Assembly (NCBI RefSeq): GCF_018320785.1
Contig: NC_054885.1
Coordinates: 8,692,921-8,756,920, forward strand
Reading direction: 5' to 3'
DNA from: Cheilinus undulatus
Lineage: Eukaryota > Chordata > Actinopteri > Labriformes > Labridae
DNA length: 64,000 bases
In this document: positions 1 through 64,000 of the stretch, one piece after another
Numbering within the stretch: the stretch's first letter is position 1
How the letters are laid out: every line of letters begins with the position of its first letter
Notes under the pieces: generated by a model
What the model was told of the DNA's origin: nothing
Seen by the model: the letters and a program-made list of their open reading frames with translations, nothing else
Databases searched by the model: none
Program-made: the position numbers and the translations under genes

Positions 1-126
1 AACGTAACATTATTTGAGCATCTTTATAGAATGTACTACTGATAAATATTGTCAAAACTGTAGAAAACCCTCATGTGCAAAAGTTTTAGGCATACAGGCC
101 GCTAAGCATTCATCACAGGTCCTGAT

Positions 127-1150
127 GTGCAGCAACCTGGGATGTGGAGCTTGACACATGTCGACATACCCGTGTGTCACCTGGCAACCAAGGACAAGCG
201 TTGCTGGGCCCTTTGACCCGTGGCTATATGCCTGTAGAGCACTGGCAGTTCATTCATACCACAACCAGGGGCTTGTGGAATCACAACTACCCACCCGGAG
301 GGTTCTGTAGGCCGTGCTCATTTGCCACAAACACCTCTTACCTGTAATTACCACATACACCTGCTGCACCACACTCAGCAGCACTACAGCTTTGCTCTGA
401 CTGAAGACGTGCACTAAGCAACGCTATGCAGCTCTAGGCAGACCAGCGCCACGCTTTAGCTTGAGACAAGAGGGCAGAAATCACAGGGGAACTGTGGGAT
501 CATGCAGGGATAGTATGCCAACAGTGGAGTATCTGCCATTCATTTTGGCCTGATTCCATAATTTTATTGCTTTCACCATGGGTGAGTATATTATAAAGTT
601 GAAAGGTTTATGTTTGGTTTTATGTTAAATTCTGTGGCTTTTTACCTCAAAACTTAACTTTTCCCCATCATTGGCACCGTTGTAACTCTGTGACCCACTG
701 ATCCCACGATAACCTTTTGCTCGTGCTGCAGGATGCAATGTAATGTTGATATATGATGATTTATGATCAAGAGTCTGTGCATTGTGTTGTATTTAGAAGT
801 TGACCAGATATTTTGGATTGATCTGCTCTATGTGGACTGATGTGGTTTGGCATTTAATTTCCAATGAAATGGAGTAGATTTGTGCTTCAGGGACGTGCAG
901 GAGTCAGACTAGAGAGCGAGCAGTGGAACAAGAGAGGGGGCGATTTGATCAGGTTGCAACACAGCCATTGTATGTGGAAATTGAAGGTTACTGTGCCTTC
1001 AAAGTGTGGACTTTGTAAGTTTTTCAACAGATTATTTTTCCATGCCCCTGGCAGCATACAAGGACATCCAGAGCATGACAGAGGTTGGGCTGATCCTCCT
1101 TCACTTACGATGGTGCCATCAGGTAGGCTTTTTCTCCACGATAGGTTTTA
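127..1150. repeat. Unclassified dispersed repeat, copy 1 (two blocks)
   Basis: Two blocks (about 127-200 and 1015-1140) match, in the same order and orientation, blocks at about 50704-50800 and 50915-51045. Shared features include GATGTGC-GCAACCTG, GAGCTT followed by ATGCCAAC-like sequence, and a segment with CAACAGATTATTTTTCCATG and ACAAGGACATCC. The blocks lie about 800 bp apart here but only about 120 bp apart in the second copy, so one copy gained or lost DNA. No long frame is conserved. The family is not recognised. Confidence 0.5.
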
Positions 1151-2122
1151 CTTCAATTTTGCATCAATTTTGTTGGCTTAAAGTTCTGCTCCATATGACT
1201 TGAGGCATGCCACAATATATTATTTGTTATTAAGGTCAAACTGCCTCCGACAGTCTTTCTTCTGTATTTTCAGGTGTCCATACATTTGTGCACATTGTGC
1301 CTAAGCAACGAGGTCTGAATTTACTTCCCAAATGGTTCAGTTAAATGTGCCTATCTATTGTTAACATTACCAAAGAAACGTAAATCAGTTATAAGAAAAG
1401 AGGTTTGCATATGAAGGTTATATACTCCAACATTTATAAATGAATAATTTTTTTTTGCTTTAATAAGAATGGTTTTTATTCAGGTTAAAAATTAAATATG
1501 GTTATCACAGCTTAACTTTACAGTGGACCATGATTTTGCTGACCTTCATGCTACAGAATTCACAAGTTTGGCACTTTCGGAAGTAGGCCTATTTTAAGTT
1601 ATCAACGAAAGATTGCAATGTGTTCATTGAGCTTAAGAGCTTAATCCAGGTATGGTTAAACCAAAACGTTGTTATATCCGACAGACTTTAAGATGATGGA
1701 ACCAGGACTTGAAACTGCATGGCTCTATTTAACGCTGCCCAAACAAAAAATATGGTGAATACAAATAAAGCCGTGCATAAAATATAGGTGCCTAAAGGAA
1801 AAATACAAAGAAGCAATGAAGTATATAAAGGTAAGTTGTAAAAGAGGTCAAGAGACATATCGTGCTGCAGTAAGTAAGAGCTACTCGTGTTAAAGATTTG
1901 GCAGAAAACATAATAAGGTGTTTTTTGTGATGCTAAAGCAAACAATATTCTGCTATACTTAAGATTTTTGATGCCATATTAAGTATTAATATTAGTCTAA
2001 GGAGTCCTGCTTCGGTGTAGCTGGTCTGTGCGGTGCCTTACCGTAAAAGAGTGCTATTTTAGGTATCTCTGAGTAATAACACGGTTCTCATCCTGTCCTC
2101 ACTGATGTTATGTTCTACAAGC

Positions 2123-2434
2123 CAAAATGGCGTGGCTGACTGCAAGGGCGCGAGCGTGCACGGCGCGCGTGGGCCAAGACATGTGGGCGGGAAAATGCTG
2201 CTGCGCATCTATTCGGGTCTTTCCGGCAGCCTCCGAGGGGGCTGAACACGCGCGGAGAAGCCGAGGTAGAGAGAGCAGCAGCCGGAGGAACCGAGCCGTG
2301 CACCCGCTGGAGGAACCGAGCGACCCGGGGACGAATTTTACCCAGCTTTCCGACGGGGAGACAGGGCAGGGGGGTGGGTCTGGGGCTCGGGTACAGAAGA
2401 ATGAGAGAGCCCTCTTACCGGAGGGGGCGAAAAC
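2123..2434 (+). promoter_or_regulatory. CpG-island promoter and 5' UTR of zinc-finger gene A
   Basis: A sharp switch from AT-rich DNA to GC- and CpG-rich DNA occurs at about 2120 and lasts to about 2840, covering the first coding exon. A YY1-like motif (CAAAATGGCG, 2123-2132) marks the left edge, and a GC-box/E2F-like motif (GGGCGGGAAAAT, 2185-2196) follows. No TATA box is apparent. This is the normal layout of a TATA-less CpG-island promoter of a broadly expressed vertebrate gene. The transcription start is inferred to lie around 2120-2250. Antisense open frames here are GC-driven and are not taken as genes. Confidence 0.7.
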
Positions 2435-2675
2435 ATGAACGGGGCCGTGTACATTTCGTTTTTCCAGGGCCAGCTGGAGTCCGTGCTGGAGCAGGTCGTT
2501 CAGCTCGCCGTGCAGGAAATAAGCAAGACTGTGGGCTCCAGCCTGAACACGCTGCTGCTGGAGACTGCCGTGAAGGAGCAGGAAAACCACCGGCTCCGGC
2601 TGCAGCTGCAGTCGTGGGAGAACCGGGGTCGAGCCAATGCCAGCCCCGCGGACAGCGGAGGATCCCCGGCGGCTG
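2435..2675 (+). CDS. C2H2 zinc-finger protein A, exon 1 (coiled-coil N-terminus)
   Basis: First coding exon of a five-exon gene: join 2435-2675, 28949-29245, 30658-30975, 32921-33153, 34950-35195, giving 444 residues. The ATG at 2435 opens a short leader and then a predicted amphipathic coiled coil (about residues 13-60, QLESVLEQVVQLAV...), the N-terminal segment common in fish C2H2 zinc-finger proteins. The exon can end at 2675 (CTG|GTAAGC) or at 2828 (TGG|GTGAGT). Both donors are strong, both leave phase 1 and the frame is open to both, so the long form adds 51 residues rich in Gln, Arg and Glu (495 in total). Phase 1 matches the acceptor at 28949. Role: probable nuclear DNA-binding regulator, with the coiled coil likely mediating dimerisation. 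The specific gene was not recognised. Confidence 0.8.
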
Positions 2676-2839
2676 GTAAGCACAAGGCGGCGGGGGACGA
2701 GCGGGCGGACAGAACAAAGCCCGAGCAGAAGCAGCAGCAGAGGCAGCAACACGCCCCCGGAGGGCAGGGCACCGAACACGGCATACCCACCGACACACGC
2801 CGCCTGGAGCAGAGGGGACGAGTCGTGGGTGAGTAGTCG

Positions 2840-3950
2840 TTATACAACTCAGTCATATTCACACTTGGTGAGCAGTTGTTGGGCACTCCTCCCTCTGTCT
2901 CTGCCTCCTACAGCACGCGGGATTGCGTAACTGTACAGGCCGTTTTAAGGCTTTATGAGTAAACTGCAGAGAAAGTGAGGCCTTCAGGTGATAAACCAAG
3001 ATTCATGTGCTAACAGACGTGTTGAGAGGGACAAAGAAGCCCCACAGCCTGGAAAAAACCTGGGACACAGACAGCAGCAAAGCCCCCAGGGTCAGGACAA
3101 CTTTTAATTGGGCGTTAATTGGAGCACAATGGAGCAGAAGCAGGATATAATGATTATAATGGAGAACCAGCAGCCATGTGTGGGTGTCATGTCACATCAC
3201 ATGTTGTCACTGGGAAGTGCTTTTGTCAGAACAGGTTCAAAATTAAAAGTGGTTCATCTAGCACTACAGGCTGAAAACACTCACTATGAAGTTAAAAATA
3301 AAGCAAACCTTTATTCCACAAGCTTGTAGGGTCATCATGAAGATTTACAGCCTTTTTCCAGGAGTGGAGGGGCGGAGGTGGTGTTGGTGTGGTTGTGGCG
3401 GGGGGACCAGGACAAAGGAGCAACAGACAGCAAGAGACGGCCTTGTGGTGGACAGGGTTCTAGACGGACGCTGAGGCGGACCCCAGCGAGGTTTAAATCA
3501 GCGATTCATTGGGAAGAAAAGGGGCTGAGGCGGGAAAATGGAGGACAAAGATGTTGCTCAGAGAGTGAATAATTAGACTGCATGCAAGTGTCCTCCAGTG
3601 GTTTTATGAAAAGGATTTTGAAACACCCAAATGCGTCACCATTTTAACTACAAAAGGCTGAAAAAGGCCTCCAGGAAGATTTAGTCTGTTGTTGCACACC
3701 AGACACGAAATCAAGGTCCAGGTCTTCACCTGGACCTGACCACAGGTCTTAATTTGGATGAAGTCTGCCTATTTTTTAAAAGATTTCAACAACAGATGAC
3801 ACACTGAGAAAACATTTTGACTGGTTATTCATCCTTAAATGCCACTTTATTAACAAATGCCCCCTTCTCATGCAATAAGTTGCACTTTATGTATTATTGA
3901 TGCAGAATATTGCACAGTTATCTGCACATCTCAGCTTAAAAAGTAAATTC
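2840..3950. other. Start of intron 1 of gene A, no feature recognised
   Basis: Unique-looking intron sequence. A GGT/GTGG-rich stretch at 3365-3430 and a few short open frames show no family resemblance. No exon with matching phase was found. Confidence 0.4.
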
Positions 3951-3954
3951 TCAG

Positions 3955-5395
3955 TATCAGCAGATATGAAAAATTGTGCTGCTAGTTACACCTGATATTT
4001 TGGCTGAAAAAATCTGCCTATATAGCTATAAAAATGGCTGTAAAACAAATAAGTTCAGTTTCAGTCTCGACCTGTGGCAACTACAAGTATCAGTTCTAAA
4101 TACTGTCAGTAGTTATCGGCCTTTATGAGCTGTCAGTATTAGCCTATATCATCAGTTATTACTGGCCTATAACAGCTGCAACTCTTGGCCTTTATGAACT
4201 GTAAACACCAGCCTATATCAGCAGTAAGTATTGGCCTGTATCAGTAGTTAATATCAGCTTATATCAGCTGTAATAATCGGCCTATACTGGCTTTAAAAAT
4301 CAGACTTTATCAGCTATTATTATCAGCTAATTATGATCCTATATCAGTGTTAACTATTGGCCTACATAAGCTTTATATATCCATCTTAATTGGCTGTTTA
4401 TATCAGCCTATATCGTCCGTAATTATCGGTCTATAACAGTAGTTAATAACAGCTTATATCAGCTGTAATAATGGCCTGTTTAAGCTGTAACTATTGGCCT
4501 GCAAAAGCTGTAAATATCAGCCTATATCAGCTGTGAATTTCTGCCTTTCTTGGCAGTTTGTATCAGCCCATATTGCCAGTAAATATTGGCCAATATCAGT
4601 GGTAAATATCAGCCATGTCAGCTGTAATAATCTGCCTGTATAAGCTGTAATTATTGGCCTATATTGGCAGTAAATATAAGCCTGTATTGTCAGTAATTAC
4701 TGGTTAATAACAGCTGTAGTTATTAGCTTTTATAAGCTGTAACTATTGGCCTATATACACAAGAAATATCTGCCTTTTCAGCTGTAAATGTCTGCCAATA
4801 CTGGCTGTGAATATCAGCCTAAATCAGCAACAATTATCGGCTTATATCAGTGGTAAATATCAGCCTATATCAGCTGTAATAATCTGCATGTATAAACTGT
4901 AACTATTGGTCTTTATTGGTGTGAATATCAGCCTATATTGTCAGTATTTATTAGTCTATAACAGCTGTAGTTATAGGCCTTTATAAGATGTTAGAAACAG
5001 CCTAATTTGGCTGCAAAAATCAGCAACAATTATCGGCCCATATCAGCTGTAATTATTGGCCTATCTAAGCTGTTACTATTGGCCTATATAAGATGTAAAT
5101 ATCAGCCTTTATCAGCTGTAAATGTCCGCCTATACTAGCTGTAAATATAGACCTGTAGTGACTGTACAATGTTGGCCTATATGGGCTGTAGTCTATATCA
5201 GCTGTAATTATTGAGGGTAATTTATTGGCCTATAGAAAGAAGCTGTACATTTTTCTTTTGTTGTTAGTAATTATCATCTGGCTTTAAATATTAGATTTAT
5301 ATATGATTTACATTTTCGAGTTTTAGGCAGGACCAGCAGACCTACCTCAGCTGAAATCTTTTCCTTATTCATGATCATTCCTTAAACTTTAAAGA
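3955..5395. mobile_element. MITE remnant carrying a large internal minisatellite
   Basis: Flanking segments 3955-4060 (CAGATATGAAAAATTGTGC, TATTTTGGCTGAAAA) and 5310-5395 (GAGTTTTAGGCAGGACCAGC, TTTTTCCTTATTCAT-like) match, in the same order, the two halves of the short MITE at 38278-38506 read in reverse. In this copy the middle is replaced by a long tandem array (separate entry). Terminal repeats are no longer clear here. Confidence 0.65.
4115..5235. repeat. 23-bp-unit minisatellite, about 48 degenerate copies
   Basis: Consecutive units of 23 bp with the core GCCTATATCAGCTGTAA run for about 1.1 kb; for example units start at 4142 and repeat with no length change through several consecutive copies. 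Units differ by scattered substitutions, so the array is old. Many copies hold the E-box palindrome CAGCTG. A few units have indels (around 4320-4350 and 5150-5230). Confidence 0.85.
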
Positions 5396-7848
5396 GTTTT
5401 ACATCTGCCTGACATAGTCATTTTATTGACCTTGAATGTATCATAACTTGATGGTTTTATTTCAACACGGATTTGGGTATTTGATCATTACTTTTAACTA
5501 ACTGTGAATTTTCTGAGCAGCCAGTGGAGCATAATACTCCCACAGTCAGAGTTTTTGTTTATTTCCCCCTCAGGTCAACCGTCAAAGGTACTGCATTTTG
5601 GCTGAATTTGATTCACATTGCTGATGTACTTTAAGCTGATGTATGTCTCCTGTCCCTGAAAGTCCTGAGTCAACCTGTGGATATATTTTTTTTCCATTCA
5701 CCTTGGAAAACAGACCTAAGTTGTACGCACATGATTTACCTTGATATTGCAGTTATCACAAATGGTAATAAGTTAGTATAAGTAGCAATACCACCATGAA
5801 ACAATAGTCTGATACAAGCATAAGTGTCTCTTCCAAAATCTTTCTTACACATGTATGACAAATGAAACATAATCTGACAAAAGGAAGATTGCATTCAGGA
5901 GAAGATGTACTACTGGATTGCAACTGCAGATGCATTAACGTGTTCATGACTTAAATGTTGCAGACGGTGAAGATCAAGCTCATTCAGATTGATTCAGTTT
6001 GAGACTGTGATTGAAAACCTAGCCAGAGGGGAAGACATACCTCACAGGGGAGCCACAGTAGCTTTTTGTAGAATAAATCACCGATACAGATAATAGACAA
6101 AATCCCAAATAATGGCCCAGATAATCAGTCGAGCCCCAGCAAGGGCTTTTATGTGGACATCTCAGTGGCAAATTATGCAACTTCTGTGAGGCTGCATATC
6201 TGCAGACTTTTCTTTGTGATTTACCCAGAGTTCATTGTAAAATGTGATGTGAAGAGAGTGACCCTTCACACCACAACGGGATAATAAAGACAACCTTTAG
6301 AATAAATTCAATCAAAGCAAACACGGGTGTATGATGTGAATATGTTTATTCGGGCAGTCTGCCGAATCTTAGAAATACTGCAGTGAAAGAATACAAAAAA
6401 AGACATGAAGTGGGCTTTCTTCCATCATTTAAGGCACATCTTGTTACCAGGCAACGTGATGTCTTGATAGTGTGCCCAGTTACTCATTTTTTTCCAGAAA
6501 TCTCAGGCCCTTGTGGACTGGCACTCTCCCACTACTCACCTAACGCCATTAAAGACTATAAGAGTTAGCCAATTTGGTTTAAACAAGCAGGTCAGTGCAG
6601 TCTTCAGCAAGTAGGCCATGGCTCATTCCCAATACACGCCTTGCCTCTCTACCACTTAGCTTTGGATGTTGGTGTCTAGGGGTCTGATATCCTGATTCAT
6701 TTTAAAATGGAGGGTTGAGGTGCAGTACTAAGGCTACATTTTCCTTCAAATGGAGATTTTGAGCCAAACTGAACTGGCTGTTATGGGAATTCTCCCAGAA
6801 TGTCCTGTGAATCAGAAGTGAGATTTGGAAACTACAGCAATGATTTAATGGCATAGTTTAATGTTGTTTAAAATCAAGCATTAAAAAACAAATGAACTGC
6901 ATGGTATGAGTACTTCCAAGGCCTGACACACTGACGGTGAGGTGGTGAATTTAAGTCAGATTGTATATTGATGTCTCTGACATCAATTCATCACAGGATC
7001 CTGTTGTAAAAATCCAAAGACTTGAAAGCACATCACTGCAGACAGTATTAAGACGACTGACACTTCAGCACACCTTCATCACCTGTTGTGTTTATTGCGT
7101 AAATAAGAGACATGTGTAAGCCTGCAGACAATCACAACATTGTCTCATAATCAGTCATAGAGCAAGGTGAGTTCTTCAGGATAAACTAAAGGGAAATAAA
7201 AACTTTTAAAGAAAGCTTTTCCATTGAAGAAGTGTTCTCTCTCATGATAGCCTACATGGGTGGATGTTGCCGGTGGACATGGCCTCTGTGACATAATGTG
7301 AAGAAATCAGCGTGGGTCCCATGAACTAAAAAAAGCTGCGGTAAAACTCATGTAATGATGAATGGTGGATATTTTTGCACTGAAGGAGGAGCGTGTAAAT
7401 GCAGCTGTAACATGGTATATTAGATTATTCTTTACATTATGGCCCGTCCTGCAGTAGCAAATATATGAATCGTGGTGCTGAAGCATCTCCATGTCTGTGT
7501 CAGAGAGTTTCCTTGTTGTTTTCTGCTGGTTGTTGGTGTGATTCGCCACTTAAAATCTTTGCTCTACTGGCTCACTTTTTATCCATTTTCATTCATGAAA
7601 TGGTTTGTATTGACTATTTATCACTGAATATGAGGTAGAGGGTACATTTCCAGGTAGATGGGGATTTCTAGAAAAAGAGTTGCATGCAGGCGTGCATGTG
7701 TGCAGTTTTATAGAGCTGAAGTGTTTTTGGTGCACGCCATTCTCAGGCTTTTAGAGCACTTTTTTAAAGTATAGATGGTCCCCTGCTTTTTTTTTAACTT
7801 TTCTTTGTTATTTATAAGGACATAATTATGAGAAAGCATCAACAAAAG
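5396..7848. other. Intron 1 of gene A, mostly unique; small hAT-like remnant near 6070-6140
   Basis: No exon-like open frame with matching phase was found. A short segment around 6080-6140 (ACCGATACAGATAATAGAC, ATAATCAGTCGAGCCCC) resembles the end of a fish hAT MITE. The rest shows no recognisable element. Confidence 0.35.
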
Positions 7849-9474
7849 CAAAAGTGTCAAACTCAGTTCCAGCAGGTGCCAGATGCTGAATTTAGGTCTA
7901 ACATGAGAGCCTAACAGTCAAAATAAACCGTCAACCTTGTTTTCAACAGTATTAAATTATGGGGGAAAAATCTTAGCACTGATGATAAATGATAACGAAA
8001 TTTAAAAAGTCAAAAGAGAAGTTTAAAGGCTCAAAATTTGAGATTAAAAAGACAAACTTATTAGTTCAGAGGGTCAAAACATGAAATTGAATGTCAAAAT
8101 AATGTCTTTAAAAGGCAAATATATGAAATGGAAAGTCGCAATCATGCTTCAAAGGTGAAAATGTGAGATAAAATTCAAAATCATGAGTTTAAATTGTGAG
8201 TCTCAAAGGTAAAAAATGTGGGATTAAAAGTCAAAGTTTGGAGTTGAAATAGTCAAAACATGCAATAAAATTTGGAATAATAGGTTGAAAAGGTCAAAAT
8301 TTGACTTAAAATTTAAACTTGTGAATCACAAAGGTCAAAATATGGGTTAAAAATTTAAATTGTTGGTCTAAAACAGTGTTGCTCAACCCTGCACAACCAA
8401 AGAGCCAAACTGTTGAAAAAATTACCTTTACAAGGGCCACAATCCAAGTGGTAAAAAAGTGACATTAAAGATAAGTTAAATATGGCAAAAATGGTCTAAA
8501 GGTGACCAAAAAGTGGCAAAAATGGGTGGAAAGGTGCAAAATAGGCATAAGATATCAAAAACTGGGTGAAATTGGCAAAAATTGGGAGTAATTGTGGCAA
8601 AAAAGGGCAGAAAGTGGCTAAAATGAGTGAGAAGTGAAAAATTTAGTTATATGTGTCAAAAATAGTCAAGAAACAGCAAATATGTAGCAAAAAAAAAAAC
8701 AAAAAACAAATGAAAGTGACTAGCATGGGCAAAATCAGCAAAAAGGTGGGAAAAATGGGCATTTAATGGCAAAGGGCAGCTGAAATGGGCAAAAAGTGGG
8801 CTAAACACGGCAAAAATGGGATAAAAGTGGCAAAAAATGGAGAAAAGGGGCAAAAAATTGCAAATAATGGCAATGGAAATATGCGGACAAAAAATTAAAT
8901 TAAAGCCTACTGTTTAAATGTGGGAAACTGATTTATGTGACTTGCAATGGATAATTCAAAGGTCAGAGTTTCCCTTTTTAACATTTAAGACTTAAAAGAG
9001 CCGCAAATCATCACAAAAGAGCCACATGTGGCTCAACAGGCATGGTTTGAGTATCACTGGTCTAAAAGGTCAGAATATGGGATTAAAAGTCAAAGTTTGG
9101 AGAAATGGTCAAAATGTGACTTAAGCTTCAAAATTGTGGATCTGAAAGGTCAAAATTTGAGATAAAAAGTCAAAATCATGAGTTTAAGTCAGAATTATGA
9201 GAAAATTGAAAATATGAAACGAAAAACAAAAAATAACTTCATTTCTACATCCTGGCTTTTATATCTAATTATTTTTACTCTTTTTTTTTTGGTTTCAATT
9301 TTATGACTTATAAAGGACATTTTAAACCATAAAGGCTAAGTTTACATCTTTATGCTGGAGGGAATCTGCAGACCTCATACCCCTGGGCTAGTTATACTGA
9401 AAATATCTGGAGGGCTGGGTATAACTTTACCACGGGCCGGTTTTGGCCCCTGGGCCTTGAGTTTGACACCCCTG
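7849..9474. mobile_element. Outer hAT-like element with internal GTCAAAA tandem array
   Basis: The left terminus CAAAAGTGTCAAACTCA (7849) and the right terminus, read in reverse, CAGGGGTGTCAAACTCAAGG (9474) form terminal inverted repeats. The flanking 8-mers AACAAAAG (7841-7848) and AACTAGAG (9475-9482) match at six of eight positions, consistent with a decayed 8-bp hAT duplication. The interior (7950-8365 and 9068-9230) is a degenerate tandem array of GAGATTAAAAGTCAAAAT-like units. No transposase is present; the element is non-autonomous. It is interrupted by a second element at 8374-9059. Confidence 0.75.
8374..9059. mobile_element. Inner hAT element nested in the tandem array of the outer one
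   Basis: The 686-bp element begins CAGTGTTGCTCAACCCTGC and ends so that its reverse begins CAGTGATACTCAAACCATGC. It is flanked by a perfect 8-bp duplication GTCTAAAA (8366-8373 and 9060-9067). The subterminal GAGCCACATGTGGCTC is typical of vertebrate hAT relics. The middle (about 8450-8880) is its own tandem array of GTGGCAAAAATGGGC-like units. No transposase frame remains. Confidence 0.85.
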
Positions 9475-9482
9475 AACTAGAG

Positions 9483-10490
9483 GAAGGATTCTTTCATAGG
9501 CAGGAAACTTCAGGGGAATGGGATCAATTAAATCAAAGGGAACTCAGTTTTTATCAATGATACTTAATGATTTATTCTTGGAAATGGAGGTATCTTTCTA
9601 GAAAAATATCGCTCTAGATTGAAAAAGGTGGATTCAAATAGAATTAATTTGCAGCAATAGACCAGCTGAGGACTGGAGGACAATTCTGGGCCTGCTTACG
9701 GATCGCCGTCCATTCCTCTCTTATCATTACGGCTTAATTTGCAAGTCCCAGCTGTTTAATGCCACATAAAATTGAACATCCATTAAAGACAAGGGAAAGA
9801 ATGATCCATTTAGCTGTTAATATTATATCATTAATGAGAGAAAGTCAGCATCAGCAGGCCAGACCAGGAAAAAGGAGATATTGGAAACAGCTGATTGTAT
9901 TGGAATTGGTGTGCCTGTTTTCTGTTACTGGGTAGGGCTCCGAATAAAGCACTCGAGGGATTATTTTCCAGCGTTTATCTGCTCCCTTAAAAAAACAACT
10001 AAACCATTAACTGCCTCGCTGTCTTTTCACTGCCCAACCACTAACTCAGCAATCGAAAGCAGCGCTGAGGAGGCCGACAGGCAGGGAAGTTATATACACA
10101 AATAAAGTGCACAAGCACTGGACTAAAACTATATACGATTAGTTTACAAGTAGACGTGTTAATAAACATAAATTACAATTAAGCTCTGTTAGTTTAACAC
10201 ACAGTGACTACTCGCACTTTTCTGTCAAAGAAATACACTTTAAACAAGGACAACTAGTGAAGAGCCTTGTTAATGGCAAAGCAAAATACAGAGAGCAGAA
10301 TAATATCTACTATAGCAGTGATAGCAGGGTCAGATGTGCCTCTGCAACACTCACCTGTAGTGTGTCACACCTTCCCCGTTCTACTGCCAGCAGATCATTA
10401 GGGATGCAATTTCGGAGATCGTCAAAAAAAGTTAGCAAACTTTGCATAGATTGTGCACAAAGAAAGCCATGCAGCGGTTCCATATGGGGC
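9483..10490. other. Intron 1 of gene A, no feature recognised
   Basis: Unique-looking sequence; short open frames such as 9881-10105 show no family resemblance and no splice-compatible exon was found. Confidence 0.35.
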
Positions 10491-10500
10491 AGTTAAAGCT

Positions 10501-10675
10501 TTTTATTTATTTTTTTAAAAGATTTATTTTTGGCCTTTTTGCTTTTATTTGATAGGACAGTGGATAGAGTCGGAAACAGGGAAGAGAGCAGGGAGAGACA
10601 TGTAGGTAATAGTGCCACGGGCCGGATTCGAACCCGGGTCACGTGCCTTAACCACTCGACTATCAGCGCGCCCCT
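10501..10675 (-). mobile_element. tRNA-derived SINE
   Basis: Read on the minus strand, the element starts GGGGCGCGCTGATAG at 10675, has an A box TAGTCGAGTGG (10662-10652) and a B box GGGTTCGAATCC (10635-10624), continues into a CT-rich body, and ends in an A-rich tail with AATAAA-like repeats (about 10501-10545). It is flanked by a perfect 10-bp duplication AGTTAAAGCT (10491-10500 and 10676-10685). The tail resembles a fragment at 36598-36690. The Pol III boxes look functional. It is not a tRNA gene, because the body does not fold as one and it ends in an A-rich tail. Confidence 0.88.
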
Positions 10676-10924
10676 AGTTAAAGCTATTTTTAAGAACTAA
10701 ATGTGAAGTTTCACGTTCAATTTCTGCTCCCTCTCCATCGGGAAGCAGAAAGGCAGGGTTGAGGGAGTGTAGAGCTGCAAATGTAGAACGGGTTATACAT
10801 TCTATTTCTTCACGTTCTAAGATTGTCCTACCACACATTCCTACTTTGAGTCATCAAGATCCAAAATACTTTGAGATGGGACGAGGAGCAGTGTTACTTT
10901 TGGCAGCTATTGTTAACTTTAGTC

Positions 10925-11060
10925 TTAGTGTTAGTATTTAAATGTAATGTCTTTTAGTTTTAGTCCCATTTTAGTCATTTCTACCCTTTCTAGTTTTAGT
11001 CGACAAAAACTTAAACACATTGTAGTCTAGTTTTAGTCCATAAAAGTCCATAAAAAGTTA
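10925..11060. repeat. TTAGTTTTAGTC-type low-complexity repeat
   Basis: Repeated TTTTAGTC/TTAGTTTTAG motifs directly before the LINE fragment. A longer patch of the same kind is at 27470-27960. Confidence 0.6.
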
Positions 11061-11960
11061 AGATGCAACAGACTCTTGCTCAACACCAGTAAAACAAACT
11101 ACATGGTGTTCGGATCCAATAAAAAAAACCCGACATTAAACAAATCTGTCTAAAGATAAACGGAGAAATTATCACAAGAGTTGGCTCTACAAAATTCCTG
11201 GGAATCCTGATTGATGAATTTCTTAACTTTAAATACCATATTGAAGATCTCACAAAAAAATTATCTAAGTATGCTGCTCTATTTTTTAAGTTGAGACATT
11301 TCCTACCACTCTCTGCACTTCTTACCTTGTACAAAACTCTGTTTCAGCCTCACTTAACCTACTGCAATATTATATGGTGTAGCACATTTCCAACCTACCT
11401 AAAAAAGCTTGAGACACTCCAAAAAAAAGGTCATCTGCACCTTATCTTGGTCCGAGTTTAATGCCTCTACCAGGATGCTCTTCCACCGTTACAGCCTCCT
11501 GAGGCTTACTGAGTACAACTACCTGCAGAATGCTTGTACAATGTACCAACTTGTCCATAAACAAAACGACAAACTAAGTAACCTCATTCCAATCTTTCTA
11601 CCAAACCACAGTTACATCACCAGGAACAACAATAAAATCATTGGGAAAAAACGTAGGCTACAATGCACTAGCTTCAGCTTTGTCTGCAGAGGACCACAGA
11701 TTTGGAATGAGATTACAGAGAAACTGAAAATGTCACATACCATATCCGCCTTCCAGAAAATTCTAAAAAAGCAACTTCTATCGTTGTATGTCTAATCTAC
11801 TGCTTATATGAACCATCTTGTCTTTGAAAATCACCTGCCATATTATTCCACCTATCCATCTCTCTAGACATATGCATATCTGTTATTGTATATCTGTATG
11901 AACCAACAAACCTAATCCAACCAGATCACTGGAACTATGTTTTTTTGTTTTGTTTTGTAT
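11060..11960 (+). mobile_element. 3' part of a degraded non-LTR retrotransposon (reverse transcriptase C-terminus)
   Basis: Conceptual translation gives the C-terminal part of a LINE reverse transcriptase: KTNYMVFGSN, then TKFLGILIDE, a thumb-like region (LPLSALLTLYKTLFQPHLTY) and, after a frame break near 11405, 11409-11795, which ends with a RGPQIWNEI block typical of L2/Rex/jockey-like elements. The 5' part with the catalytic core is missing, and there is at least one frameshift. An untranslated tail continues to about 11960. It is 5'-truncated and dead. Confidence 0.75.
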
Positions 11961-12429
11961 GTCTACCTTATGTCTGTTATATGTTGTTAAATCTTACACA
12001 CATTTGTTATTTGTTATCTGTAGAAAATCAGGCCTCCTTTTAAAAGCTTTAAATAGCTCCCTTGACACGCTAACGTTGACATGGTTACCGCAAGTGCATG
12101 TAGATGCCACCATTATACACTGCATGAGATTATCTGTTGCAAGCAGCTGCATTGGCTAACTTGCTCAGAATGTGCTGGAATACATTCGGACACAAACCAC
12201 ACCGATGGGGGCTGGTGCCACTTTTAACAGCTTTTCCCCCTTGTCATGTCCTAACCATGTATATAAAGGAAATGGGAAGTATACTGTTAGTGTTACCATC
12301 ACGAAAGCGCTGCTTTAGTGAGAACACGCCTAAGCAAGAACCAGTGAATCGCAGGCTTTGAGTCTGTCTCCCAGCGATCACCAGAGACAGAGAGCTTAAC
12401 TGCTAGAGAAACAGCACGTTATGGACTTT

Positions 12430-12860
12430 ACCAAATGAAGTGAAAATCTCCTCCAAAATCTCATCAGTTCATCTTGTAGTCTGAGTGAAGCTTTGTTCCA
12501 AATTAGACAAAAATCCCTCTGTGCATTCTGAAAATATGCGTGCAAGATTTGAGTACAGAGTGACCTTGATGTTGAATCTCCAAGATCTCATCGACAACCT
12601 TTTAAAAAGATCCGTCAGAGCATTCTTGAGATTATGAATTCACAAGCAAGGGACGAATATGAGGCCCAATCTCCTTGACCTTTGTTCTTTGACCTGTAAA
12701 ACATAGGCTAACCAGTTAATTGCTGAGACAGTGTGAACATTTTTGCAAAGTTTGACTTCATCCTTTAAAGGATTCTTAAGATATCTTGTTCACAGGAATG
12801 GCTTAGATAGACAATCTGAACAAAAAAGTGCCTCCAACCCTGGCCATCATCCTTGCAGAG
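12430..12860. repeat. Dispersed teleost repeat
   Basis: The segment (TTGTTCCAAATTAGACAAA, TGACCTTTGTTCTTTGACCT, AATTGCTGAGACAGTGTGAAC, GTGCCTCCAACCCTGG) resembles a widespread fish interspersed sequence recognised by its conserved blocks. No open frame or clear termini were found, so family and borders are uncertain. Confidence 0.4.
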
Positions 12861-14410
12861 GCGTTTAGACAAAAGAAATCCTAACTGAGTTAGAATAAGT
12901 GACTTTCGCTTTTAGACAGTAATCAAATCATTATAATGAAACATTTACATTTGGATATTTTTGCTCAGAAATATCAGGAGGAGGAAGACAAAACAGTCCC
13001 AAAAATAATGCATTTTGCAACCCACAGCTCCTAAAGACTTTCTTTTTTCTATGATAACATAGAAACAGAAAATCTGACACATGCATGTAAAAATCAGAAC
13101 AGAATGATCCTGATCCAGATGTTGCAGATAGATAACAGCAGGACATCTCCCTCCATCACAAACTGTGTCAGTAGCATTTCCCCCACCGCCATCACATGTG
13201 TGCATTTGTGTGGTAGTGTATGTGCATGTGTTTGTTTGGGTGTGATGGCTGCATGGCCGCTGCAGCAGCACAAACAAACATACACTTCTCCACATGCAGA
13301 GACACGTGAGAAAGAAGGACACTTCTCATGCATGCATGCACACATTTGTGCACTCGAACGCAAACGCACCGCTGACACGCAAACCATCCTCAACCCCTTC
13401 CCCCCTCCCCTCCACCTCATCTCAGTATAAAACCAGGCCACTGCCACGACACGCCATGATCCAGAGTACAGAGGAGCTCAGGACAGATTGTGACATCATG
13501 GCAGTGGTGGCGAATCATGCACTGACCCGAGTGGGATTTATCTCCAACACACAAACAAAAGAACATCAGCTCGTGTTGTGGAATTAAACAGAAACAGACG
13601 TCCAGAAAAAGACAAGTTTATTGATGTAACACCTTCCAACCACCATTACATAACACAGAAAGGCATTAAACACAAGGCAATAAAAAAAATTCCTTATGTT
13701 GGGAGAGTGAGAGAGCCAACAAGATTATAAGAACAAGATAAAACAGAAAAATACATGCCAAGCTTGGTTGTATGACACGGATCTTTATCTTTAAACTCAA
13801 TAACCTCCAGTTTAGATTTTATACATCTCTTAAAATTCCTTGGGGTTCATTTGTGAACCATAGGTTTGGTTTGGCAAACAGGAAGTACACTCTATTTCAG
13901 ACCAGCTGAGGGACAGAAACAAAACATTTTGTGTTTTACAAACCAACATTTTTTCTTAGCTGGATGTAATTGTGCAACATTGTTTACAATGTTTTTTTGT
14001 TTGGGATTTCATTTGATTTGTCTGAATGTAAATCAATGGGTCATCAGCATAAGGTGAGATATTTTGGGCCTTTTCTCCAACAGAACCAAGGAGATGGTGG
14101 AGATTTAAGAAGATGCCTTGTAAGTTTGATTTATTCAACTGCCCAAAACAGGGATTCAAGAAAGTGTATGTCATTCAAGAATGCGCAAAACATAACATGG
14201 GCTGAGCAGACTACACTAATAAAACACGTTATTATGGCCACCTTTGCAGTTCAGTGCTGTCAAGCACAACAGTTCTACCAAAACCTCTATTATGACATAT
14301 CCAGATATTCAGGTTTGGTTGAAAAGGTCAGAATGGTGATAGCTCTGCTATTGAAGTTGCACTGGGTGGTGGTGGTGTATCTGTTCTAGTCACAGGAAAA
14401 TTGAAAATAT
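12861..14410. other. Intron 1 of gene A, no feature recognised
   Basis: Several overlapping open frames on both strands between 12931 and 13590 look like chance frames over GT/CA-rich sequence (for example 13200-13340), without domains. A 139-codon frame at 13970-14389 has no family resemblance. Confidence 0.35.
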
Positions 14411-14412
14411 GT

Positions 14413-14665
14413 AGGGATGCACGATATTATCGGTCTGGTATTGGTATCGGCAGATATCAAAATTTCTTTTTGTGGGTTCCTTTCAAGGGTTAACTGGTGA
14501 CTTAGAATTGTCCGTGGGTGTGCCTGGTTGTTCGTCTCTTTAGATCAGCCCTGTGGTTAATTGGCGAACAGTCCAGGGTGAACCCTAACCAATGATGGCC
14601 AGGATCAGCTCCAGTCCTCCACGACTCTGAACAGGATAAGCGGTGTGGATAATGGGTTCAAAATG
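14413..14665. mobile_element. MITE end joined to a LINE 3' tail
   Basis: 14413-14470 (AGGGATGCACGATATTATCG, then TATCGGCAGATATCAAAA) matches the terminus of the 38278-38506 MITE family. It is cut at about 14475 by a segment ending in CTGAACAGGATAAGCGGTGT (about 14490-14655), the conserved 3' end of a common teleost non-LTR retrotransposon family. This looks like retrotransposon insertion into an older MITE. Confidence 0.6.
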
Positions 14666-14719
14666 ATTGATAAAGGTGCAGAAACTTATGTTTACGGTTA
14701 TTTTTACGTTGAGGTAGAC

Positions 14720-15312
14720 CAGTCATTCTCAGCTGGTGGGTTAGGACCCAAAAGTGGGTCTCTGAGCTGTTTTGTTAGTTGGTGGGAGATGTTTTCAGAG
14801 TCTATTGAGCGCTTTTGTTCCATCCGAGTTTATCATGACAGGAAGGAAATAAAAATAGCTTAGTTTGGATTTGTTTCAGATTTTTCACAGGGTAATTTTT
14901 CCAAAATGTTTAAGGATTTTTACGTGAAATTTCTGTTTTTTTTTTGGCATTTCCCCAAAAACGTATGGTACTATTTCTAGGGCTTTACCCATAAATCTAA
15001 AAAATATTTCAAAAGAAATTTGGGTCTTTCACCAGTAATTATCAGGACTTTTCCCTGAAACCTTCAGCTATCCTCTCCAGTAATATTTTGGATAAATCGT
15101 CTTTTTGGGTTTTATCTTGGGATTTTTCCCAAAAATTTTCAAGAGTGAAGAGTCTTTTTGTCCTGTCACATTTGGTACCATCTATAGCCCAAACAGCACC
15201 ATCTTTCTATTAAATAAACCTGATTGATTGATGAATTTATCAGAAAATTGGGTCATGATTTCTCATTACAGGGCTCGTGTTGGGACCTAAGGCTGGACCA
15301 GCTGATAACTTG
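14720..15312. mobile_element. hAT-like non-autonomous element
   Basis: The left end CAGTCATTCTCAGCTGGTGG with GGACCCAAAAGTGGGTC, and the right end which in reverse reads AGTTATCAGCTGGTCC with AGGTCCCAAC, are the paired termini of a vertebrate hAT relic. The interior is T-rich with repeated TTTTTCCCAAA-like blocks. No transposase is present. The target duplication is not clear. Confidence 0.55.
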
Positions 15313-17160
15313 TGACCACATCATGATGATGGATAATCAATCTTTCCCTAATGGACATTTTAGCGACCTGAACTTGAACCAGAACGGTTAAATCTCTGAT
15401 ATCAACATTGGTTGAATTTTTCAACAGTTTCTTCAAGTGGATGATGCTGTGTTAAGCAGTTTTCAAGCTGACGGTTAAAGGTGCTTCACTTCAGTTTAAT
15501 TTGATTTACAGTGCTGATGCGGTTACTATGTATTGGCTGACTTTTCAATTGTATAATCACACTACAGCGGACACACTGCGCTTCTTTCAGTCACTGCCAC
15601 CAGAGTGTTAACCACAGGGAATCCAATCAATGGCTGTAAGCACTAAATTCAATCTATGTCACATTTAAAAAATAAAAATAGGTTCATAATCACCAGTTTC
15701 TGGTCAATCAGGGCATTTTAGGCACAAAATATTACCTCCGTTTATTAAAAGTTTCAGTGATTGATATGAGGCTGGCTATCAAAGTAGTTATTGATTGGAT
15801 GGCATTATATTCTATGTGGATATGAAATTATGGCTGATTCATGCATAAACGTTGTGTACAAAAAACTGTAAACACCAAGTTAGAAAGGAAAGAAAGAGTC
15901 CCACTATCTGTTCAGAACCCTGCCTCTGGCAGCTTATCAGTCTTCACCCTGTCGTGCACAGAACAGAGGTCATGCAGGGGTCATCTAGGGGAGGGCAAGA
16001 GTACAGCTCTGTTTTCAGCTGTACACACGGTCGTTGAGGGTGTATGGAGCTGGTTGTCTCTTACATGGCCAGTAGCTCTGGCTATCAGCTCTCAGGGCTG
16101 TGTTTTCTGGCGATAACTCGTCCTTCAGTTTCCCAGGGATGTGATTTATTCTTAGGCTTTGCTCTGAGAGTGTTCCAGAGGGGGCGGCCGCCTGCAGATT
16201 TATAGCCCTCTTGTGTCCGAGTAGTCATGATTGGGCTTTTTGTTGTCCATTCATTTCAATGTTTTCTCTAACTGCTTGTATTTGATTCCAGGCTGCTATT
16301 ATGCTAGTTTCACTCTAAGTCCCATGTGTTGAAAGTTTGGCAGTTGGTCAGCTACACTTTGCAGTGCTAAAAGATAAAAGTGTCATAAAGTATGCTTAAA
16401 GCCTTGCTAGTTTAGCATGATTTAAGGTGAGGGTGATTTATGCTTTTCAGAGAGCTGCCGTCTGTGTTTTTCAGCTGTAAATAAGGCGAGAGAAGTGTAA
16501 GCAGAGTTGACAGAAGCAGCAGAGGGTCTGCAGGACTGGCTCAGTAACACACAGTGAGATAATTAGGCCACAGCCTCGACACCCTAGGGTCAAAGGTCGC
16601 TGTTTTGTGTGGGGTCTTAACATGTGGAAAAGCAGGCCAAGCTTTCACTCTGATTCGCTCACTGCAGAGAGAAACAAAGGATTAAGGAGGAGGGGGGAAA
16701 GAAACGCTGAAGTGCTTCTGTTAGTGTAAGTTATTAAATGAACCCACTTAGAGATCAGAGACTGAACACAGACAACCCCCACCACACGCCCACCCCCCAA
16801 CAAAAACACTGCAGGAGTCCATCAACTGTTATTAAGCCTCAGACCGAGAGATTACAGCTGACATGTTGCTCTAAGGTGGCATATAATCGTTAGTCTAGTT
16901 CACTAAGCCCACATTGGTTATCACTTTTCCCTCTATATTTCTGACAGCATGCTTATAAGTTATCAAATTAACCTTTTCATGGAAGAAGCTCAAGCAAAAA
17001 TCATATCCTGGCAAGGTGTCAGAGACAGAGTTAATGTGTTAATAATACGGGCAAAATACAGGCAAACCACATACATTACTCTGGACTGCAAAACGATGAA
17101 AAGACGTTCTTGTTCTGCTGAAATAAAGCACACAAAAAACACAAAATCCTTGAATTAAAT
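15313..17160. other. Intron 1 of gene A, no feature recognised
   Basis: Unique-looking DNA. The overlapping frames at 15841-16116 have no recognised domain. A CpG-containing NotI-type site lies near 16185 without an island around it. Confidence 0.35.
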
Positions 17161-17186
17161 TCATGCCTTTTATTTGGATTGGCAGG

Positions 17187-17312
17187 GGGTCAGGGTGGCG
17201 GAGTACCGAAATGAAGCATCAAAATCTGTGTTGCATTTTGGTCCGATGGTATTGGATGTGTTTGTACCTGTACCACTTGTGTACTGGATTTGATACTCAT
17301 CCCTATTCATAT
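17187..17312 (-). mobile_element. MITE fragment, reverse copy of the 43530-43660 family
   Basis: Read on the minus strand it begins AGGGATGAGTATCAAATCC, followed by GTACC-rich sequence and TTTTGATGCTTCATTTCGGTAC. The plus-strand copy begins AGGGATGAGTATTGAAATCC at about 43529 and has the same blocks. Confidence 0.6.
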
Positions 17313-20300
17313 TCCTGTTTTTAGGAAACTGATAGAAATTTGTTGACGATGGTAGCAATTTGTCAAAAATGAGCAGGAACAGCTGTGATTGATAGAAAAC
17401 AATAATGTGGATGTGGTGCACTCTGGTGCCCACGAAGGGTCTCTGAGTGCATCTGCACTATTGTTGAATACACATTGTGCTGTCAAACCTTCCCTCATTG
17501 AAGATATGCATTTGTTGACAAAAAACATGGGAGCGCAGCTGGCAACGAACCTGTAAAAAGTCAGAGATCCGTATCAGCTAACAGAGTACAGAAATATAAC
17601 CAGAGTTTGTGGAAATATGACTCGTCTATATTGAAGACAATTATTAATACAATAACTGTGTACTCTTATTGATGACAGTTTTTTTTTAGTTATCTTGACA
17701 TGTTTCGACTGATGACTTCCTGCAGTCTTCTTCAGAAAAGTCGTGATGTTGCTGTGAAGAGTCTTATCAGCTGGTCTTATGCAGGTTTGGTCGCCCTATC
17801 CTACAGGAAGTCAGCAGTTGAAACGTGTCAAGGTAACTAAGAAAACTCTTCCTGTTGGCGGTAAGAATTTACAGGGGAAAAAAAAAATTTTATTGGTATG
17901 AACTTATTTGGGAAATATGCTGGGCTAGGCTTTAAGGAGAGCTGCCAATCACTAGACAGCGATAACACTGGTAATGACACAGCTTAACATTACATAATAA
18001 TCTCCGTATAACATCCATCGTCTGATTGTTATTTTTATCTGGCTTCTTGTTCGGCCATTCTTTCTTTTTTTTCTCTTCTTAGGTTTTTCCATCACTGCCA
18101 CCCTCCATACCTTAACCTCATTGTATCAAACAGTACAGAGACAGGCTAACTGGCTTCGTTTTAACTAAAGGCTGGTGTGAGAACTAGTGACGTCTTTGAA
18201 GAGAACCTTAGCCTACTGTTTAAGTTTCATAGTGCTGAAAGCAGGTGACCAGGGCACTCTGTGGAAATAAGATAGGCACCATTCTCCCTGTTTGATTTTA
18301 ACATTGTTTTATCAGCTTGAAACAACTGTTTCAAGATGGAAAGGTTAGCTATTATTAGTTTTAATGGCTGAATGCAAACAGCATTCTTGTGTAGGCCTAA
18401 GCCTCTCTGTAGGGTACTTTCTAACAAGCAAAATACCATTTTAAGTTGATAAAACAATCGGCTGCACTTATTTTTTGTTGGGCCTGAAGCCCTGTTGGTT
18501 ACGCCTAAATAACCCCTTTTTCTCCTGTAGCCTCCAGCACCAAGCAGCCACAGCTCCCATCCGTTAAAGAGGAAACCTCCTTATATCTTTAAGCTTTAGT
18601 GTAATCTAAACAATTGAGTCGAGTATAAACACACTCTTTAAACAGATACCATAAATAAAGAACTGAACTGCAGAGGATTAAACAGTGTTTTACCAAACTG
18701 TAAACATGGTATTTTCAGTTCAACATTTAAACATGGAGCTCTATAGGAGCCAACTCACTTTTAGAGACAGCCTCTAGTGGATATTTGAAGAACTGCGGTT
18801 TGGTGTCCCTTCATGCCTAAGCTCTGAAGATTCTCTTGTGTTGTAATTATTTAAAATACAGTTAACCAGAGTTCACCACAGCTCTGTGAACTCTTCATGA
18901 CCCTCAAATGTCACACGCAAGCACGCAAACGTCTCGGACACTCCATTATTGGGGGGAGGGGCGCTGGAGTGAAATGAGAGTGTGAACACTTGGAGCGAGG
19001 CCTCCCTTCATAACCTATATTACATGAATGTGCACAAAGACTCTGACTCCTCCCTCTCTGCATGTGTTCATATGAGCATATGGACATACATGAGAGCATG
19101 TGATCGTATGAACATATGGACATATGGAGCAAGAGGCTGACCCTGAAACATCATACAACCGTCTGGTCACCCTGCCCCCCAGGCCACACTGTCTCTGCTA
19201 CTGTTCTTGGTACAGTAACCCAGAGAATTTTCATTTACTGTTACAGAGTCTGTTTTCTCTTACTCTTTAATGTCCTTGATTTTTAGCTAATTAATATAAA
19301 TAAGGGATTTCCTAAACTTTGCCATAGCAGGGGCCCCGAACAGTGTTACCCTCTGGCAGAGACCCCCTTAAGCAAAATGTCAAATTCCTTATAATGCTAG
19401 CAATAAAAGCATGATTTTTCAGCTTCTTAAAAGATGAACTCCTTATTCATTTCCTTCAGACTTTATTGTTAACAGTCTTTTATAATTTGTCCTAACAGCT
19501 ATGAAGTAAAATCTAACATCTTAACGTTCGTTGAAATCCATAATTTACACTAAAATTAACCAGTCAAGGCAGAAGTAGGCAAGCAGCATTTATTTGCTTC
19601 AACTTTAAAAGACACACACATATGCAAGTTTGTAAAGTGGATTTTTGTATATTAAAAGTTTAAAGGTAAAGAAATCCATCTGAAAAGAACAGCAATATGG
19701 GTAAAATATTCATTTATTTTTTCTTTTGGCATTTTGGAAAGAATCCCTACAGAGATGCACCAATCTTTTTTTTGTGTGTGGTACAAATATTGTTTTGGAA
19801 CTTTATTAACTATTTAATGACAAACACTCACAATAATGCAAAACATAATGCTGTAGCTAATCAGCAGCTTGTGTCAAGATAGATAACCGTTTTTGTTAAG
19901 GATGCATGATATCAGAATTCTGCTGATGATTCACTGAAAACAATGCCAATATCAGTCCTGATATGAACAGGGTGTCTGCAGGGTCTTAAACAGTTTTGAA
20001 GTTGCTTTCTCAATCATGAAAATGTAAAGGCTTTCAAAAGTATGAAAAGGTTTTGAATGCAAGACCTTAAGGCCTTAAATTTGGTTTCTGTTTTCACTTT
20101 TGTATTCGTCAAAAGAGGTTAGGGGCTCCTTTTTCTGCCTTTCTTTTTGCACTGACTTTTAAGCACAGGGGAGATTCTGGTGGCCCTACATTAGACCCAT
20201 CAGTCTGTAGTTTGTTTGTTCTGGTCTGCTGACCTATCAGTGCATCCTTAAGCTCCACTGTGTCCCTAGCTAGCAAGTTAACTTAACTATACAATTGAAT

Positions 20301-20610
20301 GATGTGTGCATTTAAATGAAGTCAGTACAAGTTTTCTGAGAAGAGGTTTGAGGAGAAGGTGTTGTAGCTGAGGCTGGGTTAATACCTGATATATTTAACA
20401 GGATTTTACTAATAAAAACTAGTTAGTGTAATGCAGCTCTGTTAATGTTCACACTGCTAACATCTCAAAGAAAGCTTCATTTGCATCTTACAATAACAAA
20501 TACTATCTGCATTTTCTTGACTGTTTTGCCACATTTTTCTCATGCATTCGGCACAAAACATGCATGTAACTGTGCAACTTATGTGGGATGAGATCTCATC
20601 ACACCCCTAG
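17313..20610. other. Intron 1 of gene A with scattered small repeats
   Basis: A CATATG-rich cluster (19066-19130) and a further MITE-end-like piece at 19897-19970 (AAGGATGCATGATATCAGAA) are visible. Near 20590, GATGAGATCTCATCACACCC resembles another MITE terminus. No exon with phase-1 borders was found. Confidence 0.4.
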
Positions 20611-20617
20611 CTGTTAT

Positions 20618-20960
20618 TCCCACTATTTAAGAAAATAACCGTCCCAAATTCCTCAAACCTTTAAGGAATACCCCAAGATTCCATTCTTGGGCCCCTTTGC
20701 TTCTCCCTATACATGCTTCCCTTTATTAGTCAACCCAGTGCCTAGTTATGCTGATGATATGCTGCTTTTCCCACTGTTTAAAAAATAACTATCCTATCTG
20801 CCTAAAACCATTCAGAGGTACCCCTGCTCTTCCTTTATACATTCTCCCCTTGATTTTTCATACTTATGCAGATGATATGCTTTTATACTAAAAATAATAA
20901 TCATCCCAACCTCCTCAAACAGTCCAGAAACTGCATCAACAACATGGTCATTTTAGTTTT
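20618..20960 (+). mobile_element. Tandemly repeated LINE reverse transcriptase fragment
   Basis: 20675-20765 encodes the GIPQDSILGP and YADD blocks of a non-LTR reverse transcriptase. The unit beginning TTCCCACTATTTAAGAAAAT at about 20617 is repeated, shortened, at about 20768 with a second YADD (near 20865), and its start appears again at about 20880. The coding frame is broken; the piece is dead. Confidence 0.65.
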
Positions 20961-22365
20961 TGGGCAACAAAATGTTTAAGTCAAATTTTACACAATCTGG
21001 GAGGTTTGTCCTGGAGAAGGTGATAAAATACTTCAGTCTTATTTTTCCGTCTTTACACACTACATGAGTCCGTTAAACTTCAAGGCTCTGTTGTTTCTCT
21101 GTTTTAGTACAACTCTTTTCTTTTGTGTCCTCGAGGGATTTTATTTCTGTTTGGTTGTTACTTAATTTCAGGAAAAATGTGAACCGAAGGGTTTTATTGT
21201 GTTGTGCTTTTGCCCCGGGTAATGACTGACAGGAAATCAGTGCAGTCAGCTGTTTTCCCTCCACAGCGGGGAACTCCCTTCAGCGTGTTTGTCTTTATCA
21301 GACGTGTTAGTGGTCGTGTTTCTGGACGCTTGTTACTGAGACCAGTGTCTGTTTCCTGCTTTTGTTTGGTCCCTCTATTTCAGTGAGCGTTCAGAGGTTT
21401 GACTGAAACCTCGACTCCACCGCACAAACAAACAGACCATAGCCGAGCTGATTCATGTTTCAGTGGTCTGATGACGGAGGAGCAGATTGTTACCAAATAT
21501 GATTAGTTTATTTAGACTGGAACTGTTGTTTTTTTATTCCTGCTCAGCTCATTTTAATCTTCATTGTAAGAGTCCTCTTTCTTTTTAACTTCTGTTGAGT
21601 TATTGTCCTTTTGTGTCTTTAACTGTTCTTTGTGTTCGGTTTTGTTTTACGACTCTCCTTATCACGATTAAACAGAACAGTGGGCGTTGTGGTTTTTAAC
21701 CGTTCCTTCAAAAAAGCCAAGGATATATTTAATAGCCACAATTACAGGCATGATTGAATGAATGTTTGTCATTTCATGATAATATCAAGTTTTTCTAAAA
21801 TGAAAAAGTGATGGTGCAAATGCTGACCACTGCAAGGCTGCAGAGTCGTATTTTCATGAGGAAAAACTGGAAGCAGTTGCTTCTTTCTACAGCACCTGCA
21901 GGTTTGCATTCAACCAATCAGAAGTGCGCAATTTTAGCAAACCAAATTCACTTCAGTTTTCAGAAATTCCCATTAAAATGAGTTCATATCTGGCCTTTAG
22001 CTGGTGAGTAAAGCCATGGTGTCTACTGCTGACTCATCAGATGAACTGTGCTTCTCTGGGGATTAAAAAATGGCATTCTCCATGTTGCAGACGTAAACAC
22101 CTCACATTAGAGGAAATTCTGCCAGGAAGTCGTTGAACATTAATGACTTGCTTCACTGGAACAAAAGAAAAATGGAAAAAAAGGAGTGGAAAACCCCACA
22201 TCCGTTCCCAGAGGTAAAACGCATTTGTCAGAAGATAACTGACAAATTTCGTGATAATACTCTTATCAAAGCAACTAAATTTTTTTTAAATCATTTGTAC
22301 CATATTATATATTCATCTTTAAAATGTAAATCCATTTTCTTAAACATAATAAAAATGAGTTGAAG
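20961..22365. other. Intron 1 of gene A, no feature recognised
   Basis: Unique-looking intron DNA with short chance frames. Nothing with exon-like borders. Confidence 0.35.
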
Positions 22366-22680
22366 GTGGGGGAAATTAGTTGAAAGTTGCAAAAATAGGT
22401 TCAAGTGGCAAAAATGGGCATGAAAAGTGGTATTATTGGCTTAGACGTGGCAGATTTTGCTAGGAAAAAATGGTGAAATCAAATAAAAAGTGGTGGAAAT
22501 GGGGTTAAAGGGATCATAAATGGGTGGAAAATGTAGTGAAATGGGATTTAAAAAGTAAAAATCATCCTGAACTGGCAAAAGAGGGCAGAACAATTAGTTA
22601 ATGTGGTTATAATTGACAAAAATGGATGTAAAAAGAGGTGAATAAGGGTTAATTGAGGCAATAATGGGTCTACAGATGCA
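22366..22680. repeat. Degenerate GTGGCAAAAATGGGC tandem array
   Basis: Units such as CAAGTGGCAAAAATGGGC and TTGAAAGTTGCAAAAATAGG are of the same kind as the array inside the inner hAT element at 8374-9059, and as the reverse array at 47150-47600. Element termini are not clear here. Confidence 0.6.
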
Positions 22681-23209
22681 ACAATTTGTGGGAAGAGGAA
22701 CGATTTTGTTTGAAGTGGCAGAAATTGAAATGGCTGCAGCCAGAGTAGCGATTAGCTCTGATGTAGCTGTAGTAAAGTGGTTGTTTTATCAGAACAATGC
22801 CTATTACTGCATTTTGTCTTGTCTCTCTGATATGCTCATAATGAAAGAAGAACTAAAATGTTGGAGTTTCATCACTTTTAAAGCATCAAAAAGTCACAGA
22901 CGGTGCCTTTTTGATGCTATTTTTACATGACAGTAATTTAAGCTTTACTGTGGCTGTTTTAAAATACCCTGAGATATGGTATTTAGGTTTTGCCGCCAAG
23001 CCATATGTGGTATTGTTGAGAACCCAAATGAAAGTACTTGCACTTCTACTTGGTATCCGTGCATTCCTAGTCTGGGATGTCTGTGGGTTCTCCTTGAGTT
23101 CTATACTTGTGGAAAACCTCATCCCTCAGTGGACAGGCTGTCCCTCTTTCCCCTGATGGTGGCAAGGCTTACAGTTGGAGATGGGGTGGTTCATTTCAAA
23201 AATATAAAA

Positions 23210-23745
23210 AGGGAAAAAAGCCATTCGTCTTCTTCTTCTGCCTATCCGGGGTGGGGTCGCGGTGGAGAAGTTCAACCCAGTCATTCCCCTCCCCTGCAAT
23301 ATTATCCAGTCCTTCCTAAGGGATTCCAAGGCACTCCCAGACCAGATGGGATACATAATCCCTCCAGCGAGTTCTGGGTCTGCCTTGGGGTCTTAACCCA
23401 GTTGGATGTGCCCGGAAGACCTCCACAGGAAGTCACCCAGGAGGCATCCTGCTCAGATGCCCAAACCACCTCAACTGGCTCATTTTGACGTGAAGGAGCA
23501 ACGGCTCTACTTCAAGAGCCTTCCAGATGTCCTAGCTCCTCACCTTATCCCTAAGGCTGTGCCCAGCCACCCTCTTAAGGAATCTCATTTCAACTGACCC
23601 AAGATCTCATTCTTTTAGTCATTACCTAGAGTTCACAGCCAAAGGTGAGGGTTGGGACATAGATAGACCGGTAAATCTAGAGTTTTGCCTTTCAGCTCAG
23701 CTCCCTCTTCACCACACCGACACGGCACAGCGCCTGCAAAACTGC
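23210..23745 (+). mobile_element. 5' portion of a GC-richer non-LTR retrotransposon
   Basis: A conserved teleost interspersed sequence with blocks GGAGGCATCCTGCTCAGATG, CACCTCAACTGGCTCATTTT, GGTGAGGGTTGGGACATAGA and TAGACCGGTAAATCTAGAG. It is distinctly richer in GC than its neighbourhood. A frame of 170 codons across it (22976-23488) is not a host gene. Element class is from recognition only. Confidence 0.5.
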
Positions 23746-24765
23746 TGAAAAATAGCCTCTGAGCAAAGAAAAAAAAGGCAATCTGAAGGAATCGCTGCCA
23801 TGTTAGTGTGAATGCAGAGCTGAGAACAACAAACCTAGAAGGAGTTTGACTTTGTTTCTTTGAAAGTCATTACTTCATGATTTGTTTAGTCAGGATATTT
23901 CTAATGTCATCTATATAAGTGTTGAAATTGTACCTTTAACATGTTGGTTTAAAGTTCTGGCTGCTACTAAAAGCTGCTGTGTTTGAAGACTTTCCAAGAA
24001 CATTAATTGATCCAGATGTTTCCTCACCAACTCGTAAACTCACAGTCTGATTACAGGCTTATTACTGGAGGTTTTAAAATTAAAACTGTAGATGAGCTGT
24101 GTAATTAAATGAACCACATGACACCGCTGCAGCCTTATCTCTATTTTGTTCCATTAACGCTCATTAAGCTCATAATGAGGCCGCTGGTTAAAGGGGAACT
24201 CCAGGCCTGTCCTCTGATCTGTGCTCAGATCAGCTCCACTCTTAAATGTGATTAATGGCTCCGATCAGAGAGCTGATAAAAACACACACAGAGGTCTGTT
24301 CTCTCACTGAACACAGATCTGAATGTACGCTACTTAGAGATGAATGAACATCACCAAAAGAGTTAGGACAACTTAACCACAAAGATTCAGCTCCTCTTCA
24401 TAAATCCAACCCAACAAAGATATTTTAGACCTTTTTATGAGGAGAACAAAAAAGGCTGAGACCTTGAAACCCAGACTTAGAAGGACATTTTGGTCACCCT
24501 CAGAAACCCTGAGAACATGAGGTACTGTTGATTTCATCCGTTACCCTTTAAAAGGCACTTAGCAGCATGGTTCTATATTAATCAAACTGAACAAAGAAGT
24601 GAAACAGCTATAGCCTTTATCCTCTCTGCAGCTGAAATCTAATGCCTCTGGTTTTTGCATCATCACATTTTACTCGCTGGCATCATTATGTAACATTGCG
24701 TGCAGTTCAAACAGCTTAAAAATGCCTGGGTGGCAGCAGACTGGCCATGGTAAACTCATTTTTTA
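23746..24765. other. Intron 1 of gene A, no feature recognised
   Basis: Unique-looking intron DNA; nothing supported. Confidence 0.35.
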
Positions 24766-24769
24766 CAAG

Positions 24770-25400
24770 ATCAGATGTTTCCAATGAGGGTTGCACCAAC
24801 TTCCTGTGAAATTGGTGAAATGCTCACCATCAGCAGTGACGTGTCCTTCAATGAAACATGTCTTTTTGTTGATAGATGTGAGGAGTTCAGTTTAAAATCT
24901 GAGCTTAGGAGGAACAAATGGCCAATTTGTGTCATTTCCTGTTGCCAGTAGGGGGCGCTTTGATGAGACGTTTGCATGCAGTCGTGTTCAGTGTGTTACT
25001 CTTGTCTTGCCAGGAAATTTTGAAGAACACAGAATAATCTATCAAAAAGAAATTACTGGTTATAGTCATTAAGCACCATAATGAAGACCTTATTTTGAAG
25101 GGGAAGCTGGTGGATTTCCTGTAGGGATTTTGGCATGGGTCCAAGAGGCTTTTTTGTAGGTCTCATGACGATCCATATGCAGACCAAAAATCATACGCCT
25201 AGATTGAATAGTGTGCTGGGGCTGATTGTTTTAAGTGATTTAGGAGGGAAAAATCATAATTTAAACATTGGGGCAGATTGGCCTTCGCCCTTTATGATCT
25301 TACTTCCTGTGTATATCTTTAAAAGACAGCATATGAGTTTTTTGTTTGTCTCAATATCACACATATGTGTACCAATTTTCATGCATGTAGCTTAAAGGTG
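24770..25400. repeat. Dispersed teleost repeat (GTAGGGGGCGCT block)
   Basis: Contains CATTTCCTGTTGCCAGTAG followed by GGGGCGCT, and TTTTGGCATGGGTCCAAGAG, blocks recognised from a common fish interspersed repeat. Borders are uncertain. Confidence 0.4.
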
Positions 25401-25409
25401 TTAGCCCTT

Positions 25410-25906
25410 TAAGAGAAGTTTATATTGGTCTCAGAGGTCCCCAAGACATGCCTGTGAAGTTTGTTGCTAAAAAAAACACTCCAGTATTGGATTTTTGCAT
25501 GCCTTAAAAACTCTAACCCTGTTACAGCCCTGCTCAGAACGAGCTGTTTCTGTGTCTGTGGCTTTAAATGTTAATGAGATGTCTGACTCCGCCCCTCTCA
25601 GGAACTGGGTATGGCTTAATGGATGCGGCTCTTCTTATCCTCCTCTCAGAGCTGAGAGGAGGAGGGTGAAACTTTCTTCCAAGCAGGGAGGGCCAACCAA
25701 ACCTGGGGGCGGGGTTAACTCCCCACATGACATCATTGGGGAAAATCTGAGAACGGCTTGTTTCAGCACACATTTTCTTAAAGGTGTGTGTGTGGGGGTG
25801 GGGTGGGGGGGGTCTGATTCTTAGGGGGATTGTGGATGGACCAGGGTCACATATTTTTGCAGGAAAAGCCTGAAAAAGTGATTTTTGCATAATATGTCCC
25901 CTTTAA
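25410..25906. mobile_element. TTAA-type MITE, copy 1
   Basis: Shares with 54957-55150 the blocks TTGGTCTCAGAGGTCCCC, ATGCCTGTGAAGTT, CAGTATTGGATTTTT and CCCTGCTCAGAACGAGCTG. The right end, in reverse, reads TTTAAAGGGGACATATTATG and the other copy begins TTTAAAGGGGACATATTTC, so these are the terminal inverted repeats, next to TTAA. The left end of this copy is damaged. The interior contains a palindrome-like CTCCTCTCAGAGCTGAGAGG and a run of G near 25795-25812. Confidence 0.65.
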
Positions 25907-27465
25907 ACTATGTTTAGTGGCCCTGAAACAAACAGACATTTAGGGCCCCTGTGAGCTTGTTTTTGAATAGACATGCACAAAAGCACTAGAATGTGCATAT
26001 TTTCATCAGGATTGATTTATCTGTGAAATTTGGTGAGTTTTGGGGCATGTCAAGGCCTCCAAACAATTTCTTTGCTGGAATGAAAAGGAAATTAATTCCT
26101 TCATTGTGAATGGGGTCCTCACTGAGGTCAGCGCTCTGGCCCTCATAAGAGGAATGCAGGGTAGCAAGATGCCAAGGTGCAGTTAGAAGTCCCGGTGTGC
26201 AAGTGTTCAATCGTTTGGTTTTAAAAGGACTAACACTTATATTAACCAAACGCAGAAGAGAAGCAAAGACACAACACAAGACACATTAATCGCTGTGGAG
26301 CTGTTATGTCTTCACTGTAGACACAACAATCTGTGATCCCTGTGATTCACCAAACACTCACGCCTAACATATAATCACAGCTGTTATAAAAACACAAGCT
26401 CAGTATGAACAGATTCCACTAACTAACAACAATTAGAAGCAACAGAGTGCCTGTGAAAGCCAAAGTTCACCTTTTAATGTCATTATACAACCCAGAGTTG
26501 CACAATGGAAGTCAGCTATAGGCCCCCTATGCTCAACATACACAACATGGAACAGATGCTTTAAATAACAATAGAAGTATAAAAAATGATGGGCAAAATG
26601 AGCAGAAAATCTGGCTTGAATTTGTAAATATCACAAACAGTATGTACCAGTCACATCATTATTGTCCAGTTGGGATACCCTTTAGAATTAGACTGCTTAA
26701 AATGAGGTGTTTAGTTTTGGATTTTGGCTGTTTTATTTTTAAGTACCAGTCAACTGTGGTTGGGGTGTTTTGATATAAAGCTTATTAAAATCAAATGATG
26801 TTGCTTAAAGGACAATAAAATAGGAATCATAGCCACCTAATACTTGGTGATTTCTTGTTGTCAATTATTGCAGAAATATGTAAAGAAAGAAGAGCTGGGA
26901 AATTAATTGAGAAATAATCAAAACCAACATTTAGAGCCTCTAACCAACGAAAACCTGCCAATTATTTCAAATTTTTCCCTTTTTCTTGGAAAACTTTAAT
27001 GTTTTACGAAAATCATTTTCATTTTAGCTGATGTTATTTTTTTATTTCAATGTTTCAATAGACAAACATAAATTGTTAATCTGTGCCTGTTCCTTTCAGT
27101 TGTTTGTTTTAAACTTATACAGATATTTACAGAATAAACAGAGTCAGAGGTTTAGGGTGGAATAATCAGTCATAATCATAATCGAGGTAAAAAGTTCAAT
27201 TAATCGTGATTTGATTTTTGCCAGAATTGTTTTGCTACTGAAACATTGCCTGTGTTTTTTGTGCAATTTTGAGTGTGCAAGAAATCAGTGAGACAATTCT
27301 CATAAGTGATGATTGAAATTTTAATTGCAGCTGCATAACTTGGTCTGTATTTGGCGTCTATTTTTTTATTTTTATTTTTTTTGCCTCATCACTCGCAGAT
27401 TTATTTAACATTATGAAATTGAAGAATGTTTGCAGGTGGATGCTGAGCAGGGTTATAATAGCATT
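25907..27465. other. Intron 1 of gene A, no clear feature
   Basis: AT-rich intron DNA. Around 27165-27240 (AATAATCAGTCATAATC, TTAATCGTGATTTGATTTT) is a likely remnant of the MITE family seen at 28025-28345. Confidence 0.35.
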
Positions 27466-27469
27466 GGAT

Positions 27470-27965
27470 TTTTCAATAGTTTTTATTTTCATTTTGTTTT
27501 CATTTTCTTTTTTCAGTTTCAGTTTAGTTTTAGTTAGTTTTTACTGCTGTTTTTTAAATTTAGTTTAGTTTTTATTTTGCAAAAATGCTTCATTTCAGTT
27601 TCGTTTTTATTGGTTTTAGTGTTACTTTTAGTTTTTTTGGATACATGTCAGGGCTGAGGGACCGTCATACATTTTTAAAAACATATTAAAACAGGATACT
27701 CTTTACTTTTAATTTTATTTGTTTAAAAATGATGTTTGAATACAACTCCAGACATAAAACTGCTACTGATTGAAGTCTTAACCAATCAATTCAGGCAATT
27801 TTTATTTTACTCCAGTTAGTTTTGTAAGCGCACTATATAGTTTCAGTTAGTTTTTGTTTTTTTTCGGTAAAGCTTAGTTTGATAAAGTTTCAGTTAACTA
27901 AAATGATTTTTTAATTTTAGTTTAATTATTTAGTTAGTTTTAGTTCACTATAATAACCTTGATGC
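27470..27965. repeat. TTTTAGTTAG low-complexity repeat
   Basis: Dense TTTAGTTTTAGTTAG/TTTTTATTT motifs with a short unique interruption (27640-27800). Confidence 0.6.
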
Positions 27966-28024
27966 TCAGGAACAAAATCAGACCAAAATCTTGTATCTTG
28001 AATAGATTGCCAATTGGGATAATG

Positions 28025-28350
28025 TTTATCACAAGGCTGGACAGTTAATCAAGATCAAATCGTGATATGTTCAAATTGCAGAAGATGCAACATTTCTTTG
28101 AGCTGAAATGTGTGTCAAAAATAGTTTTATACAGTTTTTTGCAGGAGAGATGTTATACTCTCACACCATGCAAACACTAAAGCCTATTTTTTGTAGAATA
28201 GGTTGCAAAAGCCTCACTTTTCTTATTTTTGTAAAAAAAATTTAAAAAAACCTCACCCCCTTCAACACAACAATTCTCAATACATCTGCAATATGAGTCA
28301 AAATAATCACAGTTGTGTATTTTCTCAAAAATGTTCTGCCCTAGTTTTCA
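28025..28350. mobile_element. MITE with GGGCTGAACAATT-type ends
   Basis: The left end AGGCTGGACAGTTAATC and the right end, in reverse, CTAGGGCAGAACATTTT are imperfect inverted repeats. Similar ends are seen at 44135-44415, near 48290-48325 and at 50197-51187. Confidence 0.5.
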
Positions 28351-28948
28351 TGATTGCTGCAAGGCTTTAAATTAAGCAAATCAGTAAATCACCAACTGTG
28401 ATCAAAGTAGAGAATATTTCTTGACTCTGACACTTTCAGTTTGAGTGGCTGTCATAAAAATGAACATAACCGTCTTTTGTACAAACAGAGATCATTTACA
28501 GGTATTTGTGCACAGTGCTTCATAATAACATGATTGCTCTGATAAGAAGCTAAAAGAGCTGGCTGACGTCTGACCTGGATCCTTAAATTACAGCTCACTC
28601 TGTGGATTATTTACATGTCTGCCAGACATGCAGTTACCATGACCACATGCGTGTTATGACTCAGTCTGGTGTTCCTGGTGGAGTTTCTTAGGTTCATGTT
28701 GAGCTTCTGCTGATCAGGTGTCTCTTACTTTCAGGAAACATGGAAATGGAAAGAACAACAAAATAAATGTATAAAAATGTCAAACAGTTCAAGTCTGTGC
28801 AATTCCCAATCATTAAAACAATAAAGTTTCCAGTGTTGGGAGCCTGAGATTTCTTATTTTGTTTCTGTGATTTAGATTCTGGTAACATGACAGCCTCAGA
28901 TGAAAATGATAATGATACTAAAATTCATCTCTCCTTGTCCCCCTGCAG
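28351..28948. other. End of intron 1 of gene A
   Basis: Unique-looking sequence up to the exon 2 acceptor; nothing else supported. Confidence 0.4.
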
Positions 28949-29245
28949 ACCAGCTGAAGTCGGTTATGGAGCAGGTCCTGGACTTTGCCGTGCGCGAGCT
29001 GACGAAGATCGTCGAGGCGTCGTTTGACGACCTGCTGCTGGAGATCACAAAGATGGAGCGCGAGCAGCAGGTGCTGGAAGAGCGACTGAACAAAAGCTCT
29101 GGAAAAGGAGGAGGGGAGAAGGGGAGAGGAGGCGGGGGGAGGCGAAGGGGCTCAGAGAACGACTCGGTGTCACCCAGCGGGTCTGAAGACGCCCGGGAGG
29201 AGCTCGTAGATATCACCGGGTCCAAAGAAACAACTGGAAGAGACG
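28949..29245 (+). CDS. C2H2 zinc-finger protein A, exon 2 (second coiled coil)
   Basis: The acceptor is CCCCTGCAG|AC and the donor is GACG|GTGAGT. The exon is 297 nt with phase 1 at both ends, so it can be skipped without a frameshift. It encodes a second copy of the exon-1 coiled coil (QLKSVMEQVLDFAVRELTKI...LLLEITKMERE), then a Gly/Lys/Arg-rich linker and an acidic Ser-rich segment (SENDSVSPSGSEDAREELVD). The similarity to exon 1 (QL-SV-EQV--AV-E--K-V--S---LLLE) shows the two exons share an origin. It could also serve as the first coiled-coil exon of a transcript started downstream, but no in-frame start with a promoter was seen. Confidence 0.85.
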
Positions 29246-30657
29246 GTGAGTCAAATCAAGATGTTTAACTCCTCCTTCTGCTGGATGTCACACTGCAGTA
29301 CATTTCATTTTCACCTCTTCCTCTTCTCTTCCTCTTTTGTCATCATTTTCTTATTTCCTCACCCTCTCTTCTCCTCCTTAACCTCCTGGATAACTTTTTA
29401 CTCTCCTCCCTTCCCTCTGTTCCTTCATATCCTTCCTTGACTGCTCCCATTTTCTTTCTCATCTTCCCCTCTCTTCTTTCTTTTTCTCACCTCCATCATC
29501 TCCTTTCTTACTGGCTTTGCCCTTTTTAAATTTTTTTTCTTTCCCCTTCTCCCCTACTCTACCTACTTCATCCAATTAACATATGCTTGGATTACCAAAG
29601 AAGTGTAGAACAATTATATTCCTATTTGTAAACAACAACAGAAAAAGTTATTTTTATATATAAATATATATATATATTTTTTTTTTCTCTCTTTTTGTTT
29701 TTGAACAAGATTTTTTTAAAGGCATTTCTGATTTTTTTGTTTTTTTTTTATTTTTAAAAATTGTATAGGAGTTGTGTAATATTGTTGTGTTTGTTTTTTT
29801 GTATTTGTAAAGGATTTTTTGTAATTTTATTGAAATTTTGTCTTTAATTTTCGTATAGTAACATTTTTTCCAATTTTTGTCAAAAATTTTTCTTTATTAT
29901 TTTTTATGTTGTTACGTGTAATTTATTTTTATGTTTTGTACTTTTTGTACAAATTTTTGCATTGTGATCTTTTTTGTAGAAGTTCAGAGTTTTTTTTAAT
30001 ACATTTTTGAGTTATTTTTTTGCTTTTTTATTGAATTTAAAAATACATTTTTTGGAGGATTTTTTAAAAATATATTTTTATTGGATTTAAAAATATTTTA
30101 GCTGGATTTTTGTACATATTTCATTGGATTTTAAAAATTGTATATTTTTTACAGGATTTTTTGTACATGTTTTTTTTTTGGGGGGGGGGGGGATTTTTGT
30201 ATTTTGTTTATTTTTTCATATGTATCTTCCATGATGTGTAGTTTTTGTAAATTTTTAATGATTCTTTTGTCAATTTTTGTATTTAGCTATTTTGTTTTCT
30301 TATTTATGTATTTTTTGTATTTTCAAAAAAGTATTTTTCTCTCCTCTCCTTGTTTATTTCCTTTTCTCCCTTCTTTTTACTGGTTTCTTTTCATCTCAAA
30401 CTCCTGTATTTCATTCTTATACTCCCGGTCTGTCTCTTCTTTCTCTCATCCTTCTCTCATCTACCTTCTCTTACCTTTACCCCTCTCCTTTACTTTCCTC
30501 TTCCCTTCCCTCTCCTCCTTTTGCTGCCTTTTCTTTTTTCCTCTTCCTTCCACCCTTTTCTTCTTCCCTGCATCCTCCTCTCTCCTCTGTCCATCTACTC
30601 TCCTCTTTCCTCTCACCTTCTTTCCTCACCTCTTCTTTTCTCCTTCTGTCCCCTTAG
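29246..30657. repeat. Intron 2 of gene A: pyrimidine-rich and T-rich low-complexity DNA
   Basis: 29290-29560 is CT-rich, 29640-30330 is an extreme T-rich stretch (with a TA run near 29655-29680 and a run of 13 G at 30180-30192), and 30340-30657 is an almost pure CT tract that serves as the polypyrimidine tract of exon 3. A 291-codon frame from 30138 runs through this, but its first part is a composition artefact. Confidence 0.85.
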
Positions 30658-30975
30658 ACTCGGAGCGTCCACCTGTCCTCTCGGTCTCTCAGGACTGGGT
30701 TCCCATCCTGGACAAAGTCTTTGGTCAGAAGTGGTGCAGTGAAGGAGGTGAAGGAGGAGGTCACAGCGAGAATGAGGTGCAACACCCCCTCTCCTCCTCT
30801 TCTGTGACCCTCGAGCCCTCCCCCTCCTCCCCCCAGCAGGACCCCCGCTGGACTCCTCTGGAGGACATGGAGGTGTTTTCCCCTGATGAGGAGGAGGGTC
30901 CCAAGAACAGTGGGTCCAATAGAGGGTCCAACACCACCCGTGGACCCTCACCTGGACCTCCCAGCAGCCCCTCAG
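30658..30975 (+). CDS. C2H2 zinc-finger protein A, exon 3 (acidic Ser/Pro-rich linker)
   Basis: The acceptor follows a very long pyrimidine tract (CCCCTTAG|AC) and the donor is CTCAG|GTAACT. The exon is 318 nt, phase 1 to phase 1. The product is low-complexity: DSERPPVLSVSQDWVPILDK, then Gly/Glu-rich, Ser/Pro-rich and acidic stretches (EDMEVFSPDEEEG) ending in a Pro/Ser/Gly-rich segment. The W-x3-L-x2-VF segment near its start is the only hydrophobic patch and may be a protein-contact site (inference). An open frame runs upstream of 30658 back to 30138, but only through T- and CT-rich intron sequence, so it is not coding. Confidence 0.85.
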
Positions 30976-31220
30976 GTAACTCAGTCATAGTAGTTCATTA
31001 CAGACTGCAGTGAAACTGTAGAAACACTAGACTCACGTTAAAGCAGGAACAGAGGTTCTCACCTGGACGGCAGTTATTCTGTTAAATCCACTAATAATGA
31101 TTTACTGAACATCAACCAGGGATAAGAAGTCTGTTAAAAGTAGGCATCAAATGGTTACAAGCATTACTGCCCCATGTGAAAATACTGACATGTGTAACTG
31201 CTTTTTCTACATCCAGACAA

Positions 31221-31320
31221 CCCAAACCGTCCCAAACCATTCCAAACTGTCCCAAACCATCCCAAACCGTCCCAAACCATTCCAGACTGTCCCAAACTGC
31301 CCCAAACCATCCCAAACCGT
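31221..31320. repeat. 10 x 10 bp tandem array in intron 3 of gene A
   Basis: Ten units of exactly 10 bp, consensus CCCAAACCRT, with no length change from 31221 to 31320. Units end mostly GT or AT in near-alternation. Open frames on the minus strand across it (WFGTVWDGLG repeats) are a product of the period. Confidence 0.95.
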
Positions 31321-31631
31321 GACACCTCAAGACAAATACAAATGCAGTTACAGCCTTTATTATACATCATATGCATATTTTTTAACTTGGATATTAATAT
31401 GTCAATAAAAACATAATAAATGAGTGGCCAAAAAAATATAGACATTTAAGTCATATATTTATATGAGAAAATCACATTGTATTCTAGTTAAAAGCAGGGA
31501 AAAAATAGACAATTAGAACATCAGGACACCTTTTCAAAAGACAAAAGCAAAACGACTTGAAAGGAAAAATGTTAAAAGAATAAAACATACAAAAGGCAGA
31601 TTTAAAGGGATATATAACAATATTATACGAC

Positions 31632-32175
31632 CTCCATTCCAAAAAAGTTGGCACACTGTGTAAATTGTAAATAAAAACAGAATGCAATGATTGTCAAATC
31701 TCAAATCTCTGTGTCCTGTGGCCTAAAGAGAAGAGGGACCATCCGGCTTGTTATCAGCGCACAGTTCAAAAGTCTGCATCTCCGATGGTATGGGGTTACA
31801 TTAGTGCCTATGCTGTGGACAGCTTACAGATCTGGAAAGGCTCTATCAATGCTGAAAAGTATGGACAGGGTCTACAGCAACATATGCTACCATCCAGGGA
31901 AGACCTTGGATGTCAGCAAGACGATGCTAAACCACATACTGCATCCATCACAACAGCATGGCTTCACAGTAGAAGAGTCCGGGGCCTGAACTGACCTGAC
32001 CGCAGTCCAGACCTTTCACCAAAATAAACATTTGGTGCATCAGAAATGAAAAATCCATCAAAGAAGACCCAAGACTGTTAAGCAGCTAAAATCCTATGTC
32101 AGACAAGGATTACAGCAACCTCACTCACCTCCTCACTTCCTAGAAGTTTAAAGACTGTTGTTAAAAGACGAGGGG
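31632..32175 (+). mobile_element. Dead Tc1-like transposase remnant (C-terminal half)
   Basis: In intron 3 of gene A. Starts with a terminus-like block CCATTCCAAAAAAGTTGGCA. Translation in shifting frames gives MVWGYISAY, IWKGSINAEKY, QQDDAKPHTASITTAWL (a catalytic-D block of Tc1 transposases) and SPDLSP, followed by a decayed C-terminus. At least two frameshifts and stops are present, and the N-terminal DNA-binding half is absent. Confidence 0.8.
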
Positions 32176-32920
32176 AAGCTAAAAATGAGCTCAAAGCAAA
32201 CATCAAAAATACGTATAAAACATGAAAATGAGAATAACAATCATAGGGAAATTGATCAGGGTTGACATGAGGAATAGAACAAACATGGAAATGGGCAGTT
32301 AGATATGAATATACCTCTGTCCTGCTGTCATCTGGAAAATACAGGGCCTCTTTAACTCCTGAGTTCAGCTCCTGCCCACCACACCCTTAATGACTGCTGC
32401 TGCAGCTTAATGCACAGAGGGAGCCCCATGTGCATAATGTATATACTGTATGAATGTACACTGAACCAGCACTGTTCCTTCAGTAAACACAGACCCTGTC
32501 TGCAGTCACTGTGGGTGTTTTTGGCTCTTCACTGCCCTCTGCTGGACTCTGGGAAAACATGGGAGCACATCTGGAGCTGCAGCCGACCCCTAATCAGCTT
32601 AATCTATGTCAAAGCTGAATACTAAAATAATCCATGTGAGCCAATAGGAATGAGCCCATCAGTGGCATCCTTTTTGTATCGTTTGCTACATTTTTTCACA
32701 ATTTAAACTGTATTTAAAGATCTGTAATTTCTGTGTGGCAGCAGTCTCTTAGTCTGCAAGGACTTGGGTTGGGAACCAGAAGATCAGCGGTTCAAGTCAG
32801 GAAATTGGTCTGACTTTTGACCCTGAATTAGCACAGAAAATATCTTTTTATTTTACTAATATTATGTTCATTTCAAGTTTCCAAGCACTAGAGGATCCGA
32901 CTAATTTCCCTTCATCTCAG
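32176..32920. other. End of intron 3 of gene A
   Basis: No element recognised except short AT-rich DNA. Confidence 0.35.
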
Positions 32921-33153
32921 GCTCTTCAGGCCGTCGCTCCTCTGCCTCCATGCTCCATCGTCTCCTCACTCTGCCGTCTCAGCTGCTGGAGGATGACGAC
33001 GAGGAGGCTGCTGCCACCAGTGAAACATTGGCTGCTTTTGCAACCAACGGCGAGGAGCCGCCTGTTCCCATCTGCCGATCGCCTCTGACAACCAAGGAGG
33101 AGGAGGAGGAAGAGGAGGAAGAAGAGGAGGAGGAGGAGGACAAAGGGAGGAAG
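32921..33153 (+). CDS. C2H2 zinc-finger protein A, exon 4 (polyglutamate)
   Basis: The acceptor is CTTCATCTCAG|GC (phase 1) and the donor is AGGAAG|GTAACG (phase 0). It encodes GSSGRRSSASMLHRLLTLPS and continues with an acidic segment, an Ala/Thr-rich segment and PVPICRSPLTTK, followed by 14 consecutive Glu codons (33097-33138, GAG interrupted by GAA) and DKGRK. The trinucleotide run is expected to vary in length between individuals. The terminal KGRK joins the basic start of exon 5 to form a probable nuclear localisation signal. The purine-rich run shows as a pyrimidine array on the opposite strand. Confidence 0.85.
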
Positions 33154-33584
33154 GTAACGAATAGATCAGTACTCTCAAAATTAATGATATACCCCAGGAA
33201 ATCCCCGTTATTGTAAACCAGGGCTGTAAATTTTTGAGTTTTAACGACTTATAGGCACTAAAAGGGTTTGTATTACTAAGCCTGCAGCAGGCCAACAGGC
33301 GGTAATGGCGGTAATGTAATCCTCAATCAGTTAAAGGCTGAATGACTCCACTGTTTAACAGCTTTTCTCTGTCATTAGATAATACTTCAGCATTTCGAGA
33401 AAACAGGGTTATGTTGTTCGTAAGAGAACCTTGTAGACTCCTGGTTTGCTTGAAAAACTCATCAATTAAAGACAACAAGTGACCAGTGGACCCACAGGCT
33501 GTGGGATCAAAGGTTGAGACCTCATTTATCCCCATTTAGCGTTGTTTATACTACTGCGATGGATTTACACTGTAGCTCCACTTT

Positions 33585-34775
33585 AAGAACCTACACTGTT
33601 GTAAGACTCAGGTGATTTTAGTGTAAAGACAACTGTGTCTGGAAGGTCCAATCTCTGGTAATCAGTTTTCCTTGTTACCATTACACCATGAAGACAAAAG
33701 AACACTCGAAGCAACTCAGAGAAAAGGTTATTGAAAAGTATAAGCCAGGGGATAGGTTAAAAAAAATTTCAAGGTACTGAACACCCCCAGAGTTCAGTTA
33801 AATCCATCATCAAGAAATGGAAGGAATATTGTGCATGTGTAAATCTGCTTATATCAGGACGTCCTCACAAACTGAGTGATCATGCAAGAAGGAGATTAGT
33901 GAGAGAGGCCACCAAGACACCTATGGCTACTGTGAAGGAGTTCCAGGCTTCAGGAGCTAAGATGGCAGAGACTCTGCATACAAAAACTGTTGCCCAGGTT
34001 CTTCATCAGTCAAAGCTTTATGGTAGAGTGGCAAAGAGAAAGACACTGTTGAAGAAAACTCATTATATCTCAACTAGAGTCCAGAAAAGGTATGTGGGAG
34101 ACTCCATAGTCAAGTAAAAGAAAGTTCTTTGGTCTGATGAGATCAAAAGGGAGCTTTTTGCCATCGGACAAGACACCAAACACTGCACATCACCATAAAC
34201 ACACCATCCCCACTGTGAAGCACAGTTGTGGCAGCATTGTGCTGTGGGGATGCTTCTCAGCAGCCGGCCTTGGAAGGCTTGTAAAGGTAGAGGGTAAAAT
34301 GAATCTGGCAAAATGTAGGAAAATCCTGGAGGGCAATCTATTTCAATTTTGCAAGAGAACTACGCTTTGGGAGGAGATTTATTTGCCAGCAAGACAATGT
34401 TCTGAAGCATACATCGAAAGCTACACAGAAATGTTTTAAAGATGAGGTGAATGTTCTGGAGTGGTCGAGTCAAAGCCCAGACCTCAGTCCAAAAGACTAA
34501 CCCTAACCCTGACCCTGTGCAACCTGACAGAGCTTGAGCAGTTTTGCAAAGAAGAAAGTAGTAAAATACCCATCCACACAGACTCAGTGCTGTGATTGCA
34601 GCCAAAACAGCATCTACTAAATACAAACTTAAAGGGGGGGTATTTGTACATTCACTTATTTTACATTACATTTACTGATTGGTGTTACTTTGTAGAAATC
34701 TATTTTCACTTTCACATTAAAGAGGTCAAAAAGGCCAAATTATATTGACTGTTTACATTATTAGTTCATTATAAA
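33585..34775 (+). mobile_element. Degraded near-full-length Tc1-like transposon
   Basis: In intron 4 of gene A. The left part has the helix-turn-helix region (TCTGGAAGGTCC-type start, ACACCATGAAGACAAAAGAA). The middle has TTCTTTGGTCTGATGAGAT and ACACCATCCCCACTGTGAAG, where catalytic-domain blocks are encoded. The right part has the recognised Tc1 tail (TTTGTAGAAATCTATTTTCAC, CACATTAAAGAGGTC). Several frameshifts and stops are visible; inactive. The CTAACCCTAACCCTGACCCT stretch near 34498 lies inside it. Confidence 0.8.
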
Positions 34776-34949
34776 GATTACAGGGATTACATTTTTCTTT
34801 ATGGACTAGAAAAACTGAAAAAAATTCAAGGAGGAAATAAAACTAAGGATCTATATGAAATGTAAAAGAATGAGTGTAGTGTAGAGTACAGTTCAGTATA
34901 ATATGCACATTTTAGGTTCTGAGCTGTTGTTTTTCTTCTCTTCGTTCAG

Positions 34950-35195
34950 AAGAAGAGGCGGCGGGTTTGGTCGGAGTGTGAGGAGTGCGGTCGGAGGTTC
35001 AGCCGGATGTCTCTCCTGAAGGCTCACCGTCAGACTCACATCGCTGAGAACGCTGCGGCCGACACCTCCTCTCCGTCGTCCCCTCCCAGCGGCTCCTCGT
35101 CGGCGCTGCGCTGCTCAGAGTGCGGCAAGAGGTTCTCGTCGGCAACCCGCCTCCACAGCCACATCCGGACCCAGCACACCGGGCACCGGTCCTGA
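34950..35195 (+). CDS. C2H2 zinc-finger protein A, exon 5 (two zinc fingers, stop)
   Basis: The acceptor is CTTCGTTCAG|AAG (phase 0) and the stop TGA is at 35193-35195. It opens with KKRRRVW, then zinc finger 1 (C-EE-C-x12-H-RQT-H), a Ser/Pro/Ala linker of about 24 residues, and zinc finger 2 (C-SE-C-x12-H-IRTQ-H, a C2H2 finger with four residues between the histidines). The conserved Phe and Leu of the finger core are present in both (RRFSRMSLLKAH; KRFSSATRLHSH). The fingers are not joined by the usual TGEKP linker, so they may bind separately or contact protein. The codons are much more GC-rich than the surrounding introns. Confidence 0.92.
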   Translation, partial: KKRRRVWSECEECGRRFSRMSLLKAHRQTHIAENAAADTSSPSSPPSGSSSALRCSECGKRFSSATRLHSHIRTQHTGHRS

Positions 35196-35556
35196 ATCCG
35201 ACGTGACGGAGCGGGTCATCAGGATTCAAGAAGAGCTTCAACAGAGTCCAGAACAAAAAAAAAAGAGAGAAAGGAACCACCCTGAGATCAGAGTGTAGCA
35301 CCCACAGACCAGCGACCAGAAACCAAGAAAGGGAAACATGTCTTGGTCTGAGTCGAGTTTACTGAAACAAACATCTGAAGATCTGAGAAGCCAAACGGTA
35401 CACAGACACAACCTACGAGGACAGACTGTGCTTTTAACACCTACATACACCCATTATTTTATATTCGAGTAGAACAGGAAGATACTTTAACACTGAAGAG
35501 CATCTTTGAAACACAGAACAGGATGTTGGCTCACTCAAAGATTATTTCATATTAAA
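35196..35556 (+). other. Proximal 3' UTR of zinc-finger gene A with candidate poly(A) signal
   Basis: Unique sequence follows the stop codon at 35195. The first poly(A)-type hexamer is ATTAAA at 35551-35556. Two AATAAA hexamers near 46776-46790, after unique sequence, are possible distal sites. Which of these is used cannot be told from sequence. Confidence 0.4.
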
Positions 35557-36240
35557 ATAGGAAACAGATACCTTCACTCTGTAACGAAGCAAAAGATGCT
35601 TTTACTCAGCAGACTCACAAACTTCAGACGCTAGCAAATCTCTTGTTAAAGCTCTCAGAGCCTACAGGTGTCCACTAATGCTGTTTTTTATGCTGGTAGC
35701 GCTCACAAACTCAATTTCAGACCGGCTTACTGTTGCTTGGTTTCAAAAGTTGTCCCATGGCACTTAAACCTCACTTGGGAGTGACTGGTCTGTTTTAATA
35801 CTTCTGTATGTTGATAGTTTCTTTTATTTAAAGCAATTTTAGATCAAAATAATGAAAAGGAGTCCTGGTGTAAGCAGCAGCTCTAGATCTGAAATATTAC
35901 CCTTGAATAATGTCTACAATTTCAGGATAGGCTGCCTCTAAACAAGGCAGGACATCAACATATAGAAGATGAGATAAAAATGGCTAAAGAAGCAAAAAGC
36001 AGCATGATCATGACAGTTTGTGCCTTAATATTATAAGCAGAAAAAGTGTGAAGCAGCGTGAAAATTGCAGTAGTTGCCTGCCTGTCATAAGATACAAACA
36101 TCCAGCTTAGACCAGGTCCACAAAATCCAGCAATACCCCACCCAAGACCATGCAGATTCTCTTTAAGCCTGGCCCGGCCTACTAACTGTATTTATGGGCC
36201 CAGTCTGGTTTAACCCCTCCATTTTTTAATATGCTAAAAT

Positions 36241-36690
36241 ACACTATATTGCCAAAAGTATTCCCTCACCCATCCAAATAATTGAAATCAGGTGGTCCAA
36301 TCACTTCCATGGCCACAGATGAATAAAATCAAGCACCTAGGCATGCAGACTGTTTCTACAAACATTTGTGAAAGAATGGGTCACTCTCAGGAGCTCAGTG
36401 AATTCCAGCGTGGTACTGTGATAGGATGCCACCTGTGCAACAAGTCCAGGTGTGAAATTTCCTCGCTCCTAAGTATTCCACAGTCAACTGTCAGTGGTAT
36501 TATAACAAAGTGGAAGCAATTGGGAACAACAGCAACTCAGCCACAAAGTGGTAGGCCATGTAAAATGACGGAGCGGGGTCAGCACTTGGCAGCACTCTCC
36601 CTACTCTCGTCCCATTCCCGACTCTATCCACTGTCCTCCTCTAACGAATAAAGGCACTAAAAAGCCCACAAATCTTTAAAAAAAGAGAAG
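36241..36690 (+). mobile_element. Truncated Tc1-like element fused to a SINE 3' tail
   Basis: The left terminus ACACTATATTGCCAAAAGTA is that of a common teleost Tc1/mariner group. 36292-36600 encodes its N-terminal DNA-binding region (SGIITKWKQLGTTATQPQSG). It stops at about 36595 and is followed by GACTCTATCCACTGTCC and AATAAAGGC (about 36598-36690), a tail like that of the SINE at 10501-10675. The catalytic half is missing. Confidence 0.7.
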
Positions 36691-38277
36691 AAATCCTGAA
36701 CATTGGGCAGCACTTGTTACAGAAATTTAAAACAGGGCCTTCTAGGAGAAAGTCCTGGGAAAAGTAAGGGTTTAAAAATTGGACTGTTTGCCTTAAAGCA
36801 TGTGTTAACCCTGACATTTTTGGGAAATTTTGCTGATTTTTGGGCTTTGATCTAAGCACTTGACAAACAGGCATAGTACTGCTACTGAAGCAGAAGTATT
36901 TTGAAATTAAAAAGCTGTAAAAGTGAGAAGAACAGCTGACTTGAAGGGTATTTTTGTGCAAAGACCACCACTGGTTTTGTTCAGAAAATAGGCTCCATCA
37001 GCACGGAAAAAAACAAATTAGTGGACACCAGCTCTCTATCTTACTTTACTGTAAACACTCAGGTTTCTATACTTTCTCCAACTTGAAATTCCACCAAATC
37101 TTAACAGCCCAGAAAACTTTTTTCCCATCAATCAGGAAGCAGGATGCATGTTTTCAAGGGCTTTAAAATATTCTAACTTGAAAATTAAGATTGTTGTACC
37201 CCAAAACTGGACAAGAAGACCCCTCTGACTACAACCTGGATATGAAACAGGAAAAACTGACCCCAGAAGCACCTAAAGAGGAGAGGTCAGATCCAATGTG
37301 ACGAAGGGAAAACGCATTAAAACTCCTCATCCTGCTGTACATCCACCTCCTCTTCTTCTCCTGTTAAATGTTTTAAATAGACAGGAAACGTGCTCCAGCT
37401 GCTGCAGGTGAGTTTCAGTGCGGGCAGGTGAAATATTGTTGCAATAAGCTCGTCACCGCAGCAGCAGGACAGTCGGAGCGTTATTTCCCTTCTCCCGTTT
37501 CCTGTGTGATGGTGATTTCGTGGATCTGTACAGCGTGACGGTCGCTCACACAGGCAAAGTGACCTTTGATTTTCTACGTTTGTTTTTAAAGTGCTCTTTA
37601 TTGTTTTCGTCTCAACAGACAGACTGGATTTTTTTAAAATATTGAAACAGGATTATCTTCAGGTGCATTTTTCGTCATGTTTTGGACTTTCAAAGAGGAA
37701 TTTTTTTGTGTTGCTTCTTGTACAAACAAAAGGAAGATGAACTGTCTTCAGTGGCATCGATTGTTTGGACTTGCTGAATGTGAATCTGCAGTTTTAATCG
37801 TTTTTGTTGTACAGTTTTTATGTTTCAGACAGAACTGATGATGAAACGAGAGGAAAAAAGGAGGAGGAATGGTTGAAATCTGCGACAGGTTACTCCTCCG
37901 TCTCCTTCTGTCTTTCCTTACATCCTTCCTACCTTCATCTTCTCCTCGTTCTTCGGTCCAGTTCGGTTTATGTTAACACACATATACCTCCTTACAAGTA
38001 AACAAGCTGGAAGTGATCATTATTTGTTACATTTTTCTACAGAACTACCTTTTTCTGGCTTCTACTAATTGTTTTATTATGTTTACTTTAAAAAAAAACG
38101 TATCTGTATGGAAGCCTATTGATGCCAGGAAAAAAAGTAATGCAAAGGTAAAAAAATGAAAATAATGACAGATTAATCAAAGTAAATATTGAATGTTGCA
38201 ACATTGCAATTTAGAGATTTAGAGCCAGAGTAAGACATCTTCTCTTTTTTTAAATGAAAGAAAAAATACATGAGATT
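36691..38277. other. Downstream of gene A: unique region with a consensus splice donor
   Basis: 37180-37560 is less repetitive than its surroundings. A frame ends at TGA 37302 with QEDPSDYNLDMKQEKLTPEA, and CAG|GTGAGT lies at 37405-37413. No matching acceptor with a clear pyrimidine tract was found just upstream. This may be distal 3' UTR or an unrecognised exon. Confidence 0.3.
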
Positions 38278-38506
38278 AGGGATGCAGGATATCGGATTCT
38301 TGCTGTAAGAAATGAGGATGAATAAGGAAAAAGACCAGCTGATGTAGGTCTGTTGCCATGCCTAAAACTCTGCTAACTTATTGGTTCAAACAGCCAGTAT
38401 TAACAGCTGATATAGGAAAGTTTTAGCCAAAATAGTCATCGTAAATATTGGCACAAGTTTTCATATCTGCCGATACCGATACTCGCTGACAACATCGTGC
38501 ATCCCT
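38278..38506. mobile_element. Short MITE (parent-like copy without expansion)
   Basis: 229 bp from AGGGATGCAGGATATCGGAT to a right end that in reverse reads AGGGATGCACGATGTTGTC. The interior, in reverse, has CGGCAGATATGAAAAC, CCTATATCAGCTGTTAAT and GAGTTTTAGGCATGGCAAC, the same order as the flanks and core of the minisatellite-bearing copy at 3955-5395. Confidence 0.75.
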
Positions 38507-40950
38507 GCAGGAGACATCAAGTCTCAAGTTTTTTCCTTTCTACAATTAGACAATAGGATGACTTTTAATATTTTGCAACTATTTTTTAACCCTTTCCTGG
38601 CAGAAGCAATCGTCTTGTAATGAACCAGATATAAAGAAAAGACTATTATCTTTTAATTTCATAGAGTTTGAAATTGAAAGGCAGTTTTTATTATCTTACA
38701 AAAAAGTGTGGAATTTAATTTTATTTTTCAGATACAGAACTAGCTTTTTGGAACTATTCTTTTGGATCTAAATGTGCATTCCAATATGTGGTACCTGCTC
38801 GATTGGGCTTGGTTCTACTTGGTTTTGGAAGCAGGCTCTTTGCTTTCAAGTATAGGTTGTTTTTAATCATGATACCGAATGCCTGATGAAATGGGGGCAG
38901 CTGTAAGGAATGAAAGTTAGTGTGTTAGCTCTACATTGACTTACTTTGAGTGCAATCCCCACACTTTACAAAACAGTAGGTTTTCCTCAGTTAAATCAGT
39001 TTACTGGGCATGGAGGTGTTCAATATCACACTTAACTCAGTCCTACAGACCTCCTCGTGTCGTCTAGCCAGATGAGGGGAGATGAGTCTTGAGGATTCTT
39101 ATCCTGAGCCAAGAGGCTAGCCTACCCCCTTTATCATGTAAAAAATGCATCATATGCCACAAACATGCTCTTAATTGGAATGGCAATATACAATCAACCA
39201 AATAGATCCTGTGAGGAGAGCGACCGAACAAAGGTGTGCCATTCATGAACGAGCCCGTGCTACAAAACGGCTCTTTACTGACAGCCACAGTAGCTAGCTC
39301 CTGTTTGAGTGCCAGTTTCCTTTCCTCCATCCTTTATCGTTATTTCATCCATTTAAAAAGCCTAACTGGTACGAAATGAAGAGCTCTACTGAGCATAGCT
39401 AAATTATCTGGATCTCTTAAAAGACAGGTTTCCCCACACAATGAGCGAGACTGCAGACATCAGCTTTACTGTACAAAACTGACAAACTGTGCTGAACCAA
39501 ACCAGAGCATTTTGTGGAAATGGAACGTACATGAGTGTCATGTGACACCGCTAGTCTAGGCTTTTTAAATTCCAGCCTGCCTCTGTTTCTCTGCAGGTTT
39601 TTAAAACTTTTTTTTTCTGAATATTTCATTACTTTATGGCACAAAAGTAATGGTTTAGTTCTAGAGAAGTGAACACAGAGAGACTCATTAAAAGGTCCCA
39701 GTAATCTTATGCTCAGACATGACTAGTGAAGAAGAGGGTGTACTACTGAATATGCATTTAAATGCTTTATCTCATTTAATACTGTAATGGTCTGATACAA
39801 TACTGATGCAGTAAGGGATACAAAATACTGATATATTTAGGCCATATGTCCCAGGCCTACCAGGAGCCCTGATCCCTAATGGAAGAAAGAGTAAAGCCAA
39901 AGCTTTATTGAGCCGGTACTACAGAGTGGAAGAGCACACAAAGCACATAAAATTTTGTTTTTAAAATTAAAAACAAAAGAGCAACAAGCATGAAACTGAA
40001 TCCCTTGAAAAGATAACTGACTCTGACTAATTATTTTCCTGTCTATAATTTAGTCCATCTGATTTGTATGGAAGCCAATTATAGCCAATGAGAAATGATA
40101 GATATTGCATCAGCATCCTAAATTAAATTAATCAGTCGAGGTTTTTATTAATCCTAAAGGGGAAAAATGTTGTAAAATGACCATTTTTGGTGTTTTGATT
40201 TTAAAAAGACTAAATATGTACTGATTTTATTTTATTTTTATGTGGAAGAAATGAGCTTCCATATCAACCTGCCACAGGGATGATTCAAAGTACAAAATGA
40301 TGTCAAATTATTTTTGAAATCCTTAGAAGCAATGCCTTGTAATTGTCCAGAAACGAAAAATGATGCAAAACACAAAAAAGAAACAAATGAGACAAAAAAA
40401 AAAAAATGTCATGACTTTTAAATTGAAGATAACAATGGTGCCTATTAGCTCCCGCATGCTGGATCAAGTGCTGCCTTCAAATGGAAATCGTGACGCCATG
40501 TAGAGCAACCTTTTTTCCATCAAGCCCCCCACCACAAAATGTGGTCAACATTTAAAGCCAAACACGATAGCCTTAACCACCAATTAGCAAAAGACCTTGG
40601 TATGAGCCATTCAGAATGGTTTTATCATGATTTTAAGGAAGTTGGAGTGGACCTAATTTTAACAACTAGCAGACAGGCCATCACACCCCCCCCCCCCCCG
40701 AAATCTCTGGCGCCCTCCAAAGGGGTCCTGGACCCCAGGTAGGGAACCAAGGATGTAGAGGACAGGCTTGGAATTCAACAGCCGTGCTTTGAGTATCTCT
40801 GTCTAGATGAACACTTCCTACCTTTTGGTCTCTCCAGAGAAAAAACGAGGTCCATAGGCTCCACTATTTTTTAAGACTTCATCACTTATATCAAAATGTA
40901 TGAACTTTGAACTTTCAGAAAAGGGAATACCATAAAAGGTTCATATAGAA
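38507..40950. other. Intergenic or distal 3' region, no feature recognised
   Basis: AT-rich DNA with chance frames (for example 39064-39330 minus). A run of 14 C lies at about 40686-40699. Confidence 0.35.
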
Positions 40951-41280
40951 CAGGGGTTCCCAAACTTTTTAATCTGTTTCCCCCAAAATCACAGCGTCAG
41001 AGATCGGTTACTCCCACCTTCCCTTGAGAGGGATAAAGCACATGATGCTGCACAAAGCATCATGTACAAAACTTGCCTTTTAGGTAGTTTGCATAACTTT
41101 TACTTACATTTTAGCACAAATATCACCTAAAACTTTGTTTTTATCTAAAATTAGACTTGTTTTAACAATATTTTTTGCAATAATGTATCAAATTTATGAT
41201 TTTAAATCATATTAAATTTGTTTTTTGGAAAGCATCCGTGACCCCCCTGGGGGTCCCGACCCCCTCTGTGGGAACCACTG
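40951..41280. mobile_element. hAT-like element with perfect target duplication
   Basis: 330 bp beginning CAGGGGTTCCCAAACTTTTT and ending GTGGGAACCACTG. Flanked by a perfect 8-bp duplication ATATAGAA (40943-40950 and 41281-41288). AT-rich interior, no coding capacity. Confidence 0.9.
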
Positions 41281-41800
41281 ATATAGAATACTCTTGTAAA
41301 CACAAACCCATTTGAAGGCAGCAAATTACCAGCATAGCCAAAGGGAACTGATTATTTAGACCCTATTAGCCTAAGATTTTTCCTTACTTCATATATTAAA
41401 AACTATTTTCTTACCCAAATTCCAAAGAGGTTACACTCCAGATATGGAGGCCTGCTCCTTCCAGAACAATGAATTTGTATTTTAAAAAACCTTAATGGAG
41501 AAAATTTAATTCCTCCCCTCTTTCTTAAACAAAAATGGCACCTTCTTGCACCCTGATATTAAAAATATGAATATAAAAACACGTTCAATACATTTTTAGA
41601 TGATTCAATTTAGTTCATTAAACACATTCAGGGTGCCAAAGATTGAATCCAGTTTTTTATCCATGTATGGCCTACACTGGAGATTTTCCCTTGGATTGAT
41701 TCTCTTGAATTTAAACAAAAATCTCCTGATACAAGTCCAACTTTCTCATGTTTTTGTAATGTTTTTGTTTTAATCATTCCTCCCCCTCCATCTGTTTCAG

Positions 41801-42620
41801 TTCAACGCCTCTGTAGTACAAGACAACCTTTGTAGCATTTGTACGTTGGCGTGCAATGGATGGACGGACAGAGGGATGGACCATGACGAACAGAAGGATC
41901 AGATAAATATATAAATATATCCGCGATGTATCCTGATGATTTTCATGTACTGATGTCGTTTGTGCTCGGCGATGCTACGGCACCAACAGTCGTCGGTTTT
42001 AAGCTTTGTAAATAAGCGACTTTTTCTAGCCAGGCGGTGAACCTGTTAATTCATGTTTGAACAAAATCTTTAAGCAATATGAAGCTAAAACTCTGCTGAG
42101 CGGCTGGACCTTGATTTAATGTAGAAAAATCATAGAAGCGCATCTGTTCACTGCTGCTGGTGAATGCTCATTTGCAAACAGCAAAAACATCTGACAGAAA
42201 ATGTTGAGGCTGGTTCGACTTCATGAGCCAGGCCTCCTTAGATGAAATAATACTATAGTTTTGGTTATGTACTGTTTGATTTCCTGTTTTTGCCTCTGCT
42301 TGAATAACTTAAATTGTTGTCTTGCTTTGCAAACATTTGAATGACCCAACCGCTTTTCTGCAAACGCTGAGCGTCTCCGATTTCTTGACGCCTTGCACTT
42401 TCAGCCTCCACGTCTCCACATACCTCATTTTTATTTCGTAAAACATTTCAAGTGTTTAATTTTCCACACAGACCTCATTACCTCAGTAGATGTACGGTGG
42501 TGATATTTGACTACAGTAATGTGTTTATTTTTATTCTTTCTGTTTTATTTGTTTGCGTCTCAGAGCCTGAAGCTGTCGGGTAAAAACCACAAAACTAATA
42601 TCAGACAAACTTCTCAGGTT
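41801..42620 (+). other. Candidate terminal exon or distal 3' UTR
   Basis: CTCCATCTGTTTCAG at 41786-41800, after a long pyrimidine stretch, is a very good acceptor. From 41801 a frame of 37 codons (FNASVVQDNLCSICTLACNG...) ends at TAA 41912-41914. The DNA to about 42620 is unique and CpG-containing, like a conserved 3' UTR. No coding exon was found that must join to it. Confidence 0.3.
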
Positions 42621-43528
42621 TTAAGACTGTAAAACACTGTCAAATATTATTGTTTTTATTGATTTTTACCCCAAAAGTGTCTGAGAAGATCAGCTTTTGT
42701 TTAAGACTTATAAAAAATAGTTTAAGAGCTCAATAGAGCACAAGAATATGGAAGCCCATATTTGCCATGATGAGCAAAATGGGGCCAATTTGAGATTTTG
42801 GAAAGTAGAACATCCAATAAGATACTGAGTCATTTTTATTATTAAGATGTTTAGTAATAACTTTTAATTGCTATGAATTTGCAACGACTGATGATTGAGA
42901 CACAATTATGAAAAATAAGCAAAATCCAAAAAGGGAAACAAAAAAGCAAGAAAGCCTACAAACATTTATTCCCAACTGTATAGTTTTGTGGTTTTTACTG
43001 GACTGCTTCCTGCCTCATTGCACTGTTTACAGATAAGAAATGCTCAGAGAAAACCTTGTATCTCTGTGGAAGTGAAATCTACACAGGAGATTAATCTGAG
43101 ACTCTGTTTATACCTTGCAATAACATGGATTAACATCTGTTTTAGTGCATTTGGATATCAAGTGGTAATCCTTAAAGCTTTATGTGGACACACTTCAATG
43201 TGTAGTAAAAATGATGTTGTCTGATAGCTCAGACTGCTTATGGAGATGGTCTGGGATGCCATCTAGACTGGTTTGGTTGTGCTGTCAGTTGATATATCTG
43301 TGATGGTCTGCTTGGAACCCACTTGTTATGGTGGGAACTGTTTAATAGATCTGGATTATTTGGATCATTTCAGTAATAAAAGCCGGTCTTTCGGCTCCCA
43401 AGTGGCTCTTCATTTGGTGCCATTTTATGTCCATAAAACAACAACATAAATGGAAAAAAAGGAGCTGGTTCCCATCGTTCCAGTGACCCATTCAGTCTTC
43501 TTGAACTGAGCTGCCATTTCAATCAAAC
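42621..43528. other. No feature recognised
   Basis: AT-rich unique-looking DNA; nothing supported. Confidence 0.35.
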
Positions 43529-43829
43529 CAGAACTAGGGATGAGTATTGAAATCCGGTACCAACACATTTGATACCTACTGTACCGATTTCCAAGACAGA
43601 TTTCAGTGCTTCATTTTGGTACCCTTCCATTCCCAATCCCTGTCACTCCCAAGGAAAGTCTCAAAATACTTCCTGTGAAGAAGTTACCCATTCCTTTATT
43701 TAAATGTTCTATTAGTGTCCTACTTCTGAATGATTCACGATACAGAGAAAGCTTTTATTCAGCTGCTGACTTTAAAGGCAGGTTTAGGCATTGGCAAGTA
43801 TTTGATGATACCCAACCCCAACCAGTACC
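43529..43829 (+). mobile_element. MITE with GGTACC-rich ends
   Basis: Begins AGGGATGAGTATTGAAATCC and has GTACC motifs at both ends (the right end in reverse reads GGTACTGGTTGGGGTTGGGT). Its partner in reverse lies at 17187-17312. The element at 43830 starts at its right end. Confidence 0.6.
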
Positions 43830-44631
43830 CAGAGGTGGAATAAGTACATAACTATTGAACTCAAGTCATTTTTGACCAAAGTGGCTATACTTTTACTTAA
43901 GCAGAAGTAAAGTAACTGGCCTAAAAATTTCCTAAAGTAAAAAGTATGTAAAATAAAGTTTACTTAAAGTACTGAGTTGAGGAGATGTATAGTAAAATAA
44001 TATCTTTTCTTAGTGGTAATAACAAAATAAGAATATGGGTCTCCAACCATGTTGTTCATGGAAGGCCACACCTTTATAATAAAGTGAAATACAACAGCTG
44101 TTAAGGGATGTAATGTGGAATTATTCCCTCGCTATTAAGGCTGGGCAAGTAATCTAAATGTAGATTAAATCTCAACATCCTTCCTATTTAACCTGAAATG
44201 TGTCAAAATACCAGTTAATCATTTTTGCTATAGAGATGTTATTTTGTGTTTCTTCTGATTTAAAATTTTTGTTTGTTTAAAAATGCATAAGAAAAGAAAC
44301 TTAAGAAATAATCACATTTTAAACCCCAATCCCACTACTGGCGAAAAAAACAAACAAACAAACAAAAAAAAAAAAAACGCACTTTGGTTATTTTTCTAAA
44401 TTGTTCAGCCCTACTTGCTGGCAAACAACTGGCTGGATTCATGTCGTTGACAGAAAGCTTGAACCTCCTTGAATTTACTTTTAGTTGTTTTTACTCAGTT
44501 ATTTGTCTTTTTTTTATAGTATAATAACTACCCCAAAATATACTTGAGTAAAAGTAAAACCACTGTACAAGTCCCCAAAACAACTACTCTTTTACAGTAA
44601 TTTGTGTAAATGTAACGAAATTCCACCTCTG
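43830..44631. mobile_element. hAT-like element (CAGAGGTGGAAT ends) with a nested MITE
   Basis: Ends CAGAGGTGGAATAAGTAC and, in reverse from 44631, CAGAGGTGGAATTTCGTTAC. The 8-mers CCAGTACC and CTGGTGCC flank it, differing only by three transitions. Tandem TACTTTTACTTAAG-like motifs are inside. At 44135-44415 a second MITE (GGCTGGGCAAG...TTGTTCAGCCCTA) is nested. A fragment of the same outer family lies at 54650-54920. Confidence 0.7.
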
Positions 44632-44667
44632 CTGGTGCCTCACAGTTTATCTTGTCAATAGTAGATT

Positions 44668-45039
44668 ATGGAGCTACACAAATTTGCAAATGGGTAGACC
44701 GATTTGCAAATGTGTGCACAAATCCACAAATGTGTGTTTAGATCTAAAAAAGTATGCAAAGATTTGCAGACATGAAAAAAGATGTGCAAATATGTTCAAA
44801 GATCCACAAATGCTTGCATAAATCTGCAAACGTGTAAACCGATTTGTAATTGTGGACTAAAGTCTTTTGGTTCTTTTGGCGTACTCTTTTGCTTCAAGTT
44901 GTCAAAATACTCCATCCAAATTTGCAAATTTGCAAATGTTTGCGATTCTTTGCATGCATTTGCAGATGTGTACACATTTGTATGCAGCTTTGTTTGTGAA
45001 CAAATCTGAGCAAAAGTTTTGCAACAGTAATAGCTCCAT
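44668..45039. mobile_element. MITE with tandem ATTTGCAAAT motifs
   Basis: Bounded by ATGGAGCTA (44668-44676) and its exact reverse complement TAGCTCCAT (45031-45039). The interior is a degenerate array of units of about 21 bp with GATTTGCAAATGTGTGCA-type cores, several of them octamer-like (ATTTGCAAAT). Confidence 0.65.
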
Positions 45040-46800
45040 ATCATTTATCACCATTTCCTTTGAAAGCATTTTTATGACTTGAGGCACTGATGGCTAATTC
45101 GCCCTCATTTGCTTGTATTTTTGAAGGCTTCACTACACATAGCACGCAGGGAGCATAACCACAGATTTTACAGAAAAGCCTGAGAGTCATGGAAAGAGCA
45201 GGTGAGTTCTGATCCTCACTGCAATGCTAATGCTGAGTGCGGACGCATGTACTTAGTGTAGTGAAGTTGGTATCCGATTGCCCACAAACAGATGTTAATG
45301 CAAGGTATAAACAACCTCTGAGATACAGATGTGGTTTAGGTTTTCTCCTAACGGCATCACTAGACCTGTTAACCAATCACAGCTCCTCCTGACCTTGTTT
45401 ACAAAGCCATAAATGAGAGAAATGTGTCTGGATGGGATAAAAAAAAAGGGAAACGATGAAAGAGATTTGTTTATTTTGGAAACAGTATTTGAAATGGAAA
45501 TGGGCTCATATTGGGGCCGTCTTTAATCTTTTTAAAAACACTTTTAAAGATGTTTGTGCAATAGTGACACTAAAATCACTATTACTTACCTTATACAAAA
45601 TTAAATGTATATTTTTATTCAAAATTGTACTTCTCTCAATTTTGAACGGAATGCCTGCATTTAAACACTTTGACAAACTTTGTGAATTTATTATTTATAA
45701 GCAAAACCACCAGATGACTTTCTCTCCCATTTAGTTTTTAAAGGAGGGTGTGATAATAGCAGTCTATTACTCCAACACCCATACACACATGAACTCTAAG
45801 CTCTGAGACGCATGCAGACGACTTTCACGTGTACATATCTCAGAGCACATCTTGACTCCTGTGATTTGATTTGTTGGCAGTTTTCTGAAAAGCGGTTTTG
45901 TTGTTTCCGTATAGAGAGATGATGTTATTTCAGCTCAGCGGCATTGTTGAAGCTGCAGGCTGTGAAGAGAGAACAGTGTGAAAGAAGGGAATGAAACCAT
46001 TTTCACTTGGGGGAGCCTACAGGGGCCAAGAAAATAAAATCCTTTGTAGAAATACAGCTGAAGTATAAAAACTTCACACGGGAGTTCCTCAGGGAACGAT
46101 CTGAGGTCCTCTGATTGTTTTAATGCAAACATGGGAACGACAGGATGAAAGGGATGTTTTAACATTTTTTATTGTTTTCAGTTTTTACATTATGCAGACT
46201 GTATGTTCGTAAAAACACAGGGAAACAAGACTTTGATTTTTTTAACCTATAATCTCTGAACATACTCGTGTGTCAAAGAAAATTCATCTCAGTGTTTGGA
46301 TTTGATGCAATACTTTTGAGAAAATGTGCCCTTTTTGTTAATCAGCAGTCTAATAAAACCAAATCTAAAAGAGATTCCTATTTAATAATTAACTTTAAAG
46401 CTGCTGGAGATGAGTGATGGAAAAAGTTTGGATGGTTCAGCCTTCAGACAGGTAATAGAAATTTCCACAGTCAGTAAATGAAAAGATGAGCTCAGAATTG
46501 ATATGACCTTCGACCTTTCTGTGACCAATGTCAGTTTTGAGTGAACTCTTGCCGTTTTCCACCTGTAAGTGGTGAAATGTTCACTGTTTGGCTGTTACCG
46601 TGTTGTGCCCCATGTTGATCACAGCACCGTCTGAATGTCATGTACACCTCGTTACAGCTGTTTGCCATGATGATGTGATGATGAAGGCCATGGTGATGGT
46701 TATTTTTCGTTGTTGTTTTTTTAATTCTTACCTGTTTTAGTCGATAAGACCGGGTACTTTTTAGTGTTGAAATTCAAATAAAACCAATAAATGTTCACAA
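45040..46800. other. Unique region ending in paired AATAAA hexamers
   Basis: Mostly non-repetitive. AAATAAAACCAATAAATG near 46776-46792 gives two poly(A) hexamers followed by GT-containing DNA, as at a real 3' end on the plus strand. No coding exon is supported. Confidence 0.35.
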
Positions 46801-46864
46801 CTACCAGCTGAGACTGAAGACTGTTTATTTAAACTGCATTCTCAGTTTGTGATATGGCCCGACA

Positions 46865-47640
46865 ACAGGGGTCATCAAGTACATTTAGATAAGGGCCAGA
46901 TTTTTTAGAGAGATATTTTTAGGGACTCTGGGGGCCGGGCTTTCAAATAAACAAAAATTAAATATTTTGGTCTGATTAATATATTGTTGTATTAGTATTT
47001 GTATTTTCTTTCAAAAAGTAGTTGGCATTATAGGTGAGATCTATCCCTATTATCTATACTGCAGGAGGACATAAGGAGACAGGCCGGCCCACAAAATTGG
47101 CTGGGCCCCTGAAAATTCCAGAGAATGATCCCTCCCCAGTTGTGATTTAGCACCAATATTTTCACATTTTTGACACTTTTTAAACACCTTTTCACTACTT
47201 AATTTTGGTCATTTCTGAACATTTTTTGCAACTTTTAAAACCAATTTTTGCCCATTTTTGCTCGTGTTTCACTCTTTAACCCCTGTTCACTACTTTGCCA
47301 GACTATTTTTGCTAACTTTTTCCACTTTTAAATCACTTTTCCTGCACCTTTTATCCCCCTAGTGCCACTCTTACCCATTTTTGCCACTTTTTACCCCTTT
47401 TCATTACTTTTTGTACAATTTTTGCAACTTTTCACCCATTTTTAAAACTTTTTGTCCCTTTTTTCCTCTTTTATCAATTTTTGCAACATTATAACCTCTT
47501 TTCGCCTCTTCTCCTGCCAATCTTTGTCCCTTTGTGCCACTCCACGACCCATTTTGACACTTGACTCCCATTTTTGCAACATTTCTACCGGTCTTAACTC
47601 ATTTTCTGTCTTAATCTGTAAAAACAGGTTAACTGTTTAG
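46865..47640. mobile_element. hAT-like relic with TTTTTGCCACTTTT tandem array
   Basis: Starts CAGGGGTCATCAAGTAC with GGGCCAG and GGGGGCCGGGC, like vertebrate hAT ends. 47150-47600 is a tandem array of CCATTTTTGCCACTTTT-like units, the reverse complement of the arrays at 8450-8880 and 22366-22680. The right border is not clear. Confidence 0.6.
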
Positions 47641-47734
47641 TCATTCTAATGATATTTCAATATTGATCGTTTTTGGGATGATTAAACAGCTGCAGACATT
47701 TAAAGTCAAAATATACTCTTAAAACCAGAAAATC

Positions 47735-47895
47735 TTTGTTCTTTGGTCTGATGAGACCAAAATGGTGCTTTTTTGGCCATCAGACAAGAAGTCAAACAAT
47801 GACATCACCACAAACACACCATCCCCACTGTGAAGCACGATGGTGGGAGCATCATGTTGTGGGGATGCCTCTCAGCAGCTGGCTCCAGGCTTGCA
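47735..47895 (+). mobile_element. Tc1-like transposase fragment with internal deletion
   Basis: TTCTTTGGTCTGATGAGACC, ACACACCATCCCCACTGTGA and TTGTGGGGATGCCTCTCAGC match the middle of the element at 33585-34775. The sequence then jumps to unrelated DNA at about 47897. Dead. Confidence 0.7.
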
Positions 47896-48749
47896 ATTTA
47901 GAATGCAATTTTTAGGTTCCTTATCTTATGTATTTTCAACAAATACAAGCAATAAATCACACTATATTATAACCAACACCATACTGGATAGAATAAACTT
48001 GGACGGAATGATTTTTATAAACATCTAATGGAACTATTTCAGCTCATATTGCAAATATAATACCAGTTAATGTGAGGGGGTTGATAATTTTTGCGTCATT
48101 TTAATTTTGATTAAGAGAAACATACATAAACAAGAAAACTGGATTTTTTAATCTATTCTAAAATAGCCATCTGAATATGCATCAAATCTCTGCAAAGAAA
48201 AAATGTATTAAACTGGTATTTTGACACATCAGGATGAAGAGATACTGCAATTTATGTGTTCTGTAAATTGCAGCAGGCCATATTGTGATTTAATCTAATT
48301 TGGGATTATTTGCCCATCCCTAGTGTAACAATTTTAGAAAATCTGTGTCCTGGCAAAATTTGCACCCTTTCTCTCGGACCAGGTGGGTGTCATTTATATG
48401 ACACCCTGACTGTCAACTTAATTCAGATGAATATATATTAAGACACCCCCCCCCCATCCCTGCTTTCACAGTAGTAGAGCTCTGCCCCTCCCACCAAATT
48501 AGCTCTCGCTTTAATTTAAGTGAGGAGCAGATAGAGCCATGGCAGCCATTGGCACCAAAAATGTAAAATGACATCAGTCATGTGAAACCTCTCTGGTTTT
48601 GAGGAGTCAAACCTGGAACAATGACTTTATTATTGACAATCTGACATTTCTACATAAATGCAGATGTTTTTGGGTCAGTATGCTTCATAGTCATTGTCTC
48701 AGTATCAGTTAATGTATCGTGATAATGATTTTACCCATTATTAAGCAGC
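47896..48749. other. Intergenic DNA upstream of gene B
   Basis: A MITE-end-like piece near 48290-48325 (TTATTTGCCCATCCCTA) and a palindrome-like GTGTCATTTATATGACACC at about 48388 are the only marks. Confidence 0.4.
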
Positions 48750-49365
48750 CCTAGAATGAAAGCAGGGAGGAGGACGGACAGGGGAGAAAGGAAGGAGGAG
48801 GAGAGGAAGGTAAGAAGGAGGGAGGAGAGGAAGGTAAGGAGGAGGGAGGGAGCGGAATTAGTCAGTGATAGAGGGGAGGAGAGGAGGCGAGGCGGCGGGT
48901 TGTTCTGCCGAGGTGGACGTGGCGGGTCCGGCGGAGGGAGCTACAAGTGACGGCCAGCGGAGCCGAGCCATGAAGCGGACCACGAACCGGACCCCCCGCA
49001 GGTAACGTACCGCTGTCCCCGTCGTTATCACCCGCCTACCTGGGTGCTTTTTCACCGCCGCTCGGCTCGGTTTCCTGCTCTCTGTGAGCCGCTCGGCTCT
49101 GTCACAGACCCGAACCCGGAGTGTCGGCGCGGACTCGGCGCAGATTTGAACGTAGTGCTCTTCTTTTGTTGCGCCGCTCCCCGCTGCGCCGCTAAATGCA
49201 GAAAGAGCCGCAGACAGCGGGGCCGCTATCCTGCTCTGCCCCCCCTCTCTCTGCCTGCTCTACTCCCCGCTGCACTCTCACTTTCTCCCCCATGCTAGCA
49301 CCAGCTAGCCCCGCTAGTTAGCTTAGCGGGCTGCCAACGACGTTAGTGTGATAAACAAGATGGCC
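48750..49365 (+). promoter_or_regulatory. CpG-island promoter and first exon region of zinc-finger gene B
   Basis: A purine-rich stretch (48760-48890, AGGAGG-type runs) leads into a CpG- and GC-rich block that continues past the first splice donor to about 49300. A YY1-like motif CAAGATGGCC lies at 49356-49365, inside the intron. No TATA box was seen. The first exon is taken to end at 49001 (CGCAG|GTAACG). Its 5' end is not defined by sequence and is probably between 48750 and 48900. Confidence 0.7.
48970..49001 (+). other. Upstream ORF start in exon 1 of zinc-finger gene B
   Basis: ATG at 48970 in a favourable context (GAGCCATGA) opens ten codons before the donor at 49001, leaving phase 2. 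Joined to the acceptor at 53135 it reads four more codons and stops at TGA 53145-53147: a 14-residue Arg/Thr-rich peptide, out of frame with the main start at 53326. It is a spliced upstream ORF, not the N-terminus of the protein, and could lower translation of the main frame. Confidence 0.55.
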
Positions 49366-50196
49366 ACTGGCTAGCCGTGTTAGCAGGCTAAACATGGCAT
49401 CCTGCCCTGTCTTTGTATGGCAGAACAGCGGTTTTAAACACATTTCTGCGCTCTGGCATGTTCACTTTTCTTTTTTAGCGATAGAAATGCTGAAACTTGG
49501 ACTCCGTGCACATTAACAGGAGGTTGTGGTGTGAGTGTGGAGGTGACAGAAAAAAAACAGCGCCAGATTCCTGCAGTCAGTCTGCGTGGCGGCTTGAAAA
49601 GGTACCTGAGTGTTTGAAGACACGGCCAGGTAATCTCAGCCCTCCAACTTCATGTCACCGAGCTGAGGCCGAGGGCAACGTGCTCACAGGAGGCTGCAGC
49701 CCGGGGAGAAGACACCCGTCTCCAGCTAGATTTACACCAAAAAACTGCAGTTTTTTTTCTTTTTTTACTCTAACGGCTGCTGGAGCGGAGACCAAACTTT
49801 GCTCTGTGTGTGTGTGTGTGTGTGTGCGGGGCGGCCTGTGCAGAGCTGCAGCTGTAGTAATAGTAGTAGTAAACGTAATATTTACGTCTGTTTATGACAC
49901 CAGAAAGTCTCCGGGCAGAAACAAAACTTCTCATAGAAAGCTAAACATTTTCAACATAACGGTCTATCTCCTCCCTCTGCTGGAGAAAACTTCTTTTTTT
50001 GCACATTCTTCTTTTTATGACATCTTTTAATTGAACTCCACCTGCAGATTAATTATCCTTTCTTATCTTCAGTCTTAATCTGCACCCAAGCCAGCAAATA
50101 TCAGCTCATGAATAGGTCGAAAAAAGCTCCTTTTAATATGTTGGTAGCAAAAGGTGCTTATAAAACAAAAAATAAAAAGGTGCATCTTGCAAATTA
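49366..50196. other. Start of intron 1 of gene B
   Basis: GC-rich to AT-rich transition. A (GT)n run lies at 49805-49825. A 177-codon frame at 49497-50030 has no recognised domain. Confidence 0.4.
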
Positions 50197-51187
50197 GTCC
50201 TGGGCAATTAACCCAGTTTCAATTTCAGTTACAATTTTGGTCTCCCACTATCATGAAAACAAGATAATCATAAGTAACTAAACAATTACTGTCCCACTCA
50301 TTTTATCCATGCATTTTGTCATGTGGTGAAGTTTCAGTGTTTGAGTGTTTAGAGTAGTGATGCACTGATTGTGAAATGCAGGGCTGATGCCTATACTAAT
50401 GTTGTTACTTGTTGGTATTTTTGTGATTGTTAACTTCCTCATCAAGGCCAGGGATCAATGTTATACTTACTGATGAACAATAGTATATTTCTAGGTTTTA
50501 ACACTTTAGAGGAGACAAATTCAACTGCAGGAATCCACAAAACAACTTTTTGTTCAAACTCATGTCAAAAAGAAAGATGCCTTTTGAATAGAAAAGCCTC
50601 TTTAGCCTGAAGTAAATCACTTCTAAATTTTTCAAATCAGTCTCAACGTAAACTACAGTCGTTTAAAGTGTAGGGTGCTAAGGAGGCACCCTATCAGAGG
50701 GCCCGATGTGCTACAACCTGAGGCAGGAGTGGACAGACAGGGCAGCCAAAGTCGAGCTTCATAGATGCCAACACACATGTGCCACTTGGGAGCCAAGGTC
50801 AAGTTTGTCGGCAATCTGTTGTCCAAGCCTTTTCCCCCTGGTAATTCACCTGAAGACCATCGGTGGTTTTCAGGCCTTCAGGACTCCACCCTAAGGGTGT
50901 GAATTTTTTTTCTTTTTCCCAACAGATTATTTTCCCATGGCCCTGTTAATGTGCAAAGACATCCAAAGCACAACTGGGGTTGTGTAAATCCCCCTTCTTG
51001 CTCAATGGTGCAAGCCTTCAGATGGGCTTACTTGCCATTACACGGCTTAAGTCAGCCTTAACTTTTGGCCCAAACATGCCTAAAAGCTTTGCATACTACT
51101 GTATGTTGTTATGAGCTATAATTTTAAACCCTATATCTCATGAAATGTCCGCAACATTATAAAAAACTTGGTATATTGCCCAGCCCT
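50197..51187. mobile_element. MITE-bounded segment containing dispersed repeat copy 2
   Basis: Left CCTGGGCAATTAA and right TTGCCCAGCCCTA are imperfect inverted ends of the family at 28025-28350. Inside, 50704-51045 matches the unclassified repeat at 127-1150, so one element probably carries or was invaded by the other. Confidence 0.5.
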
Positions 51188-51650
51188 ACCTCAAAGACTA
51201 CTTTTTGGTTAGATCATGCATATTTTTCTTCACAAAGATAAACTTTCCTGTCTTTTTTTAGCTCAGTCTGTTTCTCTTCTTATCCAGGATTTGAGAAGCA
51301 GGTCTGTCTCAGCAGCGGTAGTGGACATGCCAATCAGTTGCTCACTAAGCAGTGCTAGTGCACTTTAACCTCCTCATCTATATAGTGATCATTATAGCAG
51401 GGTTAGGTAGCAATGCAGAAAAGTGGATCAGACCCTATTTGTTTGAATCTTTTGTGAACAACTTCTAATAGAGTAGTCTTTTTCATTTTAACACTTTGAT
51501 AAGTGGCTGTCTTCTTGCATAAAAGATGTTTCAGGGCTCTTACTGAGGGGATCACGTCAGCAGCCGATGAATCTGATACACTGACTTCTCTTGTCTGGTT
51601 TTCAAACTAACTTTTGTGCAGTTTAAGTTGCAGGGAGATCGTACTCCATG

Positions 51651-52186
51651 CTAACCTGACACGCAGGATGGAAAAGCTTCGATATACAGTGTTTGGGAAA
51701 GGGCCTTTGAAAAAAACTCGGAGGGTGATTGGATGAACGTTCTGTCTGTCACATCTTTAGGGGCCAATCAGAGCCACAAAACATGTGACGTCGTCGCCCC
51801 TACTTAGGTGCACGTGCACAGCTACCGAGGAATAAACTCCATATAGAACTGCATAACACGAACCATGAAGACTGTAGACATGTCAGTACACAACTTTTGT
51901 TGTTTTTGAATAGAAAACAGCTCAGTGCTGTTCATCGTTCTTCTTTTAACGAAGAAATGTCAAGTTGTGATAAAACTGGCACTTTAGCAGCATCCACGCT
52001 AAAGTCTTCCACCATAACGGCATCGGCCTTTTTGCTGCTGCTTGCTTACGTCACGACTTCGCCGTGACCGGAAGTACTGTCGTTCGTCGCTGATTGGTCA
52101 TGTAACTTTCTAACCTGGAGCTTTGCAAGATGGATTCGTCAGTGAGAAACACGGAAACGGGCGTATCCATCTGTTTTGCAAGGTTA
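51651..52186. mobile_element. hAT-like element carrying promoter-type motifs
   Basis: 536 bp flanked by a perfect 8-bp duplication ACTCCATG (51643-51650 and 52187-52194). The ends CTAACCTGACACGCAGGATG and, in reverse, TAACCTTGCAAAACAGATGG are imperfect inverted repeats. The interior holds CRE-type motifs GTGACGTCG (51785-51793) and TTACGTCAC (52046-52054), an ETS motif ACCGGAAGT (52067-52075) and CCAAT boxes (51763-51769; reverse at 52092-52098). It is CpG-richer than the intron around it. No coding capacity. Confidence 0.7.
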
Positions 52187-52194
52187 ACTCCATG

Positions 52195-53134
52195 CCATAT
52201 GTTGCAAGTATTTGTTTTTGTCCCATGATGCTTTGCATCATATTATACATACTGTTTCACTAAGTCGAAATGTCCTGCTGCAGTCTTTCTGGCTTCACCC
52301 AAGGTTGCACCTGCACAGCCTGCAGGTGCAAGTAGGTAAGGGGAGGATGGTTAAAGTGTCCTATTATTTTGTCCAGTTGCAACCACATCTGAGATGCTGT
52401 GCTTGCTGCAAACCCAAATCGCTGTCTGTTATCGCTTTTGTTCTATTTTGGCAATATCGCTCACAAAAGCATGCACTTAAGATCCTACTATTTCTTTTTT
52501 CTTACGTTTGACATACACCAGCGACTGCCACTGGTGCGGGTCACATTATTTGGGCCTATGACAGGGCAACCGTGGGCCCTGTTCAACGATAGACCAATGC
52601 ATTGGTGCATCATTGGTAAAAAGGTATATTGAAAAGAAGAACTGCTCTTGTGCATTGGTTCCCAACCTGGGGTCTGGGACCCTGTGGGGGGAGCCACCAA
52701 AGATCCTGAGATTTTGTTCTGAGGTTGTCAAAGTTAGCGTGGCATATACTGTATTAACTCAGATCATGGCAAGACTTTATTCAATAGTTTATAGGGATGA
52801 TAAACATGGGTAGACAGATTTTCATAGTGTTTTGTCTTTTCCTAGATACAAGTAGGGGGGCTGCAGGGAAAAAAGGTTGGGAACCACAGCTCTAGATCAT
52901 TTGTCCCTGCTGAGATGAACCTTTTTTTGCCAAAGAGAAAGACAGCTGTAACACCGCTCTCTTTAAAACTGCCAAACTTTGTTAAAACTTTGGTCCTAAA
53001 AGACTAAAGTTGATGCTGTGATTCAACAGCCTTGACTGCCTCAGTTCTGTGTATTTGTTTTATTGTTGTATTCCTGGATGTCAAACAACCTTTAAAACAC
53101 TAAAGTCTTCCCAATGTGTCCACTCTTCTCTCAG
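52195..53134. other. End of intron 1 of gene B, with a small hAT-like relic
   Basis: 52653-52889 begins CATTGGTTCCCAACCTGG and ends GGTTGGGAACCACAG: paired hAT-type ends like those at 40951-41280. The duplication is not clear. The rest is unremarkable up to the exon 2 acceptor. Confidence 0.6.
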
Positions 53135-53325
53135 GTTGAGGTGCTGACATCAGCAGGACTGTTGTTGGATTCCCAGAAGAGACACTCAGGGACACGCCCC
53201 CTACCTCTAAGCCCCTACCCTCTCAGGACGGGTAGTCTTATTCAAAGGTGGGACAGGCTCGGGAAAGAAGAGGAAGAAAGTGTTGACCCAGAGAGAGGTG
53301 AGGAGGGTTAGCTCCGCCCCCCACC
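53135..53325 (+). other. 5' UTR part of exon 2 of zinc-finger gene B
   Basis: The acceptor CTTCTCTCAG|GTTGAGG lies at 53134/53135 and the main ATG is at 53326. Stop codons lie in this stretch in the frames tested from exon 1. The intron 49002-53134 is about 4.1 kb. Confidence 0.65.
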
Positions 53326-53799
53326 ATGACAGACTTAGAGAGTGAGTGTTTGAGCCTCGGCCTGCCCCCCGAGTGCGGCTCCCCTCCCCCACCCCTGGAC
53401 GCCTCCTTGCAGGTGGACTGTGGCCCAGGGCCCGCCTCCACTACCCCGACGCCCACCCTGGCTCTTTTGTCGTCAGACTGCCCCACCCCCACGCTGAGCT
53501 CACTGGCGGCGGAGATTGCCGAGCCACTGGTGATGCTGCCGTGCGTCAAGAGTGAGCCAGAGGACGGCGACCTGGAGCCCATCCGGACTGTGGACCTGTC
53601 TGAGATCCAACCGCTGTCCACAGCTGAGCTGGGCCAGGACCAGATCAAGATGGAGATCAGTGGGCTTGATTATATCAAGTCTGAGCATCACGGTCACCAC
53701 GGCGACCACCACCTGGGCCATTTCCACCACAGTGATGTCACAGAGCTGGACTACAAGTCGCATTACGAGCCGAGCTCTGTATTCGACTACATCTCACAG
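53326..53799 (+). CDS. Eight-finger C2H2 zinc-finger protein B, exon 2 (regulatory N-terminus)
   Basis: First coding exon of a 525-residue protein (join 53326-53799, 56292-57395). The start ATG sits in a strong Kozak context (CCCACCATGA). Residues 1-70 are Ser/Pro/Thr/Leu-rich. Three psi-K-x-E sumoylation-type motifs follow: VKSE (K75, flanked by prolines as [10 protein letters not shown]), IKME (K108) and IKSE (K118). Then comes a His cluster (nine His in residues 121-135) and [18 protein letters not shown]. The donor CTCACAG|GTAAAC leaves phase 0. Such N-termini usually act in transcriptional repression, with SUMO-dependent partners (family knowledge; not shown here). Gene identity was not recognised. 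Confidence 0.9.
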
Positions 53800-54649
53800 G
53801 TAAACCACTGCACTGCACTTGGTCAGAATCAATGTTACTGAAGGGTTTAACTAATCATTGATCATTTTATTCATTCAGACAGCTCATGCCAGTGAAAAAT
53901 CAGATGTATAGGTTTGAAGTCATCCACTGCTACAAGCTCAGTTTAATAACGTATTCAATACTGCTGTAATGCTCTACTACCTTGATGTAAACAAGCACAG
54001 TGGACAGATGTATCCCATTGCTCTCAGTATTTTGGTATTACTTTTACCAACATCGATTTTGGCTCTGATTTTCACAAACTAGACAGATCTTCATTCTAAA
54101 CCACAAGTATTCTTATCACAGTAACTGAGGATACACCTGGATTATATCACAGTGAGATGTTTGATTTCTCCATTCATAAATCTGAACTGAATGGGTGCTG
54201 GGTAGGGTTAAACCCTGATGGAGGATCTGCTCCTGCTGAGAACTTAAGGTCATTAACTGACACTTCTAATCCTTTTAAAGAGAGAGCTTCTTACAGCTCT
54301 GTGTCACACTAAACCAATACAGATGAAGACTTAATCTCATGAGGATCAGACCTTTACTTTGGAGTTTGAAAAATTTCTAAAGTTACATTTCTGAAGATGG
54401 TGAGTGCTAAAATGCAAGCAGGACAGAGAGAAGATGTCGGAAAGCTATTCATTAATATTTTTTAAAAAGCATGTTTTCAAGGGATAGTTTCTTATATTTT
54501 CTTTAACAACAGTATCAAAAATACATGATACTTGAGAGAGTGTCAGCGACAAAATCAGCTGATTACATTGATTTCTGTTGTAGTATCCTGACTGCCTGTG
54601 AGCAACGCAGCGAGATTCTGAGAGCTGGTTTTCTCTGCCCTGTTCCTAT

Positions 54650-55150
54650 CAGAGGTGAAAAAAGTACACTGCTATTGTGCTCAAGTTAAAGTGCACATAC
54701 TTTGGTTAAGATTTACTTAAGTTGAAGTACTGGGCAATGTATGTACTCAAGTAAAAATATTAAATTTAATGTTTACTTTGAGTAATAAGTACTAGGTAGA
54801 TACTGAGGAGCTGTACAGTAAAATATGATATTTCTTCATTGGAAGGACAGCAAGAGAATAGATCTCCAACCAGGTTATTTGAATAAAGTCACACGGTTAT
54901 AATAAAGTACACAGCAAAATTTACAGTATTGATTAAACTTATTTATGGAGTTAAATTTAAAGGGGACATATTTCACTTTTTTTTAAGACAAGCTTATTTT
55001 GGTCTCAGAGGTCCCCACACATGCCTGTGAAGTTGGTTGCTGAAAAAAACACTTCAGTATTGGATTTTTATATGTCTGAAACTCCTCTGTTTCAGCCCTG
55101 CTCAGAACGAGCTGTTTCTGTGTCTGTGGCTTTAAATGTTAATGAGCTGT
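54650..55150. mobile_element. Two MITE fragments in intron 2 of gene B
   Basis: 54650-54920 (CAGAGGTGAAAAAAGTACA, ACTCAAGTAAAAATATT, GATCTCCAACCAGG) is a one-ended copy of the element at 43830-44631. 54957-55150 begins TTTAAAGGGGACATATTTC and is copy 2 of the element at 25410-25906, broken at about 55150. Confidence 0.65.
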
Positions 55151-56291
55151 ACATATGTTTAAAACACAACAATTTTGCTTAATGAAATCATATCATCTTG
55201 CCATACAAAACCAAAAGAAAAAAAGACTCCAGCAATGTTTGAGAAGGGGCAGAAGGAAGCTTGAACGCTTATCTGGTTCTGCCTCTACCTTCCATATTAC
55301 TTGATTTTGAGAGATTTTTGATATAACATCCATCTGTGATTTTAAATGCTGGGAAAAAGAAGTCTTTTTTTGTCTAAGTGAGATAATATAACTTTGTGTC
55401 TGTTATTCAAGAGACCTTTTTATTGAGGATTTTTTCACAAATGGGTTGTTTATTTTTATATAATTTTATTTTATCATATATATTGACATGGTGCAGCTGG
55501 CTTTAGTGTTAGTGCCTGTTTGATAGTAGGCATTTAGCCATGTGGATTTGACTTAGAATTGACTTTGTTTTTGTTATTTCTTTAAAAAACCAAAATCAAG
55601 ATTTACACTGGTATCCACATTCAGCCAAAAAGTAGTAAAACTGTGATTTTTGGTTGGTACAAGAGTCATCACAATTCTCTAGACTGATATGGAGATCATG
55701 ATCATTAAACACAATAACACATTGATTTTAAAACATCTGTATTACATGCATTTATAAAACCTAAATACCACTTTGAAAAAGAAGCGACATCCCTATATTT
55801 TGGTCCATATCACCAAGCCCTTGTGTGCAGGAGTTTCTCTGCAATTTTTGGTGATTTAAAAAAAAAAAAACAAAAGGAGTGGCCTAGTACCTGGTACCCA
55901 GGACTTCTATTTTTGGCATTGCAGAATTTATTTACTTAGTTTTGTTTAACCTCTATTTTACCACCATTTAGATACAAAAATCTCTTTCACAAGGGGGTCT
56001 CAACCAGGACAGTGGTCACACATATGACAAACATAAGACCGTGACAAATTAAGGTTGCATAGATGAGCAAATCAGCAACTTTAAGATGTAAAACGTGCAT
56101 ACTCTTGTATGCGCATTGCATTGTTGTGCTTTGGTCTTTACTACTATCATGACTATTATTTAGGTGTAAAATCTCATGAAAGCCCTGAATCAGACAGTGA
56201 TAAGACAAAGGGCTCATGGGTATACAAGACAGCAGTGACAATCACATTTGAAATAAATGACCTTTACCATTTTTTTGTGTTTGTGTTTCAG
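55151..56291. other. End of intron 2 of gene B
   Basis: AT-rich, with an A-run near 55858-55870. The frame of exon 3 stays open back to 56109, but the acceptor at 56291 and the intron-like composition argue against coding. Confidence 0.45.
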
Positions 56292-57395
56292 GTGACAGAC
56301 ACGCTGGAATACATCAAGTCTGACCACCATGTGGACCTGCACTGTTACTACACCACCGAGCTGAGCTCCCTGAAGTGTGAGTACCCAGAGTCCAACGCCT
56401 TCTCAGGTCATCACAACGGTCTAGAGTCCATCCACATGGCCGAGCTTCGCACCGAGCTCAACAAGCTGCGTCCTGACGCAGTGCTCCTGGACGGCATGGG
56501 CAAACTGGACTCTGAGTTTGGAGGGGGGGCGCTGTACGAGCTGCAGCCTGCCCAGGATGGGAAGACTACAGCTGAGGGGACAGCTGTAAATGGGCAGACG
56601 GGAGCTCCTGTCCCTGTGACCAAAACCCAAAACCCCACTGTGAGGAAACCCCGGAACATGCAGGGTGAGAAGCCGTTCTCCTGCACACAGTGCGGCAAGA
56701 ACTTCAGCACACTGGGGAACCTGAAGACACACCAACGAATCCACACGGGGGAGCGACCCTACACCTGCTCACAGTGTGGTAAGAGCTTTGGCCAGGCCGG
56801 AAACCTCAAACGCCACCAGTTGATCCACACGGGCCAGAAGCCATACGTGTGCGCTCACTGTCCCAAAGGCTTCACAAAGGCAGACGACCTGCGCTCTCAC
56901 CAGCGGCTGCACACTGGCGAGCGGCCGTTCATCTGCGTCACCTGCGGGAAAAGCTTCGGCCAATCCAAAGAGCTGAAGGCTCACCAGCTCAGTCACACGG
57001 GCGAGCGGCCTTTCTGCTGCCAGCACTGTGGCAAGAGCTTCAGCAAGGAGACCAGCTACCGGAACCATGTGCAGATCCACACAGGTGAGAAGCCTTTCAC
57101 CTGCTCGCAGTGCGGAAAGACATTCAGCAACTCAGGCGTCTTAAAGACCCACGAGAAGATCCACTCAGGCGAGCGGCCATTCGGCTGCACGCAGTGCGGG
57201 AAGAGCTTCGGCCGCCTCGGACACCTGAAGGCTCACCAGCAGATCCACACAGGGGAGCGGCCGTACGCCTGCCCCCAGTGTGGGAAGACTTTCAGCCAGT
57301 CAGGTCACCTCAAAGCTCACGAGCAGATCCACAAACGAGAGCGCGTGGACACTGCGAGTAGCAGCAACAGCAGCATGGGCAGCGACAGCAGCTAA
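56292..57395 (+). CDS. Eight-finger C2H2 zinc-finger protein B, exon 3 (zinc-finger array)
   Basis: The acceptor is TGTGTTTCAG|GTG (phase 0) and the stop TAA ends at 57395; 367 residues. It starts with LEYIKSDHH and SLKCEYPES, two more lysine motifs (K167, K186) echoing exon 2, then a linker with [20 protein letters not shown] and a Thr/Val/Pro-rich spacer. From about residue 287 to 508 there are eight consecutive C2H2 fingers (C-x2-C-x12-H-x3-H) joined by TGERP/TGEKP-type linkers. The linker after finger 2 is TGQKP and that after finger 6 is SGERP. All metal ligands are present in all eight. A Ser/Asn-rich tail closes the protein. This is a sequence-specific nuclear DNA-binding protein. The antisense open frames over the fingers are shadows. 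Confidence 0.95.
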
Positions 57396-58640
57396 AAGAG
57401 ACTCTAACACCCTTTAACCTCGCGCAAAAACAAAGTATTATTCCTCTTTTTTATAAAAACATATATTACCTTTCCTTATCAACCTTTTCTTACATTTTCA
57501 TACCTTTTGTGCTCTTTTTATCTGTGGGCAGGGCGACTCTGACTCATTTGCTCTTATGCAAGTGTCTCTGTGTGTATGTCTGTGTGCGTGTTGTGTTTGT
57601 GTGTCTGTGCGTGTGTAGATACTCTGTAAACTGGTCTGAGTGTAGAGTCCAAGTCCCAGGACTTACTTTGGAGTACTTACTGACACACAAGCACAAATTC
57701 TGCAGTACCCCAGTCTCTGTACTGCAAACATTTTTTACTAAAACAGACCAGCAGCGCCGGACTGACCAGGACCCCGTTCACTGAAAAAAAAAAAAACAAA
57801 CAGAAAGAAAGAAAATTGCATTTTTTTATAGTGTTTCAAAGAGCAAAGTACTTCATAGGGAGTACTTGTTCATGTCTGTGGTGATGAAGACACTTCAGAG
57901 GTTTTCTATGTAAGCTTTATCAATAGTAAAGCATAAACGACACAACAGGAATGTTCTATGGTGAACTCAGCATTCAGCTCATCATTTCAGGTGTTTGTTT
58001 CTTACTTGGATTAAATCCAGAGCAGATTTACCACATTACATATGATTTCAATCCTTATTTTACCTCTCAGCTTAATTTGTATCAGGGTTGGGCCTCCTGC
58101 AGTCCAACTAAACTAGGAGTTAGTTTTTGAAAAAACTTTGTGTAAACACTTGTGCTTAAACTTAGAGCTAAATGGCTATTATAATTTAGTTTCACGGTTA
58201 TTACTTGATATAAAAGGAAACTGAAAGTAAATTTAAAATCCTTGACAATTTCTTTTTGCTATTAAAACTCCATTATTCCTGTTACAAAAGGGTTCAGGGA
58301 GAGGTGCAACACCTGGACAGCTAAACTTTATCATTCTGTAGTCCTTCATTTTGGTTAGAAAAAAATCATCTAAAATCATACTGTTCTGCCATTTGTTCAG
58401 ACTTTCTGGACACCCAAACAGGTGCTTTTAATTTCTCTAAATTCTAAGCACCAATAGATATGAAAACAGGTCAAGAGGTCCTCCTACCAAAACAGGGTTT
58501 TGGTAACTTACAGGGTACTGGATTTGTCAAACAATCTCCTCCACAGCCACAACATCCTGAAAGAAGGTCCAACCATGGTCTCAATCACGAACACCAATGT
58601 GGGTGTCCAGGGCCTTTAAAATTATATTTGGTTCACTGTT
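57396..58640 (+). other. Probable 3' UTR of zinc-finger gene B
   Basis: Mostly unique sequence follows the stop at 57395, with a CT/GT-rich stretch (57560-57620) and an A-run at 57784-57795. GGAGTACTT occurs at about 57670 and 57859. No AATAAA was found close to the stop; the first clear hexamer downstream on this strand is AATAAA at 59845-59850, beyond a transposon-like insertion. The 3' end is therefore unresolved. Confidence 0.4.
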
Positions 58641-58818
58641 TGTTTAAGGGTGGTTTCACATTTGGGACTTGGGTTTGGATCCAAGTACATGTGACTCTGA
58701 AGTCCAGCGTGAACACAAGCGTACCAGACTTGGCTACCATGATTTTAATGTAATAGAGCACAGTCAGTGGGAGCTGTAGCCTAGTAGAGGAGTGGAACTG
58801 TGCTGAGGTAGAGTTTAA

Positions 58819-59492
58819 AACAGAGGCCAGACTACACCATTTTTTTTGTCTGTTACAATGGGCACTGTGTCCAATGGCGAATATTTAGGCATATTTATGG
58901 CGATCAGAGCCATAATTGTCTGCTGTGACTTGACTTGCAGATGCTAGGTATGCGATCAACCAAGACCAAGACCAATGTGATGACGTTTGAAGGAGGAGTG
59001 GCTATGCTGGACCAAACTTGGAAGAAGGGCTGTAAACAAAGTTACTGTGTTTACTGCACCATACTGTAATTGTGTCAATCCAAACATGATAAATGATAAG
59101 CTAGCTTGATGCCAGTGTGTACGCCGGTTACCATCTGGTTTGCTGAGGTGTGGCTGCTGCTCCTCGCCAACATTTCTCTTTCCAGTCCGTTGTGGATGCC
59201 CGTTAGTGATATGTCATAAATGCAGGAATGGTGTTGTCAGAGCTGTTCAGACTTAAAGGCTCATTTATGCTCTACATTTAAGTCAGATATGGATGTATCT
59301 TTGCATTCATTTTGTCTATTTTTTGTTGATTCTCTCTAAACTTACGGATATAGACCAAATGTTACAATGCCACTGCCAATTGTGACTGATTGTCATCCAA
59401 TATGACACATGGCATGGGACAGATTTTCAGGACCAAAAAAACTGTCAGATGGGGCTCTAATTGGGCTGAAAAGGTGTAGTCTGACCTCTATT
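58819..59492. mobile_element. TTAA-flanked MITE with 20-bp inverted repeats
   Basis: 674 bp between two TTAA sites (58815-58818 and 59493-59496). The left end AACAGAGGCCAGACTACACC and right end (reverse) AATAGAGGTCAGACTACACC match at 18 of 20 positions. TTAA duplication is the mark of piggyBac/Kolobok-type elements. No coding capacity. Confidence 0.8.
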
Positions 59493-59499
59493 TTAAAGG

Positions 59500-60730
59500 C
59501 AATTCTTAACATCTCCTGTCTCTTCAAAATCAGCCATAGCCGAGACATTTCAACCTCTTAATTACACGGTAGATGTGGAAGTAGGAAGAGGGTCATTGTT
59601 GGTGACTCAAGAATAGTAAAAGCCTCCATTCTGGCAGGATGGACTCGGAGGCTTTAAATATGTTTACATGCTTGGTTGCCATGCAAGCGTGCTCAGGCAC
59701 AGAGCAGTCAGGAAGGCAGGAGTAATAGTTCTCTGGCATGGTACAAAGCAATCGGCCTAATGTGAAATACCCTAAAATGATATCTAATTTCCTGTCAGTC
59801 TCATTTATCCAGTCCAATGAGAGTTTATTTAGTATTAGCCAAGCAATAAAGCACTGATTTTTATTCTTCATAGATTTGTTGGCATCAACCGTCAAACCAC
59901 AGTTAAAAACAGTAGATATAAATGAAGATAATCAGTCTATGTTGCAGATAAAACAGTGCTTTTTTGTTCCTGTTGATCTTTTTTGAAGACTGCCTGAATT
60001 GAACAATGATTTCAAAAGTCTTAGTTTCAGTCTGAACTGACTTCATGAGTTCAAAACTCATCTTTGCCTTTCCATGTTTTTGGTGAACAGGGTCCTGGTT
60101 TCAGATTCCTCAGCTAAAGTACTCAAAGTACTTTACAACCTTTGCCAAGCATACTTGAGTACTTATTTTGGAGTACTTGCTGCCAGTTTAATAGTATTTC
60201 CTTACAGGTTTTGGTACTCACAGGTGTACACTCTGTTACTGTACTGTTAAAAAATCTGATGATATAATTTTGATATTTTATATCGACCAGTATTGATTGA
60301 TCGATCTTTTTGTTGTTGATGATAATCTGCTGATGACATTCCTTCGAATCATTCCAGTCACACGATGAACTTCAACAGGACCAAACGCGTCAGCCTCCAT
60401 CCTTCAGATCGCTCACTGTGTACAAATCTTCTATTGATAACTTCATTCCTAAAAAAAATTACTAAAATGAAAAAAAAAGCAAAAAAGAGCAAAATGATGC
60501 AGCATCTTGTACTGGAAACTACAAAATTATTAAAGAAACTAATTGCACCTTTTGGTTTCTGTCTTTCATTGTTTTCCATTTCAAGTTTACTGTGTGACTC
60601 TCAGATACTCTCTTTGGACACACCTTCCCCCTAATATATTTACTATAATGGATATATTATTATAGCATGTGATATGTTATTACTGTGTTTGTGGAAAAAG
60701 TCCAATTGTCAAAGGTTTCCTGAGCCGTCA
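59500..60730. other. Region between genes B and C
   Basis: AATAAA at 59845-59850 on the plus strand is the nearest poly(A) hexamer for gene B. GGAGTACTT recurs near 60171. No coding exon is supported. Confidence 0.35.
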
Positions 60731-60734
60731 TTCT

Positions 60735-60910
60735 CCTGTAGACAATCATAGACATACTCTGGAGAAATCTCAAGAGGAAGATAAGAGACACCAGACTCAA
60801 CAATACAGATGACCTGAAGGCTGCTATGGGAGCAATATGGGTTTCATAACAGCCCGGCAGTACCACAGACTGATTTCATGCCATGTTGCATAGATGCTGT
60901 AATTTGAAAA
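60735..60910 (+). mobile_element. Tc1/mariner-like transposase C-terminal remnant
   Basis: Translation reads ILWRNLKRKIRDTRLNNTDD then LKAAMGAIWVS, followed by stops: the C-terminal region after the catalytic domain of a Tc1-like transposase. The rest is missing. Confidence 0.65.
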
Positions 60911-62263
60911 AATTATATATCCTTTTTGGACCGATGTTTTGTGATATTCTAATATTTTTAGTTGGGGGATTTTTTTATTTTCATGAGGTGTAAGCTGTAA
61001 TTAAGATACGAACAAAACAGTCTTGAAATAGTTAACTTTGTAGTTATGAATTTAGGTATATGGAAGTTTCACTTCTTAAATCTCAGGAAAAATTAACTTA
61101 ATATTCTTTTTTTTAGATGCGTCTGTATGAGGAAATTGATTGCTCTGTGATCTGTTGGTAATGCCCCTGGGTTCCCATGGGGGAGACCTGTCGCCTGGGT
61201 CCTTCGACATTCTTCTCTCCCTACTAGTTCCCATATTCAAGGTAAAATACCCTATTTAAAGCAATGTAAAGTTGTGGAAACAAGTTAGCAACAATAATTT
61301 TATGTCACAGTGTTGTTATATGGAAAATGCTGTAGTGTGAACTGATTTAGCGTTGAAGAGTGTTTGGCTAATTTAGACAATTTTTTTGCATTATCTCACA
61401 GTTTTGTACTTTAAATATGTGAAAGACATATTTATTTTTCCCCTAGACGGTTCATATAGCAGCAAAACTAATTACTTTGTAGGATAAAATGCAATTAATA
61501 ATTCATGTGTTACCTAAATATTCTCCATGATTAGGGCATTCAGAGTTAGATGTCCTAAATTTCTTGGGAGACCCATCTCTGGTTTTATCTGACTCACTGT
61601 GATTTGATAAACACTATACTGTTGTAAAACACAAGTCCAGTTCTCTGTAACCCACCCTTATTTTGACAGGTCTCAACTGTCAAAAAGTGTTACTCTGCTT
61701 TTTAATAGTTACTTCTTATCAAAAAAATCCCCTGGTTTGGTCCACAGACTTAGTGCTTTTGTTTTAATATGACCCAAGGGTTAACACAGCCTTATGCTGT
61801 CATTAGCGTCTACATCTTTGCTGTTTAAACACTGTGGCTGTTGAGCATCATCAGGACCAATGCAGGAAAATCCTACCTTTAATAGTCGACTTAAATATAT
61901 AGTCTCCACATTAACTGCAAATCTGTCCAATTTTGCCCTCGGCACAGCAAAGAAAATCACCTTCTGGTTTTCTTTTTGACCTACACTGTTTGACATTTAA
62001 AAAAAAATTTCACTCAGCCCTGGTCTGGTACACTAAGAAATCTCATGCCTTTCATTTTTGACAGTCTTAATTTTTCTCAGCTCAGGTCACAAAAAGGTCT
62101 CAAAAATTCTTAAACTGGATTTTTAGAAGCATGTAAATAGATACACTGCTCACAACTAATGTCCTCTTCATGTTTCTACCGTCTAAAGCTTAGTGTATAT
62201 TCTTGAAGGATTTTTTTCAGCCTTTTTCTTAAGAAACACTCAGACTCTGTGGTTTGACTTTAT
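60911..62263. other. Intergenic DNA before the keratin 3' end
   Basis: AT-rich. A weak SINE-like CT-rich stretch at 61185-61235 is the only mark. Confidence 0.35.
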
Positions 62264-62486
62264 GGGTTTTATTCCTTGCAATTTCAGACAGAAGGTTTCT
62301 TTTTTTAAACTTCTTCGCCCAGACTAACAAGGAATCTTTCATTCTCCCTCATAAATTGACAATCGATGGCCTGATTGTGCTTTGAGATAAACAGAAAGTG
62401 AAGAAACTGAACTGCATCCTGGTTAAGCATGCAGAAAGGTTACTGGTTGAGGTTTGATTTCGGGCCAGACAGACATGTGATTGGGT
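62264..62486 (-). other. Keratin 3' UTR with poly(A) signal
   Basis: Downstream of the minus-strand stop, the hexamer AATAAA (TTTATT on the plus strand) lies at 62268-62273, about 215 bp after the stop, a normal position for a keratin 3' end. Confidence 0.6.
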
Positions 62487-62649
62487 TTAGGCAGTCCCCT
62501 CAACGACCTCTGTGACCTCTGTGATGACTGTGGTCACGGTGGAGGTGGTGGTGGTGGACGCAGAATCGACAGTCATGGCAGAGGAGCCCGAGGAAGAGGA
62601 CAGGGAAGAAGAGGACTTAAAGGACATGGAAGAGGAGGCAGCTGCAGAT
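62487..62649 (-). CDS. Type I keratin, last coding exon (tail)
   Basis: Read on the minus strand, the acceptor is CTCTCTCAG|ATCTGCAG at 62650/62649 (phase 2) and the stop TAA is at 62487-62489. It encodes a Ser-rich then Thr/Val-rich tail (SAAASSSMSFKSSSSLSSSS, then TTTTSTVTTVITEVTEVVEG) ending in TA. Short Ser/Gly/Thr-rich tails ending in Thr/Val repeats are normal for type I keratins. The split codon GG|A joins it to the exon ending at 62887. The protein forms epithelial 10-nm filaments with a type II partner. Confidence 0.85.
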
Positions 62650-62886
62650 CTGAGAGAGAAAAAGAGATTATACATAATTTAGGGACATCATTTTGAATTG
62701 CTTTAATCTTTCAAGGTCAGGTTAGTGAATACATTTATAGGTTATAATAATTTATACGGTATAACCTGGTCAAACTTAGGCCATCCATTACAGCCTGTTT
62801 AACTGCTGCAGGCTGAAGAAATCTACTAGACCCCTGTATATGAATGAAAGCAGTCATGAATACAGAAATCAGCCATCTCTCCTCAC

Positions 62887-63032
62887 CCGACTCCCTCTCC
62901 TTCCAGCAGCCTTCTGTACTCAGCGATCTCCATCTCCAGTCTGGTCTTGATGTCCAGCAGCATCTGGTACTCCTGTCCCTGACGCTCCAGGTCAGCTCTC
63001 AGACTCACCAGCTGGTCCTCCATACTGGTCAC
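62887..63032 (-). CDS. Type I keratin, exon encoding the rod end (helix termination motif)
   Basis: On the minus strand, acceptor TGTGCAG|GTGACC at 63033/63032 and donor GTCGG|GTGAGG at 62887/62886; 146 nt, phase 0 to phase 2. It encodes [20 protein letters not shown], then the intermediate-filament signature at the end of coil 2 ([20 protein letters not shown]). This is the most conserved block of all keratins and settles the family. Heptad spacing of Leu/Met is clear. Type I is chosen over type II from the [18 protein letters not shown] context and exon phasing. The particular keratin paralogue is not decided. Confidence 0.95.
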
Positions 63033-63112
63033 CTGCACACAGGTATGATGCTCTGTTGAGTTGATGCTTTAACCATCACACAAACTTTACCTCTGCAGTT
63101 TAAACAGCTCAC

Positions 63113-63187
63113 CTGCATCTGGTAGGAGCTCATCTGCATACCATAGCGGCTTGTGATTTCGGACAGTGTGGCTTCAAGTGACGCTTT
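63113..63187 (-). CDS. Type I keratin, 75-nt coil 2 exon (partial gene continues off the window)
   Basis: On the minus strand, acceptor GCTCTGCAG|AAAGCG at 63188/63187 and donor ATGCAG|GTGAGC at 63113/63112; 25 codons, phase 0 at both ends. It encodes KASLEATLSEITSRYGMQMS and SYQMQ, the coil 2B stretch that directly precedes the next exon in keratins. The intron to the next exon is only 80 bp (63033-63112). Upstream exons for the head and most of the rod are not seen between 63188 and 64000, which is AT-rich, so the gene is cut by the window edge. Confidence 0.88.
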
Positions 63188-64000
63188 CTGCAGAGCAACA
63201 GAGCAGTTAAAGGATACAGATGACACCTCAGAGCTACAAACAAAATAACAGGTGAGGTCCTCAGATCTACTTTGACTGTCTGGATTTTCTGTTACTGAAG
63301 TGTAACGAAATATAATGGGAAGAAGTCAAACACATTTTTTACTGACATGTCTTCCTCAATCATAGAAAAGAAGTCTAGTTTTGCTGTCCAACACAGTAAA
63401 ATGCACAGAAACCCATAAACATTTACATTTAAGATTATTAATGCAAAAAAGGTTATACAAATAACTGATATTTAAAATGCACTTAAATTTATACTGACGT
63501 ATAATTTTAAACATTTATTTGATCAGTTTCAGCACTCATTTGATGTTTTTTTTGAAAATCTATTTCATTATTTTCTTGATTTGTACATCTTTGCCCTCCA
63601 TATTTTTTTAATGTAAATCTTTTAATGCTTTTGAATTTAAACAGATTTGAATTTGACTCTTGGCTAAACATTTGTCTCTCTTTAAACTAGTCTTGACTTT
63701 AACAAGACTTTTGATTAAATCCTTTGACATTTTCCTAATTTTTAAAAAAAATTTAGGCAATTTGTTTGGAAATTTCCCATGGAATTTAAGTGAATCTATT
63801 TGCAAATTCTTGGATTTTTTTTTTAAATTATGGGTGGAATTTGCTTTAATATTTTGAGGATTTTCATGGAATTATTGAATTATTGGAGAAAAAGCTATCA
63901 AAATCTTTATGCTTTTTCAGAAAGTGTGACTGAAATATTTGGGAAATATTTTAGGAAATCTGTGTTTTTAAATGGGATTAAAAAAATTTTTTTACAAATG
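63188..64000. other. Keratin intron, AT-rich
   Basis: No further keratin exon is visible on the minus strand. From 63500 the DNA is strongly T/A-rich with repeated GGAATTTAAGT/TTTTTAAA-like motifs. Confidence 0.5.

Follow-up and report, generated by a model that had tools for sequence, protein, structure and literature searches.

The window, which is the whole 64,000-nucleotide stretch of Cheilinus undulatus DNA that was analysed, has a GC content of 0.40 and contains a C2H2 zinc-finger gene at 56085-57395 that is related to fish si:dkeyp-113d7.1. The best named protein match of its open reading frame is a Notolabrus celidotus protein, with 93% identity across 97% of the frame. Open frames that by eye resemble pieces of a LINE-type reverse transcriptase (11123-11795) and of a Tc1-type transposase (33761-34117 and 36286-36651) are also present. 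In addition, TRF identified ten copies of the 10-bp unit CCCAAACCGT at 31221-31320, where a higher period of 40 bp is also seen, and several distinct arrays whose period is close to 20 bp at 8556-8623, 8809-8858, 9063-9176, 22351-22415 and 47363-47484. This study is concerned with a degenerate tandem array at 4100-5213 and with a short transposable element, a MITE, at 38277-38507.

The 23-bp array and the 38-kb MITE

The array at 4100-5213 is located on the forward strand and consists of about 50 degenerate 23-bp units with the consensus CCTATATCAGCTGTAAATATCAG. A wrap-around profile built from 37 gap-free units of the array gives 985 bits over this strict span of 1114 bp, corresponding to 49.8 unit lengths, and TRF finds 23-bp periods from 4107 to 5190. 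The initial annotation, which described a 1.1-kb minisatellite of about 48 units with a 23-bp period, is borne out by both methods. The array is an old and decayed example of its kind and has not been caught in the middle of its expansion. The pairwise identity of its units is 0.65, against 0.83-0.92 in six other arrays or array parts. Identity to the core consensus of the transposon family described below is 0.763 for the window units and 0.911 for single cores, and the two flanks of the window array have identities of 0.85 and 0.89 to the family consensus. Given this distance, the window units would be older, faster changing or foreign. However, an argument on age is weak, because much of the divergence is concentrated in a few columns, and the 12 best columns have an identity of 0.795. 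Downstream of the array, the stretch 5214-5317 on the same strand is neither clear unit nor clear element; 5219-5317 has a weak likeness to the unit profile (p=0.03), and bases 155-177 of the family consensus were not found in 5240-5320 (p=0.39 and 0.67).

The MITE at 38277-38507 is located on the reverse strand and is a shortened member of the family, with the family ends and a single core. The flanking 8-mers, 38269-38276 and 38508-38515, agree at six of eight positions. As the initial annotation had claimed, the element holds one unit, at 38394-38416 on the minus strand (MITE bases 92-114), which scores 29.1 bits, ranks fourth of 38 when placed among the 37 gap-free array units, and outscores every other unit-like 23-mer that the window contains beyond the array region. 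Six unit-like 23-mers are found outside that region, against 2.45 expected and a maximum of six in 20 shuffles. Two of the six are the MITE core, counted on its two strands, and those at 25406, 26368, 27120 and 54065 were rejected as family copies as no family context is visible by eye. A fragment of a third copy is present at 14413-14465 on the forward strand with 83% identity to MITE bases 1-52; it comprises the 5' end only, and neither a right half nor any further part was found downstream of 14470.

Both flanks of the array match this MITE. The left flank, 3951-4055, corresponds to bases 29-133 of the 231-bp element (read as the reverse complement of 38277-38507) with a score of 81, and the right flank, 5318-5384 (5386 at most), corresponds to bases 138-202 with a score of 72. 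The two matches are in order and on one strand, and neither score was reached in any of 2000 shuffles (means of about 18, maxima of 34 and 33). The proposed match of the flanks to the two halves of the reversed MITE is thereby confirmed, which places the array, far beyond chance and as judged from the alignments, within a copy of the MITE's element.

The transposon family in the host genome

The host genome (1.17 Gb, 46 contigs) was searched, and 60 family loci were taken from the best 40 of 1263 and the best 40 of 885 candidates. Without the window array (L042) and L069, which is a repeat of L036, 58 copies remain, including the 38-kb MITE; they were picked by their likeness to the window and are not a sample of the array-bearing share of the whole family. 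The family consensus, built from 42 loci (L069 included) and the window MITE, and from 50 loci for the right half, is 440 bp long, has the 23-bp core at 132-154 and ends in short terminal inverted repeats, TAGGGATGCA and TGCATCCCTA. Target-site duplications were measured in the 21 of 58 copies with both ends at at least 8/10. The 8-bp duplication has a mean of 5.57 matches out of 8, against a null of 2.15 +/- 0.28, and the signal peaks only at length 8 and shift 0. An 8-bp target duplication is a mark of hAT elements, and Tc1/mariner elements have a 2-bp TA target site; with its 8-bp duplication the fish family is not of the latter type. Judging from these duplications and the short terminal inverted repeats, the family is hAT-type, and its consensus length of 440 bp suggests that it is non-autonomous. 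The 38-kb MITE is without two large blocks of this consensus and is a doubly deleted derivative, not the progenitor. It is therefore not the plain pre-expansion form that the initial annotation had seen in it.

Copies with a single core predominate in the examined set. With units counted at 10 bits or more, the longest in-phase run is one unit in 53 of the 58 copies and two units in the other five. In 48 measured copies, identity to the consensus is 91% for the core and 88% for the remainder of the element, and core column 22 is G in 45 of the 48. The 23 bases just before the core (consensus 109-131) are a decayed unit, with 14 of 23 bases identical in register (p=0.001); the best other adjacent pair of 23-base stretches in the consensus has 11 matches. 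In addition, the consensus contains a perfect 13-bp inverted repeat at 93-105 and 143-155, with its 3' arm in the core, against a longest inverted repeat of 10 in 200 shuffles. Across 53 copies, 79% of the pairs between the arms are retained and only two double changes occur, which gives no indication that the hairpin is important.

Against the family consensus, the array-bearing copy in the window can be followed further than against the MITE. The left part, at 3899-4072 on the forward strand, corresponds to consensus 5-194 with 85% identity over 173 aligned bases and 18 gap columns; its outermost 5' end is weak when taken alone (p=0.02 and 0.11 in two scorings). The right part, at 5318-5400 on the same strand, corresponds to consensus 178-261 with 89% identity over 83 bases, and a search for the remaining 3' part, up to the terminus of the element, was negative (p=0.12). 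The left flank thus runs through the core to consensus base 194, and the right flank begins at base 178 (5318). The surviving counterpart of the single core lies outside the array, at about 4017-4037 on the forward strand (end coordinate placed by eye), and is aligned in line with its neighbours. Bases 115-137 of the MITE, which follow directly after the core, are found to the left of the array (p=0.007) and not to the right (p=0.98). The initial annotation had put the array at the place of the single core, but in the window copy it begins further downstream.

A possible direct repeat of about 16 bp flanks the array, with the left copy AGTTTCAGTCTCGACC at 4057-4072 (consensus 179-194, 13 of 16 bases identical to the consensus) and the right copy AGTTTTAGGCAGGACC at 5319-5334, within the right part of the element copy, both on the forward strand. 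With the family consensus, p is 0.03 and 0.07 in two scorings; tested against the single MITE copy, the duplication was not supported (p=0.49 and 0.91). A direct repeat at the array borders is therefore suggested tentatively.

Multi-unit copies and dispersed satellite arrays

The initial annotation had proposed a search for copies of intermediate length, and this search was successful. A query made of the left part, three units and the right part was used, and from the best 40 of 5917 candidates the five loci that looked multi-unit were fetched and read. The copy on contig C20 at 12.09 Mb consists of the 5' end and consensus 1-112, four units and the right part, which matches consensus 269-435, or 157-435 with gaps. 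At 23.18 Mb on C22, consensus 5-113 is followed by 15-16 units (15 hits over 356 bases) and then by 155-296. The copy at 20.56 Mb on C24 has about 20 units (17 clustered hits over 459 bases) followed by 158-277, with an end-like CATGCATCCCTTA recognised by eye; the left family part was not seen at this locus. On C2 at 19.03 Mb, a 5' end recognised by eye and consensus 60-120 precede some 820 bases of decayed units and then 155-217; the length corresponds to about 36 units, and 18 hits reach at least 9 bits.

The longest of these copies, on C24 at 3.16 Mb (L140 and L143; 3.156-3.159 Mb), has at least 110 distinct unit hits followed by consensus 155-440, and 110 is a lower bound as the array still continues at the edge of the fetched sequence. 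Many of its units are identical to the single-core consensus, those of L140 are mostly of the MITE-like column-22 type, and the copy ends in a complete right half including the terminal repeat. It is a candidate for a young expansion. The last unit joins consensus base 155 directly in the copies on C22, on C24 at 3.16 Mb and on C2 (L138, L140 and L142 among the loci), and the junction at 20.56 Mb on C24 (L139) is in the same register, aligned from base 158. Multi-unit arrays thus stand at the core position, with 4, 15-16, about 20, about 36 and at least 110 units.

A second junction query (best 40 of 2435 candidates) gave rows that look single-core. Six loci were fetched as possible two-unit copies and have one strong core each; three of the six also have a weaker in-phase unit upstream (13, 15 and 18 bits). 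The internal repeat of one family therefore occurs as one or two units, in 58 copies, and as 4 to at least 110 units, in five others.

The same 23-bp unit forms satellite arrays elsewhere in the genome, and some of these have family remains at their borders. With the window array as query (best 40 of 1403 candidates), at least 158 matches were obtained, with 67-78% identity apart from the self match and spans of up to about 9 kb, and at least 35 arrays besides that of the window are among the matches listed. At each of these many loci the unit is repeated head to tail, and in some arrays the units are homogenised. The stretches flanking the arrays at 0.61 Mb on C19 and 42.75 Mb on C17 are nearly uniform. 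Units ending in CAG prevail in L132, L134, L135 and L137 and make up 31 of 64 units in L133 and 32 of 112 in L136; this tail is rare in single cores.

The borders were studied in 30 of the 35 arrays with the units masked and with a family-border score of 44 as the cut. Family remains on the correct side and the correct strand are present at nine of the 30, with 10 of 60 correct-side scores at or above the cut. These arrays are located at 10.42 and 19.47 Mb on C24, 39.04 and 48.23 Mb on C11, 10.34 Mb on C22, 50.76 Mb on C7, 5.47 Mb on C21, 1.60 Mb on C3 and 6.48 Mb on C2, the last being bordered on both sides. As controls, one of 180 wrong-side or wrong-strand scores reached the cut (45, at 2.08 Mb on C24; the next was 29), and the 171 control stretches yielded two passing scores, 57 for a left border and 72 for a right border. 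The wrong-strand piece is a right-end piece (consensus 379-438, score 45) beside the array L106-L107, at 2.075-2.079 Mb on C24, and may be a separate insertion or an inversion. Two further borders were left uncounted: the left border at 5.47 Mb on C21, which is weak (p=0.0085; one of 263 window stretches as high), and the right border at 10.34 Mb on C24, which scores 34 and is below the cut. In seven of the 30, the fetched sequence did not leave the array on one side or both, and 23 were reached on both sides; of the latter, nine are bordered and 14 have no family border at or above 44. Altogether, 21 of the 30 are without a family border at the cut used, seven of them with a side that was not reached. 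Arrays without element ends therefore exist alongside element-borne ones.

The position of the arrays is uneven. On the 24 large contigs, with the window included and with the arrays on C38 and C40 and the five intermediates left out, 21 of 34 arrays are located within 4 Mb of a contig end, against 16% expected (p=3e-9, under the assumption that contig ends are chromosome ends). None of the 78 scored family matches lies within this distance, although these are the best-scored matches and faster change near the ends could hide copies there. The location of arrays towards contig ends and of family matches inside hints at a measurable link to recombination.

Origin of the arrays and related systems

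The window array is probably an old tandem expansion inside a copy of this roughly 440-bp, non-autonomous hAT-type family. The claim that a transposon seeded a satellite is supported at the level of the family, in which 53 of 58 copies have one core, intermediates are graded and the unit forms satellite elsewhere; it is not supported for the window copy as an example, as the array there is decayed and is located downstream of a surviving core. The two in-phase units may allow expansion to start through slippage or unequal exchange, and the hairpin of the inverted repeat, which may stall replication, perhaps contributes. Further unequal exchange would lengthen the arrays, and long arrays would shed their transposon borders to become ordinary satellite. 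In the window copy a further step is suggested by the location of the array beside the core, where two copies of a short repeat possibly enclose it. This could have been an additional duplication, a recombination with satellite DNA at the short repeat, or an insertion.

A broader and more tentative reading, somewhat less probable than its opposite, is that the family has acted as a repeated generator of satellites. The in-phase seed dimer and the adjoining inverted repeat would have allowed independent expansion of the core in numerous insertions. The result would be copies with 1-2, 4, 15-16, about 20, about 36, about 50 and at least 110 units as well as kilobase arrays, with expansion favoured near chromosome ends and single-core copies in the interior. 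An unlikely but serious alternative on the number of origins, which leaves the seed itself unaffected, is that a single element gained an array and that this form spread by transposition with later lengthening and shortening. Base 189 is A in four of nine array-bearing copies and in none of the 54 with a single core, and the array copies are also richer in several other changes; both observations come from an uncorrected comparison over about 286 columns, with single copies picked by likeness to the window. A tree of the copies needs seven label changes, against 8.6 in shuffles, with 34 of 500 shuffles as low. However, the array copies are no more alike among themselves (0.691) than they are to single-core copies (0.717; permutation p=0.99), all nine have a single-core copy as their nearest row by identity, and the tree is without any well-supported branch and proves neither side. 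As the array copies share rare bases yet are no more alike overall, and the tree lacks resolution, recurrent expansion is not proved.

Less probable again is an origin in which the satellite came first, the element took up one monomer, and arrays later recombined into copies through the shared core or a short repeat. The position of the window array off the core, with its possible direct repeat (p=0.03 and 0.07), would agree with such an invasion, as would the greater divergence of the window units than of their flanks and the CAG tail that is common in many arrays and rare in single cores; capture of a pre-existing repeat was also reportedly proposed for miDNA4, in what PMC12628747 relates of it. 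It is opposed by the intermediates with 4 to about 36 units at the core position, by the decayed unit that precedes the core in register, and by the L140 units, which are mostly of the MITE-core type. An ancestral element with an array, from which the 38-kb MITE and the other single-core copies arose by collapse, is very improbable. The divergence of the window units relative to their flanks and the decayed in-register neighbour of the core would fit a contraction, but the former is weakened as an argument on age by the much-diverged columns (0.795 in the 12 best). In addition, 53 of 58 copies have one core at one place with adjoining sequence that is family-wide, so the collapse would have to have been very early. 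Finally, it is scarcely credible that an unrelated minisatellite resembles the element core by chance. Exact 19-base matches to the unit do occur in 11 stretches of bacterial contigs, which were rejected as relatives since they are most likely due to chance; another unit pattern scan of genome contigs, and the scans of viral contigs, gave no matches. The 29.1 bits of the MITE core, the order and significance of the flanks, and the intermediates refute such a coincidence. Expansion from the core within the element is preferred.

The conversion of MITEs to satellites is already known, having been described in Xenopus (miDNA4 and Xstir) and in other organisms, and in the model set out in parts of two reviews, arrays grow in a MITE, which then loses its ends (PMC12628747, PMC9659126). 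What is notable here is an unusually full series in one genome. The birth of satellites is usually inferred from end products. In this fish, elements with a single core coexist with short arrays located at the core, with long arrays that retain one transposon border and with satellite that has none. With all stages side by side, the mechanism of birth, namely dimer slippage, hairpin, unequal exchange and chromosome position, becomes testable through orthologous insertions in related fish. Neither the family nor its unit appeared in a literature search that covered few subscription papers and was done without a repeat library, and a text search for sequence words gave unrelated titles among the matches listed.

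The closest known system is miDNA4 of Xenopus tropicalis (Scalvenzi and Pollet 2014), which the relevant parts of the reviews present as a Tc1/mariner-type MITE with an internal satellite (PMC12628747, PMC9659126). In both cases the internal repeat is present either as a single monomer or in arrays whose copy number varies, and arrays are thought to turn into classical satellite after the ends decay. The fish family differs from what is related of miDNA4 in its hAT-type 8-bp duplication, its 23-bp unit and the decayed in-phase neighbour of its core; the authors of miDNA4 favoured the capture of a pre-existing repeat, according to the passage in PMC12628747. The fish family thus works like miDNA4 but outside that element family. 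Likewise, the parts of the reviews on Xstir and the Xmix MITE of Xenopus (Hikosaka and Kawahara 2004) describe MITE, tandem array and composite in one genome, with repeats derived from the MITE (PMC12628747, PMC9659126). This is a different element, for which a stem-and-loop mechanism has been proposed, as far as PMC12628747 describes it. Tandem repeat-containing MITEs in another animal, the clam Donax trunculus, are likened to the fish family by their title (PMC12628747), and a minisatellite within a MITE is also described, in the part of PMC4596501 that concerns it, in the bacterium Porphyromonas gingivalis.
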